Source of the DNA: Microthyrium microscopicum
Lineage: Eukaryota > Ascomycota > Dothideomycetes > Microthyriales > Microthyriaceae
Assembly: GCA_010405405.1 (NCBI GenBank)
Contig: MU004230.1
Location: forward strand, 2,687,744 to 2,751,743
Length of the DNA stretch: 64,000 nucleotides
Reading direction: 5' to 3'
Of this stretch, positions 1 through 64,000 are shown in pieces. Positions within the stretch are counted from its first letter, which is position 1. Each line of letters begins with the position of its first letter. The translations under genes and the position numbers were made by a program. The notes under the pieces are model-generated. The model saw only the letters and a program-made list of their open reading frames with translations, did not search any database and was not told the DNA's origin.

Positions 1-1333
1 TCTAACATCGTATTGGATTAGGCGATTAGAGCAAAATACCGAGGAGCTTCGACGCGAACCTCTTTTGCAACAGCTTTCACGGCAAGTTACGGATCTTTCA
101 GCAGCTGGAGCAAATCTATTCCACGGCGTAGTTGAATTGCAAAAGCTTCGTGCTTCATCGGAGCGTAAGTTCCAACGATGGTTTTACGAAACTAGAAAAG
201 AGACGGAACGACAACAAGAGGTTGCTGCTCAGTACGAACAAGCACTAGTTGGCGAACGACGAGCTCATGCCGCTGACCTGAGTCTCTTGCAAGGCGAAAT
301 TGACTCGTCACATTCAACTATTGGAAGACTTGAAAAACAGCTTTCAGAAATGCAGCGCGAGCAACATATATCCAAAGAGGAGGCGCGTCGTGCGTGGGAA
401 GAGCTAGGTCGTCGTGAACAAGAAGCTCGAGATCAAGTCACTGCATTAAGAGAAGGGCAACCTATTCTAGTCGGTGGTATTCAAGTGTTCCCAACAGCTC
501 ATCAAACATCTGGCCGCCAACAGAGCATGTCTGGTGCCGCACCGGGAGGCTCTGGTCGTCCAACAACCCGAGATGGTTCCGGTGCTCCGCCAGCAATGTC
601 TGGCGTACCGGAAGGTGCATATGGGCAACCAATTCTTCAAGGCTCTCCAACACATACTGATCCATTCACGGAGCATGGCGGTATGCCACGTACCCAGCCA
701 TCAGCCACCAACGGGATGCATACTTCAGCACCCGAAGCTTTTGCCTCGCCTTCAGGAGGAGCAGGGTTCTACCAACAACCCACTTCTTACCTCCATGGTG
801 CGCCAGGCCACAGAGTGACAGCACCGGGTACTGAAGAAACCTTTTCCTCAGATCACGACGAAGACGATTATGAATACGACGAACACGGTCGCCCTCGAAC
901 CGACGTCCACGGAAATCCAATTGTCTGGCGCCGCGGCCACCCAATCCTCGCTGATGACGACGATGAGGATACTGCAGACGACATTGAGCACGAGCGAGCA
1001 ATGCGCGCCAAATACGGCCCAAACACCTCCACAGCCGTCTCCTATCCACAAGTACCAGCACCCACTTCCGCTCGCATCAACCCAGTTTCCGCGCCTACTA
1101 CAGCGGGTGCCGTTAGTGTTGGGCCAAGTCACCTGCACCCCGCAACTGCTGGTGGAGCAGGCTTTGGCGCGCCCGTTGACTATGAAGGCGAAGGCTATGA
1201 GGACTCTGACTTCGACGTCAACCAATATCCATCGCGCCTAAGCATAGTGGACGAGGTTGATGAGGAGGCGAGTCGAGCAAGTGAGATTAGCGGTCGTAGT
1301 GGACGGCATACACCGCGTCAACCACCATTCTAG
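1..1333 (+). CDS. 3' part of a coiled-coil / disordered protein, function unknown
   Basis: The frame is open from the left edge of the window (it reads ...RRLEQNTEELRREP before base 65) to a TAG at 1331-1333, so the gene begins outside the window. The first roughly 150 visible residues are rich in E, Q, R, K and L with heptad-like spacing and should form a coiled coil. A short ordered-looking patch (GQPILVGGIQVFP) follows. The remaining roughly 280 residues are low complexity: G/S/T/P/Q-rich, then two acidic patches (DHDEDDYEYDEHG and DDDDEDTADD), ending in a Ser/Arg-rich tail. No catalytic motif is visible and I do not recognise the family. A scaffold or cytoskeleton-associated role would be a guess. 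Antisense and shifted-frame ORFs over this segment are ignored. Confidence 0.8.
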   Translation, partial: LTSYWIRRLEQNTEELRREPLLQQLSRQVTDLSAAGANLFHGVVELQKLRASSERKFQRWFYETRKETERQQEVAAQYEQALVGERRAHAADLSLLQGEIDSSHSTIGRLEKQLSEMQREQHISKEEARRAWEELGRREQEARDQVTALREGQPILVGGIQVFPTAHQTSGRQQSMSGAAPGGSGRPTTRDGSGAPPAMSGVPEGAYGQPILQGSPTHTDPFTEHGGMPRTQPSATNGMHTSAPEAFASPSGGAGFYQQPTSYLHGAPGHRVTAPGTEETFSSDHDEDDYEYDEHGRPRTDVHGNPIVWRRGHPILADDDDEDTADDIEHERAMRAKYGPNTSTAVSYPQVPAPTSARINPVSAPTTAGAVSVGPSHLHPATAGGAGFGAPVDYEGEGYEDSDFDVNQYPSRLSIVDEVDEEASRASEISGRSGRHTPRQPPF

Positions 1334-2033
1334 CAGGATTATTGTACGGGCTGATTAATCTGTGGCATCATCATCACATTCCAACGCACTACATCCAATC
1401 CACTTAGTCTCCGTCACGCCTTTCTCCTTTGGCCTTCTACATGCATATATGCATTTGCTGGATGCATTCTGTTCATTAATTGCATTATTTCTTTGGCTTT
1501 TGGTCTGCTTTTCCGTTGCAGCTCTTGCCGGATACCCCCTTTGTTGTTTTGTTTTGGATTCTTCTTCATTCCTGCTTTGTTGATTTATACATAGCATTGA
1601 AAGTCCTGTTCTCATGTTATTTCTATATATACAGTTCAATTATATCATCAGCCAGCATATAGCTTGGTTTGTTCCGGTTTTTCTTATCATCCATTCTTCT
1701 ATCAGTAGTTGTCCACTGTCGATAAGGAATATTTGCTTCTGTTTAGATTTCTTACTACCAAGCTTCTTTACATGTATGAGTATTGTTAATATGGTACGGT
1801 GTAAAAAGTTCTGAGCTAGAGTTTTGCTATGAGAAGCATTTTGATGGCTGCATGGTATGGATTGGGCGGCGGAAGCGTTTGCTTCTTGGTTTTGGGCTGG
1901 ATATATAGGAGGATAATAGAATAATATTACTAGATCACGACGGAGAAGTGCGCCAGTTGTCAGCATGTTCGATGTGCTGGAGTTTAGACTGCGATAGACA
2001 TCTTGTAGTGGATGCCAATAGAGTACTGGGAAG
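1334..2033. other. Intergenic / 3' UTR, T-rich
   Basis: Pyrimidine- and T-rich sequence follows the stop of the first gene and is probably its 3' UTR. Short ORFs here have no family likeness and biased hydrophobic composition. I see no gene. Confidence 0.5.
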
Positions 2034-2215
2034 CACTTGCCGTAAGTCAAATATCGTACTTGTCGTAAATCGAGTATCGTACTTGCTATAAGTCGAATAT
2101 CGTACTTGCCGTAAATCGAGTATCGTACTTGCTATAAATTGAATATCGTACTTGCCGTAAATCGACGAGGAGTATCGTACTTGCCAAAAGTCGAATATCG
2201 TTCTTGCGATATTTG
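2034..2215. repeat. Tandem repeat, 23-bp unit in an alternating A/B (46-bp) arrangement
   Basis: About seven copies of a 23-bp unit with core TATCGTACTTGC follow one another. Units ending CGTAAATCGAG alternate with units ending TATAAGTCGAA (one copy TATAAATTGAA), so the higher-order period is 46 bp. One copy carries a 6-bp insertion (CGAGGAG), and the last copies are degenerate (TTCTTGCGATATTTGA). Both strands can be read as short ORFs with repeating peptides, but these are best explained by the repeat itself. Confidence 0.9.
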
Positions 2216-2421
2216 AACTGACGAGCATCGAGATTGTTGGCGCCGTAACTTTCCATATAAAATCTACGATTCCATCTTAAAACTCATTGCTATCACTAAA
2301 CTGGTCAACGAAGTAAAGGCATTGAGCGAACAGAATCACAGTCATACATCTACCCAGAGCCTCGTCCAACGACTGTTCCAACCTCAACTGCTCCTTGACG
2401 CTGAACAGCCATCTGTCAAGC

Positions 2422-4205
2422 ATGACAGCTCCACATCTTCCAGGTAATATCTGGCGTATGATCTTCGAGGAACTCCTGGCTTCGACCTTCATACTTAAAG
2501 TTCTGAAATATCGTCTTGTCAACAGTAGTGCCCCCGTATATATCGTATCGTTCTACAAGCTTGACCTAACTGCTGCGTAGAATCTTTTTGCTCAGAGATA
2601 ACCCGAGCATTCTTCGTTATCCAGAATCGCCTCATCTTCGGGCCTGCCTATAAACGTCCCCGCGGCCCTCGCCTTGCTGACCGTGTTGATCGACAAATTC
2701 TCGCATTTCGATGCTGCGTGCAACAATTTGACAACTTACAATCAGACCTTCCGTTCTGCCGTGTGGCCAACCAGGTTTTGGATTTCTGTGAAGCCAAGTC
2801 TCAAAGTCATGGCGGCTTGGCTGCTCCCCGAGTGAAGTACATTCATGGACTCTGCATAGCATATGCTCTTGGTTCAAGCGCTAATGGCGACTTTGACGTC
2901 CTGTCACATCTGAAGGCCTTCCCTGATGAAGCAGAACTGCCGGAGAAAGAACTAAAAGTGCTAGGACTTATTGCTGCAACATCAATTGACGACATAGCTT
3001 TGGCCCAAGCTCTGCTAATTCTAAGTCCGGAAACTTATCCATTTGGCAAAAGGTGTACGGACTACAGGTGCCTCTTCTTCAAAACTTGTATCCACGACTC
3101 CCGATTGGGCTTTTCGAATGCCTTTTCCGTTGCTGCATACCTAGGGCGTCTGCACTCTGTGCAATTGATACTCAAATATGCTCACAAGGTCGATACACCA
3201 ACTGGTCATCTTTTTAGAGCAGCTCGTTTAGGCGCTGAGCGGGGCCATACCAAGATTTTCAAGCTCTTAAACTTCCGCGCCTGGCGAGCTAACATGGGCA
3301 AGGAGAATGAAACGAGTGAAGTCTGCAGTCGCATTTTCCACGACTTGCTCCAGGCTGCATGCAGAAGGGGCTGCCAGGAAATCGCTGAAGACATACTCAA
3401 TGCAGCTAAGCTATATGACCAGGACAAGCAGAAGTGGATTGCATTTATTGCCCAAGAGGCTTGTCATTATGGCAAAATCGAGATGCTGAAATGGATCTTG
3501 AAGAAGCACCTTGGTACCAGCGCAAAGCCACATCTTGACGTCGGAAGAGCGGTTTCCGGGGGACACGTCAAGGCTATCCAAATGCTCCTACAAGTAGAAG
3601 GTTTCACTTTGAACGAGCATCACCTTGAGATGGCTGTCGCTCATGGACATGTGGATGTCATTCGCATTTTCCTCGACGACTACAAATATCTCTTCGTAGG
3701 AGATCTAAGATTTCTCTCGCTATCCTGCCTATTTCGCAAGGCTATACACTTTACCCAGATCTCAGTCATGCGCTTTGCTATAGCGCGAGGCCTCAACTTA
3801 CAAGACGACGACGACGGCTTATTCGACGACATGTGGCATATGGTCGATGCTGACAATGACTTATCTCCTAGTCATACTATCGGCCACAGTGCTCTCCATT
3901 TCGCCATTCATCGAGGCAACAAGCCCGCAGTGCGAGAATTGATTGTCAAATTGGGGGTCGACGCTACTGGGGTTATGAGCTTTGCAAAGACTTGCCATCA
4001 TGAACACTTGGTCCAATACTTGGTCGAGCTTGGTGTGGGAAACGAGCCACCAAGCAGGCGATTCATACGTCGACGCTTTGCGCCTCGATATCAATGGAGA
4101 AGTTCGATTGACCCGGAAACGATGGATATCTCTACAACCAGGGTGGATGGTTATGCTGACTGGCCCTTGAAAGATGCTCCAGTCGACCGCTTCTGGCAAC
4201 TCTGA
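2422..4205 (+). CDS. F-box-like / divergent ankyrin-repeat protein; 5' exon structure unresolved
   Basis: The well-supported part is an open frame from about 2565 to TGA/TAG-free sequence ending at 4205. It carries divergent ankyrin-type helix pairs: GHTKIFKLLNF, CRRGCQEIAEDIL, CHYGKIEMLKWIL, GGHVKAIQMLLQ, AHGHVDVIRIFLD, LHFAIHRGNKPAVRELI, CHHEHLVQYLVELG. This frame has no ATG until about 3294, so translation must begin upstream. In another frame an ATG at 2422 opens a segment like an F-box (LPGNIWRMIFEELLAST). Between 2580 and 2720 all three frames carry family-like pieces, for example FLLRDNPSILRYPE in one and LIDKFSHFDAACNN in another. Short introns or frame-damaging mutations could both explain this; I could not find one clean splice solution. 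F-box/ankyrin proteins usually act as adaptor or substrate-binding proteins, but no substrate can be inferred. Confidence 0.6.
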
Positions 4206-4726
4206 TATAGTGAAGAGTTACGTTCCCGGAGATTCTGGTTTTGGTGATGATTGAATCCTTACGTTACTCCGCTGAAGTATTCTAGATAGGTAATCGTTAA
4301 GCGCAGTTTTTTGGGCATTACACGAATACTTATTTGAAGTCCTTTTTTTTCACCACATCGTTCGAAAATAGTATTGAGAAGCAAACACCAGTGTCATCTG
4401 GCTGATGTTTGTCGCACGAGCTACTCGTCTTGTGCCGCGATTTAAAACCAGAACTTTCAATGTCGTTGGATCGTTTGCTTTCATGCTGGTAACTTGTATA
4501 TGAAGTCGTGTATAGAACGCCTGTCAGATAGGTAGACAAGGTTCTATATTATCAAGCAAGACTAGAGTAGTCGCTAAACGGGTGGCTGCTTACGTTGCCC
4601 CAGAGCCCCGATTTGAACTTGACCAAGTCGAGAACTACGACTCTACTACTTTTCAACGCGATTTGTATCGAAAGACTTCATCTTAGCTTTCAAAGTCAGA
4701 TCAAAGTTTACGGCACCCTTTCCGAT
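4206..4726. other. Intergenic
   Basis: No gene is seen. The downstream half is presumably the promoter and leader of the dehydrogenase that starts at 4727. The frame of that gene is open further upstream (to a TTG at 4595), but no ATG lies there. Confidence 0.5.
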
Positions 4727-5757
4727 ATGGGAGCTACTCTTTCACAGTTGTGGCCACCAAAGCCAACCTTAACAGAGAGGAACATCCAATCTCAAAAGGG
4801 CAAGGTATTTCTAATCACAGGAGCCAACTCCGGAATTGGTCTTGAAATGACGAAGATCTTGTATGATGCTGGCGCGACTATATACATGGCCTGTAGAACC
4901 CAGGACAAGACAGAAGCAGCCATGAAGGGCATAGTCTCCGGCGCAAAAGCTCCCAAGGACAGCACTGGCAGACTAGAATTCCTACAATTAGATCTTAGCG
5001 ATCTTTCCAGCATCAAATCCTCCGCCGCCACCTTCCTATCCAAAGAATCAAAACTCGATGTTCTCTTCAACAACGCTGGCATCTCGCAGCCCCCAGCGGG
5101 TCTGGTCAGCGCTCAAGGACACGATATCCAAATTGCTACAAATTGCTTCGGTCCCCTCCTCTTCACTGACCTAGTTCTGCCAGCCCTTCGTGCAGCCGCA
5201 CCGTGCAGCACACCAGGCGCAGTCCGCATTGTCTGGACATCAAGTCAAATGGTCGACTTGGCGGCTGGCAAAGACGGCTTCTCCATGTCCGACATGCAAA
5301 ATCCGCCCAAAGATAACACGCAAATCTACACAAACACCAAGACAGGAAACTGGTTCCTCGCAAGTGAAGTAGGCAAGCGCGTGGATGCTGATGGGATTTT
5401 GAGTATCACGCAGAATCCAGGCGGCTTAAAAACGAATGTGCTGAGGACAGCGCCCAAGTGGATGATGTGGATCAGTTGGCCGATGCTGTGGCCGCCGATT
5501 TATGGTGCTTACACGGAGCTCTGGGTAAGTGAAGTCTGGTTGTATGGTGGGATGGTAGTTACTAATGGGAATAGACTGGATTGTCGCCGGAGTTGGGGAT
5601 GGCGGATCAAGGTGCTTATATCATTCCTTGGGGTAGGAAGCATCCTGGTCAGAGAAAGGATCTGCATCTGGCGTTGAAGGACAAGGAGGAGGGAGGATCT
5701 GGCCGAGCTGGAGAATTCTATGAGTGGTGCGAAGAGATGATCAAAGATTATAGATAA
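4727..5757 (+). CDS. Short-chain dehydrogenase/reductase (retinol dehydrogenase / WWOX-like)
   Basis: Exons 4727-5524 and 5575-5757 give 326 residues. The 50-bp intron (GTAAGT...TACTAAT...AATAG) restores the family C-terminus: AYTELW is followed by TGLSPELG...YIIPWGRKHPG...FYEWCEE, which is how this SDR group ends. Visible motifs are the NAD(P)-binding TGANSGIG (T31-G38), NNAG (115-118), the catalytic Ser in TSSQM (172-173) and YxxxK at Y201/K205. ATG 4727 is chosen because it precedes the usual short N-terminal extension before the Rossmann fold. The protein should be an NAD(P)(H)-dependent oxidoreductase of small alcohols, ketones or aldehydes. The substrate cannot be read from sequence. 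The gene converges with the GH47 gene downstream. Confidence 0.9.
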
Positions 5758-6028
5758 GGCATATATTAAAACTCGACCCGAGAAGAGTATCAGGTTTACA
5801 GTCAAGGATCCTTGAGTAATTTCGAAGGTCTTATTCTGATTGATGGCCATGGAAAAGCTCACTGAAGTAGCTTTGGGGATTTCCTATTTTCTATTTGAGT
5901 CCGACTAAGAATACTTGATCTTAGACAAACGGGCGTTTTCCGATGACATGAAAAGTTGGCGCTCAAAATGAATTACAGCTCTTAGCCTTCAACGCGAGAT
6001 GCTCTTGAACTTTGAATTATATAAGAAC

Positions 6029-7996
6029 TCACTTCCATTGAGTGATGTCCTTGGTAGGTTTCGGGATTTTGAAAGGATGCGCTTCGGTGTTACTAAGGTA
6101 TATATCAGTATATAAGTTTGCAAGAGTTCAGATGACTTACAAGACATAATCGTCCAAGCTGATAAGTTCAGGTTCACTGAATATCAAGTAAAAGTATTTC
6201 AACGTCTCTGCCATCCAGAATGATTCACTGGCGTCTGTTCTCGTTGGACTAGCATCATTGACATCAAGGATTGACGCAAAGGATATATCTGTTTGTGTAG
6301 CGGCAATAATCGATTGAAACATCTTCCAGGCGATCTCCTGATATTTCTTGTCGCCCGTGATTCGGTACAGTACAAAAACAGACTCGATGGCTTCGGGACT
6401 GTAATGATGTTAGTAAGTAATACAATCTTGATTCCAAGACGACGTACCGTAGAATATATCGTGGGTCATGTATGCGAGACATGCCTTCTGGGATCCGCAA
6501 CGATTCGGCAATCTTTGCAGCTCTGGCAGGGGCATCTACGGCTTTCACCTCATCAGGACTAGAAACTGGATGCTCTTTGCCGATTTCAGCTAGCCACCTT
6601 GAGCGATCCCATTTGTTCTTTGGATCCTTTTCAGTAGGTGGTATAGCGCTGAAAACCTCCGGCATGATACCCGTTGCGGTCGTGGAGTAAGCCCAGGCAC
6701 AACCATCAACGAGCTTCTTTGCGATCTCAATATCGCCATCAAGGCCGAATACCTTGGCAGATAGAGCAACCAATCCTCCAACGAAACAAGTCAGATGTTG
6801 TCCTTCTGGCCGGAGTTTGACTTTGCCAAATTGAACTTCAGTTGAGCCACTGAGCAAGATGTCAAGATTATCCGGATTCATGGGTTTGAAAAACAGCTGT
6901 TCTTTGGCGACTTTTATGTAGGCTTCGTACATATGACGTTGCTGGTCTGACTGTCCTCCAAGGATAATGTATTGCTTTGGAATATATTCGTACATAGAGT
7001 CGGCCCGACCACCCATAGAGAAAAGTGTGTCATCTTTGAATGACTGTGTTTGGGCGTTGAAGACGACTGGCCAAAGCCCTGGAAGTTTGGTCTCCTGCTG
7101 TTCTTGCTCTAGAATGTTGAAAACTCGCTGAATGGCATCGTAGTACTTGGGATCACCTGTTATTTGTGAAAGCTTGGTGAACTCTAAGCCCATTGATCCA
7201 AACTCTGCAGCAAGCACATAAGCATGAGGCTCTTCTGGGATACCCTCAAAGTTACTGTTCACGATTAGTCAAATCCATCGTGCTTTGAACCTTGAGCTTA
7301 CTTTTGCCAGGTCCATCTTGTCACTGGCATTCTGTTAGTAGTATCAAAAGCATGATACAACATCTCGCCCAGTTCTTTGGCCTTCCTCAAAAGAACGCCA
7401 TTGTCTTTGCCCTCTGCGAGTTCATGCGCACTAAGTAAACCACCAAGAAATCTAATGGTAGTTTCAAAAACATTTATAGTCTTGATATGAGTGACGGAAA
7501 AATCAATACCCTCGACGGCCTTGACAGCCTCTTGAAATTCATCCTCAAGTCCCATGATGAGTAAGGAGTCCAAGGAATCGACTAAGGTTGCTCCCCATCC
7601 CCCAAAGTGGTCCTTCCAGGCGTGGGACAGGGGCGCAAACTCGTCGTGGCCATATGCATTATCTTTATATGCTTTCCACGAACGATTGAAAGCATCCAAG
7701 ACTGCTTGCTGCTTTTCCAGTCTGGCGGACTTTTCTGATTCTGATTCTGATTTGAAAGTAGCCTGAATCTTGTTTAATGATTTTGGTGGTGTCTTAGGTA
7801 GTTCCAGGTATGCTGCGACGGGATGCTGTTGCGGTATAGCAGACCAGTCGATGTGATGCAAGTCAGATGACGGTAGAAATCCAGAAAAAGAAGCGTCCAG
7901 TCTTTTGAGATGAATAACATAGTAGAGTCCAGCCGCGGAAAGGAATATTAGAACAAGCCATCGCTGCAACGCTCGAGACATGATTGAGGGCGCCAT
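6029..7996 (-). CDS. GH47 class I alpha-1,2-mannosidase, type II membrane form
   Basis: Four exons, complement of 7302-7996, 6448-7254, 6141-6398 and 6029-6092, give 607 residues. The three introns (47, 49 and 48 bp) have GTAAGC, GTACGT and GTAAGT donors, and each join restores family sequence. After a short cytosolic segment lies one membrane anchor (about residues 12-29, RWLVLIFLSAAGLYY). GH47 landmarks run in order: FGGWGATLVDSLDSLLIMG, GGLLSAHELAE, AEFGSMGLEFTKLSQITGD, MGGRADSMYEYIPK, HLTCFVGG, PEAIESVFVLYRITGD, and the C-terminal NTEAHPF whose Thr binds the catalytic calcium in this family. Members trim alpha-1,2-linked mannose from N-glycans in the ER/Golgi. ATG 7996 sits in a strong context (CCCCATGGCG); an in-frame ATG five codons later is possible. 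Confidence 0.93.
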
Positions 7997-8966
7997 GGGG
8001 TCTTGCTGGAGTGTAGTTGAACAGACAAGTTAATGCCTCTTCCGTATAAATTTGGTTCAATGAGTGACAGGGGTAAAGGAGTGATGCTTTGTTGAATGTC
8101 GATTTACATTCTATCGTATCCCTTGATTGATGCGGAAGCTTGCCTCAAGGCTCATACAACCGATGTCCAAGCTCGTTAAAACAGATTTGTCGCGTCGTAA
8201 GTGCTTGAATGAAATGACAACGAATATAGTACAGGATAGACAAACAGTTCACAAATCATTCTTGAACATGAATAACAAAAAAAGACAACCTCTGAAGCCA
8301 CCAAAATCGCGGCTGAAGAGCGACTCAAGGGATGGAGAAGGACTAGCGTTACCCCTTTTAGAATCATAAGGCGCATGGGCCATCATTTGACGACGCTCCC
8401 CCTAACCGCAGGTGAGGTTTGGATCTTTTGTCATCAACTCACCAGCTTCTTCAAATCTGAAAATACCGCTAGATCTAGCTGAAAATAGGAAAAGGACTGT
8501 GTCTTCAAGATAATACGGAACCTCGGGACTTTGAACGCGGTTGGTTTACTGGGAGTTTAGTTGTACACATCGCAGACAGTGGAGCCACTACGCCTCATCA
8601 ATGATGACAATGAGCATTGAGAATATCAGAACATAATTTCTCATATTGATCTGGATCTTCAATACTTCACTGGTTCCGTGGATATGTCCATCCTGACGCG
8701 CTCTTCGACAGGAACCTTTCATTTCACCTCTACGCTTTTGGTGTATTTCGATACTTCACCTTTCAGGTAGCCCTTCCACTTTCACTTGTCAAAGCACCAG
8801 TTTGGAACGCTGGCATTCTCCGGTGGCTTTGCAATTCTCAAATCCGTCGACTTTGATTTCGATCTTGGAACCACCGGCAACCAAACTTCGCGACATATCA
8901 AACTCGTCCATCTTTGACCGGTTCATCATGTCCGCCAATGAACGAAGCTCGTCCTCCATAGGGTGA
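7997..8966. other. Intergenic between the GH47 and MED20-like genes
   Basis: This holds the promoter of the minus-strand mannosidase and the unresolved 5' end of the MED20-like gene. A minus-strand frame at 8789-9055 looks weakly protein-like (PHPMEDELRSLADMMNRS) but has no ATG-started support or family likeness. No gene is called. Confidence 0.4.
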
Positions 8967-9768
8967 GGCAAAACGTTTTGCATAAAGTCCATCTCATTGA
9001 CAAAAGCTTTCAGAATATTCCTGATCGGGGACTTCGACCGGGTCAAAAATAGTCAAAGCATCATTGCAAAGCTTCAAGAGATTTTCAACATCTCAGTACT
9101 ACCTAAGTGGAGTCTGGAGTATCGGTTATACGTTACGAGACCTGAGCTGTCTGCAGCAAACGAATCAACCGCCCAACATGTGCTTTGGCTCAGCCATGTA
9201 CCGAAAGTTCTAATTGGAATGCCTGAAGTCAAGGACAAAGTTACTTCTTTCCGCCTCGCAAAGATTCCAGCAACACGAAAAGGTAAGATTAATCTTTAAC
9301 CCATTTAGGGTATTACAACTGGCCGATTGCCATTCAGTTTACTCTTGAGAAAAATCGACTCCTCATTTAGTGTTCCGCAAAAATTCTGTGTACAATCTGG
9401 TACTAATGATATGCTTAGGCGATTACCAAAACTTCTTGAGTATGAAAAATACCCTGATCTGGACTCCAAAATCGCACGTCGGAATTCTCAATGGAATGAC
9501 TATCCAACAAAATGACTATACTGTGCGGATGGGAGAAGTACGCGCAGTGGGAACGAATCAAGGTTTGAGATCGTTCCTAATTGCGATTGAAGTCCCCTCC
9601 AAGGTAGCGGTTGATGGAAGCGTTGGGAAAGAGGAGGAGGAACGTGTTAGGTTCGAAGTGATGAGCCTGGTTAAAGCGCTTGGAACAGGCGAGACCAAAG
9701 AAGCCTGGGGATTCGGAGGAGAGCTCGATATAGTTCGAGCCTGGTGCGATATCATGAAGTCGCGGTAA
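8967..9768 (+). CDS. Mediator complex subunit 20-like (MED20/SRB2), 5' end unresolved
   Basis: Two coding blocks are recognisable. The first (to 9282) has the MED20 N-terminal pattern: SIIAKLQEIF, then PKWSLEYRLY, then HVLWLSHVPK. The second (9419-9768) has NTLIWTPKSHVGILNG, NDYTVRMGEVRAVG and a terminal DIVRAWCDIMKSR, matching the TATA-binding-related fold of fungal MED20. A 136-bp intron at 9283-9418 (GTAAGA donor, TACTAAT 14 nt before a CTTAG acceptor) joins them in frame. MED20 belongs to the Mediator head and links activators to RNA polymerase II. The first block has no ATG back to the stop at 8964, so a small upstream exon, a non-ATG start or loss of the 5' end must be considered. The family call rests on pattern recognition only. 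Confidence 0.65.
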
Positions 9769-11600
9769 AAGGATTCCATGCGTCGTACATGTGTGACGCC
9801 CATATAACTTGAATGTCAATGTCTGGAGTTCAAAATCTTGGTTCAGCACACCTAATGACCATTATCTGCTTCTCTCCAATGCTATAACGTGTGTAAAAGA
9901 GAGTTGTCACTGCATTGATTCCTTCAGATTCATTGCTTGAAAGCTACATGTACATATTCAGATGTAGAAGCTGATACGCTGCCTGGGAGAATTGGATAGA
10001 AAGTTGCAGGAGGATTCCGAATTATTCGCGCTCCTGCAGGAGCTAACACATTAAGGTAACACAGATATGCACCAATCCTTTTCAATTGCAGTGGTTATAG
10101 CCATTCGTCAATATGAGCATTGAGGATAATCCTTTGGTATTATAGGTACACACCGCTTAGCGGTGGTACGACCTCCCTTAAAGTTGCATCATTTGGTTGG
10201 TCAAGTTTAATTACTTTTATCGACTAATGCAACGCTACCAAGCAGGTGAGGCTGGGGAACTAGTCAAAGTCTTTGTCAAGTTCATTCGATGTCCCGGTAA
10301 GCTTTGAGAACAGAGCACGCGTACATGATCTCTCCACGGCTCGGTCATATTGAAGCTTTTATGAAATTAACCATTGGTTCAGAATCGCGCAACGAATTTG
10401 TCTAAATCAGAACTGGAATATGCGGCTCGTCGTTATTATGCCAAGGCAATAGGGTGGATTTTTATGCGACATGGCGAGTACTTGTCGAATACTTCCTTTG
10501 CCAAACCTCTTGACAACCCACAAAAACAAAGTTACAGGTTCGGCGTAAAACTAGGCTACAAAAGCATCGGAGACATATTGATAGTTTTATCCTTGATCCA
10601 TCCCTTCCACGTGTGAGCCGCGAGCAGAGAAGTTCCTTCAAACTTCTAATCGCCATTTCGAGAGGACCGGACGGCAACCGATTGCCCCGCTTAATGTGCT
10701 TCGGTTGCTTCGGTCCCAAGGTTTGAGTGAAGCGACCCATCTGAAGTTCGCCTCTTTCAGGCACGTAAACGAACGAGGCCTTGTCACTTATTCAGACTCC
10801 AGAGTCAGAGACATTGTTGATATCTCGTCTCATTGGCATGTCCGTCATTCCCTTTTGCGCCTTGACTTTGACAATGTGCAATTTAAATTTGCTTGGTGGC
10901 TCTAAAGACTACTAGCCAGTTATCCTCTAGTCGTGGCGTTTGTCGACCGACATCTGACTTGTCAATCCAACCGCGCCTAGCTCAATCGCTGATCTGACCG
11001 TTACGAACTTACATGACACTCTCCAGAGTCCAGCTTGATCAACAAAACTTACTCCTTGCTCTGACAAAAAGCAACCAAGTAGCGCGGGTCACCTCATGCT
11101 ATTGGGCAGAACCTCAACCACCCTTTTCCCTTTCTCGATTTCTTATTAGCTGATCAAGCCTCAATATCAATGCAATGTGCGGGATAATCCGTTCCGATCT
11201 GAACTGCCGCGATATCTTCATCACAAATTCACAATCACATCCAGGAGCGTTATTTTTCTCCTTTGGTCACTGGTGAAATGCGGGGCAAGGCTGAATAATG
11301 TGGACGGCGTTGAGCGTCGAAAAGAAGACAGGGTCGCAAATCTGGATTTACAGATGACATGGACTCCAGCCGAACTGGAATCAATGCGATTGGCTCATGT
11401 TCAGCTACATCAGCATGGGACTAGGCTAAGTTGAGTTGCTAATTGTCGAAATTTCGGGGAATGCTACTTGCTACCAGTCCAGAATGAGATTAGACAAGAA
11501 GCTGATGCAGTTTGAGCAGAAGAAGAACATGCCACGAGCTGGTCCAGATCCAAGCATTGAGCTAGCACTTGTGGGGATCATGGCCAGTATGTGCTAGGAG
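9769..11600. other. Long gene-poor stretch left of the AT-rich island
   Basis: Base composition is ordinary, but no ORF shows family likeness. The last part (11,497-11,599) reads as an open frame of about 36 codons (MRLDKKLMQFEQKKN...) ending just before the inverted repeat at 11,601. It could be an exon remnant or chance. I see no supported gene. Confidence 0.4.
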
Positions 11601-11630
11601 TGGGCAGCGTTAGCAGTTCTGATTTGTGCA
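11601..11630 (+). repeat. Left terminal inverted repeat of the island
   Basis: Its first 16 bp match the reverse complement of 31,087-31,102 perfectly. A further stretch of about 14 bp matches imperfectly. Just inside (11,626-11,642) lies a near-perfect small palindrome, GTGCAGGA-T-TCCTGCAC. Confidence 0.8.
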
Positions 11631-11642
11631 GGATTCCTGCAC

Positions 11643-13365
11643 GATTATTGCAGAGGAGGAATTCAGTACTAACCTGATAGAGTCGTAATCCGCGCTAGTA
11701 GCGTAAATGGGTATTATTACGTAGGAATAAACAACGTTATACAAATTTTCCCTATACTCATTTTTAGATTGCGATCTAGTGTATTTTAACTATAATTTTA
11801 TTAAATAATATCTAAAATAGACTCCCTTTAAGAAGAATTAACTATAATAATTACTATAGTAGTAGTACTATTAATATTATATATTGCTATAGAAGAAGAG
11901 CTTTAAGAATAACATTATAGGCCTTTACTAGAATATATTTACTATAATTAGAATCTAGAAAATAGATCTAATTGCCTAATAGTAGTAGAATATTAGTAAC
12001 TGCTTTAAATTAGTAGAGGATAATATCTGTAGTACTAATTAGTATATAATAGATTTAAGAAGCATAAAATCCTAGAGCTAGTAGAGCTGTTTGATCTTAA
12101 GAATCTTCCCTTATCTAATTGTTTAAAGCTACTATAGAAAGGGCCCTTTCTACTTTATATAGTATTATATAGGTTATTAAAAATCTATACTTATGACGAC
12201 ATCTATTAGTACTTTAGTAGAAGTGCTATATATTTAAAGAAGTGCTTTAATAGGACTATAACTTATCTTAATTAAAGATATACTAATACTCTACTAAGAT
12301 TCTACTTATTATTAAATTTATAATAGATCTATGTCTATAGCAAGATAATTAATAGGGCTAGTAGTAGTAATATATACTAGGGTTATATTAACGATACGTA
12401 TATTAACGTTTATAGGCTAATAGGTTATATCTAAAGGTTATTATATTTTAGATATAATAAAGTATATTATATTAAACACTAGGTAGTTTGTTGCCCTAAC
12501 GGATTAATAATAGCAATAGATTTATTACATCTAGGAGCTTTAAATAATCTAAGAATATTATTAACGTTAGGTCTTAAAGAATAACTTTAAATAGTTAGTA
12601 TTAATTCTATCTAGATATAAATATAACTTACCTCTTTAAATATTTAATAGGGGCTAAAAACTACTACTATATAGCAATGTAGCATATCTAAATAATAACC
12701 TAATAATGTCTCTCTATATAGGAATTCTTATACTAGTATAGAGAGCGTAGAATAAGAAAATATTAAAATACTACATATATATAAAATAGGTATTTAGCAA
12801 TATAAAAGCCTTATTTAAGGAAGAGACATCTAATTTTAAGTTAGGCCTATAGATAGGATTAATACTAGTTAGAGCGTATATAGTAGTATTATTCTTACTT
12901 ACTAACTACTATACTTATTATTATAGAAATATTATTTCTACACGCTTTAGGGTAAATCTACTAACTATTAATAAATATCTTAATCCTAGTAGTATATTTA
13001 ATAGTAGGATACTATTAGATTATTTATAAGAAGATAATTTAAATAGTATAGAATAGTTATAGTAGTTATTAAAAAAGTAGATATTACGGAGTAAAGTTAG
13101 ATATTCTTACTAAAGGAGGGGAAGTTAATAGGGTAGGGTTAGCTAATTATTTAACCTTTCTGTGCACTTTTAAAGCTTTTAGTATCTATCGTAATATTTC
13201 TATAAAAACTAGATTCTACCTTTACTACTAATTTATATAAGAAACACTAGCTTAACCTTTATAATTATAATTAACCTAAAGACTTCCTTAATAACTCCTT
13301 TATCTCTATTATCTCTAAGCAAGCTACCTTTACTTCTTTCCTTAATTCTACAACTTTACTTCCTT

Positions 13366-13397
<32 letters not shown>

Positions 13398-13510
13398 ATT
13401 CTACTACTAATAACTATATTATCTTAAGTTCTAGACCTATTTAAATTAAGACGTTCTAACTATTAAATTAAGCTATTATAAATACTTATAATTCTATTAA
13501 CCCTAGATGT
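11643..13510. other. AT-rich degraded sequence, unassigned
   Basis: Strongly TA-rich and stop-dense in all frames. It probably belongs to the outer inverted-repeat element. A pure (TAC)n microsatellite of about 30 bp lies near 13,367-13,397. No coding likeness is recognised. Confidence 0.5.
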
Positions 13511-13728
13511 TGTAATGATTCCTTACAATGCTGTGTCGAAAGAGATCTTAGTGTTGTAAGATCACGCGCTAGACCCAGAGAAGGTTAGCGCGTCTAAGGT
13601 TCTACTAAGCGAACTTACTTTCCTTATAGATCCGTAGTGGTTCTAGATCTTTTTCCTCTCTCCTTTGTACGTAGATTCTTAAATACTAGCTAATTATCTA
13701 CTTACTTTAAGTCCTATTGCTTATTATA
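13511..13728 (+). repeat. 5' LTR of element 1
   Basis: Same length as the copy at 21,104-21,321; the two differ by transitions only. Confidence 0.85.
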
Positions 13729-16700
13729 TAATCTACGTACTATAAAACTGTTACGCGCTTATATTACGTATTAAAAAGCTTTAAATTAGCGTAGGTAATA
13801 TTCTATTGCTCTCTATATAGGTAATATTCTATTGTACTAAATGCGTAGAACTCTAAAATTTTAAGCCCTACTCTAAAATCTAATAACACTATAGCTAATT
13901 AGCGTATTAGGATTTCCTAACACTAGTTGTCCTAATTAGCGTTAGACTAATAAAAAGGTTTAAGCTTTAATTACCCCTCGATTGCTTATGTATAGGAATA
14001 CTAAATTTGTCCTCCTTACTACAATCCCTCTAAACACTACCTTTAAACTAAAATTATTCTTAACTTTAATCTCTTTTATAACGCTCGTTAATTAAAGACT
14101 CTAAAAGCTAGCAAGAAATCTATTGCTATTATAAGTAATTAAAACCTTTTACTACCTTAGGGTAAATGTAGAATAAATAGTTATCTATACTAATTTCCTT
14201 TACTCTAGCATAAGGCTAATTAGCCTAATTATCATTAATTCCTATCTTCTTTACATTACTTATTAATTTTAGGTTACTCTTCTACTATGCTAGATATTAG
14301 CTAGTTAGATACTTAGGATACTATATAGATCTCACAATCTATAGAGAAGCTACCTATACATAACTAGGAACTATAGAAATTATTAGCAAACTTTAATAAA
14401 GATAATAACGATTAGTTGCTTAGACTATTATAAAAAGAAGGCAAAGGTAAAGCCCTAATCTAAAATGATGAAGAATCTAGAAGTAAAGAGGACGATGAAG
14501 TTACTAAGATCTATAGAATCTTTAAAGATAACACAAGTTTACTATAAGAGATTATTAAATAATTAGCAACTATATAGAAGAACCTAAAATTAGTAGACGT
14601 TCTTCTAATATTTAAGAGCTACTATATAGTTACTATAGACTTAAACTATATTATTAATCTCCTAGTAGATTATAAACTATTATAATTTTAAGCTATAGCG
14701 CGCCGCGTAGCGCCTAAGAAAGAAGGCTAGAAGTTAGAGCTTACCCTACTAATAGCACAAAAGACTTTAAATAATTTAGAACTACTATATTACAATTACT
14801 TTATTATCTAATTTAGCTAAGGCCTTACCTATACTCTAAAAGGCAGCCTAGACCTAGATAAGTTTATTATAATATTATTTAACTACTACTTAAAGATATA
14901 AGCTATATCCTACTTCTATAACGTAGAGTAAGACGTAAATATCCTTTAAGCTAAGTAGCTATACAAAGAAAAGGCCTATAACGCTTAGTTAGAGAAAGAT
15001 ACAAAATAGAACTAGAGCCTAGTAGACAATCTTATAAAAGTGAATAAAGACTATTAAGCAGAAATCTTATAGCTAAATACTAAACTCTAAGATAGCGACG
15101 TTTCTCTTAACGAGAGAGTTACTACCTATAAAACTATAAACGATTTCTAATATAATAATACTCTCCTAAAGGATACTATTGCATTTTAATCCTTTAAGCT
15201 AGATTAGTTCTAAACTATACTTTAGTAGAAAGTTAATAAAGTTATTATACTTTAAGTATAAGTTAAAGCCCTCTAAAAGTTAAAAGCACTAGAGAAGATA
15301 ACTAATTCTTACGCTAATCCTAATAAAAACATTAATAACGACCTTCTGCGCTCTACGTTAGTAGGCCCTAATTAGATAAACTTAAATCGCTAATCCCTAT
15401 AGGGAAGTTTAGTACCTCGTTAATTTACTCCTAATTCCTTAACCTACGCTATAGGTAGAGGTTTTAGGGAATAAGGAGAGAAGCTTACTAAATTTAATAG
15501 GAAGGATAAGGATAAGTACTACGCTTAGAAAGCTAAAGCGCTTAATTACTTTAATAAGAATGTACTTATATATAATATAGAGTTATCTAAGATTCGTTTA
15601 ATTTAAGGATAGACTAATAAATAGGCCTTTACTATAATTAAGGAGTAAAGTAAATAAGATTTTTATAACCTATATCTTTACTCTAAAAAGGTATAGGTAG
15701 ACCTAAACTATAAATATACTACTAAGGATAGTTTCGTAAAGGCTAAAGCCTAGCTTAAAATACTAAAAGCTTAAATAAAGGTATTAAAAAAAGTAGAGAA
15801 ATATCTTACTTACTTTTTCTTTAATTCCTATAAAGTAAGATTATTAGATAAAGAAAAGATTATTAAACTATACGACCTATTACTAAAGCGTTTTACTAAT
15901 TATCTACTATTTATTAAACTAGACTCTTACTCTAAATTTATTAATAACTTCTACGAGGTGTCCTACTAAATAAAATACTAATCTTCTACTAAAACTAATA
16001 ATAATAGCTATACTAACTCTAATAGCTCTTATAAGGGCTATAGAAATAGAGGTTAAGGAAACTATAATAGTAGTAATAGCACCTATAATAATACTACTAA
16101 TAATAAAGGTAAAATTATACGTCTATAAGAAGTCTTCTACGCTTTACGAAAGGATAACTAATATATTTAATATAGAGAATAAGAGTATAGCTATTAGAAG
16201 ATAAACGCCTCATGCGTAGGTAAAAACCCTCTTTCTAATATTAAGATTTACGCTAAAGTTGCTTATATAGCTACTACCTTTGCTATAGTATTTACTTAAC
16301 TTAACTCTAATTCTTTTTATATTAATAATAGCTTAGAAAACTAAAGGCTCTTTTATATAGACACGTAAAGGAGCTAAATAAGTAAGAAGTATATAACTAT
16401 TAAAAGAAGAAGAAACACTAAGTATATATATTAAATCTAGAAGATAAGCTAGAGACTATCTCTACTACTAATAAGATATTAAAATATTAAGCCTATATAT
16501 CTAACTCTAACTTAGATAACGAAGAAAAGGATAAAGACGCACTAAATTATAACTTTAACTTTAACCTAGAGCTAAACCTAAAGCCTAAAGAGAAGACTTA
16601 GTCTAAATATATAACTACTAAGGAATAAGCGTTTAACAAAGAACTTATCCTTACTAAAGAATAAATCTAGAATATAGTCTAAGATACTATTAAGTGCCTA

Positions 16701-19700
16701 TAAAAGCTTATAGAGCTAGAGCTAGTAGTAATCTAAATCTTTCTAGTATCTATTACTAACGCTTTCTATCTAAGAAATATTTTAGAGATACCTATAGTTA
16801 GTAATTAGTAGACTACTAAAGGTATAGCTTATTTACTAAAAGTAGGATATTACGTCTAAACTAACGTATTAATTAATATAGGAAGTAAAGTAATAGGTAT
16901 TATATACCTAAATTTTATTTGCTAATATAATATTCTTATAATAAATCTATTCGCCCCTTAAGTAATGTAACTTACTAATAGTAAAGCTATTACTAAGGTA
17001 GATAAAGTTACTATAATAAACGTTTACCTTAGTAAGTATATTAAGCAAATCTACTATTTTATTATAGATGTCGCTAGTTATAATATTATCCTTAGAAATC
17101 TATAGGTAAACCTTTATAAAGTTACTCTAAAAGGAGGTAAAAAAGAGATCTACTTTAACTTTACTTATTGCTTAGTAAATTGCTTACTCTATAGCTACTT
17201 AATATTAGTAGATTATAAAGGCTATTTCTATAACCTTACTAACCCTTTACTAGATAAGAAAGATATTGCTATAGTTAGCGTAGTAGCTTTTATAAAAATG
17301 CTAGAATAAGAGTAAGAATTTAGTAAAGTATAACTAGAAAATTTAGATAAAGATAAAAATAAAGTACTACTAGATCTCTCTATACTAAAGATACTAAAGG
17401 AGAACATTATAATTAACCTCTCTAAGATATCTTTAGAAGATTATAAAAAGTAGCGTAAGAAGTATAATTAGCTTTTATTAAGTTATAAAGAGATCTTAAA
17501 GAAACTACTAAAGGAATTTTATTACTATATTAATATCTTTAACCTAAAGCTAAGTAATAATTTAGCACTATACTATAGTAAATAGGACTACTTTATTAAT
17601 ATTATCCTTAACGCTACTATTCTTAAATAAAGATATAATACCTTCTTATATTAAGAATTACTAGTTATTAAGTAGTATATTAATTAAATACTTAGCTATA
17701 ATTAAGTTTAGGCTAGTAAATCCTACTTCGCTACCCTAATATTATATATATATAAACCTAGAAGCGGTATTTACGTCTATATTAATTACTAAGGATTAAA
17801 CGAAATTACCCAAAAGAACTATAACGTCCTTTTATAATTATTAGAAACCTTAGCTAAAATATACTATACAAAATTCTTCTTAAAGTTTAACGTTATTACT
17901 ACCTTTACTTATATCTAAATTAAACTAAAGAATAAATATAAGATAGCATTCTTTACTTATTATAGTCTCTATAAATTTAAGGTTATACCATTTAGCCTTA
18001 CTAGGGCTCTAGGCACCTTTTAAGTATACTTAAATTACGTCCTTATAGAATACCTAAATAACTTTATTATAAGCTATATAGACAACCTCTTAGTCTTTAG
18101 TAAAAGCTAAGATTAGCATACTACGTATATTTATCTTATTCTAGAGGCTATAGGTAAGGTAGGCTTTTACCTTAATATTAATAAGTGTAACTTCTTTACT
18201 AAATAAATTAAATACCTTAGCCTTATTATTACTACTACTAGCATTAAAATAGATCTAGATAAGGTTAAAAGCGTTACTAAATAAGCTTAACCTTCTTTAA
18301 TTAAGAATATATAAGCATTCTTAGGCTTTACTAACTTCTACTACTATTTTATTTATAGTTATTCTTAAACTATAGCTCTTCTAACTACCCTTACTAAAAA
18401 AGACGCTATAGTAATCTTTCTATAGAATCTAGACAAACTAAAGGAACGCGCCTTTAAGAAGCTTAAGAAAGATTTTACTACTACCTCTATTCTTTACTAC
18501 TTTAATTATACTAAAAAGATATAGCTAGAAATAGATGCCTCTAATTAAGTATACGCTATAGTACTCTCTTAAAAAGATAAAGAAGGCAAATTATAGCCTA
18601 TAGCGTTCCTATTAAAGAAGATAAGCCCTACTAAGTATAATTATAATATTTACGATAAAGAGCTCTTAGCGATTGTCTACGTCTTTAAAGAGTAGAAACT
18701 AGAGTTATTCTCTATAATAGATATAGTTAAGGTATTCTTAGATTACTAGAACTTATAAACCTTTATAATAACTAAAAAACTATCCTACTAATAGGTAAGA
18801 TAAGCTAAGTTCCTATCTTAATTCTACTTCTAAGTTTAGTATCGCCTAGGTCTATCTAATAGTAAAGCTAACGTACTTACTTGCTAATTATAAGATATTC
18901 CCTAAGATAACAAAGACCTATAGGTCTCCTAATAAATTTAACTACTTTTATTCTTTTATTAATTTAATATACTATACGCCATTAAACTAGCTTTACTACT
19001 AGTAGAACTAGTTTCGCTATTAGTTATATATTTAGCTACTCTCGCTTAGGATAAGTTAGATATCTTAACCTCTATAGAGAAGTTAATAGAATCTACAAAG
19101 GAGCCTACTAGTAACGAAAGACTACTTAGGAAGGAGTTAATAAAACCCCTAAGAAACAATAAATCCCTAGATTTTAATAGCAATTAGTTTATACAAGACA
19201 TAGCCTACTAAGCAACTAGCAATAAAACTATAGAAGCTATCTAGCAAGCTAAAGCAAACTACTAAATATACCTACCCTTTAATATACCTAAGTAGGAAAG
19301 CATTAAGTTAGGTAATTACGTAGTCACTATAAATAATACAATTCTATATCGTAACTATATCTTTATCCCTTATAGTAAATTACGCCATTAAGCCCTATTT
19401 TTTGCTTATAGCTATAAAGTTATAAGCTACAAAGGAGTAGCTATAACTTATTATTGCCTATAAAAGACTTATTAGTAGCCTAGAATATCCTAAGATATAA
19501 AGACATACGTAAAGAGCTATAAATACGTCTTTACTAAACTAATATAGTAAAAGAAGTAAAGATTCTTAAGAAGCTTCCCGTTACTAGAACATGCTTAGTT
19601 AGATATTTCTATTAATTTTGCTATTTTATTACTACGTTACTATTATTAAGACGTAATATATTGCTACGTTATAGTTATTATAGATTATTATATAAGAATG

Positions 19701-21002
19701 CGCTATTTTATTTTATTACTAAACTTTTCTATAGAATCTATAGTGCTAGCATTTATTAACTACATCTAGAGACTAGTTAGTTAGCCTAAGAGTATCTTCT
19801 TAGATTATAGTAGCTAGTTCACCTTTACCTTTTAGAAACATTTATATAAAAGAGTTAGCACTATTCTTTACCTTAGTATAGCCTTTTATCTAAAAATAGA
19901 CGAAATTATAGAAATCTCTATTACTACTCTAAAATAGTATTTACGCACCTTTATTAATTAGGACTAAGATAACTAAGTCGCTTTGCTACTATTTATAGAA
20001 TTTATAGTTAACTTAGTAGTCAACGCAACTATAAGAGTTATACTCTTCTAAGCGCAGAATAGCTTTAATCCTTAATTAGGCCTCAAAGCTAATTACTATA
20101 TTCCTTACTCATCTTACGCCTCTACTATTACTAATAAAGAAGAAAGTAACACTAATGTTATATAGTAAGGCTACGCTAATATATATAAATACCTTATAGA
20201 GTAGCTTACTTAGGCTTAAGTATAGTAAGCTAAATATGCTAACTATTATTATTAAGCTACACTAGATTTATAGCTAGGCAACTAAGTAAGATTAGATACT
20301 TATAATTACTCTACCTCTTATCCTTTAAAAACGCTTAATAGTAAAAGCTCTAAACCTTTTCGTATTATTAAAAAGATTAACGCCATTATATATAAGCTAG
20401 ATCTACCCTCCTTAATAAAGATATATAATATCTTCTACGCTTAGATTCTTTACTACATTATAGACGATATAGAATTCTTAAAGCATTTAAATCCTCCCTC
20501 TATAATTATAGACAAAACTAAGGAAACTATAAAATAGTAAGTAGATATAATTATTAATAGCTATTATAAGCCCTAAACTAAGAAGAAGACGTTATAATAC
20601 ATAATTAAATTTATAGGCTATAATATAGTAGAATAGCATAATTAGTAGAACGCTAAAAACGCTCTAGACCTTATTATAGAGTTCTACGCCCGTTACCCTA
20701 ATAAGCTAGGCCCTTACCCCTCCTAGATTCTACTACTACTAGAGCCTACTAAAGATAATAACGTTGCGTATAACTTTAATAATATTCTTACTAATTAGTA
20801 CTAAAAAGTTTTACTTTCTATATATTACTAATACCCCTATTTAGTATAGATACGCTAGCCCTTAGATTACTAGGACTTAAGAACTAGAGTATTCTAAAGA
20901 TATCTTAAGGTTCGTTAATGCCTCTTAATAGTTACTTTAGTAGGCTAGAAGTTAAGATGCTCTAAACATCTAATTATTAGCGTTATACTATAGAAGGAAT
21001 TT

Positions 21003-21074
21003 ATTAGACTAGATTGGATTAGACTAGACCGGATTAGACTAGACTGGATTAGACTAGACTAGAATAGACTAGAC
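21003..21074 (+). repeat. 15-bp tandem repeat inside element 1
   Basis: About four to five copies of GGATTAGACTAGACT and close variants, lying just upstream of the polypurine tract of element 1. Confidence 0.8.
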
Positions 21075-21103
21075 CTAGAGAGCTATTCTAAAGGGGGGGG
21101 TCG

Positions 21104-21321
21104 TGTAATAATTCCTTATAATGTTATATTAAGAGAGATCTTAGTATTGTAAGATCACGCGCTAGACCTAGAGAAGATTAGCACGTCTAAGGTTCTGCTA
21201 AGCAAACTTACTTCCCTCGTAGATCTATAGTAGTTCTAGATCTTCTTCCTCTCTCCCTCGTACGTAGATTCTTAAATACTAGCTAATTATCTACTTACTC
21301 TAAGTCCTACCGCTCATTATA
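21104..21321 (+). repeat. 3' LTR of element 1
   Basis: Preceded by a G-rich polypurine tract and followed by GATAT, the partner of the GATGT that precedes the 5' LTR. Confidence 0.85.
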
Positions 21322-21811
21322 GATATAGAAGTTTAAGTTCTACGCGTAGGCACTAGAACTAGTATTATAGTAGGTTAAGTTTAAATAGGTAGAACTAACC
21401 CCTCTATAAAGGCGTAATCTACGCTAGAAGTAGTTAAAAGCTAAGTTTTAAGAATATCTTTAATATCTTCTAGTTTAATAGTAATTATTATAATATCTTC
21501 CTATTAAATACTAGATAGAAGCGCTTAATATTCTAAATATATCTTATATAATTTATTACGTAATTTTATAGCTTCTTTATAATGTTACTTAATAGCGTTT
21601 ATAGAAGCTTTTTTTATTAACACCCTAGTTTAGTAATAGTTATATATTTCTATAAAGGCATCTAGAATAAGTTAGAATTTATCTATTAGTATATTATATT
21701 CTAACTTATCTTTTAGTTCTTAACGCTATTAAAGAAGAGTATAATTAATTACTAGCTAAATTACTTATTCTAAAGGACTGTCTTAAAGGCCCTAAATAGA
21801 TTTATCATCGG
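21322..21811. other. AT-rich degraded sequence between nested elements
   Basis: TA-rich and stop-dense. Probably interior sequence of the outer element; nothing is recognisable. Confidence 0.4.
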
Positions 21812-22602
21812 CAAAAGTTAAGCTCAGCTTGGGAAGAGGAGATATCCTAGTAGTCCTAAGGAATTCTATAAGTCCTGGCAGGTCCTAGCAGGTTCTATAA
21901 GTTTACTATTATTTAATTAAAAACGTTTCTATTATTATTTTACTTTCTAGTTAGGCCTAGCGTGTAATTTATATACTATCTTGTAGCCCTAGATTAGGGC
22001 TATATTATTATGTAATTTATATTACCCTAGCCCTAATAGCCGTTGAGATGCAGCAATTATCATTTTACTAAAAATGACTTTTATAATAACTTCCTAATTA
22101 GGCTAGCTATAATAATATAAGTAACACTATTAGATAGAGCTCATTGAGACGAGTATTATTATATATAGGTTATAGATTATTAAAGCCTTATTGCTAAGTG
22201 CAGCCTAGATATAGAAAGTGTAGCTTAATAACTTAAAGTTTAAGTAGCGTTTTATATCTTCTACCCTTGCTAACTCTATGAAACCTTAACGGATTTGGCT
22301 AGTTCCTTTAAAATACCTATAAAACCCGTTATTTTTACCTATAGGTGAAAGGCTAGTATCTACATTAGGCTAGATAGCTAGTAATCTATAAGGGAAGGTT
22401 AGACTTAGAGTAGAGAATCTCGTTGTTAGTTTTGATGGTTTTAATGTTCCTTGCCAAGCCAAGATCCCTATTCTCCTACTAAAAAATAGCTCCTAACCTG
22501 CTAGTCCTAAGGTAATAAGTTAACCTAACATGTTGGATATAGACTAACGGACTAACGTCCTGGCAGGCACCTGCCAGGACTGCTAGTGAAGCTTAACTTT
22601 TG
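21812..22602. mobile_element. Non-autonomous inverted-repeat (MITE-like) element, about 0.8 kb
   Basis: The ends are inverted copies: CAAAAGTTAAGCTCAGC from 21,812 and, as reverse complement, CAAAAGTTAAGCTTCAC ending at 22,602. Sub-terminal sequences are also related: GTCCTGGCAGG near the left end, and a hairpin with arms GTCCTGGCAGG and CCTGCCAGGAC at 22,557-22,580 near the right end. The element has a more normal base composition than its surroundings and no ORF that could be a transposase. Being less mutated, it may have arrived later than the surrounding sequence or escaped RIP because of its short length. The exact outer limits and target duplication are uncertain. Confidence 0.6.
22557..22580. 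repeat. 11-bp-arm palindrome (hairpin)
   Basis: GTCCTGGCAGG, two bases, then CCTGCCAGGAC. It lies just inside the right end of the 0.8-kb element and may serve as a sub-terminal transposase site. Confidence 0.85.
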
Positions 22603-22991
22603 TTAATAATATTACTTAGTAACTTTAGCCTACTACTACATCTTCTATCTAGTAATAGCATCGCTACTATTACTACTAAAGCTATCCTTTTGCCTTAACG
22701 CGTATATTAATATAACTATTAAATGTTATTATCTTTATACTAGACCCTACTTCCTATCTATACAATTACTTACTAAAGTGCTTAAACTAGTAGTAGGGGT
22801 TAGGGCAGAAGTATAGGTCCTAGTAACTACTAGCGTAGCCTAACGTATTAAGGGCTCTATAGTAGTATTTTAGGTAGTAAGCACCTATGTAGATAGGGAA
22901 TAAAGAGCCTATATTAGGCTTTAAGATATTAAATCCTACGTAAAGCTATCTAGCTCTCTAGTAGAGCTATTTTAGCATAGATAATTAGTAT
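22603..22991. other. AT-rich degraded sequence between nested elements
   Basis: No coding likeness is recognised. It ends with AGTAT, the target-site duplication of the second LTR element. Confidence 0.4.
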
Positions 22992-23193
22992 TGTTAGGGA
23001 CCTACGGGCGCAAGGGTGCAAGCTAATAGTAGATGTAATTTAAGAAAACTAATATAAAGAATCTAAGAGAGAAGATAGGAAATAGTTATAGGTAAGCTAC
23101 GTTAAATAATCCTTAGGCACTAAGCCCTTAGCATTACGTAATAGGGGATACTAATAATATTATAATAGAATTAATAGTAGTAGATCTATAATA
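22992..23193 (-). repeat. 3' LTR of element 2 (left copy)
   Basis: Matches 30,194-30,395 over its full length apart from transitions. Confidence 0.85.
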
Positions 23194-26100
23194 ATACTCC
23201 CTTCTCTAAGATTAGTATTCTTAAGCTAAAAACTTATAAAAAGATAAAATTTATAATTAAGTTATATAGTCCTATAATTCTAATGCTTTTAAGGTATAAA
23301 ATATAAAATATAAAAAGTAAAGATAATATTTTTTCTTTATATATAACTACTATACGTGCCTATTCTTTATATTACCCTTTAGTCTACTAAAGCAACTATT
23401 AAGAGGCATTAATAAACCTTAAGATATCTTTAGAATACTCTAGTTTATAGACTAAGTATTAAGGTATACGTAGTAGTATCCTTTATTATTCTAGGGGAAG
23501 TCTATCTAAATTATACTCCTTCTCTTTCTTCTTTTAAAGGTTTATAAACGTAGGATATAGCCTTAGTTTATTAAGGTTCTAGTTATAGTACTTAGTAACA
23601 AGTTCTAGATAAAAGTTAAGATCTAACTATAGTTACTAATTAGGGTTATAGTTCTAGTCGTCCTATCCTATAAACTAGACTTTATACTATAAAACCTTCT
23701 TCTTACTAAAGCCTTTTATAATACCTATCTTACTATTAATAACGTAATTAACTACTTACTTTTACTTTATATTATTATTTATATTTATAATTATAAGAAG
23801 GTTATCTAGTTCTTAAAGTATAATAGTATATTTAGGAATAAAGTAGAGTAGCTAAGTATAAAAGATAAAATAAATCTTTATCTTCTTTAATAGTTCTAGC
23901 TTATAGGTAAGGGTATTAATCTTCTTAATAATCTTAAAGGGTCTTATAGATTTATTATTAAGAGATTTTAATAGTTAGAAAGATTTATAATAGTAAGCAT
24001 TAAGGCGTACCTAATTGTCTAGTTTAAAGTCTAGTACTAGTTAATAAGTCTTATTAGCTTACTCTTCTATAAGGGTAGTAAACTATAAGATCTATTTTTA
24101 AAGATACTTATAAAGATTAGTATAAGTATAGAGATATTAGTTAGTAAGTTATTATTTATTTTAAGTTAGCTTAATTTCTAAGTAAGCTTTTAGAAGTATT
24201 AGTTCTAATCTTAATTAAGGAAGATAACTATTAAGTATATAAAAGAGACTTATCTTAGTAGAAGCGTAAATAGTATAGTTAGCTTTAAATTTAGTAAATA
24301 ATAGTAGTCCTACCTAGTTATTTTATTACTAGTTAATAAAGTATCTAAGGTAAGCTTTTAGTACTATAACTAATATTTCTATAATACTATTACCTTATAG
24401 ATACTAAGTAGTAGTTAGGTAAATAATAATACTAATATATTTATAAAGACGTTACTAAAATATAGATATAAATTATAAACTATAATTAAAGAGAATAAAG
24501 TTAGGCTATCTAGTATATTTCTAAATTTAGTTAAAGAACATAAAAACTATTATCTATATATTTAAGTTAAAGAGAGGTATAAATTATTAAGTACGTATTA
24601 GCTTATCTATAATAACTATAATATAATAGTAGATAGTTCTAAGGTAAATATAGGGTAGTAAAGTAACTATAAAGTTAATAAAGATATTAGACTAAGTATA
24701 GTTAAGTAGTAGAAATAACTAAAGAAGACTTTACTTCTTTTATTTAATTAGCTTAGAAAATACGTACTTATATACTTTAATATAGTACTTTATATCTTTA
24801 GCTATATAGGGCTAATAGTAGAATTAATAGAGATACTAATATATAGAAGCTATACTATTATAACCTATTATTTTATAATTATATATATATTTAATAGCGT
24901 AGTATTAAAGACGTCTTATAGAGATAAGGAGTTATTATCTATACTAAATAGTACTATTAGTAAGTACTTAATAATTACTAAGTTTAATTAGGTCTTTTTC
25001 TAGGGTACTATATAGTAGGTAATATAACTATATAGCTTTAGAATTATAAATTACTTAGATAAGCTTATCTAATTAGCTAATCTTAATAATATCTTTCTAT
25101 AATATCTCTAGGTTAGCTAATATACTATCTATCCTAAAGTAATTAATTAGCTTACTTAAGATTAGAATAGAACCCTCTATAGTTAGTTAATTAATTAGCT
25201 TGCCTTCTATAGTTAGCGCGTTAACTTTATTAGTAATAATTATAGTAAGTTTAATTATTATAAGTCATTTGCTATTAATAAGGAGAATAGTAATTTTAAT
25301 AGTATATTAAGTATTATAAAAGTAAGAGATCTTATAGTATATATTAAAATTATAAAAGAAAAGGATTAGTTATATTTATTAGGTAATCTATAGATTATTA
25401 TTAAATTTTAGAAGATTTTATAATCTCTAAGTTAGTATATCTACTTTTATATTAAAGAGACTATTATAATATTTAATCTTAAACTAGAATTAAGAGAGGA
25501 ACTCTATTTATTAAGCTTAATAGCAAGATAGCTTTTTAGTTAATATAAAAGTATATAAATTAAGGTAGTTAGTAAAAACTTATATAAAGTTAAAGATTAA
25601 AAATAATTTAAGTTCCTATTCTTTAAATGCTTATATAATTATAAGTAGCTTTTTATTATAGATATTATAATTATATTTTGCTAGAGTTATCTTTTTAGAA
25701 AGAAAAGCTACTAAATAAAGCTTACTATCTATACCTTTCTAAGAGAGAATAGTTACTACTACCTAGTCTAAGGTATTAGTCTTAACTTAAGTCTTAGTAT
25801 TAAGGTTAAAGTAATAAAGAATTAAGGTAATAGTAAAAGCCTTCTTTAATACGTTAAAAGCTTATTCTTTAGGTCTAGTCTTACTCTATAGGAAGTATAA
25901 AGGAGTATCCTTTTTAGTTAGTATAGTAAGTAGTATAATAATTTTTAAGTATTTTTTAATAAAATAGTAATAAAAGTTTATAAAGCTAAGGAATATTTAG
26001 ATATTTTTTAAAGAGGTAAGGTAATACTAGTTAAGTATAGCATTAACCTTTTTCTTATCTATTTAGATTCTATTAGGTATAATAATAATACTAAGATATT

Positions 26101-29100
26101 TAATTAATTAAGTTATAAACTTAGATTTAGAAATATTAAAGTAGAGTCTAGCTTTTTTAAGCTTATTAAGGATTAGATAGACGTAAATAATATACTCTTC
26201 TTTAGTCTTACTCTAAATAAGGACGTTATTAAGATAAACTATAATAAAGTTATTAAAGTATTTATATACTACGCTATTAATATAAGATTAAAAGCTTCCT
26301 AATAATCTTATTATACTAAATAGTATTACTAAGGTTTTAAAAAGTCTATAGCGTATTAAAAATATAGTTTTATACTTATCTCCTTTATAAATTTAAATAT
26401 TATTAAAGGTAATAATAATGTTAAATTATAAAAAGAATTTTGCCTTATAAATCTTTGTTAAAGTTTCTATTAAAAGTAGGGGTACGTTTTAGTTAGTTAG
26501 TATAATTTTATTAAGTCTATAGTAGTTAATATAAATATAAATATTACTATCTAGTTTGCTAATATATAATATAAGTATAGCATAATAGGAGATACTTAGT
26601 TAGATAAAGCCTTTTCTAAGTATATTCTTAATATATTTCTTAATAACTTATACTTATTAATAAGATATATTATAAAATTTGTATATAAGTATTTTTATAT
26701 TTAGGTTAGTAGTAATAATATAGTTAAAACTTAGTTAGTATAATAGTAGCTTATTAGCTTAATAAGGGTTAAATAAGGAGACGTAGTAATAAAACTCTAG
26801 TAGTATTAATTTTAGTAATTTTTCTTATATTAGTAAATTATAGTTAAGCTTCTCATACTATTTAGTATAGTCTTTAGTAGAGATTATAGCAATACTAGTA
26901 ATATTCTATTAAGAGATAGAGTTAGGATCTTTTTCCTCTTTTAAGGCATTAAAGTCTTCTTAGTAAAGAGCTATAAAATAGTAATCTTTACACTATATTA
27001 TAGCTATAAAGACTTATAGTAATACTATATAGATATTAGGGGTTTCTTTTTATCATTTATTTATAACTACTTAATCTTTATAGTTAATAATTATTAAGTA
27101 ATAGGAAGCTATATAGTATCTTATATAATGCTTAAAGTAGAAGCCTAATATATATTAGCCTTTCTAAAGTATAACTTTATACTTATTTACTTATAAGTTA
27201 CTAAGAATTATATTATAGTTAATAACTTTTATTATAAAGTAAAGAATCTATTTAAGGTAGATACTAATACGTAATATAATAGCTACTATATAGGTTATCT
27301 TTATAATAGCATAGCTATTAGTTATTTTAGCATAGTAGGGTTAAGTTATCTCTACTAACGAAATACTATAAATTTAGAGGTAATAAGGATTAATAATACT
27401 AAAGGTACTACTATCTATATTAATTAGGACTTTTATTTTAGTATATATATTATTATTAATAAGAATATTACTAGTAGTACTCTACTATTAGCCTATCTTT
27501 AGAATAGAATATTTTAGTAATTAGTTAATAAGGATATAAGTTACTAATACGTACATAATAGCTATACCTATAAGGTTACTTTTAGTTTTAGAATTACTTA
27601 GGTAGTTAATAATAGCTTCTATTTAACGTTTTTATTATTTATTATATACTTCTATTTTATTTAGCTCCTCTACGTAATATTATAAAGAAGTATTTAGTTT
27701 CCCTAGTCCTAGTAGTAATAATTACTATATATTAATAAGTAATTATTTAGTAGGGTTAGATTTTATACTTAAGTATTATCTTATTATAAACGAATACTAG
27801 TAAGTTTAGTAGTAATATTAGAGTTAGAGAAGACTAGCTTACCTTTATACTTTAAATTCTTATCTTTATAGTTATAACCTTATTTACTATATTAGGTATA
27901 ATAGTAGTCTTATATAAGACGTTAGTATAGAGTAGTTTTATAATATAGTATATAATTAATTTAGTTATTAGTTTAGTTACTATTATTATTATTCTAATTA
28001 CTAGATAGCTTATTATTATTATTAGTTTTATATTTAAGGTTTTAGTTAATAACTTATAATTTATTAATATACTTAGCGATAGTAGTAGCTTTTAAAAGAA
28101 ATAAATACTATATAATTTCTTTAATAATTATATACTTAAAGTAAGTAACCTTATTTACTTCTATAAGGCTAGCATTAGTAATTTTACTATTAAACTTAAT
28201 AATATATAGAGCAAGCTTCTTAGTCTTCTTTATTTAATTTAAGGAATTTTATAACTAGGTAATAGTATTTTTATAAGTATTATATTTCTAGATATATTAA
28301 TCTAGGTCTTCTTAAAACTTTATTATATTAAAATATAAGTTTAGTAATTTATATTAAGTATAGTCTTTAATAAACCTAAAGGTAATATTAAGAGTCTTAT
28401 TACATACTTAAATAATAGCGTCTAGTTCTATAAGGAATAAAGCTTACTTATTATAAAGATAATCTTTAATATAGAGCTTCTATATAAGATATTATTTAGA
28501 GTTATAACTAAAGTATTTACCTAAATTACTCTATTTACATTTCTTACTTTTACTACTAGCTAAGGATCTAGATACTACTAAAGTTAAGTTATTAGTTTAA
28601 ATATAAGGAGCTTATTAATAAGAGGAAGGTATTACTTATTTATTATTAGAGTTAAGTTAGTAGATATTCTTTTTAGACTTATATATAAACTAACTAAGCT
28701 AGTCCTTAAGATTTTTATTCTAAAAGTAAAGAGCTATAATCTTATTATACTTTTTAGTATAAAAAGTACATAGTTATTTAATATTATTAAGTACTTTATT
28801 AAGTTCCTATTAATTTATATTATAAGTATTCTTTAAATAGAGAATGCGTTTATTATCTTTATAGTTAGCTTTAATTATATAGTTAAGTTATTAGTAAAGT
28901 TAATCTACTTTCTTATATTACTTATTAGCTATAACTATAGTATTATTAAGTTTATTAGTTATATCTTTAACCTTCTATTTATAGTATTAACTTATATTAG
29001 TTATATTATTTAGCTAAGTATAAGTTTCTTAAGTATAAAGATTAGCTACTTATATAAATTTAATATAGCTACGTAGCTACTTAAATTAAAGTTCTAATAA

Positions 29101-30193
29101 TATTATAATACTATAAAGGAAACCTTTATAAGTCTTAATAACTTCTAAGTATAAATTACTCTAAGTATAATATATAAATATAGAGTCTAAAGAGACGCTC
29201 TTAATAATACTATCTAGAGGGATAGTTTCTTAAGCTTAGAAGGTAACTTCTTTATAAAGAAGTTATATAAAGGGTACTTAAGTCTCCTTATTAAGAGTAA
29301 TTAACTAGTAGGTAATAAGATAAGAAGGTATTTAATAGTTTAATAATAACTCTTTAATCTAAGCTTAGTCTATTAGTTAAAAAGTAGCAATTAGAGAATC
29401 TATAGAGAATACCTTTTCTTTACCTTTAGTCTAGAATCTTAACTAGCTATAAATATAGCTACTCTTAGCAATTTTTAGAATATTAGATAGTAAAGGTGCT
29501 TTAGTAATAGAATTATAATAAGAGTATAAAGAATTATAATATAAAAAATAACTATAAGGTAGTTCTATAGTAGCATTCTCTTTATCATTATTAATCTAGG
29601 TATAAAATTATATAATTATAGATTAAGTAGTATTCTAAGTCTCTAATTATTATTACTTATAAAGATAGGATATAAAGTAAGTCTTATAAGTCTTAATAGT
29701 ATCTCCTATAGTAAAATAAAAGTTTAATACTAAGTAGGTATAAGTAGCTAGCATAAGTATTAAAAAGTCTTAAGATAAAGTATAAATAGGTTATAAAGGT
29801 ATAATAAGTAATTTAAGAAAAAGAGTAAGTAGTCTAATTTATTATAATTTATCTTTAGGGCTTATTATAATATAGTAGAATAAATAAAGTCTTACTATAA
29901 ATATAGTAGTAAAGAGGAGTAGTAGTAATAAAGAATTATTAACTTATAAGTCTAGTAAGGTAGAAGTTCTAGGTTAACTAAGGTCTTTTAATTCCTTTAA
30001 TTAGACACTAGGAGTTTAAGCTTCTAGTAGGGTTAAGGGTTAGGAATTTATGTATTTACTATACTAGTAAGTTAGATCTACTAGAATCTAAAAATAGGAT
30101 TCTATATTTATATAGGTAGACGTATTAAATCTTTAGATTTTAATATACTAAAAATTAGGATTATTTTTTAAATAGTATAAGGTATTAGTTTTA

Positions 30194-30395
30194 TATTAGG
30201 AACCTATAAGCGTAAGAGTATAAGCTAATAGTAGATATAATTTAAGAAAACTAATATAAAGAATCTAAAAGAGAGGATAGGGAATAGTTATAGGTAAGCT
30301 ACGCTAGATAATTCTTAGGCGCCAAGCCCTTAGTATTACGTAATAGGGGATACTAATAATATTATAATAGAATTAATAGTAGTAGATTTATAACA
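30194..30395 (-). repeat. 5' LTR of element 2 (right copy)
   Basis: Followed directly by AGTAT, the same 5 bp that precede the left LTR. Confidence 0.85.
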
Positions 30396-31073
30396 AGTAT
30401 CCTAAAGCTAAGTCTCTACTTTAACCTAAGTATCTAGTTTAACCTAAGTCTTTAGGTTAAAGTAGTATAGATTTAGCTAGTAAGTGCTAGGAATTAAGGT
30501 ATATAGTAATACTAATCTTAAAGTAGGTTAAATATACTATAGTTTTAATAGTAATAGTACTAGTAACAGTAATAGAGTATCCTTAGAATACTTTAGATAT
30601 AGTAAAGGAGGTTTAATAAGATTATAAAGCTTAGGATTAATTTAGTTTAATAGGATTTAAAATAACATTACTATTAAATTACTTAGTAGTAGTTATTAAT
30701 TTTATATTTTAATTAGAATTACTAACGATAAAAATAGAATTATTTAAATTTAGCTTCTTCTATATATTTAGTATAATTATATACTATATCTAGATTAATT
30801 CTAGCGTTATTAATTATCTCTTTTACCTTTAACGCGTATAGTGCGTTCAAATTACTTTACGATCTTTATAATAATACTATTCTATAGGACTACACTAAAA
30901 TTAATATAACGTTAAAATATATACCGCGCTAGGCTTTAATAGGTAAAAGATACGCTAATTATTATGCTAAAATCCTACGTTAGTCGCTTTGGCTGAGCTT
31001 TAGCGCTATTTGCAGGATTTTGGCTTTCTAGCCCAAATAGGAAGAGATCTAATCCTACGGCGTTCTCCGAGGG
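30396..31073. other. AT-rich remnant grading into normal composition
   Basis: TA-rich up to about 30,950, then near-normal sequence up to the right inverted repeat. No gene is seen. Confidence 0.45.
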
Positions 31074-31102
31074 TGCACGATTTGGGCTGCTAACGCTGCC
31101 CA
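31074..31102 (-). repeat. Right terminal inverted repeat of the island
   Basis: The partner of the left repeat. Its outermost 16 bp (CTGCTAACGCTGCCCA) are the exact reverse complement of the left end. The adjacent interior, 30,960-31,073, keeps near-normal base composition. Confidence 0.8.
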
Positions 31103-32780
31103 GTAACAGGTCCACAATCTTTTGAAAGTACTAGTGACTTGATATCTACGATCCATATTTCGGAGAGTCAGGATTTAGGAATTAGTAACCACTTACCTCC
31201 CCCGGAATACACGATGGCAAGTAGGCGCGTGTTCTCGTATTCACCCCATCTTTTCCCATTTCCAGAACCCACTGCCTACTTTGAGCGGCGAAGGTTTTTA
31301 TGGTTGGGCAGGTTCTCCCTGCTGTGTTATGCATGTCCACCCGCCGCTATGAAAGTAATATAGTGGTCAAAAGCTAGGATGATCTTGTCATTGCGATTAT
31401 GTATCAAGAACAAATATAGCCGTGGCAATAAGGAAGAGGCTTTGCCCCTTCAAAGCTTTGAGCACGAGTATTGCCGGATGCTTCGAAAGGTCATAACGCT
31501 TCTTATATTACGAAGCCAAGGCTAGGTCAATGATCGCTGCTTCCCACATCCGTGGAAAGTTGAGGACTGTGGATGACTCGCCCAAATTCAGCCCCTAGTC
31601 GATGGTCTTCAGCCTAGTTGTACCTTGCTGACAGGCCCATGCCAATGATGCCAGGCTCGGCAACTTTAATATCGTTGACATTGCGGTACAGAGGGTACTT
31701 AGGCCTGGAGGTATTCTCAGTGCATTCTGATATGATTAGGTGCAGTGGATATAGACAGCATTGTACACGTCTCTTGTCAAGATAATGACAAGTGTACGCG
31801 GCGCTAGAGCAATGCAAAATAGAAACCTGCACCTTAGCTAGCGGAGAAATGAACAAGGTGACGAACCGTTGGTTTACGGCAACGGCACAAGAAAATAATG
31901 CGAGCAGGTAAACTGCAGAAGAGGAAATGCCAAAATGTAGGAGACATGGCGTTGCGGTCGCTGCGCGCCAAAAACGCCACTGCCACGAGCTCGCAGAAAG
32001 GGTACCCACTAACGTTGGTTCATCCACTGCCTTCCCTGATCAACTGTCGGGTGTGATTGGTTTGTAATTCTATTGTTGAACGAAATAATCCAAAACACGG
32101 TAATATCCTTCCCATATATTGCATCAGAGTCCAGTGTCTGTATAGCGAGTTGGAGATTGAGACGCAGCAATAGCTATGATATCTCACGGCAATTCGGTAC
32201 CGCGTACGGAGTATCATCGTCAAACTGAGTGCGGCTATCAAACGCATCCGCGCTGGTTCCACTTAACACGCGAGTACACCGTAGTAGGGTAGTCAGTCAC
32301 GGAAATTTATCAGCCCGTACTACTTTCCAAGTCGGTATCGGGTCTGTTTGAACAGACCGCATTTCGTAAAATTATACACACAACTTACAAGTAGTATTCC
32401 GACCTTGCACAACCATTTGGGATCAAAGACGAAGAAACCGTACCGAGTGGCTTCGCGAATCGTGAAAGGCCCGTTTACGAGCCCAAGCACACCCAGTCAA
32501 GCCCGTTTGAATCCCCCATGAGAACCAAAATGGCCCCGGGCATTTGATGGCAGGCAAGGCACTTGATGGCAAGGCAGGTTGGTCAACAGGCGGATGCTAG
32601 CGGGATTGGAGACGCCTCTAAGTCCACTGGTGCACAAGTGGGCCTAGATGAATTGAACATCAAAAGTCTTGACTGAGCAACAGGTACGCCAGAATACCAA
32701 TGCTTAATCGGGGTAATTAGTGTAGGATGTAGTAATCGTTCAACTCTCTTCTTAGACAACAACTCTTTTCTCAACCAACA
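31103..32780. other. Gene-poor stretch right of the island
   Basis: Normal base composition. The longest ORFs (for example minus 31,614-32,027) begin at non-ATG codons, have odd composition and match nothing I know. A small imperfect direct repeat (TTGATGGCA-GGCAAGGC type) lies near 32,550-32,580. No gene is called. Confidence 0.45.
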
Positions 32781-33546
32781 ACTTTCTTCTTAGCAAGTAA
32801 CTACTCTCTTTTCAGACAACAAACTTTCTGTCCCCTACGTCTGTTTTCCTCTTCTCTTCTCATCTCTTCTCTTCTTCTCAATGCTGCTGGTGCTACAGGT
32901 ACTTCCCCTTTAGTATCCAAAAGCCGACCTCAGCTATTGTTTCTGTTTATACTCCTTATGACTTCTCCGCTTACGTCCACCTCATTCATGCCTGAGCTGC
33001 ACAACGCATGAAGTGCCAGAGCTTTCGCTCTCGCCACAGCCTTGTCAACCATTGCTTGCCTTTCTGCATCCCCTCGAAACGACCTGCCCCAGTGTTGCCG
33101 CTTTAGAAAATCCCTGCTCTGTCCAGCCGACTACCTTTATTGGGTGACCTGCCTACTGCACCCAGCAAGTCTAGGATTGTTCCCTCCTCGACCATCTTCC
33201 CTGCGAATCCAGTGCCCACAAGCCTAGAAGCCGGAGGCGACTCCTGCACTGGCATAGCGTCCGCATTAAACGGTTTTCTTCTCTGTTGCTTGTCTGCTCT
33301 GTGCTTTGCTGTTGGGTGCTTGGTCTTTGGTGCTTGGTCCTGGGGATCTGTGCCTGTCTGCCCCCTCATATACCTTTCTTGCTGGCCCTGCGCGATAGCG
33401 CGGTCCCTTCACTGATCACTTCATTTTCAATTGCGCCTCTAAATCACTTTCCTTCTGCCCTGGTTCTCCATACTCGCTTCCGTCTTCTGCAAAACATCCT
33501 TTGAAACGTCATAGAGCGCCGAGACGCGCGGGCACACAACTGGTCC
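32740..33546 (+). promoter_or_regulatory. Pyrimidine-rich promoter / leader of the RING-vWA gene
   Basis: Long CT-rich runs (CTCTTCTCTTCTCATCTC type) and imperfect repeats built on ACAACAACTCTTTTCTC and TTCTTCTTAG precede the ATG at 33,547. Pyrimidine tracts of this kind commonly mark transcription starts and 5' UTRs in filamentous ascomycetes. The leader may contain introns, since several CTTAG/TTCAG acceptor-like sites are present. The exact start of transcription is not visible. Confidence 0.5.
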
Positions 33547-36500
33547 ATGTCAAGCGAATTCCGCTTCATGACGAGCGGGCGAAGAGGACCGAGGAAGCAG
33601 TCTCACCACACAACTGGTGAATCTGTCAAATCAAATCTGGAAAAACTCGGCTTTCTAACCGATCCCAAGCCCAAGGACTCTTCCAAACATTTGAAAAGCT
33701 CTGATACTTATTCCGCATCCCGGATTACCGACGGCAACATCAGTAAGACTCTCTCGCCGATTGTTTTTTTTCTTTGTTTCCCAAGACATGTGCCTCCGCA
33801 AATCGTTTGGATATATGCTTTTCTACAAACTATGCTGACCCTGTCCCGTTTAGGCAGAACGACTTCTCGTAGCTCGCGAGGGTCCGCAGACCGCCCATCT
33901 GCGAGGTCATCATCCTCCAAAAAAGGCATGGCATCACTGATGGATATCGATCATTCCCGCGGTAGAAAAGATCGAACCTTTATTGGAGGAGAATGTGCAG
34001 TTTGTGAAGAGCAGTTGGAACTAACACTTCGCGGCGAGCGCATCCTTCAGCTATCATGTGGCCACATTGCTCATGAAGCATGCTTTTACGAATACCTGCG
34101 AGAATTCGACTCTCATGCCTGTCCAATATGCAATGCGCCATTGTCCTTGGACTCTAGTCGAGGTGGAAGTGTTCCCAACATAGGTATGGCTTCCAGTTGT
34201 GAAGTTGATCAATTCTAATAATGTGCAGATATTCTTAGTAGTGCAGTTCGCCAGGAAAGCTCCGGTCAACAGAGCTCTTACGGTCCTAGTGCGATTAGTC
34301 AAAGAGATATACCTTCCGCAACCCCATGGGACGACCGCACAATTACCGAATCTCAGCATGTATCGTCGCAGCGAGCGGCGGAGACTGATCTATCGAGGAA
34401 CCGGTCTATAGGACGATCTACCCGGATGAATACAATATCTGAAGTACAACACAGTCGTAATGGAAGCGCGGTCACAAATGCGTTGTCGGCTGGAGATTAT
34501 CAAGAACAAAATACTGGCATGGCTGGCCGCAAGCACGATTACGATGTCCAATCTATGGAAGCTTCCCTCACAAGTCCCCGAACAGCATCAGTCACCGCGA
34601 TTTCGGCTCCGATTGTCACTGTACGCAGCGAATTTCCCACCCTAACGCGATCCCGACAATCTCAAAGCTTAACCTGCTTGATCACCGTGGAAGTAAATGA
34701 GGCTCCATGGAGAAATGATATTATGAGCGGCGCACCGACTATGATAGGAAGCGGCAGTGATTATGGCAGCAATCTTCGGTCTCCCCCTTTGCCTGTACAA
34801 CCACACAGTCAAGGCACGCAGCTAGAATCACCAGAAGAGCTGGAACGTGTCACCAAGGAGCTGCACAATCGCGTTGATAATTGGCATGGATTGGATCTCG
34901 CTCGGTATGCTCGGTATCTTGCCATGTGCTATATTTGCACTTGCCCAAAGCGTTCGTATCGGCTAACCCTATATTAGATTTGGAAGTCTTCGCGTACATA
35001 CCCATATCCGTGTCGGCAAGGATCGCCGCGTCTGGCAGGACCTGGACTGCTATCTTTTCACTGATATGCTAATATGTGTCAAAGAGCGCAAGCCAGCGCA
35101 AAATTCCCAGGGCGACGGACCAGTGCCTGCCGATTCCAGGCGATCTAAATGCACACTCAAGGGTTCGATATTAATAAGGAAGCATTTGAAGCACATTGAT
35201 ATGTCACCAGGTAGGCATTCCCATCGTCTTTTCACTGCCTCTTTATCTTCATTTTGGACAAAATATGCTGACTCTGAAATTCAGAAGACAATGTTTTAAC
35301 CCTGACTTTATCCGTGTCCGAACTCCCGGCTTTCTATCTTCAATTCCGCAACCGTGCCCAGTTGGAGCTGTGGCGAAGGGCATTATTAGACATCAATAAT
35401 CCCCAACCCCAGTCAGCCGCTCGGGCTCTTGACTATGACCTCGACAACTCTGGCACAGATGACGAAGATTACAAGACGAGCCAGAATCAACGTTTGTCAT
35501 CCGTTACCTCTTCCTATGGTGGCGCTAAGTCGAACAATACAGCCCCGACTGAGTATTCGAATTCCCGAGTCGGAAGTGGGAATGTCCGTCTTCCCCAGTC
35601 CCCCCATGTCCCGATTGATATCGTCGTGGTTATCCCAGTCAGTTCGTCTATGCAGGGCCTGAAGATTACGCTCCTTCGCGATGCACTTCGATTCCTTGTT
35701 TCCAATCTCGGCGATAGGGATCGCATGGGACTCGTTACGTTTGGCTCTAATAATGGTGGCATGCCTGTTGTTGGTATGACCAGTAAAACATGGGGTGGAT
35801 GGTCCAAAGTGCTTGATTCCATCAGACCAGTTGGACAGAAGAGTCTCCGAGCCGATGTTGTAGAGGGCGCGAACTGGGCCATGGACATGCTCATGCAAAG
35901 ACGATCCGCGAATCCTCTTGCTGCCATCATGCTAATCAGCGACTCTGCTACTTCGGATCTAGAAAGCGTTGACTTTGTTGTTCAGCGAGCGGAGGCTGCA
36001 AAGTAAGTTTGGTTTCATCCCCTGATCACCAAAATCTAATCTGAGCCAGGGTCGCAATCCATTCATTTGGTCTGGGCGTGATTCACAAACCTGATACAAT
36101 GATCGAATTATCTACCAGGACCAAGGCATCATACACGTACATTAAGGACTGGATGATGCTGCGCGAATGCCTCGCAGGTGTTTTTGGCTCCTTGCAGTCC
36201 ACTTCACACCAAAACGTCAAACTTCGTCTTCAACTACCGGAAGGTTCGCCGGCAAAATTTGTGAAAATCAGCGGTGCTTTGCATTATACCAAGAGAGCAA
36301 CTGGAAAAGATGCGGAAGCTGCACTAGGAGACTTGCGATTCGGTGATAAGCGAGATATTCTCGTTCAACTTTTGATTGAGCCGGACAACTCTTCGAGCGA
36401 GCCAACACCACACGATGCTTGGGAATCAATAGTTTCTGGACTCGAGGCCTTGAGCGGATCATTGGACTCAGAAGAGCAACGAAACCTGTCGGTGGAGGAG

Positions 36501-37361
36501 ATTCCTTTGATCCAGGCCGATCTAACTTATGGTGAACCACAACGTGATGGACGAGCGGTACAATTACCCAGGCCGAGTCTATTGACGATCACTATGCTCC
36601 CACCAAATCCAAGAGCGAAATCATCGTCTGGTGGACGTCCCGGATCGCCACCAATCCCTCCACATCCCCACGTTGTGCAACGAAGAATGGAGCTTTTAAC
36701 GTCTGATATGCTGACTCGAGCTCTGACTCTAGTGTCCAGGGGTCAGCATGAACGGGCGCAGCACCTGCTCACTGAAACCAGGAGTATTCTTAAAGGTTTG
36801 GGCAAGGGAGGCCTCCCACCGCTTCCCCCTCTTCCGCCAAACTCTGCTGGTTCTCGACCGCAAGGCCAATTACCGGTGTCCGCCAATGGCGGTGCATCCC
36901 CTACGTCTCCTGGCGCATCAAGCAATCCCAATCGCCAGAGCACTGAAAATCCTGAAAGATCAGACCAGCGCACTCCCTCGCCGCCTCAGTCCATGCTGCC
37001 TCCAACAAGTCCTGGCCCTCCTTCCACCGCTGGACTTAGTGCTGGACTCGGATCTGGATTCCCTCCACCAAGTTCAATCATCGATTCTCAGACGGTAGCA
37101 GCTCTTGAGGCAGAGTTGGATAGTTCATTGGAATGGATCAGCCATCCGGCAGTCTTTAGTAGAGATTCTCGGAAAGCTGTTCTTCAAGCCATTGGGGTTA
37201 TCAGCTCGCAACGTGGCTATACTTTCCGCACGCCCATTGAATCGCTCTGGGCTGAGCGGATTGGTGGCATCAAAAGGCTTGCTGAACGAGCGAGAGAATG
37301 GAGAGAAGTTACGAACGAGAGTGGACATCGAGATCCATCTGTCGTCATGGAAGAAACTTGA
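33547..37361 (+). CDS. RING-H2 / PH-like / vWA domain protein, Ste5/Far1-type domain order
   Basis: Six exons (33547-33742, 33854-34183, 34229-34904, 34978-35210, 35285-36002, 36050-37361) give 1154 residues. All joins keep the frame and use GTAAGA, GTATGG, GTATGC, GTAGGC and GTAAGT donors. A RING-H2 finger spans about residues 113-158 (CAVC...CGHIAHEAC...CPIC). A PH-like fold lies at about 398-518 (QDLDCYLFTDMLICVKE...FYLQFRNRAQLELWRRAL). A vWA domain covers about 588-765 (DIVVVIPVSSSMQG...RMGLVTFG...LISDSATS). The tail is Pro/Ser-rich and disordered. In the vWA metal site the usual DxSxS reads PVSSS, so the first Asp is absent. The RING-PH-vWA order is that of the yeast Ste5/Far1 pheromone MAPK scaffolds. 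A scaffold or E3 role is inferred, not shown. Confidence 0.88.
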
Positions 37362-39669
37362 TACCCCCTATGGCTTTTCTTTGAGCGGTACATCATTGCT
37401 ATTTGGTATTTCAGTATTTGGCGTTACATTTTACCCTGCACCATACCCCCACATATTTCATTTTGGAGTTTCTGGTGGGTATTTTTCACATTTTGGATCT
37501 CCAGGTGCTCCTGAGCGGCAGCCATTTTCTCCTAACGAAAGATACCACATTAAATGAAACTGACCTTTTTTTTTTATATTTGGTAATGCTTGTATTATAA
37601 GATTTTTCCCGAGATATAGTTCTTTATGATGTCACTAGGTAGTCATCATAACAATTGAGGTTGATATCATGAGCCTTGAGATCTTCCCGCACATACACTA
37701 TCCCTTTCTCGCTCAACATCCGAAAATCGTTGATCATGATCTTCGCACATCACACGATAATAGAAGGGTTTTTCCGAAGTCGTCAGGCCACCACTTGCAT
37801 TCTATCTACCTATCTATCCATGGTTACCACGTTCCATTACTGCATGCCGTTTCCTAGCAATCTCGCCTCCATATTCTCAGGCCTGAGGTTTATTAATGCC
37901 CACAAACTTACGAACATGTGGAAAGGTCTGACTTTTGCACACCTGCTGTATCATGTATGCCATGAATAACGATGCTTTGCAGAGCAGGCTTGACCGTCCC
38001 TGAACTACTCTGACCTGACTCGAGTCGTGGGCCGTGGCGTTCCCCTCATTCCGGCTGGATCATTCCACCTCCGCGGGGCGTAAAGAGTGCATAACGACCT
38101 GGCATGCTCTGTAAATGGGTTGCCGGGACCTTGAGATGAGCCAAAGGAGAGGAGTTGCGGTACTTAAGCGCCTCTACGGAATCCTTCTGCACGAGGTAGC
38201 TGGCTGCATGCGAGGACATTGGCCGGATTAAGCTCGTTGAGAATTAGGTACCATTGTACCTCTACTTTCGAATCCCTTGTCGTTGCATAGAGAATATGCA
38301 CAAACTGTCTAGCGACTTGATCGAGAGAAGCTATATTGGACTACTAGCTCAAAAAGCTGATACAAGTAAGCCCCAAAGCGGCTGATAGTTCAGGTCAACG
38401 AGCAGAATGTCAAGAGGATCGCGAGTATTTGCGGACCATATACTTCAGGTTCTGCCGATGAGATTGCAGCAAGTGTTTCAAAGATAGAGTGAATCTCTTT
38501 TGGTCGACCAAATTCTCCGCTACTGTAAAACTATAAGATGTGCTTCATATAACTTCAAAGGACCGATAAGAAAAGAGTTATCCAACTACACTTCGTGAAA
38601 CCATTGATTTCTTCCTCAACAGTAAAAAATAAAGCAGTCCTGACAACAACATCCGTTTCTATGGATGATGATCACTTGATGGTTATATCAAGTAGAATAG
38701 GGGGCATATTTGCATGCACAATATAAACACAACACCACACGCTATCTTTCCTTCAAGAGCCATATACGTCACTTGTCAGTTTACCAGCAAGTAATGTGCT
38801 GTGAGAAATACCTGTGCTCCCAATGAGCAACCATCGGAGATCTATAACAATCCGAGAATGGTCAGTGATTGTATACAATGAGACGGATCTCAGAATACCA
38901 ATCTGGATTATTTCAAGTCAAATTACGTATGTCAAGCCCAAATTCGCTCATGATCATCCTGATAAGTCATCTAGTGAGCAGTCACTGAGAGCTTCTGTAA
39001 GGAAACTGTCTCTTCCGGGCACGGCATCTGCTTTATTGTCTTCACTTGACCGCATTCCAGGCCGTTTTGATCCTGCCGATCAAATGACCCGATACCTACC
39101 TGCTATCGAATGACCCGTTCCTACATGCCGTTCCTCCGAAGATATGATGTCTCATTGTGCCAGATGCGAAATTTGATGAGCGTCGGCAGTCTCACCATGG
39201 CCTCCAAATCGCGCCTTATTAGTGATAAGGTTCTTCAAGCGTTGGTTTTGCCATTTCTTTCGCACCGGGTATTATAGGAGCGCCATTCTGTCTGTAGCTT
39301 AGCGTAATCATCATGGCAGGAACTCCACCGCTCTTTCCGCTTTGACGCAAGAATCCAAAGCATTCAACCAATGGACTGCGGAACCAATTTCGATCTTGAA
39401 GTCGCACACACAACTCTCAAATGCATGAGGCCTTCTGATTTTCTTGCTTTGGCTGACTGTATTGTGCCGATCTGATATCATTTCAGACTTGGTCTTGATA
39501 AGTTGGTTACACCAGCAGCGACCTGTCCAGCAGCCCGATAACCATTTTGCATCTCTTGGGTTTGGAATTAGAACGCAGATTTTCTATATTAGTTGGATAT
39601 GTTTCTTGGATTTTCTTGCTCCCATGCTTCTCTTCCACATCATTGATCATTAGCTCATATTTTGCTATC
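37362..39669. other. Intergenic, about 2.3 kb
   Basis: The first roughly 200 bp are probably the 3' UTR of the preceding gene, with T-runs near 37,565-37,600. The rest has ordinary composition and only short ORFs without likeness. The last few hundred bases precede the terpene synthase and should hold its promoter. Confidence 0.45.
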
Positions 39670-40949
39670 ATGCCAGGTATTCCCCATGGTGACGCAGTCA
39701 CTGTTGCCGGTGCGAACGTCGATGGAAGCGTACTCAATGAAGAACCAGGTTAGTCAACTACTAAAGCAGCCAAAAAAAATGTAACTTACAGTTTCAAAGC
39801 AAAGTCCGAGAAAGCAGCACCGAATGAATTCGAAGAAGTGGTCAAACTTCCCGACGTGTTTGCATACTTTGCCAACGGCGACCTGAAGGTTCACCCAGAC
39901 TACGACGACTGCGTCCTTGCAGCGAAAAAGTGGCTCTTGAAATACACCGACGAGAAGACTGCCTCCTATGTGATCTCAATTGACTGGTGCTGGTACTCAG
40001 CTGCTTGTGTGCCTGAAGCAAATTTCGAGGGCCTTCGTCTTGTTTCCGACTGGGGCAATTGTCTATTCCCCTTCGATGATTGTAAGTAAGCTCAAGCATT
40101 AAACCAAATCGAAGGCTTATAACTTCGCAGTATTTGACGATGGCCTCATGGACAAAGATATTGATGCTGGGAGGGACCTGATTGACAGCCTGCTAGCCTA
40201 TACAAGAGGCCAAAAGTGGCACAAGCCCAAGCATCCTTTCGCAAAGGCACATGATGATATTTGGGACCGCTTGCAGCAAGGTTCCCCGAGTATCGCCAAA
40301 AGATATGCCGCATCCATTGAAGCATCTCTCAACAGTGTGCTAGAGACCATCATCGAAAACGTTGATGGCCGTCTATCCACTTTTGAGGAACGGGTAGAGC
40401 GGGCCCATACGTCTGCTTATTCAATGCCCATGTGCATCATGATACAGTCTGTGCTCGGCATTGAGCTTCCTGAGGAGGTCTACAGCAATCCTGTTTTCTT
40501 GAAACTGGAGCGACTGGCCAGAGATGTCTTGATCGTGCAGAACGATGTTCTGTCTTATCAGAAGGAACAACTCGACGGGGCCAACAACAATGTGATCTCC
40601 CTGCTGCGAGCTCAAGGCAGGTCTGCTCAAGAAGCTATGGATCAATGTGGTACCTATCTTGACCAGGTGTATCATGACTGGTACGAGACTCGAGCCAAGC
40701 TGCCATCATTCGGTAAGGAGGTAGATGACAAAGTGCAAGACTACATTGAAAATGTACTGCTCGTTTCGGTGAGAACAAACCCACATTGCACGTAAGTATA
40801 ATCCGTTCTTTCCCCATTAAGTACCGACTAATAGGTGAAGTTTCCGGTCCAAACGTTATTTCGGCGAGAATGGCGAACAGGTACGCAAAACCGGATGCAT
40901 TACCGTTCACTCCGACAAGCGTCTGGAGCAGCTTTTAAAAAAGGAGTGA
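39670..40949 (+). CDS. Class I terpene synthase (sesquiterpene cyclase type)
   Basis: Exons 39670-39748, 39800-40081, 40131-40791 and 40841-40949 give 376 residues, the usual size for fungal class I cyclases. The metal-binding aspartate motif is D119-D-L-F-D123 (restored by the second intron join). The NSE triad is N258-D-x-x-S262-x-x-x-E266 (NDVLSYQKE). The C-terminal R346-Y347 pair sits in SKRYFG, restored by the third join. Together these indicate ionisation of a prenyl diphosphate, probably farnesyl diphosphate, with Mg2+. The product cannot be predicted. Introns 1 and 3 use less common AAG acceptors because only these keep the frame, so the first 27 residues are the least certain part. 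No P450, transporter or regulator lies next to it, so it is not part of an evident cluster in this window. Confidence 0.88.
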
Positions 40950-42906
40950 TGCAATGTTTCCTTGGACCATAAATGTAGTCTCATCATGTCATTTGTTAGT
41001 ATGTCCTAGAACAAATCTTCAATGTCTTTCAACCGCAGAGGTTATAGTTATAGAGAGGTTCCTGAAGCACCAGCAATGAATGAACTTTTTGAATATCCAA
41101 AAGCCTTTCGCGCGTACTGGTGTCGGCTCAGTTTGACCAATATTGGAAGGATTATCTGAAATACGCTTGAATTACAGTGCTTCAGGCGTAATGCTAGTTT
41201 GCATACCAACGGACATAGAAGGCACTAGACAGTAATAAGGCAGATTCGGAACAGAATCCCGCTGTTCCGCCATTACTATCTTCATATGATCCTATAAGAG
41301 TGCCAGACCCGTACGAAAATGTCGATCCTTCTGATGTAGTTGGCTCGAGTGCTCACTCGCATGATCCATTTACTAATCTAGAAGTATCTCCGGGCCCCTC
41401 TAAGTGCTTGGTTTACTGTGGTGAAACCTTGTACGGAATCAACATACTCTTGTCTTTCTAGAAGTTCTGTTCGAACAGGTAGCACGAATAGAAAGGTGTT
41501 AGGACTCTCTTGATTCTCTTGACTTAAGCTCAGTCGACGATCTACGAACTATCAAAGAGAATTTTCAGACTAATCATGGGCAATCGGACCGAAAAGCAAA
41601 GATCTCCACTCATGGCAAACTCTGCCCTGATTTACAGTACATGCATATATCCCTAAATGTATGCACTCAGGAAGTATATTCAAGGTCTTTCCATGCTCAT
41701 CCCAACTTAAAGCGACTTGCATGATTTGGCCAGGTAGCGTTGCCGCCAGGTACATGCACGTAGTCGTCCTGCGTCTCGCAAGTCGTTCAAGTGATAGACG
41801 CACGTCGAGGTACTGATATCACAGCCTCACTACATTAGCACGATAAATCTCGCTCTCGCAAACGCTCGGCCTACTGAAGCAAAGTTACAACAGCAATACA
41901 GTGAAGATGGTTCGATATGTACTGGGCATCTAAGTATTGAGCAATCCTTCAATCGCCACAGAACTAAGCTGCTGCACCTCGCCATGAATGTATGATTTTC
42001 CTTACCTACTTCCTATCAGCTGGACAAAACATCTGACCAATAAGCCGCTCGCAGACGGCATCGTACCACAAAGTACCGGAGTCGAAAGTGACAGGAGATC
42101 CTAGTGTAACTTGCAAGGTACACCCAAGTCTTACGAGGGACGCTATCTAGTCCTTGTATCCATAATCCTTGATGTTTTGACCCTTGTATAGACATTACTG
42201 AAAACGTGGTTAAAGTCTGGAGAATCCTCGTACTTGCATATGCTTAACGGCGTCTCCGGACACACTGTCTAAATCGTCCCCGGTAGAGAAAAGAAAAGTT
42301 AGACCTCCTACTGCAACTCATCCGTAGCAGTAGGTTACTTTCAAAGCATAGATAATTGGAAAATAAGAAACCTCACACAAGAGGACGTTGATTTAAGATT
42401 CTAAGAAACCGGCTTGTGGCACGTGGTGCATCGCAGATCGCTGGTTTCCGCGCGCTTGAATATTGAAAGTTTATTTTGTATCAGGGTGCAAGAAAAGTGA
42501 AGAATCATTGGTTTGCGAAGGCTGTGACGGATTGTCAGTGGCAGGATCGCGGCAATGCGCCTATCGAACTGTGGAAAAGCAATCATCCATCGAGGTTGTG
42601 TGACACGAGAGCAAAAGGAATATGCGTTAAAGTTTACTTCCAATACGAAACATTGTGAGTTAGCGAAAAGACGATACTAGTCTGATTAAAGACCTAAACA
42701 AGAAGGCTGAGATTGCAGCCTGATACATTACTAGACTCCTCGCCACTGAATAATGTAATTCCATAACTCCATGCTGTGCCAAAAGAATCAGATGAGCGAA
42801 GAAAGCTTTGGCTACGCGAAATTTCAAGTAGTCGCTATGTACGGGAAGTTGGCAAATCAAAAGGCACACTGCTACCGCAGTGGTTTCTGCGAGCTGTATA
42901 ATAACT
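40950..42906. other. Intergenic, about 2 kb
   Basis: No ATG-started gene can be supported. Two protein-like frames at 41,222-41,800 are listed separately as a possible gene remnant. The stretch 41,830-42,900 holds only short ORFs without likeness. Confidence 0.4.
41222..41800 (+). pseudogene. Possible gene remnant, function unknown
   Basis: A frame of about 77 codons from 41,222 (includes PYENVDPSDVVGSSAHSHDP) lacks an ATG. A second frame nearby (includes SVDDLRTIKENFQTNHGQSD) is interrupted by a stop. Codon composition looks protein-like and unlike the surrounding sequence, but I recognise no family. It may equally be chance. Confidence 0.2.
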
Positions 42907-44262
42907 TCAAGCTTCGCCATTAAAGATCAACAAGTTGTTAGTGTCTTGCTTGTTCTTCTGGACGGCTAGATTTTGTTAGCATGAGATTAAGATAGAGTGG
43001 TTTACAGCGAGCGCACGCCGAAGATGTGTTCAAGTTGGAGAGATCTTACCATCCTTTGTAGCCATATCTTTGATCTTACTACAGAGCGCAGCTGGACTCA
43101 TCTTTCCGTTCAGTCCGAGAAGATAAGCACCAAGACCCGCAAGATGAGGCGATGCCATAGATGTGCCGGATATAGTGTTCTGAACTGTGTTAGAGCCAGT
43201 TCTTTAGGGAAGGGCGACTGCTTACTGTTGAACCTCCTCTCCATGTGGAAAGAATCTTGAAGCCTGGAGCATAAACAGCAACTGGATGGCCCCAATTGCT
43301 AAAGTCAGCAGGCTGGTCTGTCTCATCAGTGGCAGCAGCGACGCAAGATTCAGGAGCATTTGCAGGAGCGACATTGGCAGTATCTTGGTCTTCGTTACCA
43401 GCTGCTACTGCAACAAACACGCCAGCGGCAGTAGCTTCCTTCACTGCGTCTTTCGTCGACTGCCAGGTGGTACTGGAGGAGCCCAGAGATAGGTTGATGA
43501 CTACACCGTTTGTGCAACCCCGGGTCTTTGAGTCCGACACAGTCTCGATGATCGCAGCAGCTATACCAGAAGCTGTGCAGGACCCACTGACGTTGCAGAC
43601 TTTCATTCCGAAAAGTTTAGTCTTCTTTGCAACACCATAGCTTTTAGATCCAATCGTGCCAGCAACGTGAGTACCGTGGCCATGCATGTCCTCATCATTG
43701 CCATCACCCTGGTCAAATGTCTTGACAAAGGTAGCTCGGCCTTCGAATTCGGGATGGGTCACTTCAAGGCCAGTGTCGAGTATATATGCGCAAGTGCCTT
43801 CGCCACCAGTAACATCATATATATAATCAGATGGTCCTAAACTCCGGTGGCTGATACGGGCCAGTCCCCAGGTAGAATTGCTCTGCGTTGTTTGCCTTGC
43901 AGGGCTACTTGCAATATCTTGTATATGAAATAGACCATCAGCCTCGACATAAGCAACCTAGCCTGTTAATGACTGAAGAATAAAGCTTTTGGTGGGAATA
44001 GACTTACTTTGGAATCTGCTTTTATGCCTGTGACTTGAGTGGCAGTCAGTGAGGCAGCAAAGCCTTTGAAGTCGCCGAGATCGTAAGTATGAAAGGGATC
44101 TACGCTCTCAAAGAGAGATCCTCGCTTAGAGATGCCAAGTGATTGAATGCTGTGTTCTGGCTTTAATACTACAATGTATTTGGAGGTGGCTTGTGTAGTA
44201 TTTGCGACGGGAGCTGCAAACGCTGTGGCCTGTAAAGCGAGGTATGCGAGAAGTGAGCGCAT
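42907..44262 (-). CDS. Secreted subtilisin-like serine protease (S8A, proteinase K type) with I9 propeptide
   Basis: Exons, complement of 44008-44262, 43226-43957, 43050-43179 and 42907-42965, give 391 residues. Donors are GTAAGT, GTAAGC and GTAAGA; the second join uses the TTCAG acceptor that yields [20 protein letters not shown] signal peptide covers about residues 1-17 ([15 protein letters not shown]). An inhibitor I9 propeptide follows (YIVVLKPEH...[13 protein letters not shown]). The catalytic triad is D146 (YILDTG), H179 ([11 protein letters not shown]) and S336 (GTSMASP), with the oxyanion-region AAGNED present. It should be an extracellular endopeptidase activated by propeptide removal. 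The C-terminus ([10 protein letters not shown]) matches the short end of proteinase-K-type enzymes. Confidence 0.94.
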
Positions 44263-46009
44263 TATGCCAGTCTATACTTGTTGTATATGCTCAGTAGCGA
44301 TTATACTACAAGCGTGTTAGTATACGGCTGAACTATCAAAGCCACAGGCTAAACAAGATTGGATGTTTTCGCAGTAGAACTTCATGATACACTGTCCGAA
44401 CTATAGACTATTTTAGTAGTCACTGAGTTCGAGAGCACCATCTCGCAGAGTTAAAAGATCATAGGAAAGCTAAGTTCTTCAAGCTCTCTCCTCACAAACG
44501 ATCATGTAAGGTAGGAGTGGTCGAATGTCTTTAGATGCTCGTACAGAGGGAAATCTTACCTTAGTCTAGCAGAACTGAGATTGATAAGACAAGGATTGTG
44601 ATGGGTTGCATGCGTTTGATTTTCAACTTCGAGTTGATACATCTTGATGATATATAAACTACAAATCTCTGAGATCTTATAATCCCAATGTAGTAGGTAT
44701 TACTTTGGTTATCTTGGTGGATTCTGTTGGCTCAAATACCCCAGAGGTTGGGAATCCTAAAAAACCCATCAGTCAGCCAGACATGTGTCTTGGAACATGC
44801 GGCTTAGAAGTTCAGAAACGAGAAATGATAGGTTCGAAGAGAAATCTAGCCAATAGGTTCCATTCCAGTTGTGTGCTGATTCGGTGGCTGACATTCAGTC
44901 CTCAGTTGTTTAGGGGAGTTCATCTTGCATCAATCGGTTGGCCTTCCCGATCGGAAAGATATGCAGGAACACAACAGGTGCGCCACGACAACATGAATCA
45001 AGTCATAGGGGAATGCCAGTTGCTGAAACTGATGTCGACATTTGGTTGACCGTAGCTGTGACGAAAGCAGGCTGTGAACTCAGCACGAGAACTTGACCGG
45101 TTCGAGACATCATCAGGAGCCAAAGATGTAAGACTGATTCATGGAACTATCGGATACAGGGATAAGTTAACCTTATTCTGTCTTCTTACCATTGCCGATT
45201 TTGGAAGCTGTTCGACTTCTGATCAAGGTCAGCCTAAAAAATCGAACGACAATATGTTACGAGTAGATACTGAAACGTATTTGCCAGCTTGAGTATTGAA
45301 GTGCCTTTAGATATATCATCTTGATGGGCCATGGCCAAGAACATGCAACATGAAATATGATGTTCGAGTGCATGATAACTTCAAGCATCCATTCAAAACG
45401 ATCTTGCTATGTACCGATAGTATGCCTTTGATCCTGTAGGAAAGCTCAAACCATCAGTGACAGCTCGTAAGAATTTTGAGCGGCACATATGTCAGTAAGC
45501 TTTCACTTTGTGATGAAGAAATTAGTATTTTAGGAGTTAGACATCTGCCGAATAGGCATGTCTGGTGTTTTATGCTAGGAACAGCACAAGAGATCTGTGT
45601 TGATCAGCAACTAGCAAGGGATCGCAATTTATTTTGAGCATCAACTGGGCTTCATACCTGCCATATAGATTCTAGGTCCTAATCCTTGCCAATGATCACT
45701 TCAGAGTCTAGGCATGGACATATCAGCAAAAAATGATTTGATGCAGTTTTCACTAGCTTAATAAGTCTGCCGGTGGTGAAGACATCTTTTCCAGCAGCGG
45801 CCAGTTCTATGGGCATTCTGGTACCTGTTACTGCTTGATGGTTCAGCAGAAGTGGTTGGTCCGAAGTCATGTCCTGGGCCACCTCTAGGAATATTGGTTT
45901 GCAATCAATGTCAAAGGTCTGCCATCATAGAAAGTTGGGCATCATATAGTTCTAGAAGTCAAAGTGGGTATCATATTCAAGTTATGCAACCGATAACTGT
46001 TGATGCAAT
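44263..46009. other. Intergenic, about 1.7 kb
   Basis: It contains the promoter of the minus-strand protease at its left end and the 3' region of the PRCC-like gene at its right end. Only short ORFs with no likeness are seen. Confidence 0.45.
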
Positions 46010-47149
46010 TTACCAGCCGTAATGGTTGCCAGCTTCCTTTCGATTGCGCTTTCCGGTGGCCCAAGCATCTTCCAAAGCGTCTTTTTGATTCACCGCAGCG
46101 TTGATCAGCTGTCGGATAGAATGTTTGCCTGGCTGGATTGCATGAACGGGATTATGTTGGACGGTTTCTCCAGTGGCGCGGAGTTCTTCGTTGGCAGCAT
46201 ACTCTTGGTCGGTGTTGAAGTTGACAATGTTGATTGGCATGTCACCTGCTCGTCCTTTGCGGCCAAAGAGTTGTCTTCGACTGGCTTCGTCTAGGTTCAG
46301 ATCCGAAGCAATGTTACCAAGTGTATGGGGCTGGCTCTGAGACTGAGCACCTGCAGAACTGAATTGAGATGTTTGAACTTCTTGTTGATAAACCTCTTCT
46401 TCAGCCTCGGCATCCTCTGCCTCTAGCTGTGGAGTCGCAGTTGCTGCCTCCTCGTTATGAGCGAAAGAGAACAGCGACACTTTTGGCTTTGCAGCAGGTG
46501 GTCCTGATGTTTCCGCGGGTATAGTGCTTGATGTCACTGTGGTTTCCTGTGTAGTAGCGGCCTGTATAGATGATGCAGTCCGTTTCTTCTTTGTGTTTTT
46601 GCGAGCCACCGACAAAGGCTTGAACATGGTGTTTTTTCCAACAAGCTTCAATTCTGGCTCCTTGACTGTAGCGCTCGCAGCTGAGGGTAACCCAGATGCC
46701 AAATTCGGGGCTTCAGGAGGTGATTTCTCAGCATAATCATTATGCGACACAGGCTCCCGACTGAATGCTGGTGTTGCGCCAGTCTTCAAATTGACACCCC
46801 TCCCAAGTCCTCGTCCTACACCAAGCTTTTTATTGTTCGCGCCCTCGGTGGCAGTCGATGCGGCTGCTTCGCCTGATCTTTTTGGTGCAGGGAGGAAGGA
46901 ACTCAAGCCGCCCATCAGTCCACGTCCACCTATTCTTGGCTTTTTGGCCGGCCTCTCGCTGTCTTCGGGTGCTTCATTGTTTGCAGGACCAGTAGAGGGT
47001 AAGTTGACGCGGATTTTCTTGGGATTTGAGCTGTCGACAACTTTCTTGAAGGTTTGGGCTGGAGGGGCGGTTTTGGGTGCTGGCGGGGCAGAGGTGTTTT
47101 CGACTTCGTCGTTAGAACCCTCCGAGTCAGAATAGTCGACCAGAGCCAT
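46010..47149 (-). CDS. PRCC-domain protein (proline-rich, mitotic checkpoint / splicing associated)
   Basis: Single exon, 379 residues. The N-terminus MALVDYSDSEGSNDE is the acidic start typical of PRCC homologues. It is followed by Pro/Ala-rich, low-complexity sequence with KKPRIGGRGLMGGLSSFLPAPK. The conserved PRCC C-terminal block runs from about residue 300 to the end: RKGRAGDMPINIVNFNTDQEY, then NPVHAIQPGKHSIRQLI, ending GKRNRKEAGNHYGW. Human PRCC is a nuclear protein linked to MAD2B and to pre-mRNA splicing factors, so a nuclear role is likely here. The gene lies head to head with SIN1/AVO1, with 316 bp between start codons. Confidence 0.88.
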   Translation of the reverse strand: MALVDYSDSEGSNDEVENTSAPPAPKTAPPAQTFKKVVDSSNPKKIRVNLPSTGPANNEAPEDSERPAKKPRIGGRGLMGGLSSFLPAPKRSGEAAASTATEGANNKKLGVGRGLGRGVNLKTGATPAFSREPVSHNDYAEKSPPEAPNLASGLPSAASATVKEPELKLVGKNTMFKPLSVARKNTKKKRTASSIQAATTQETTVTSSTIPAETSGPPAAKPKVSLFSFAHNEEAATATPQLEAEDAEAEEEVYQQEVQTSQFSSAGAQSQSQPHTLGNIASDLNLDEASRRQLFGRKGRAGDMPINIVNFNTDQEYAANEELRATGETVQHNPVHAIQPGKHSIRQLINAAVNQKDALEDAWATGKRNRKEAGNHYGW

Positions 47150-47465
47150 GTTCGGTTGCTGAACTTTGGTAGGTTAGGCGTTGATTGTGTGAGCAGGTAA
47201 AAGTCTGATGCTGAACAGTTGAGGACCAGATGGATGTTGATGGTGCACGTGTAGCATCACCACGCTAAGAACTTTAAGGTGGAAGGATCGACCTCCTGTA
47301 ACGAGCGACCAGACCCTTGGAAACTCGCTCCTTTCCTAACATTATATCTTGAAACAGCTGCATTTCTTTCCTACAACTAACTACTCCAGTGCTCGTTGAC
47401 TCCTACATTCGTTTGCCATAGTTGTGATCCATAGATATGTAGGCTTTGCGCCAGGTTGGCTCGCA
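47150..47465. promoter_or_regulatory. Divergent promoter between the PRCC-like and SIN1 genes
   Basis: 316 bp separate the two ATGs. No TATA box or known motif stands out. A shared bidirectional promoter is inferred from spacing only. Confidence 0.5.
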
Positions 47466-50049
47466 ATGTCCCTCCTTCAGGACGAAGAGTAAGCTGCCCT
47501 CATCCGTTGTGCAACGCTTATGCTAACAGCGCATGTTAGATTTGTGATATACCAATTGCGCACATCTTATTTGTCCCATATCAAAGATGGCGTCGGTGAA
47601 CGTCTTATCAATGTCAACTCCTCCGTCCTAAATAATCCTGCCTTTCGCGCCTCTGGTTGGCAGCATCCTGCCTCTGAAATCAAGCGAACGTATTCCCCGC
47701 CCATCCCTACCGCAGTTACAGCCGAATATTTCCAAGCCCCACGCGTAGCATCACTACCTGGAGGTGCATTTGGCGACGATGAAGATGAAATCGGAATGGT
47801 TACAGGAGGCGGGTCTAACGAGACTGTGGGACCCGCTGTGAATGCGAAGCGTCGAAGACGTAAAGAACAAATGGAACAAGACGACAGTAGTGATCTAAGT
47901 GAAGACAGCGACGAAGACACAGAGGCTAGGTAAATTACGTCTTCTGTGTGAAGGTGGAGCGGAAGCTAATTGACACAGGCCTGTGCAAACCATAAAGTTT
48001 GCAAAAATGCCTTTACGAACTCGCGCTGGATCCTCTCCGACGCAGAGCACGCCGCTAGGGGATGGACCGGCATTGTTAGTCACATCGCCCTCAAGGCCCT
48101 CCGAGATGAGCCAACTACGAAGGGGTTCAGTTGGCGCAGTGGAAGGTATGCGACCGCGGAGAGACACTACGACAACCACAGCTAGCAGCGAATTGTCCTC
48201 TGAGAATGAGGTTGATTCTTCTTTCTTCCAACGGAAACCTGTAAGCTCTAGAAAAGCTCGGATTAGCCAACTCCTTACAGATCGAATACAAGAAGACGAA
48301 CGAGAAGGCAATTCTGATGATGACCCCGGGGCAGAGTCAGACACTACATTATCATCCGTCTTGGAGGGTAGTGCTGACTCTGGATCGATTCTTGGTGGAA
48401 CGAACGAGTTGGGTGTCTCGTTATCTGGAAAGTTGCCCGGTATACCTCAAGCATCGACTCCTCAAAGAGGCTCACCGCGAAAACTTCGTCCTCAGCCTGC
48501 AGCCCTCCAGGCACTTCCTCCCCCACGACCCATTAGCATGATTGCACCGGTCAGTTTGCTGTCCCAGGCACTAAATGCCAAAACGAAAGCCCCGGAGGTA
48601 CCGTTTACGCGATTTGCCACCCTATCAGGAAAGGCTGATACGTCGCCTCTTTACATCAAAATATACGCTGCAAGTTCCAAGGCTCCGGATAAGCCCTTTG
48701 AGATAATGCTTCGAAGAGCTGGTGAAAGTGGTGTGACTACAGTCGCTGATGCAATAGGTTTTGCCTTGTATCGATACAATGAAGAAGCACGTGAACCCAA
48801 GATCACTGGTGATAAGGCCAATGTGAATCGTTGGAACTTTCGCATGGTTGAAGACGGCGAAGTCGAATATGACTTTCCAGCACTAGGTAGGACAAGGGCT
48901 ATCTCCGATTTTACTAGTAACAATAATCGGGGTGCTCGTGGTCGATCTAGAGAAAAGCCATGGGATGAGTTTGCGCTTGTCGAGGCGTCGGAGGGAGAGT
49001 TCAAAGCAAACGAAACAGCGACACCCAAGTATGGCGAAGAGGCATCACCAGCTCTGGAGAGTGTGGCAGAGAATGCTCCACCCCCAGTACCCTCAACACC
49101 GGCGCCTCCGCCTCCTGCAGATTCCCCTTCTCCATCTATCACTCCTTTCCGAAATCCCATCACAGGCCCATCTTTTGCATCATCTGTCTTCCGCAAAGAT
49201 GGCCAACCTCTTGATGCCCCAGTACCTAACGTTGCACGAGCAATTCCGAGAACGGGACTTTCGAAGAACCTCAACATCCGCTTCACAGACGAAAATCTTC
49301 TTACTCGCACCACTCTTATAGAAGTCACAACAGACACGTACATTGCCGAAGTATTCGACCAAGTATGCAAAAGACTCAACCTTGACAAGGCACTTTATGT
49401 GATCAAAGTATCAAACTCCAACACCATTGTTCCCCACGATCGTACAGTGGAAGCTCTAGGCGACCGCTCGGATTTGGATCTACATCGACGACGCTTTGTC
49501 GGCGACGGCTCTTTTGGACTTAGCAACTCTCCTGGCAGTACATCTCCTAATGCGCCTCTTCTTATCGTCCCCAGCGGCAGTGCTGGCACGCCGAAAAAGG
49601 GCAGCAAAAAAACCACTGGCTTCGGATCAATCCCACCATCTCAACGACATGACGCCAGTAGTATTCTATTCAGCGGTGCTCTCGGCATGGGTATGGGAGC
49701 CTTCAAACGCTACCACGTGGTACGCAAACAACCCATGAGCTTCAGCAGCTCCTCCAACCGCATTATCACGCTTGATAGCGAATTTATGCATATCATGCCG
49801 TCCGAAGGGCCCAAGGCCATGTGGGAAACTCAAGGCAAAACGACCACAATTCCATTTTCCAGTGTTGTAGGGTGCAAAGTATCGCGGAAACATGCTCGGA
49901 TGTTTCGCGTAACGGTTTTCAAGGAGCGCGAAAGTAAGAGATATGACTTTGAGGCTTCTAGCCCAGAAGAGTCGATGGAGATTGTGGAAGAGATAAGGAA
50001 GGGTATGGATAGTAGTAAACCTGAACGGTTACTGGAGTTTGGTATGTGA
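47466..50049 (+). CDS. TORC2 subunit SIN1 / AVO1 (CRIM, RBD and PH domains)
   Basis: Exons 47466-47488, 47540-47929 and 47979-50049 give 827 residues. The tiny first exon encodes MSLLQDEE; its join to FVIYQLRTSYLSHIKDG gives the conserved SIN1 N-terminus. Intron 1 has a TGCTAAC branch site. The CRIM domain lies at about 344-480 (LYIKIYAASSKAPDKPFEIML...DGEVEYDFPALGRT). A Ras-binding-like domain follows at about 565-650 (LNIRFTDENLLTRTTLIEV). The C-terminal PH domain is at about 700-815 (FKRYHVVRKQPMSF...MFRVTVFKE). SIN1/AVO1 recruits substrates to TOR complex 2 through CRIM and binds membrane lipids through PH, so the complex acts in plasma-membrane and actin control. Length and domain order are normal for filamentous fungi. 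Confidence 0.95.
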
Positions 50050-50239
50050 TCTTGCTAGAGCTTCTGGCTATAAATGATATGACGAGATGAACCATTCTGC
50101 TTTTCTGATGTCTTGTGAAAACGTGCCTTCCTAAGCTGCGCATCCCTGTGTAATGGTGCAGCTGATAGTACGTCCTTTTTCTATCTATCTCGTAAGCCTA
50201 TATGGCACAGGCTTTGTTTCATCCTAGCCCAAGTTCCAG

Positions 50240-50638
50240 CTACTCTGTCCTTCCATCGCCTGTCACAAACTCCTCAACAACATAAGATCTCGTCCTCTCC
50301 CTCACCAAAAACTTCCCTTCGTCCTCCACAATCTTCTCTCCACCACCATCACTCGCAATACGCACACCCCAAGCCTGATATGCTTCCAAGGACTCGAAAA
50401 CCAGTTCCGTAATAACGTCAAAGTCAATACCAGCTCCGCCATCGGCCGGAGGAATCATTACCCCAAAGGTACCGGCTGTCTCGTCAAGATGGGTGTAGCG
50501 TCGTTTGTAGACGGGCGGCAGAGTGTCGCCGGATAATGATATGATGAGAGGAAGGTGCTTTGTCTCATAGTAGGAGATGAACTCGCTGGTGCTGAGGGAG
50601 GGAAGCTTGGAGAGGAAGGCGAGGATACGATATGGCAT
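50240..50638 (-). CDS. EthD-domain protein (dimeric alpha/beta barrel)
   Basis: Single exon of 132 residues from ATG 50,638. The N-terminal MPYRILAFLSKLPSLSTSEFISYYETKHLPLI is the EthD fold's first strand-helix with the conserved YYE-x-x-H-x-P pattern. FDVITELVFESLEAYQAW and the closing FLVRERTRSYVVEE match the second half. Proteins of this family are small dimeric ferredoxin-like barrels; some act in polyketide or xenobiotic metabolism, many have unknown substrates. It sits 337 bp from the stop of the kinase-HET gene on the same strand. Confidence 0.85.
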   Translation of the reverse strand: MPYRILAFLSKLPSLSTSEFISYYETKHLPLIISLSGDTLPPVYKRRYTHLDETAGTFGVMIPPADGGAGIDFDVITELVFESLEAYQAWGVRIASDGGGEKIVEDEGKFLVRERTRSYVVEEFVTGDGRTE

Positions 50639-50975
50639 CGTGGTGGTATGTTTTGACCCAATATCTGTTTGCTGTATTTATTGTATGGTATCTGGAAAAT
50701 GATGATTGTGATATGTGGGAGATCTGTTGATACGATAGATTATTGAAAGTTGTGTATATTCTGCACGGCGTACTCCGTCCGTACTGTACATCACAATCCT
50801 TAGTGGATCCAATCACATATATCATGCGTCTGGTATCGTCCCTCAACATCGTTCCATTCAATTACGCATTGTATGTCATTACAGCGTTATCCAGTATATA
50901 CAATATAAGCAAAAAAATTCCGCACGAACTTCATTTTGCCAAAACTCTGTTCCGTCGTGTTATCATATAATCAAA
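50639..50975. other. Intergenic
   Basis: AT-rich spacer between the EthD gene and the stop codon of the kinase-HET gene. No feature is recognised. Confidence 0.4.
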
Positions 50976-53900
50976 TCAAACCAGGGTGATAGTCTGCATA
51001 CTAGCGGACAGTCCAGAGATACGCTCGAAATCATCTAGAAGAACGAAGCCCACTCGCTCAAATTTTCCTGTTGATAGCTCTCGTAGAACAAGACAGCCGA
51101 GGGTCATAGAATCTTCGAATTCTCCAACCACAAGAACGCATATTTTCGAGCCAGGAGCTATGTAATCGACTCCCTGCTTCGAGAGGACGTAATCGGGTCG
51201 TAGCTGTTGCCTTCGAGAGCCATGAAACTCAAGTTCATAGAAGTGTGGTTCTGATTCTAGTCTGCCACTGTAGCATAGTATTGCTGGAATTAGGTGAGCA
51301 GTAATACGCAGGCTGGCATACGCCCAGTCCCCAGCCTCGGTCAAGCCAGTGGGCAAACCTTCCAAGTTCAAAAGTTTCAGCTGAGGAGTTAGGGGCCTCG
51401 CTTCGAATTTAACATGGGCATCAATGGACGCCCACGACCAACTTGGACATCGATATTGGGTAGACCTCCTCGAACATGGTTCAGGACACGACCATGAAAG
51501 ATCTGACTGAAAGGATTCTGCCCAAAGACCTGCTAAATAAGTGCCGCCATTCTGTATTTGCATATGTCGGGCAAGACCAGCCACAGCTGGCAGCTTATCA
51601 TTCTCGTCAGTCAGCAATCGTGACGAGTATTCTGAAACTAAGTTATGCCAGAAGAACGTAGCATCTCGATTGCTATGATGAGTCTCGAGAGATCGTGGTG
51701 AGCTACATTCACAGGAGAAGAACTCTCTGCACTCGAATGAAACTTCATTGGCCGTGAAGTATAGCTTCCTGGTAGACAAAAGCCCTTCCTGAAACGTCCA
51801 CGCTCGCCTCATCCAAGGATTATCCTTCGGCCGACTTTCGGTAAAGTCACAAATGCCAGACAAAGAATGTGAGATATGTGGGATCTTCTTCCGAGCGCAG
51901 ATTTGGAACGGTTGTATCTCTCGAGCAAAGTGTCCTGAAGTATCAGTGGCAAAAATTCCACTCGATGAATCCGTGGATGATGCGGCGACAATCGTGACAT
52001 ACGCGTTTGAATATATTTTATCCATCCTTGAGATTTCTTGCTGCATATCTTCTGGATCATCTTGCAAGATACACAAAGCATCTATCCAAATATAGCTCAG
52101 CCCGATGTAATGTGTAATGGTAATTGCGTCTTCTAAGGTTCGAGGGAGGGTGCTCCTGGCGATACCTCTTGTGTGTGCCGAAATTGTAGCCTTAGTTGTC
52201 CTCAGTGTATCACCACTACCCCAGACATAACTCAAGGCGGAATACCGAGCTTGGACTCCCTCGCTCTCAAAGACGGAGACATGTTCATCACTAATGTACA
52301 GAACTCGACTAGGCAGTGTCGTTAGTCGAGAAGGTTGGCAGGCTTGGTGATAGGAATCACAAGTATCTATCCATTGCCTTGATTTTTCCAGGGCATTGAA
52401 GGAAGATGTATCCCCGGTGGTAAGATTTCCACTCCTAACTCCAGGAATATCCAGCTGGGGACTTTGACCTAAGGGCGGTGTTCGTAAGCTTCAGTGTTAG
52501 GAAGACCCAAATCACCAAGACGTGACTTACCTGGTATCGTAAAGAACTCGAGAATAATTGGCAGCTCATCATGCCCGAACCTGAATTGCCAGTCTGGGAT
52601 TTGCCATGAAAGCATGCCAGTTGACGGCATCTCTCCTGAAAGAACTACACTGAGACTCCTGCCGAGCAAGAAGCAACAATGGCATCCAGATATACGCTCA
52701 AAATCGATCTCTTCGGGTTCAAGCTCTAATGATTCAAGACGGATGAGCCAGGAAGTACCTGGACTTAGCTGTTCCAGATCTTGGCATAATTGGCATCGTC
52801 GCGAAGTTTTTGTCACCATCGTTTCATGGCAGCAAGAGTTTGGTCTAAACTCACTCAAGACATCACAGGATTTAGGCCTACCGTTGGGTGAAATACGGAG
52901 CATGTCTTGCAACATATCAACTTGACGGGAGTTAAGCCAGTCAGTTTCGGGGGGCTTGTCTCGTCGCAAAACGCCTCTATATGTACCTAAAGCGTCGTTG
53001 ACTTGGTCCAGACAGCGCCAGTAAGCCTTTCCAGAAGTTTGTGACGTGTTCAGGCTGTCTGAGAACAGCAAGGAGTGCAGACTATCGACACTTTGTCCAG
53101 CCATGACATATGCCATCTCAAAGTAGACACATCCAAGTGAAAATATGTCAAACGCGGCTCCTTGAAATCCATGAGTGGTCGATTCTGGAGCAGCATACAG
53201 GGGTGTATGTCCTCGAGGTCGTGAAATGGCCGGTTTCGAATTAGGAGAAGAAACAGAAGCTCCAAAATCAGAAATCAGTAATCTGGGGACTCTGTTCCGG
53301 TCTAAGTACATGAGAATATTTGCAGGCTTGATATCAAAGTGGAATATGTGCTGGCGATGAATCGAGTCCAAGCCAGACGCGAGGCAGCCGAGCCATCTCT
53401 TCAGTGTCACTGCTTGCACTCCTACGGCCGTCCTAGCTCGTAAGTAATCATGCAATGTACATTCAGCAACTGGTGTCATGAGAAGAGAGCATTCTCGTTG
53501 TTCTAGGAGCATGCCAACGCCTTGTACAACATGTTGATGTTTCAATTGACCAAGTAGATGCATTTCCCTTAGTGTATTGACTGATTGGGTGCTTGACAAA
53601 CAATTGGTCCTTTTTCGAGCGATAGTTTGAGCGAGACCGTCAATCTGAATTTCTTCGACGTAGCCAGTTGCGCCTCTCCCGAGCGTACGAATCCGACTCC
53701 AATTGTAGCTGAGTATTGGCTCGACATCAAATCCACCAGACGTGTCGTGGTACCAGAAGGCAACGGCCACTCCGACCTGGGATGATAGCGACAGCCTTGC
53801 AGGCAAATCTGGCTTGATAACTCGTGAAAGCGGGCTAGATTCGAGTGAGGATACGTGCCTAATGATCTTTGATACATCATCAAAGCCAAAGATTGTTGGA

Positions 53901-56145
53901 ACTCTATACTTTTCTTGCAAGGCAAATCCAATGATGGCTTTAAAGTACATCTTGACCTGGAGCATCAAGTGTGCGTACGCAGTAGTTGTTGACCAATGGT
54001 TTGAATCTTGGACCTCAACAGAAAGAAAAGAGTTCGACTTTGGGGTAGTTGTTCCGTATCGCACGGCTTCTTGACTTTCGGTACGGCTATGATGATCCCC
54101 ATGGTCAGTACTATCGTCGTCACTGTCGCTATCATCGTCGCTTTCGTCAATGCTCTCGTCGTCGCTGTCGTCGTAGCTTTCATTGTCGCTGGCCCGGTCA
54201 TTCTCGTCGTCGCTCTCATTTACGTCTTGGTCGCGTTGGGTGTCGCCATCATGGTCGCTGGCATCTTCTTCGCTATCATGGCTATCTTCATCCTCATTAT
54301 CTTCAGAGTACTTTCCCACAGTTGACGATGGTCCCTCCCACGGGTCCCGCCACTGGTCCATTCTGAACCTGTCTGTGAAATGCTCGCCAATATGCTCGAT
54401 TCTTTTGACCCATCCCCGTATTTGATCTCCGCAAAAGCCGCACTTCTCGTCAAAGATCACCGGTGTAGAGAAGCTCCATTTCTTTTTCAAATTGTTATCA
54501 AATGGTATAGTTGCATGAATGCTTTTGCAGTGCTGTTCCAATTTATCTGCACGAATAAAAACTCGTCCATTTTTCCCTTGATCCAAAGAAAGCTTCCTAT
54601 CGCAACATGGTATTCTGTTGCCGTGCTCTGACCTGATGTGGTGCTCGTCAGGCCTCTTTTTCGAACAGTACGAACAAGTATTCTTCCAAGTAGAACCATG
54701 GTTACATAACCAAGCTTTCTGCGGTCGATTCAGGTTTTCGTGCCGTTCCCAATCGCTTCTTTTCGTAAAGGTTTTACCACAGCACGAAGTACACGAGTAC
54801 ATTTTGTCGGGATCCCAATCCTTCGACCGATGTGCATCTTTCTGCGAATCACTGAGGGATTCATCACAGTGCTTTCGGCGCGCAGGTAATCTTTCTGCGG
54901 CGCGATACAGGAGTGAGGCCAAATCTTCAGAGCTGGCTGAAGTAGAAGTTCGTGTCGCAACGTCCCCTATCGGTTGTGAATGTTGTTGATTCGCAAACCA
55001 GTCATGTACTATTGTCCTCGGAAGGTCGGTGAGCATGGCCAATGCGCGTATCTTTCTGCACGGTGGGAATCTAATCTCTGGATTGTTCCGCTGCCAAACC
55101 CGAAAATGTTCTATACATTGCTCAGTGACTACAGGTGGCGATATCTTTACCGCTGGGTCTTTCTTTGGTTTCTTTTTAGGACGACCCGACTGTGTGCCAA
55201 TGTCGCTAACTCCAGTTCTTTTCCGTTTCTCGCTTTGTCGTTTCTGGTTCACTTTCTTTGAGGAGCTATTGTGATGACGGTATCGTTGAGGCTCAAATGC
55301 AGTTTGAAACTTTGAAACCGATTTCGACATTTCCGTATTCAACCTCGTATTGAACCTAGAGCTATTCAGGGTAGGCTGTAAATATGGTTGCTGTTATCAA
55401 GTCAGATCGGCACACTTCCTCCAAGGTCGAAAATATGTCTCACCTGGAATTGGTTTGATGGGGTAAGCCAAAAGTCTGGCGAGGTCGGGGCCATCCACTG
55501 ATTCTGTATAGAATCGGGCATATTTGTTGTGGTGCTAGGCTGCATGGTGATCATTTAGAAGCTAGACTATTGCTTGATCATGATAGAAGCTCTCACAGTT
55601 GAAATTGTAGGTTTCTGTCCATCTATGGAGGACAGGTATCCATGTGAAGTTGCCGACGAAGCCTAATCACAATTAGATCCGCGATTGATAGACCAGTTGT
55701 TTTGCCATAGAGCTGTACATAGGATGTAGATACTTACGATCGTTTGTGGTGGTGTTAAATTCCTGATATTGTGATTTGGGTAATACCGATTCTCAGACTC
55801 ATGATTTAAGCTCGTTGGCCGACGTTGCCCCATTGAACCAGTAAAGCTTCCAGCATAGCTTTGTGCCACATCATGAATCAATGGGGTACGGTGTGGCAGT
55901 CCATCCAGAGAATATCTGTTGATCTGAGGATCCGCAAAATTCAACGAGCTGTTAGACGACCATCGAGTATCATAATCTGCAAGTGAGGCTGAACGATAGT
56001 TCTCAGACCCAGGAATTGGAGGACTTTGTTGAAGACTGTTCAGATTGGTGCCATATATGCCAGTCAGGGCCCATTCCTGCGAGCCTGATGAGTCGAAGCT
56101 CGGCGGAACTCTAGCATTGTTAGGTTGATTATCTGAAGGCTCCAT
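50976..56145 (-). CDS. Homeodomain-like / C2H2 / protein kinase / HET fusion protein
   Basis: Five exons, complement of 55738-56145, 55597-55662, 55444-55539, 52531-55375 and 50976-52468, give 1635 residues; introns are 75, 57, 68 and 62 bp with GTAAGT or GTGAGA donors. Residues 1-235 are disordered. A basic, NLS-like patch (KRQSEKRKR, GRPKKKPKK) precedes a homeodomain-like helix set at about 274-325 (...VHDWFANQQ). Zn-finger-like segments follow (C385/C388/H402, then CSYC and CGFC). An Asp/Ser/Glu run spans about 549-626. The kinase domain covers about 749-1033: LGRGATG (755-761), K778, HFD with D871, DFG D893, APE 919-921. A Cys-rich linker (CQLCQDLE...GCHCCFLLG) leads to HET at about 1213-1365 (YSALSYVWG, IWIDALCILQDD, WTFQEG). 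The kinase looks active. HET domains trigger incompatibility cell death; an immune-receptor-like role is inference. Confidence 0.85.
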
Positions 56146-57100
56146 ATTGCAGATGAGGTGCTTTGAAATCAAAAAGAATGACAATTGCGCCAGGACCGGA
56201 TCAGAGTCAAATAATATTCCGCGTTAGCCGCTCCATAATTTACTGTTCCTAAATGCGAAATATCAAGGGTAGCTTGCGATGTCTACTGACGTATGCTTAC
56301 AGCGTATGGATGCAGACGTAAATGGGCGCGTTGCAGGGCGAGGGCGCAATTCAGAGGGAAAATGTCCAGGTCGCCCTCCCACGCGCCCCGTACCGGCCGT
56401 ACTTATTCTCTTTTGAGGCATTCGTTCCGTCGCCTGCATGTTCAGCCTGATTGCGTCCGCGCAGCATCTTCAGACACTTCTTCTTCACTGGCTGCCTTGC
56501 CAACACATATTTTGCAGCCTCAAAAGACCCCGCGTTCACACACCCTCCATTTACACCGAAAGTCCAGTTCGTGAATACAAAGTGGCGACATCCGTAGGTA
56601 ATTGACACTGATCTTCATGATCTAGCCCAAGGTCCAACGCGCTCTGAAGATACCCAAAATGTAAGCTGAGGAAAAAGGGCACAAAGCAAAGACTAATCGC
56701 GCTTAGAGACAAGCAGTTATATGCTTAACCGTGCAGTCATTGTAATGTGGTAGATACATGAGAAGTTAGAACGGTGAAGTTACTGTAAGGCTGAGTCAAT
56801 TTGCATATCTCTGGCCGTGCACCAAGCTACACCTAATTGGGAGGGTATAATACGCTAAGACATATTACATCAATGATAGCCATTCAAAAAACTGACTAGT
56901 CTAGCGTTAAAAGCTCAACTTTATATCCTCTTTCAGACATTGTAGATATTTTGATCTCTCCCAAAATGCGACTTCAACATCTCCACACCGCCTAGCGGAT
57001 TGACCCTCAATGCCAGATCCACCATAGTCAGTGGCCTTCGAGTCTTACACCACCTTCAATCTAAGCTCACGAGGGCCTCTGGCCGCTACAATCCGCCATC
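56146..57100. promoter_or_regulatory. Divergent intergenic region, kinase-HET and Mba1/mL45-like genes
   Basis: Both flanking genes start here and run outward. Short ORFs at 56,293-56,608 have no family likeness. No specific motif is recognised. Confidence 0.45.
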
Positions 57101-58411
57101 ATGGCCTCCACCATCGTCAAATCGCCTTACACCAGACATTGCGCTTCTCCTTTCACACTCTTAGCCCGCCAGCAAATCTTCAGAACATCAATAAGATATA
57201 CGCGCCACTTCCATCCCAACCCATCGACGCAAGCAGACAAACCAAAAGTTCGAAGAAAGCCAAGAACACGACCCCATTTCCGCGGCGAAAGGTCACCAAT
57301 CGATGACCAAAAAGAGCTCGCCCGCACATTTCGCTGGCCACAGTCCCCCACAACGCAAAGACACATGTCAGCCCGCGATCGCGTAAACCGCCTAACAATT
57401 TCAGGAGTCAACCAAGACCCAGGCATCCTCCCTGGCACATTCATACCCTCCACGCATCCCTTTAAAATCTTAAGACCCTTTCGCAACGCCAAACTGAAAG
57501 AGTGGCGCACTTGGTATAGAGGTTTCTACGACATTGGGTTCTACTACTACACCCGCTTCATCAGCTTGCCCTTTACGCACTGGAACACGTAAGATCTCTC
57601 CACTCCTCCCCCCATCTTTCTCGGCAAAATATCTAACAAAACATATCCTCACAGAGCAAGAAACAACCTCCCCGCCGTCTATGATAAACTAGACATCGCA
57701 GCCCACGACCGCAAACCCCACAAAACAGACAAGCAAGGCATCCTTCACGAAGCCCTCGAATTGCACAAGGACATGTACGAAGCCTTCGCCGACGGCGACA
57801 AGGCCGCCATACGATCAATCTGCCTGCCCGGTCTAGCGACGAGTTTTCTCGCACACCTGCAACGCCGCCAGGAAAGCCACAAGGAAAACCAAGTCGTTTG
57901 GAAACGCGCCCTGCCCGGTCTTGAACAAGCAGCTGGTTTCCTAGGATTTCTAAGAATTCGCCCGAATCCCTATCTAGTTTCTTTTGTGATACAAGAGTTT
58001 CCTGAAGATAAGGCAACCGGGCAGCCGCAAATCGTGTGCCAGCAAGCAGTTGTTAGTATCCGGTCATGGCAAGTAATTTATCAAGGCCTTATGGAAGGCA
58101 AACCTGAGCTCGAAGAGAGCTCGTGGCGATTAAAGATTGGACCGACGCTAAAGTCAGAATACTTAGTGATGCAGCGCAAGTTTGTCAAAGGAGATAAGGA
58201 GGAATGGCGTGCGTGGGGCTTTGCGAAAGAGACGACTTTGGACAATATCAAGGACATTACGCATGGCGCTGTATATGACAAGGTGATGGGGAAGAATGCT
58301 GGGAAGAAGGGTGGAGGGAAAAATGGGGACGGCGAGAGCGGCAAAGGTGGGAAGAATAAATCTGGAGGGATTGACTTGATACCCGCGCCAGATGTCGTTC
58401 CTACATCGTAA
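57101..58411 (+). CDS. Mitochondrial Mba1 / mL45-like protein (Tim44-like domain)
   Basis: Exons 57101-57588 and 57655-58411 (66-bp intron, GTAAGA...CACAG) give 414 residues. The N-terminus is rich in R, S and T with few acids (MASTIVKSPYTRHCASPFTLLARQQ), as in a mitochondrial targeting sequence. The conserved segment FRNAKLKEWRTWYRGFYDIGFYYYTRF resembles the Mba1/mL45 entry helix. It is followed by a Tim44-like fold (LHKDMYEAFADGDKAAIRSICLPGL...SWQVIYQGLMEG...YLVMQRKFV). The C-terminus is a Gly/Lys-rich tail (KNAGKKGGGKNGDGESGKGG). Mba1/mL45 docks mitoribosomes to the inner membrane for insertion of nascent proteins. The family assignment is by pattern and could instead be another Tim44-like mitoribosomal protein. 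Confidence 0.78.
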
Positions 58412-58999
58412 ATACGATCTGGCATTGGTAGGCTTCCGGGGCAGATGGATTTTGGGCCGATGGCGATGTGCCACGCGCAACCACAAGTCGATACATCCTG
58501 GAGAGGCGATCTTGACCAAGCAAGTTCTTGATGAGGCATGCCTTGTCTCAATGCATCTGCCGCGCAAATTGTACACATATAGAAACTTGTACTATTACCT
58601 TACATATCAATCACTTGCTACATCATTTGACACATAAAGGTATAGCATGCTAATAACATGATAATTTCGTAGTTCTTTTAACAAAGGACATGCGGAAAGG
58701 ACCGGCAGTGTAGTTATCATATCTCACCGGTACTGTCTACATACGACCAACAAAAACACTAACAATTCATGAACAGGCTGTTACCAGCTCCACGGGTATC
58801 ATCGTCGTAGCGCACGCCCCATTGTAGCATGTCTTAGTGCATGCACTGACCGTCCAAACCACTTCAACGCGAGGGCTAGGCGCTTGAATGGTATGCAATC
58901 GAAAGACTCCCAGGATATATACGTCCCATGAATAGATGTCTTTTTCCAAGCCGAACCCTCTAGCCGAATCGGCTTTGAATGGGGGGTGCGGTTTGGCGA
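58412..58999. other. Convergent intergenic region (3' UTRs)
   Basis: Lies between the stops of the Mba1/mL45-like and eIF1 genes. The minus ORF at 58,767-58,949 falls in the likely 3' UTR of eIF1 and is not supported. Confidence 0.5.
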
Positions 59000-59777
59000 T
59001 TAGAAGCCATGGACCTATTCATCGGATTAGTTGGGGGCCGAAAGTGACAAGAGTAGAAGATAGCATACCTTGATGGTCTTTGCATCGATTCGCAATCCTT
59101 TTTTGTCACTCAGGAAGACGGCGACCTTGTTGCGTTGATCGCCTTGAAGCTGAATCACGTCACCGGCTTTCTCATCTTTGACAACAGTTCCATTGCAGGC
59201 AAACTGCTTCTTGATGACAGTAAGAATTTTCTTGAGATCGAATTTGGAAGGGATGCCTTCGACAGTGGTCAAGGTTTTACGACCATTACGCTCTGTAAAT
59301 GAATGGTTAGTTTGTGGCAGGATGGTCGCTTGGAACGGTGCGTTGCTTACGCTGAATACGAATATGGATATCTACAGCTTGTTAGTATGGCGATAGCGAT
59401 AGATAAGGCGAGGAAGCATTAAACTTACTGGTCGCGTTGGTATCTCCACTAGTATCTCCAGTGTCAACGTCTTGCGCATCCGCAAAGGGATCTAGGGCGT
59501 TAAAGTCAGTATTTTCTGTGGCACAAAGAATGGTTGTGGTGCGTGACGCCGGTGAGATTGTGGGGCTGTGACAGGTATGCGAGGAAGATGGAATGACAAG
59601 TTTGAGCCGTCGTGTGGCAGATAACATAGCAAACAGCGGCGATGCTGGGCAGACAATGGAATGAATATAGACTCACCGAAAGACCTGTTGGAGATGTTGT
59701 CAGCGCAGTCACAGGGCCAAAAAGGGAGAGGTGGGGGTTTGGTAGGCTTACTTTAGGTTCTGGATCTCCGTGGACAT
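59000..59777 (-). CDS. SUI1: Translation initiation factor eIF1 (SUI1), six exons including an 8-nt microexon
   Basis: Exons, complement of 59752-59777, 59677-59684, 59429-59515, 59351-59371, 59069-59292 and 59000-59014, give 126 residues. The SUI1 domain is unmistakable: IHIRIQQRNGRKTLTTVEGIP, then FDLKKILTVIKKQFACNGTVV, then GDVIQLQGDQR and VAVFLSDKKGL, ending IKVHGF. Joining exon 1 (...EIQNLK) directly to exon 3 gives the wrong frame and an early stop. An 8-nt exon, GTCTTTCG, flanked by CAACAG and GTGAGT restores the frame and yields NLKSFENTDFNALDPFAD, matching the usual eIF1 N-terminus (NLKSFDPFAD). eIF1 binds the 40S subunit near the P site and enforces start-codon fidelity. The exon structure is inferred without transcript data. 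Confidence 0.92.
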
Positions 59778-60420
59778 ACGATGTTCTGGCGACGAAACGT
59801 CTAAGTGTAGTGGAATAATTGAAGGGTAGTTTTTGGTCGACGCTGTAGTGGTCGAGGGCGTGAGGAAGTTGAGAGTTTGTTGTGATTTGATTGTGGTGTG
59901 GATGGTAGTTGAAGTTGAGGGAAGAAGTGGGGAAGCGGTTGGAGGCGAGGGCTTTAAGGGAGAGTGATTTGGGACCTTGTTGGCCCTGTTTGGCCTGGTG
60001 CCGCAGGCGCAGCAGCAAGAGCCCAAGCAACATTTGAAAGTGACTGGGCACTGGTCGATCCTTCCGATACTGATTGTTCAGAGTCAGGCATGGAAGGTGC
60101 GAGGCAACAAGGAGTCCATCGCACCTCCCCGGCTTTTAGCGCCGAAAAGTATAGCCTAAAATGGCATATGTAACCTGGAAACTTGTATTTTATTACCATC
60201 CGAGTTTAAGCTGTAAGTAACTGCAAATAGTTACTGCGACTCGAGTTTATTACCATCTTGGCGGCTACTTATGTCGTCACTAGCACAATAGCAACCAACC
60301 AGCCAAAAAATCACTCATCCATGGTTGACTATTTTCATCGTCTGGAAACATTTTGATGAAGATGATTTTATTTCACTCTCGTCTACTCTCACTAGACCTT
60401 TCCATTGACCAATCCATCAC
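59778..60420. promoter_or_regulatory. Promoter region of eIF1
   Basis: Lies upstream of the minus-strand eIF1 start. Overlapping short ORFs (59,506-60,199) lack likeness and are probably non-coding leader or promoter. Its right end is the 3' region of the small secreted-protein gene. Confidence 0.45.
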
Positions 60421-60729
60421 CTAACAAAACCCACTCGCCGTAACATAGCCATTACTATTCGAAGTTCCAAATCGATAGTTGTTTCCGCCATTCGCATAAG
60501 CAAGCAATCCAAGATCTCTAGACAACCAAGCTGCGAATCCACCCACACAGTTGAACCAGTACTGGTTATCCGGACCGGGCGAGTTGGTGTTTGTGCCGAT
60601 TGTACATGTTGTTCGGCCGTTGTCGACGATTGAGCCTAGGATTGCGCCGTCACCGTTTACGCGGACGCCCATTTGCATGCAGGCTTGCGCGGAGGCGGCA
60701 AGAAGGGTGAGGATGAGTGTTGGATGCAT
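60421..60729 (-). CDS. Small secreted cysteine-containing protein (effector-like), unknown function
   Basis: From ATG 60,729 (MHPTLILTLLAASAQAC) the protein has 102 residues; the frame is open 18 codons further upstream, but the extra residues are hydrophilic and would disrupt the signal peptide. A signal peptide of about 16-17 residues is followed by a compact domain with four Cys (QACMQ, RTTCTIG, WFNCVGG, final SGFC), enough for two disulfides. The mature part is rich in G, N and S. Size, secretion and Cys content fit a small secreted effector or antimicrobial-type protein, but I recognise no family and no activity can be assigned. Single exon; complete. Confidence 0.65.
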   Translation of the reverse strand: MHPTLILTLLAASAQACMQMGVRVNGDGAILGSIVDNGRTTCTIGTNTNSPGPDNQYWFNCVGGFAAWLSRDLGLLAYANGGNNYRFGTSNSNGYVTASGFC

Positions 60730-61631
60730 GCTTTTGAGGTAGTGGATTGGGTTTGGCGTGTCTGGTGAAATGTTGCTGGGCAAGGGAGTAGTGAATTGAG
60801 GAGTGCGATGTGCTTTGAACTTTGTTGACTGCCAAATGCTGGATTGGTGGTGATATTTATAGGCGTTGCTTTGAAGGGGATAATTGAACTAACTTGCAGA
60901 GGTATGTTGAGGGTCTCGTATACTCTGGACTTACCCAATACTAGTCAGTAAGAGAGGGGCTTCAGTATCACCAAGAAGCTTATATCCAAAGCCCACGTTG
61001 CCTGGCCGTCAAGGTCATTCGTGTGACATCGTAAGATTTTAGAAACGATATGAAGGTACGATGGCTTGTGTTACTTTGTACTAACTCTGGTAACCCCATA
61101 AGCAATAGAGGATCCAACACCTTGAGAGATTAAAAACAGTCAAACCTAATTCATTTTGCCTTTTCGAAAATCAGTGATGTTTGAATCTGATAAAGGTGCT
61201 GAAATGATGAAGATTTGACAGCATCGAAAGTCATAAAACAAGCAAAGACTGCGAAAACACTATATAGAGTCAAATGTCCCCACATCTTGTTACAATACTA
61301 GAACATGTAACACCATGAGCATGAAATTGGTAGGCTAAAACGCATGTAATGTGATACAAAGTGTTAGTACTTCGTACAAACACCACCACCATATCAGTTA
61401 TACTTTTGTCATGTCAGCAGTAGACAAGCTCAACTTCCATCATTGAAAGGCATAAGCTGAATGGATACGGGGACGTCCCAGAGAGAGCACAGCTCTTCCC
61501 ATAACCAATCACAAGTTCATAGTCACACTCATCTTCATAGCCATTTGTTAAAATCTTATGATTTGATCATGTCATGAATACAATCGATTTCATATAGACA
61601 CTATTCAATTCACTCATGCAACAGAACCTTC
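60730..61631. other. Intergenic
   Basis: Promoter of the small secreted-protein gene and 3' region of the AA9 gene. No other feature is seen. Confidence 0.45.
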
Positions 61632-62887
61632 TCACGATTTGAAAACAGCAGCAACTTTCCCAACCTTCTTATCTCGCACCTCCCATCTAGGCTGCGTAGG
61701 ATCAAAAAGATACTTGATTCTCGGCCCAAACTTGGCAACAGTTCTGTTGCTATGCGCCTCATCAACGTATACTGGTGACTGAGGTGGTTGAGCGAAACCC
61801 CTATAATTAGGATCCTTTGGGTTCATATCAGTGCATTTTGCCGTCTTGGGGTCTGCGCCGACGTCCCAGAGACATCCACCACCTCCTGGATCTACAGGAC
61901 AAATAATATTAGCATTGGGTGGAAAGCGTGAGAATTGGGATGGAGAGGACATACGGTTATCATCGGTTCTGTGTACAGCTCCAAGCCAAACTTTATCAGC
62001 CTTCGTCTTTTCCTGCTGATAAACGACCGCCAATTCGCCAGTCAGAGCACCGGTTTCTTTGACTTCTGGCTTTGGCCCCTTGGGCGCACTGACAGTTGCT
62101 GGCTTGTAGACTGGTCCACCTGGAGCAGTGTACTCATTTGGTCGGTAGAAGATGTTGACTAAGATTCCCTTGTCGTCCCATTTATATAGACCAGGGAGTT
62201 TTTGGCCAGCTGGAGTGGCACTTCCGTCTCCTGTGACCTTGACTTTTGCGCATTGAGGATAGAATTGGGCGCCGCTCTGCTTCTTGATATAGTCGTCGTT
62301 AAGCGCATTGTGAAGTGAGATGATTTCGTGGCGGACAACGTAAGTGCCGGGCTTGATATCGGAAGGGATGGTGACGGTTTGAGAGTTTTTGTTCTTCATA
62401 AGCCAGTCTGTGCCCCAGGAAATGGTCTTGGGGTCGTAGGATTGTTCGTCAATTTTGAAGAAAGCTACATCTTCTACCTTACCGGATTCAGGAAGGAGGC
62501 CCATGTACTTGTGAAGTCAGTATGAAGCATTGAGGGGGCGCATAGATCAAAACTTACGGTAAGAACAGGTCCCTTGTGGCTACTAAACCAGTCCAACCAG
62601 TTGAAAGTGATGTTAGCACCAGCCCGAGCTACACTTTCAATTCCAGGAGCTTGAAGTGGAGTGAATCGACAAGCGACATCTGGTGAATTGACATTCTCAA
62701 CTGGACCAACAGCTCCTTTGGCTTTGGGAAAGCCCCATTCGATACTCTTGATATTGTACTTTGGATCATAATCGCGAGCAGGATCAAAGGCGGGATATGT
62801 AGTTCCATCGATAACATAATCGCGTAAATGACCGTGTCCAGCAACTAGGCCCGCCCAGCAGGCCGCCAGAAAAGAATATTGATGCAT
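61632..62887 (-). CDS. AA9 lytic polysaccharide monooxygenase with C-terminal extension
   Basis: Exons, complement of 62558-62887, 61955-62507 and 61632-61891, give 380 residues. The signal peptide ends at G17, leaving H18 as the mature N-terminus (HGHLRDYVIDG). The copper site is complete: H18, H104 (SSHKGPVLTYMG) and axial Y193 (QFYPQC), with second-shell H in VVRHEIISLHNA and Q191. AA9 enzymes oxidatively cleave cellulose or related glucans outside the cell. After the catalytic domain (about residue 250) comes a roughly 130-residue tail that is not a CBM1 and that I do not recognise (TGELAVVYQQEK, PPQSPVYVDEAHS, IKYLFDPTQPRWEV). The second intron (61,892-61,954, GTATGT...TGCTAAT...CTGTAG) is 63 bp, in frame and stop-free, so an unspliced form would add 21 residues. 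Confidence 0.92.
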
Positions 62888-64000
62888 CTTGAATGTTGCC
62901 CAGGTGTGCTAGCGAGCTTTGCTAGAGCCTAGAACTAACGTAAACAACAAAAGATATGTCCAAACCAGTCCAAAAAGCCAAAAGGATAAGAGACCCTAAT
63001 ATGTATATTATGATATCGGTCCTTCTAACCGCCGATGCGCGCGACTTGAGCCAGATCTGTACAGTGAGGGCGAACTAGGTTGAGTTCATTGGTGGTGTTT
63101 GATATTAATTTCCAACTAACCGCGATCACAACTTTTAGATATCGGATATATCATGATTGGTGTTCCCCATATACCATGATTGGCGTTCCCCATATACACT
63201 ATAACAACCGCAACTGCTACCTCTATAGGTCCTCATCGTCATGGGCAATGTATACTCAGCGCATTTTCCATGGAAAATGATGAACGATTCCTCATTATTT
63301 TATATGCTGTTGATTATAGGTTTGTTGATCCGCTTCAAACTCCTCTGTTCAAAATAAAGTTAGCGAATTCAAGAAGAAAAAGAAAGTTGCAGAAAGTTAA
63401 GACACATGAGCGATAACTAAGTCGGTCATCCATATCAATGGAGTTACTTATATCAACAAGGACATATTAGAAAATCCTTGATTGGCTCCCAACTCCTTCT
63501 CTCAAGGAACGGCGATCTAGTTTTCTCGACAAAGAGAAACAAGAAATGATGAGTGGATTGTAGCCTAGCGTATTGAAGTAGTAGAGAGGACTACCCTGAT
63601 ACTTTATGTATTTGGGTATAGTGACTGTAAGAAATACTTATAGATCTCGTTGCTAGGAAATACGGGAGTTGATGTTCAATAGTGAGCGGCTTCTGGATCA
63701 GACAACGATGGAATCGTGAAGACAATGGACGATATGCGAAAGTCTTGCTTGATTCAGTAGAAAAGCTGTTTGGCACTGACAGTATGGCAATTTCTGAAGC
63801 ATAACACGTGGTATGCAAACGAGGCATTGCCTTGTATTTGATCCGCTGTGTAAGTCACATCGTCCAACGGTAAGTGGTGAGAGATCTTGACGGCACAAAA
63901 TATATGTTGGATTGGAATTAATATTACAGTTGGTATGAACACACCAGCTCTCACATAGATATAGAATATGCCTATACAAGTGGCTGAGGAGCGGGAGGCT
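62888..64000. other. Intergenic to the right edge
   Basis: Promoter of the AA9 gene, then sequence with short ORFs only. A tandem duplication of a 23-bp unit lies at 63,152-63,197. No gene is supported. Confidence 0.45.
63152..63197. repeat. Two-copy 23-bp tandem duplication
   Basis: Two adjacent copies starting CATGATTGG and ending CCCCATATAC, differing at one base (T/C). Confidence 0.85.

Follow-up and report, generated by a model that had tools for sequence, protein, structure and literature searches.

The window, a stretch of 64,000 nucleotides from Microthyrium microscopicum, carries on its minus strand a gene whose predicted product joins a front module of homeobox-C2H2 type, a protein kinase and a HET domain in one chain. 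Its features, numbered by position in the window, are the following:

50976..56145, minus strand: whole gene model, five exons, encoding 1635 aa with acceptor 55376 or 1640 aa with 55391
55738..56145, minus strand: exon 1, low-complexity N-terminus, start codon included (model only)
55597..55662, minus strand: exon 2 (model only)
55444..55539, minus strand: exon 3 (model only)
52531..55375 (or 55390), minus strand: exon 4, stop-free, with the basic patch, homeodomain-like segment, fingers, acidic run, kinase and pre-HET segment
55160..55243, minus strand: basic NLS-like patch, residues 235-262 (KRKR at 240, KKK at 257)
54974..55138, minus strand: homeodomain-like segment, residues 270-324, three predicted helices
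54338..54814, minus strand: zinc-finger module, residues 378-536
54056..54310, minus strand: acidic run, residues 546-630, 47% Asp/Glu
52856..53698, minus strand: protein kinase domain, residues 750-1030, non-RD (HFD), Pfam Pkinase
52532..52804, minus strand: Cys-rich pre-HET segment, residues 1048-1138, common to P0012 and P0013
52469..52530, minus strand: intron 4, 62 nt, GT-AG
50976..52468, minus strand: exon 5, HET domain and C-terminal part
51786..52244, minus strand: HET domain, residues 1214-1366, from Pfam and motifs

As the original prediction had held, the five exons join in frame into one protein with a single terminal stop, and the four introns (75, 57, 68 or 53, and 62 nt) are all of the GT-AG type. 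The 62-nt intron, which had been regarded as the crucial join, turned out to separate merely the pre-HET segment from HET; the fusion is independent of it because the kinase and the Cys-rich pre-HET segment (CxxC...GCxCC) sit together in exon 4, with no stop between them. If intron 4 is retained, the frame stops after the kinase and the pre-HET segment, and the first ATG of the HET frame is residue 1280, past motif 2 and inside the domain. A fusion produced by chance was considered and rejected, given that the kinase match in the 948-codon exon reaches 111 bits and the HET match in the next exon 115 bits.

Pfam at E <= 1 lists neither the homeodomain-like nor the finger part, and the homeodomain- and zinc-finger-like front proposed from the sequence was recovered instead by profiles, through homeodomain rows of the PDB and invariant Cys/His positions. 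A profile of six homeodomain-like members reached a best E of 6.6e-5 against the PDB. Because P0002 is the only one that matches Pfam Homeodomain (18.5 bits, under the cut-off of 22.9), the search was rerun without it, which gave homeodomains in 23 of 25 rows (best E 8.4e-4), and with the segment of the present protein alone, which at E <= 10 gave homeodomains in 13 of 14 rows and one dynein (best E 0.011). Chance resemblance was also rejected, since the homeodomain-column profile scores 9.1 bits on L032, a free transcription-factor-like gene of the same genome, and none of 2000 L032 shuffles reaches that value (best 4.7). At the sequence level, a remote homeodomain kinship of the segment is supported. 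WFAN is kept, and the residues that follow it, QQHS, are not basic, unlike those of L032; by inspection, the basic residues of the recognition helix have presumably been lost.

The finger module holds 12 Cys/His (C385, C389, H402, C414, C424, C427, H472, H477, C502, C505, H518 and H522), which are kept in all eight rows chosen for alignment A5, from which P0001 (part of the module missing), P0096 (CGFG at the last pair) and P0015 were omitted. In alignment A1, which includes P0001 and P0096 and omits P0015 (finger part broken), 10 Cys/His of the module are invariant in 10 of 10 rows. The structure model of exon 4 is usable in parts only (mean pLDDT 59.7). The front is most likely a module derived from homeobox-C2H2 transcription factors, in which the homeodomain was eroded and the fingers were kept, and the fusion protein may be nuclear.

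The kinase domain matches Pkinase (PF00069) with 110.8 bits against a Pfam cut-off of 31.7. The key residues reported at the outset are indeed in place (K778, E794, D871, N876 and D893, with APE at 919), the catalytic loop reads HFD in place of HRD, and the catalytic residues are invariant across the 13 rows of alignment A2; the domain is a putative active kinase. Most family members (13 of 15) have a non-RD kinase, and the two RD members include P0012, one of the closest relatives. In a kinase tree that excluded 12 kinase domains of <170 aa and kept 40 of 88 other kinases, the kinases of the 15 family members fall within one set of 17 of the 73 rows (SH-aLRT 88).

The HET domain (PF06985) scores 115.1 bits against a Pfam cut-off of 22.5, and the three core motifs anticipated for it were confirmed at 1214 (YSALSYVWG), 1264 (YIWIDALC) and 1359 (RRAWTFQE). 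The pre-HET segment weakly resembles the N-terminal parts of solitary HET proteins, the best being P0047 (13.7 bits) and P0019 (8.5 bits). Run against the PDB, a HET profile returned a single row, at a not credible E of 0.72. With Foldseek, the HET model had no PDB match at E <= 0.001, so that no catalytic mechanism is backed by structure here; Foldseek and VIA-align together gave no trustworthy fold match, and TIR was absent from the 50 rows shown by either, which excludes nothing. HET is described as death-inducing and remotely TIR-like, with an unknown mode of action (PMC10890737, PMC12881547), and the HET part of the fusion protein would be a candidate killer. It had also been stated that HET is normally paired with NACHT, ankyrin or WD repeats; this was not supported, since according to PMC10197012 HET is frequently the sole identifiable domain of a protein, and such pairing is thus not its usual condition. 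In Podospora anserina, only 4 of 132 HET genes are incompatibility genes (PMC10890737).

Among the matches listed (of 1290), Pkinase and HET occur together in 10 of 120 homologues, and the finger-module profile matches 7 of these 10, five of the seven by construction. Relatives with the same domain order, which the original prediction had named beforehand as a check, were found in independent genomes (P0017, P0020, P0050, P0096 and P0114, plus P0015 with its broken finger part). The HET match of P0096 is partial (100 of 146 positions), and no HET motif 3 turned up in P0096, P0114 or P0026. A search with alignment A1 returned 82 rows, mostly ordinary kinases. The join of kinase to pre-HET segment inside one exon recurs in the metagenome relatives P0012 and P0013 (~40% identity each, A1), whose predicted proteins end 57 and 10 residues, respectively, past LEFFTLP, where intron 4 of the present gene begins; HET itself is not seen in them and would lie beyond an intron. 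P0001 and P0002 have the same front and kinase without HET, hence these two parts are able to exist without it. The finger module occurs without a kinase in P0132 and P0133, and the PigL_N end of P0132 may belong to a second gene that gene calling fused to it. The relatives point to an ascomycete host.

A HET tree omitted the long-branch fusions P0026, P0058, P0096 and P0114 and used only 28 listed solitary HETs and nine own-genome rows. In HET clade tests, a single HET origin for the present protein, P0050 and the clade of P0014, P0015, P0017, P0018 and P0020 was rejected (p 0.0235), and a single origin for the present protein and that clade alone was not rejected (p 0.092). Another HET set left out 55 of 106 solitary HETs after the removal of two near-copies. 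The clade tests were mixed; given the rejection of the single origin that includes P0050, this kinase lineage may have acquired HET several times.

The genome of M. microscopicum holds two further kinase-HET loci, of another form. The kinases are non-RD in all three kinase-HET loci vs 2 of 34 other distinct catalytic loops (Fisher p 0.0013, the sample of 37 distinct loops from 138 kinase matches not being random). L032 has a similar front, with homeodomain and fingers, and scores 122.7 bits against the finger module. Same-strand pairs of HET and kinase also lie 2.6 kb (C4) and 3.3 kb (C6) apart, the C6 pair in separate frames. No defence cluster was seen in the neighbourhood of the gene.

The single frame, the domain order, the intact kinase and HET motifs, the conservation of the fingers and the relatives of the same order favor a cell-death switch contained in one protein, its HET effector being controlled by a bait of transcription-factor origin together with a non-RD kinase, a reading that we hold with about even confidence. 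The homeobox-C2H2-derived module would serve as bait or sensor, the adjoining non-RD kinase would relay or gate the signal, and the C-terminal HET would carry out the response, either regulated cell death or some related form of defence. Alteration of the bait or of a bound partner (a non-self allele or a pathogen factor) would switch on the kinase and free or cluster HET; the direction of control and the ligand are conjectural parts of the model, and the sensing of interference with kinases proposed at the outset is conjectural too. Because relatives of the same order exist in other fungi, the gene seems to represent a genuine, apparently undescribed kind of self-defence switch in fungi.

Three other readings were weighed. 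The gene model might be an artefact or span two adjacent genes, one of homeobox-C2H2-kinase type and the other encoding HET, as Met1043 sits five residues before SRRC, near the start of solitary HET proteins such as P0019. However, no stop separates the kinase from the pre-HET segment, the first ATG of the HET frame falls inside HET, P0012 and P0013 share the join without a Met at the site of Met1043, and the order recurs in independently annotated proteins of named fungi; this reading is very improbable and was rejected. A developmental or stress regulator, in which a nuclear kinase would use HET for protein interaction and not for killing, agrees with the nuclear-type front and basic patch, with the HET-less relatives P0001 and P0002 and with the small share of incompatibility genes among HET genes (PMC10890737), but the presence of all three HET core motifs and the joining of HET to mostly non-RD kinases in several lineages make it quite unlikely.

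Alternatively, the transcription factor and kinase parts could both be baits, with no signalling role, that mimic the true targets of a pathogen or rival, with HET released upon tampering. Such an integrated decoy would be consistent with the eroded homeodomain beside kept fingers, with the free-standing front of L032 and with the kinase-HET fusions of another form, whereas the invariant catalytic residues in the 13 rows of A2 would be needless for a pure decoy, and we regard it as unlikely. Returning to the cell-death switch, its broader form, an undescribed class of non-NLR immune switch of fungi that couples a TIR-like HET death effector to an integrated bait and trigger made up of a captured transcription factor and a non-RD kinase, with kinase and HET joined more than once, is put forward only tentatively. 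As the candidate kinase trigger and the HET effector lie on the same chain, such a protein would be open to study by point mutants.

The architecture had been suspected to be undescribed or rare. The first part stood, as no kinase-HET fusion is described in the literature searched (including the available parts of PMC4986451, PMC10890737, PMC10197012, PMC12881547, PMC2988816 and PMC9815663, with subscription papers and preprints outside the scope), but the relatives show that it is not a one-off. The non-NLR HET proteins tol, het-6 and pin-c (PMC10890737, PMC10197012) have HET with the same motifs, and the present protein differs in that a kinase and a transcription-factor-derived module precede HET. 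The HET-lectin protein BH of het-B is likewise a non-NLR HET protein with a second domain, although its partner is a lectin-fold domain rather than a kinase (PMC10890737). The NOD-like receptors HET-E, HET-D and HET-R also combine HET, within a single protein, with a part that senses or controls, but their HET is N-terminal and not C-terminal, and NACHT, NB-ARC and repeats are absent here (Pfam at E <= 1 gives only HET, Pkinase and PK_Tyr_Ser-Thr). L032 shares the homeodomain followed by the same finger module, whereas in the present protein the homeodomain is eroded and a kinase and HET are added. The HET-less P0002 (Ciborinia camelliae) and P0001 (Lambiella insularis) have the front, acidic stretch and kinase set as in this protein; both differ in lacking HET, and P0001 also in a sub-threshold aspartyl-protease-like match near its end. 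The fusion suggests that transcription-factor parts serve fungi as material for immune-type receptors that do not follow the NLR plan, and receptors of that kind are comparable to the integrated decoys of plants.

The five exons that the original prediction joined into one reading frame do give a single predicted protein, in which the only stop is the terminal one and all four introns are GT-AG:

56145-55738, minus strand, exon 1
55662-55597, minus strand, exon 2
55539-55444, minus strand, exon 3
55375-52531, minus strand, exon 4
52468-50976, minus strand, exon 5

Intron 3 has two candidate acceptors, neither of which disturbs the frame; the protein is accordingly 1635 or 1640 aa long. In Pfam it scores 115.1 bits for HET, against a cut-off of 22.5, and 110.8 bits for Pkinase, against 31.7; beyond these it matches only an overlapping tyrosine/serine kinase model. 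The one-gene reading is favored because the kinase ends at about residue 1030 and continues without a stop into the CxxC...GCxCC segment (residues 1048-1138) of the same exon (exon 4, 948 codons); because the earliest ATG of the HET frame downstream is residue 1280, past HET motif 2; and because the same join is met in P0012 and P0013, the two closest relatives (metagenome proteins, each 40% identical in alignment A1). Both carry the front, kinase and Cys-rich segment as in the gene under study, and their resemblance stops where intron 4 starts (LEFFTLP in theirs, LEFFTIP here), P0012 ending 57 and P0013 10 residues later. These ends are read as those of an intronless gene caller meeting an intron at the same place, with a putative HET exon beyond. 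It might be speculated from the sequence that a transcript keeping intron 4 would yield the kinase but no HET, possibly as an off form.

The kinase possesses the expected key residues, K778, E794, D871, N876 and D893, at positions that do not vary across the 13 rows of alignment A2. Its catalytic loop is HFD, and 13 of the 15 family members are non-RD (a residue other than Arg precedes the catalytic Asp), the exceptions being P0012 and P0096 (HRD). When 73 kinase domains were placed in a tree, all 15 members fell inside one 17-row set with moderate support (88), together with P0003 and P0097. P0003 (Diaporthe amygdali) combines a kinase with an Hsp70-like domain and P0097 has two kinase domains, both without HET. 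Non-RD kinases are linked with innate immunity in plants. In the own genome, at least 153 HET matches were found, and cross-listing of 150 of the 153 against 138 kinase matches gave three loci with a same-strand kinase upstream of HET within 2 kb, namely the gene under study and the following two:

L060:2129-5302 (G000:C6:2387128-2390301), kinase-HET in one 1057-aa frame, non-RD loop HGDLK
L061:1801-5701 (G000:C5), kinase-HET with a stop and frame changes between the kinase and HET frames

The break in L061 may reflect an intron or decay. Neither L060 nor L061 frames match the finger profile, and their HETs, which are close to each other, form a clade of their own. All three kinase-HET loci are non-RD, as against 2 in the remaining 34 distinct catalytic loops that were read, so that they supply three of the five non-RD loops among 37; the Fisher p of 0.0013 should be read with caution since the loops come from loci resembling the kinase under study, near HETs, or top-ranked, and not from a random sample.

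The front was predicted to be homeodomain-like with zinc-finger-like Cys/His pairs, and both features are supported by profiles, although the Pfam scan of the protein reports no homeodomain and no C2H2. Searched alone against the PDB, the 64-residue segment hit homeodomain chains in 13 of its 14 rows at E <= 10 (best E 0.011). A six-member profile gave 83 rows at E <= 10 (best E 6.6e-5); the best 60 of these include one clear non-homeodomain (a viral chain, E 0.4) and a ceramide-synthase-type chain (E 0.23), which bears a homeobox-like domain. With P0002 left out of the profile, 23 of 25 rows at E <= 1 were still homeodomains (best 8.4e-4). Additionally, the AlphaFold model shows three helices in this segment at pLDDT of about 72-82. 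L032, a homeobox-C2H2 transcription-factor-like protein of the own genome with a clear Homeobox_KN (64 bits), is matched by the family profile at 122.7 bits on its finger module and at 11.8 bits, in the correct place, on its homeodomain. As a control, a profile restricted to the homeodomain columns scored 9.1 bits on the homeodomain of L032, a score that none of 2000 shuffles of L032 attained (best 4.7). The WFAN core is retained and is followed by QQHS where L032 reads TRRR; therefore, by inspection, DNA contact of the classical kind seems to be lost. All 10 rows of A1 share ten invariant Cys/His, and the 8 rows selected for the finger alignment A5 share twelve; the first unit of the finger module is C-x3-C-x12-H-x11-C and the last C-x2-C-x12-H-x3-H. 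The front is best read as a module derived from a transcription factor, with an eroded homeodomain.

Most of the protein's length, used as query in an earlier search, brought up 11 proteins, none listed with both Pkinase and HET. The search with the kinase-HET half (7994 candidates scored, E <= 0.001) matched at least 1290 proteins, and among the 120 matches listed 10 hold both domains. Seven of them match the homeodomain-finger profile: P0017, P0020, P0050, P0096 and P0114 by construction, as profile members, and P0014 and P0015, from outside it, at 48 and 46 bits; P0018, P0026 and P0058 gave no match. Both domains occur in Halenospora varia (Leotiomycetes), Eremomyces bilateralis (Dothideomycetes) and Bisporella sp. 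PMI_857, and the front and kinase without HET in Lambiella insularis (Lecanoromycetes) and Ciborinia camelliae (Leotiomycetes). In the Lambiella protein (P0001), a sub-threshold aspartyl-protease-like match (residues 1099-1178, 15.9 bits, cut-off 28.2) stands after the front and kinase, where other members carry HET, and a swap of C-terminal parts is possible. P0132 (metagenome) has the family's finger module and a PigL_N domain at its end (residues 838-975), and is possibly two merged genes.

On the tree built from 45 HET domains, the gene under study, P0050 and the P0014/15/17/18/20 clade require three changes, and none of 200 bootstrap trees unites them. Repeated attachment of HET is suggested, not shown, since a constraint holding all seven HETs together was rejected (p 0.0235) whereas one joining the gene under study to the five-member clade was not (p 0.092). 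The junctions differ as well: a Cys-rich segment follows the kinase in the gene under study, P0012 and P0013, and is absent between kinase and HET in the P0015/P0017/P0020 group. The profile of this segment weakly matched 24 further proteins at E < 1 (212 searched), all 24 of them HET proteins, the top one being P0047 at only 13.7 bits.

Eight other frames of the window (at least 280 aa, apart from the EthD frame) were scanned with Pfam and matched SIN1/AVO1, EthD, PRCC, AA9, GH47, short-chain dehydrogenase and an ankyrin protein, one frame having no match and none of the eight pointing to a defence cluster. Downstream of the gene lie a SIN1/AVO1 gene (47974-50049) and an EthD-domain gene (50240-50677); SIN1/AVO1 is a TORC2 component. 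No tRNA turned up in the window, nor did any Rfam match exceed its gathering score.

The best-supported reading is a one-protein switch in which the front would act as bait or sensor, the non-RD kinase as candidate relay or gate, and HET as candidate effector. PMC10890737 and PMC12881547 describe HET as an inducer of death that is remotely homologous to TIR and whose mode of action is unknown. The suspicion that the architecture may be undescribed agrees with the literature searched, in the passages of which no kinase-HET fusion is described. PMC4986451 and PMC9815663 give Pkinase and HET as separate entries among NLR N-terminal domains. The parts are known, and their combination appears to be new.
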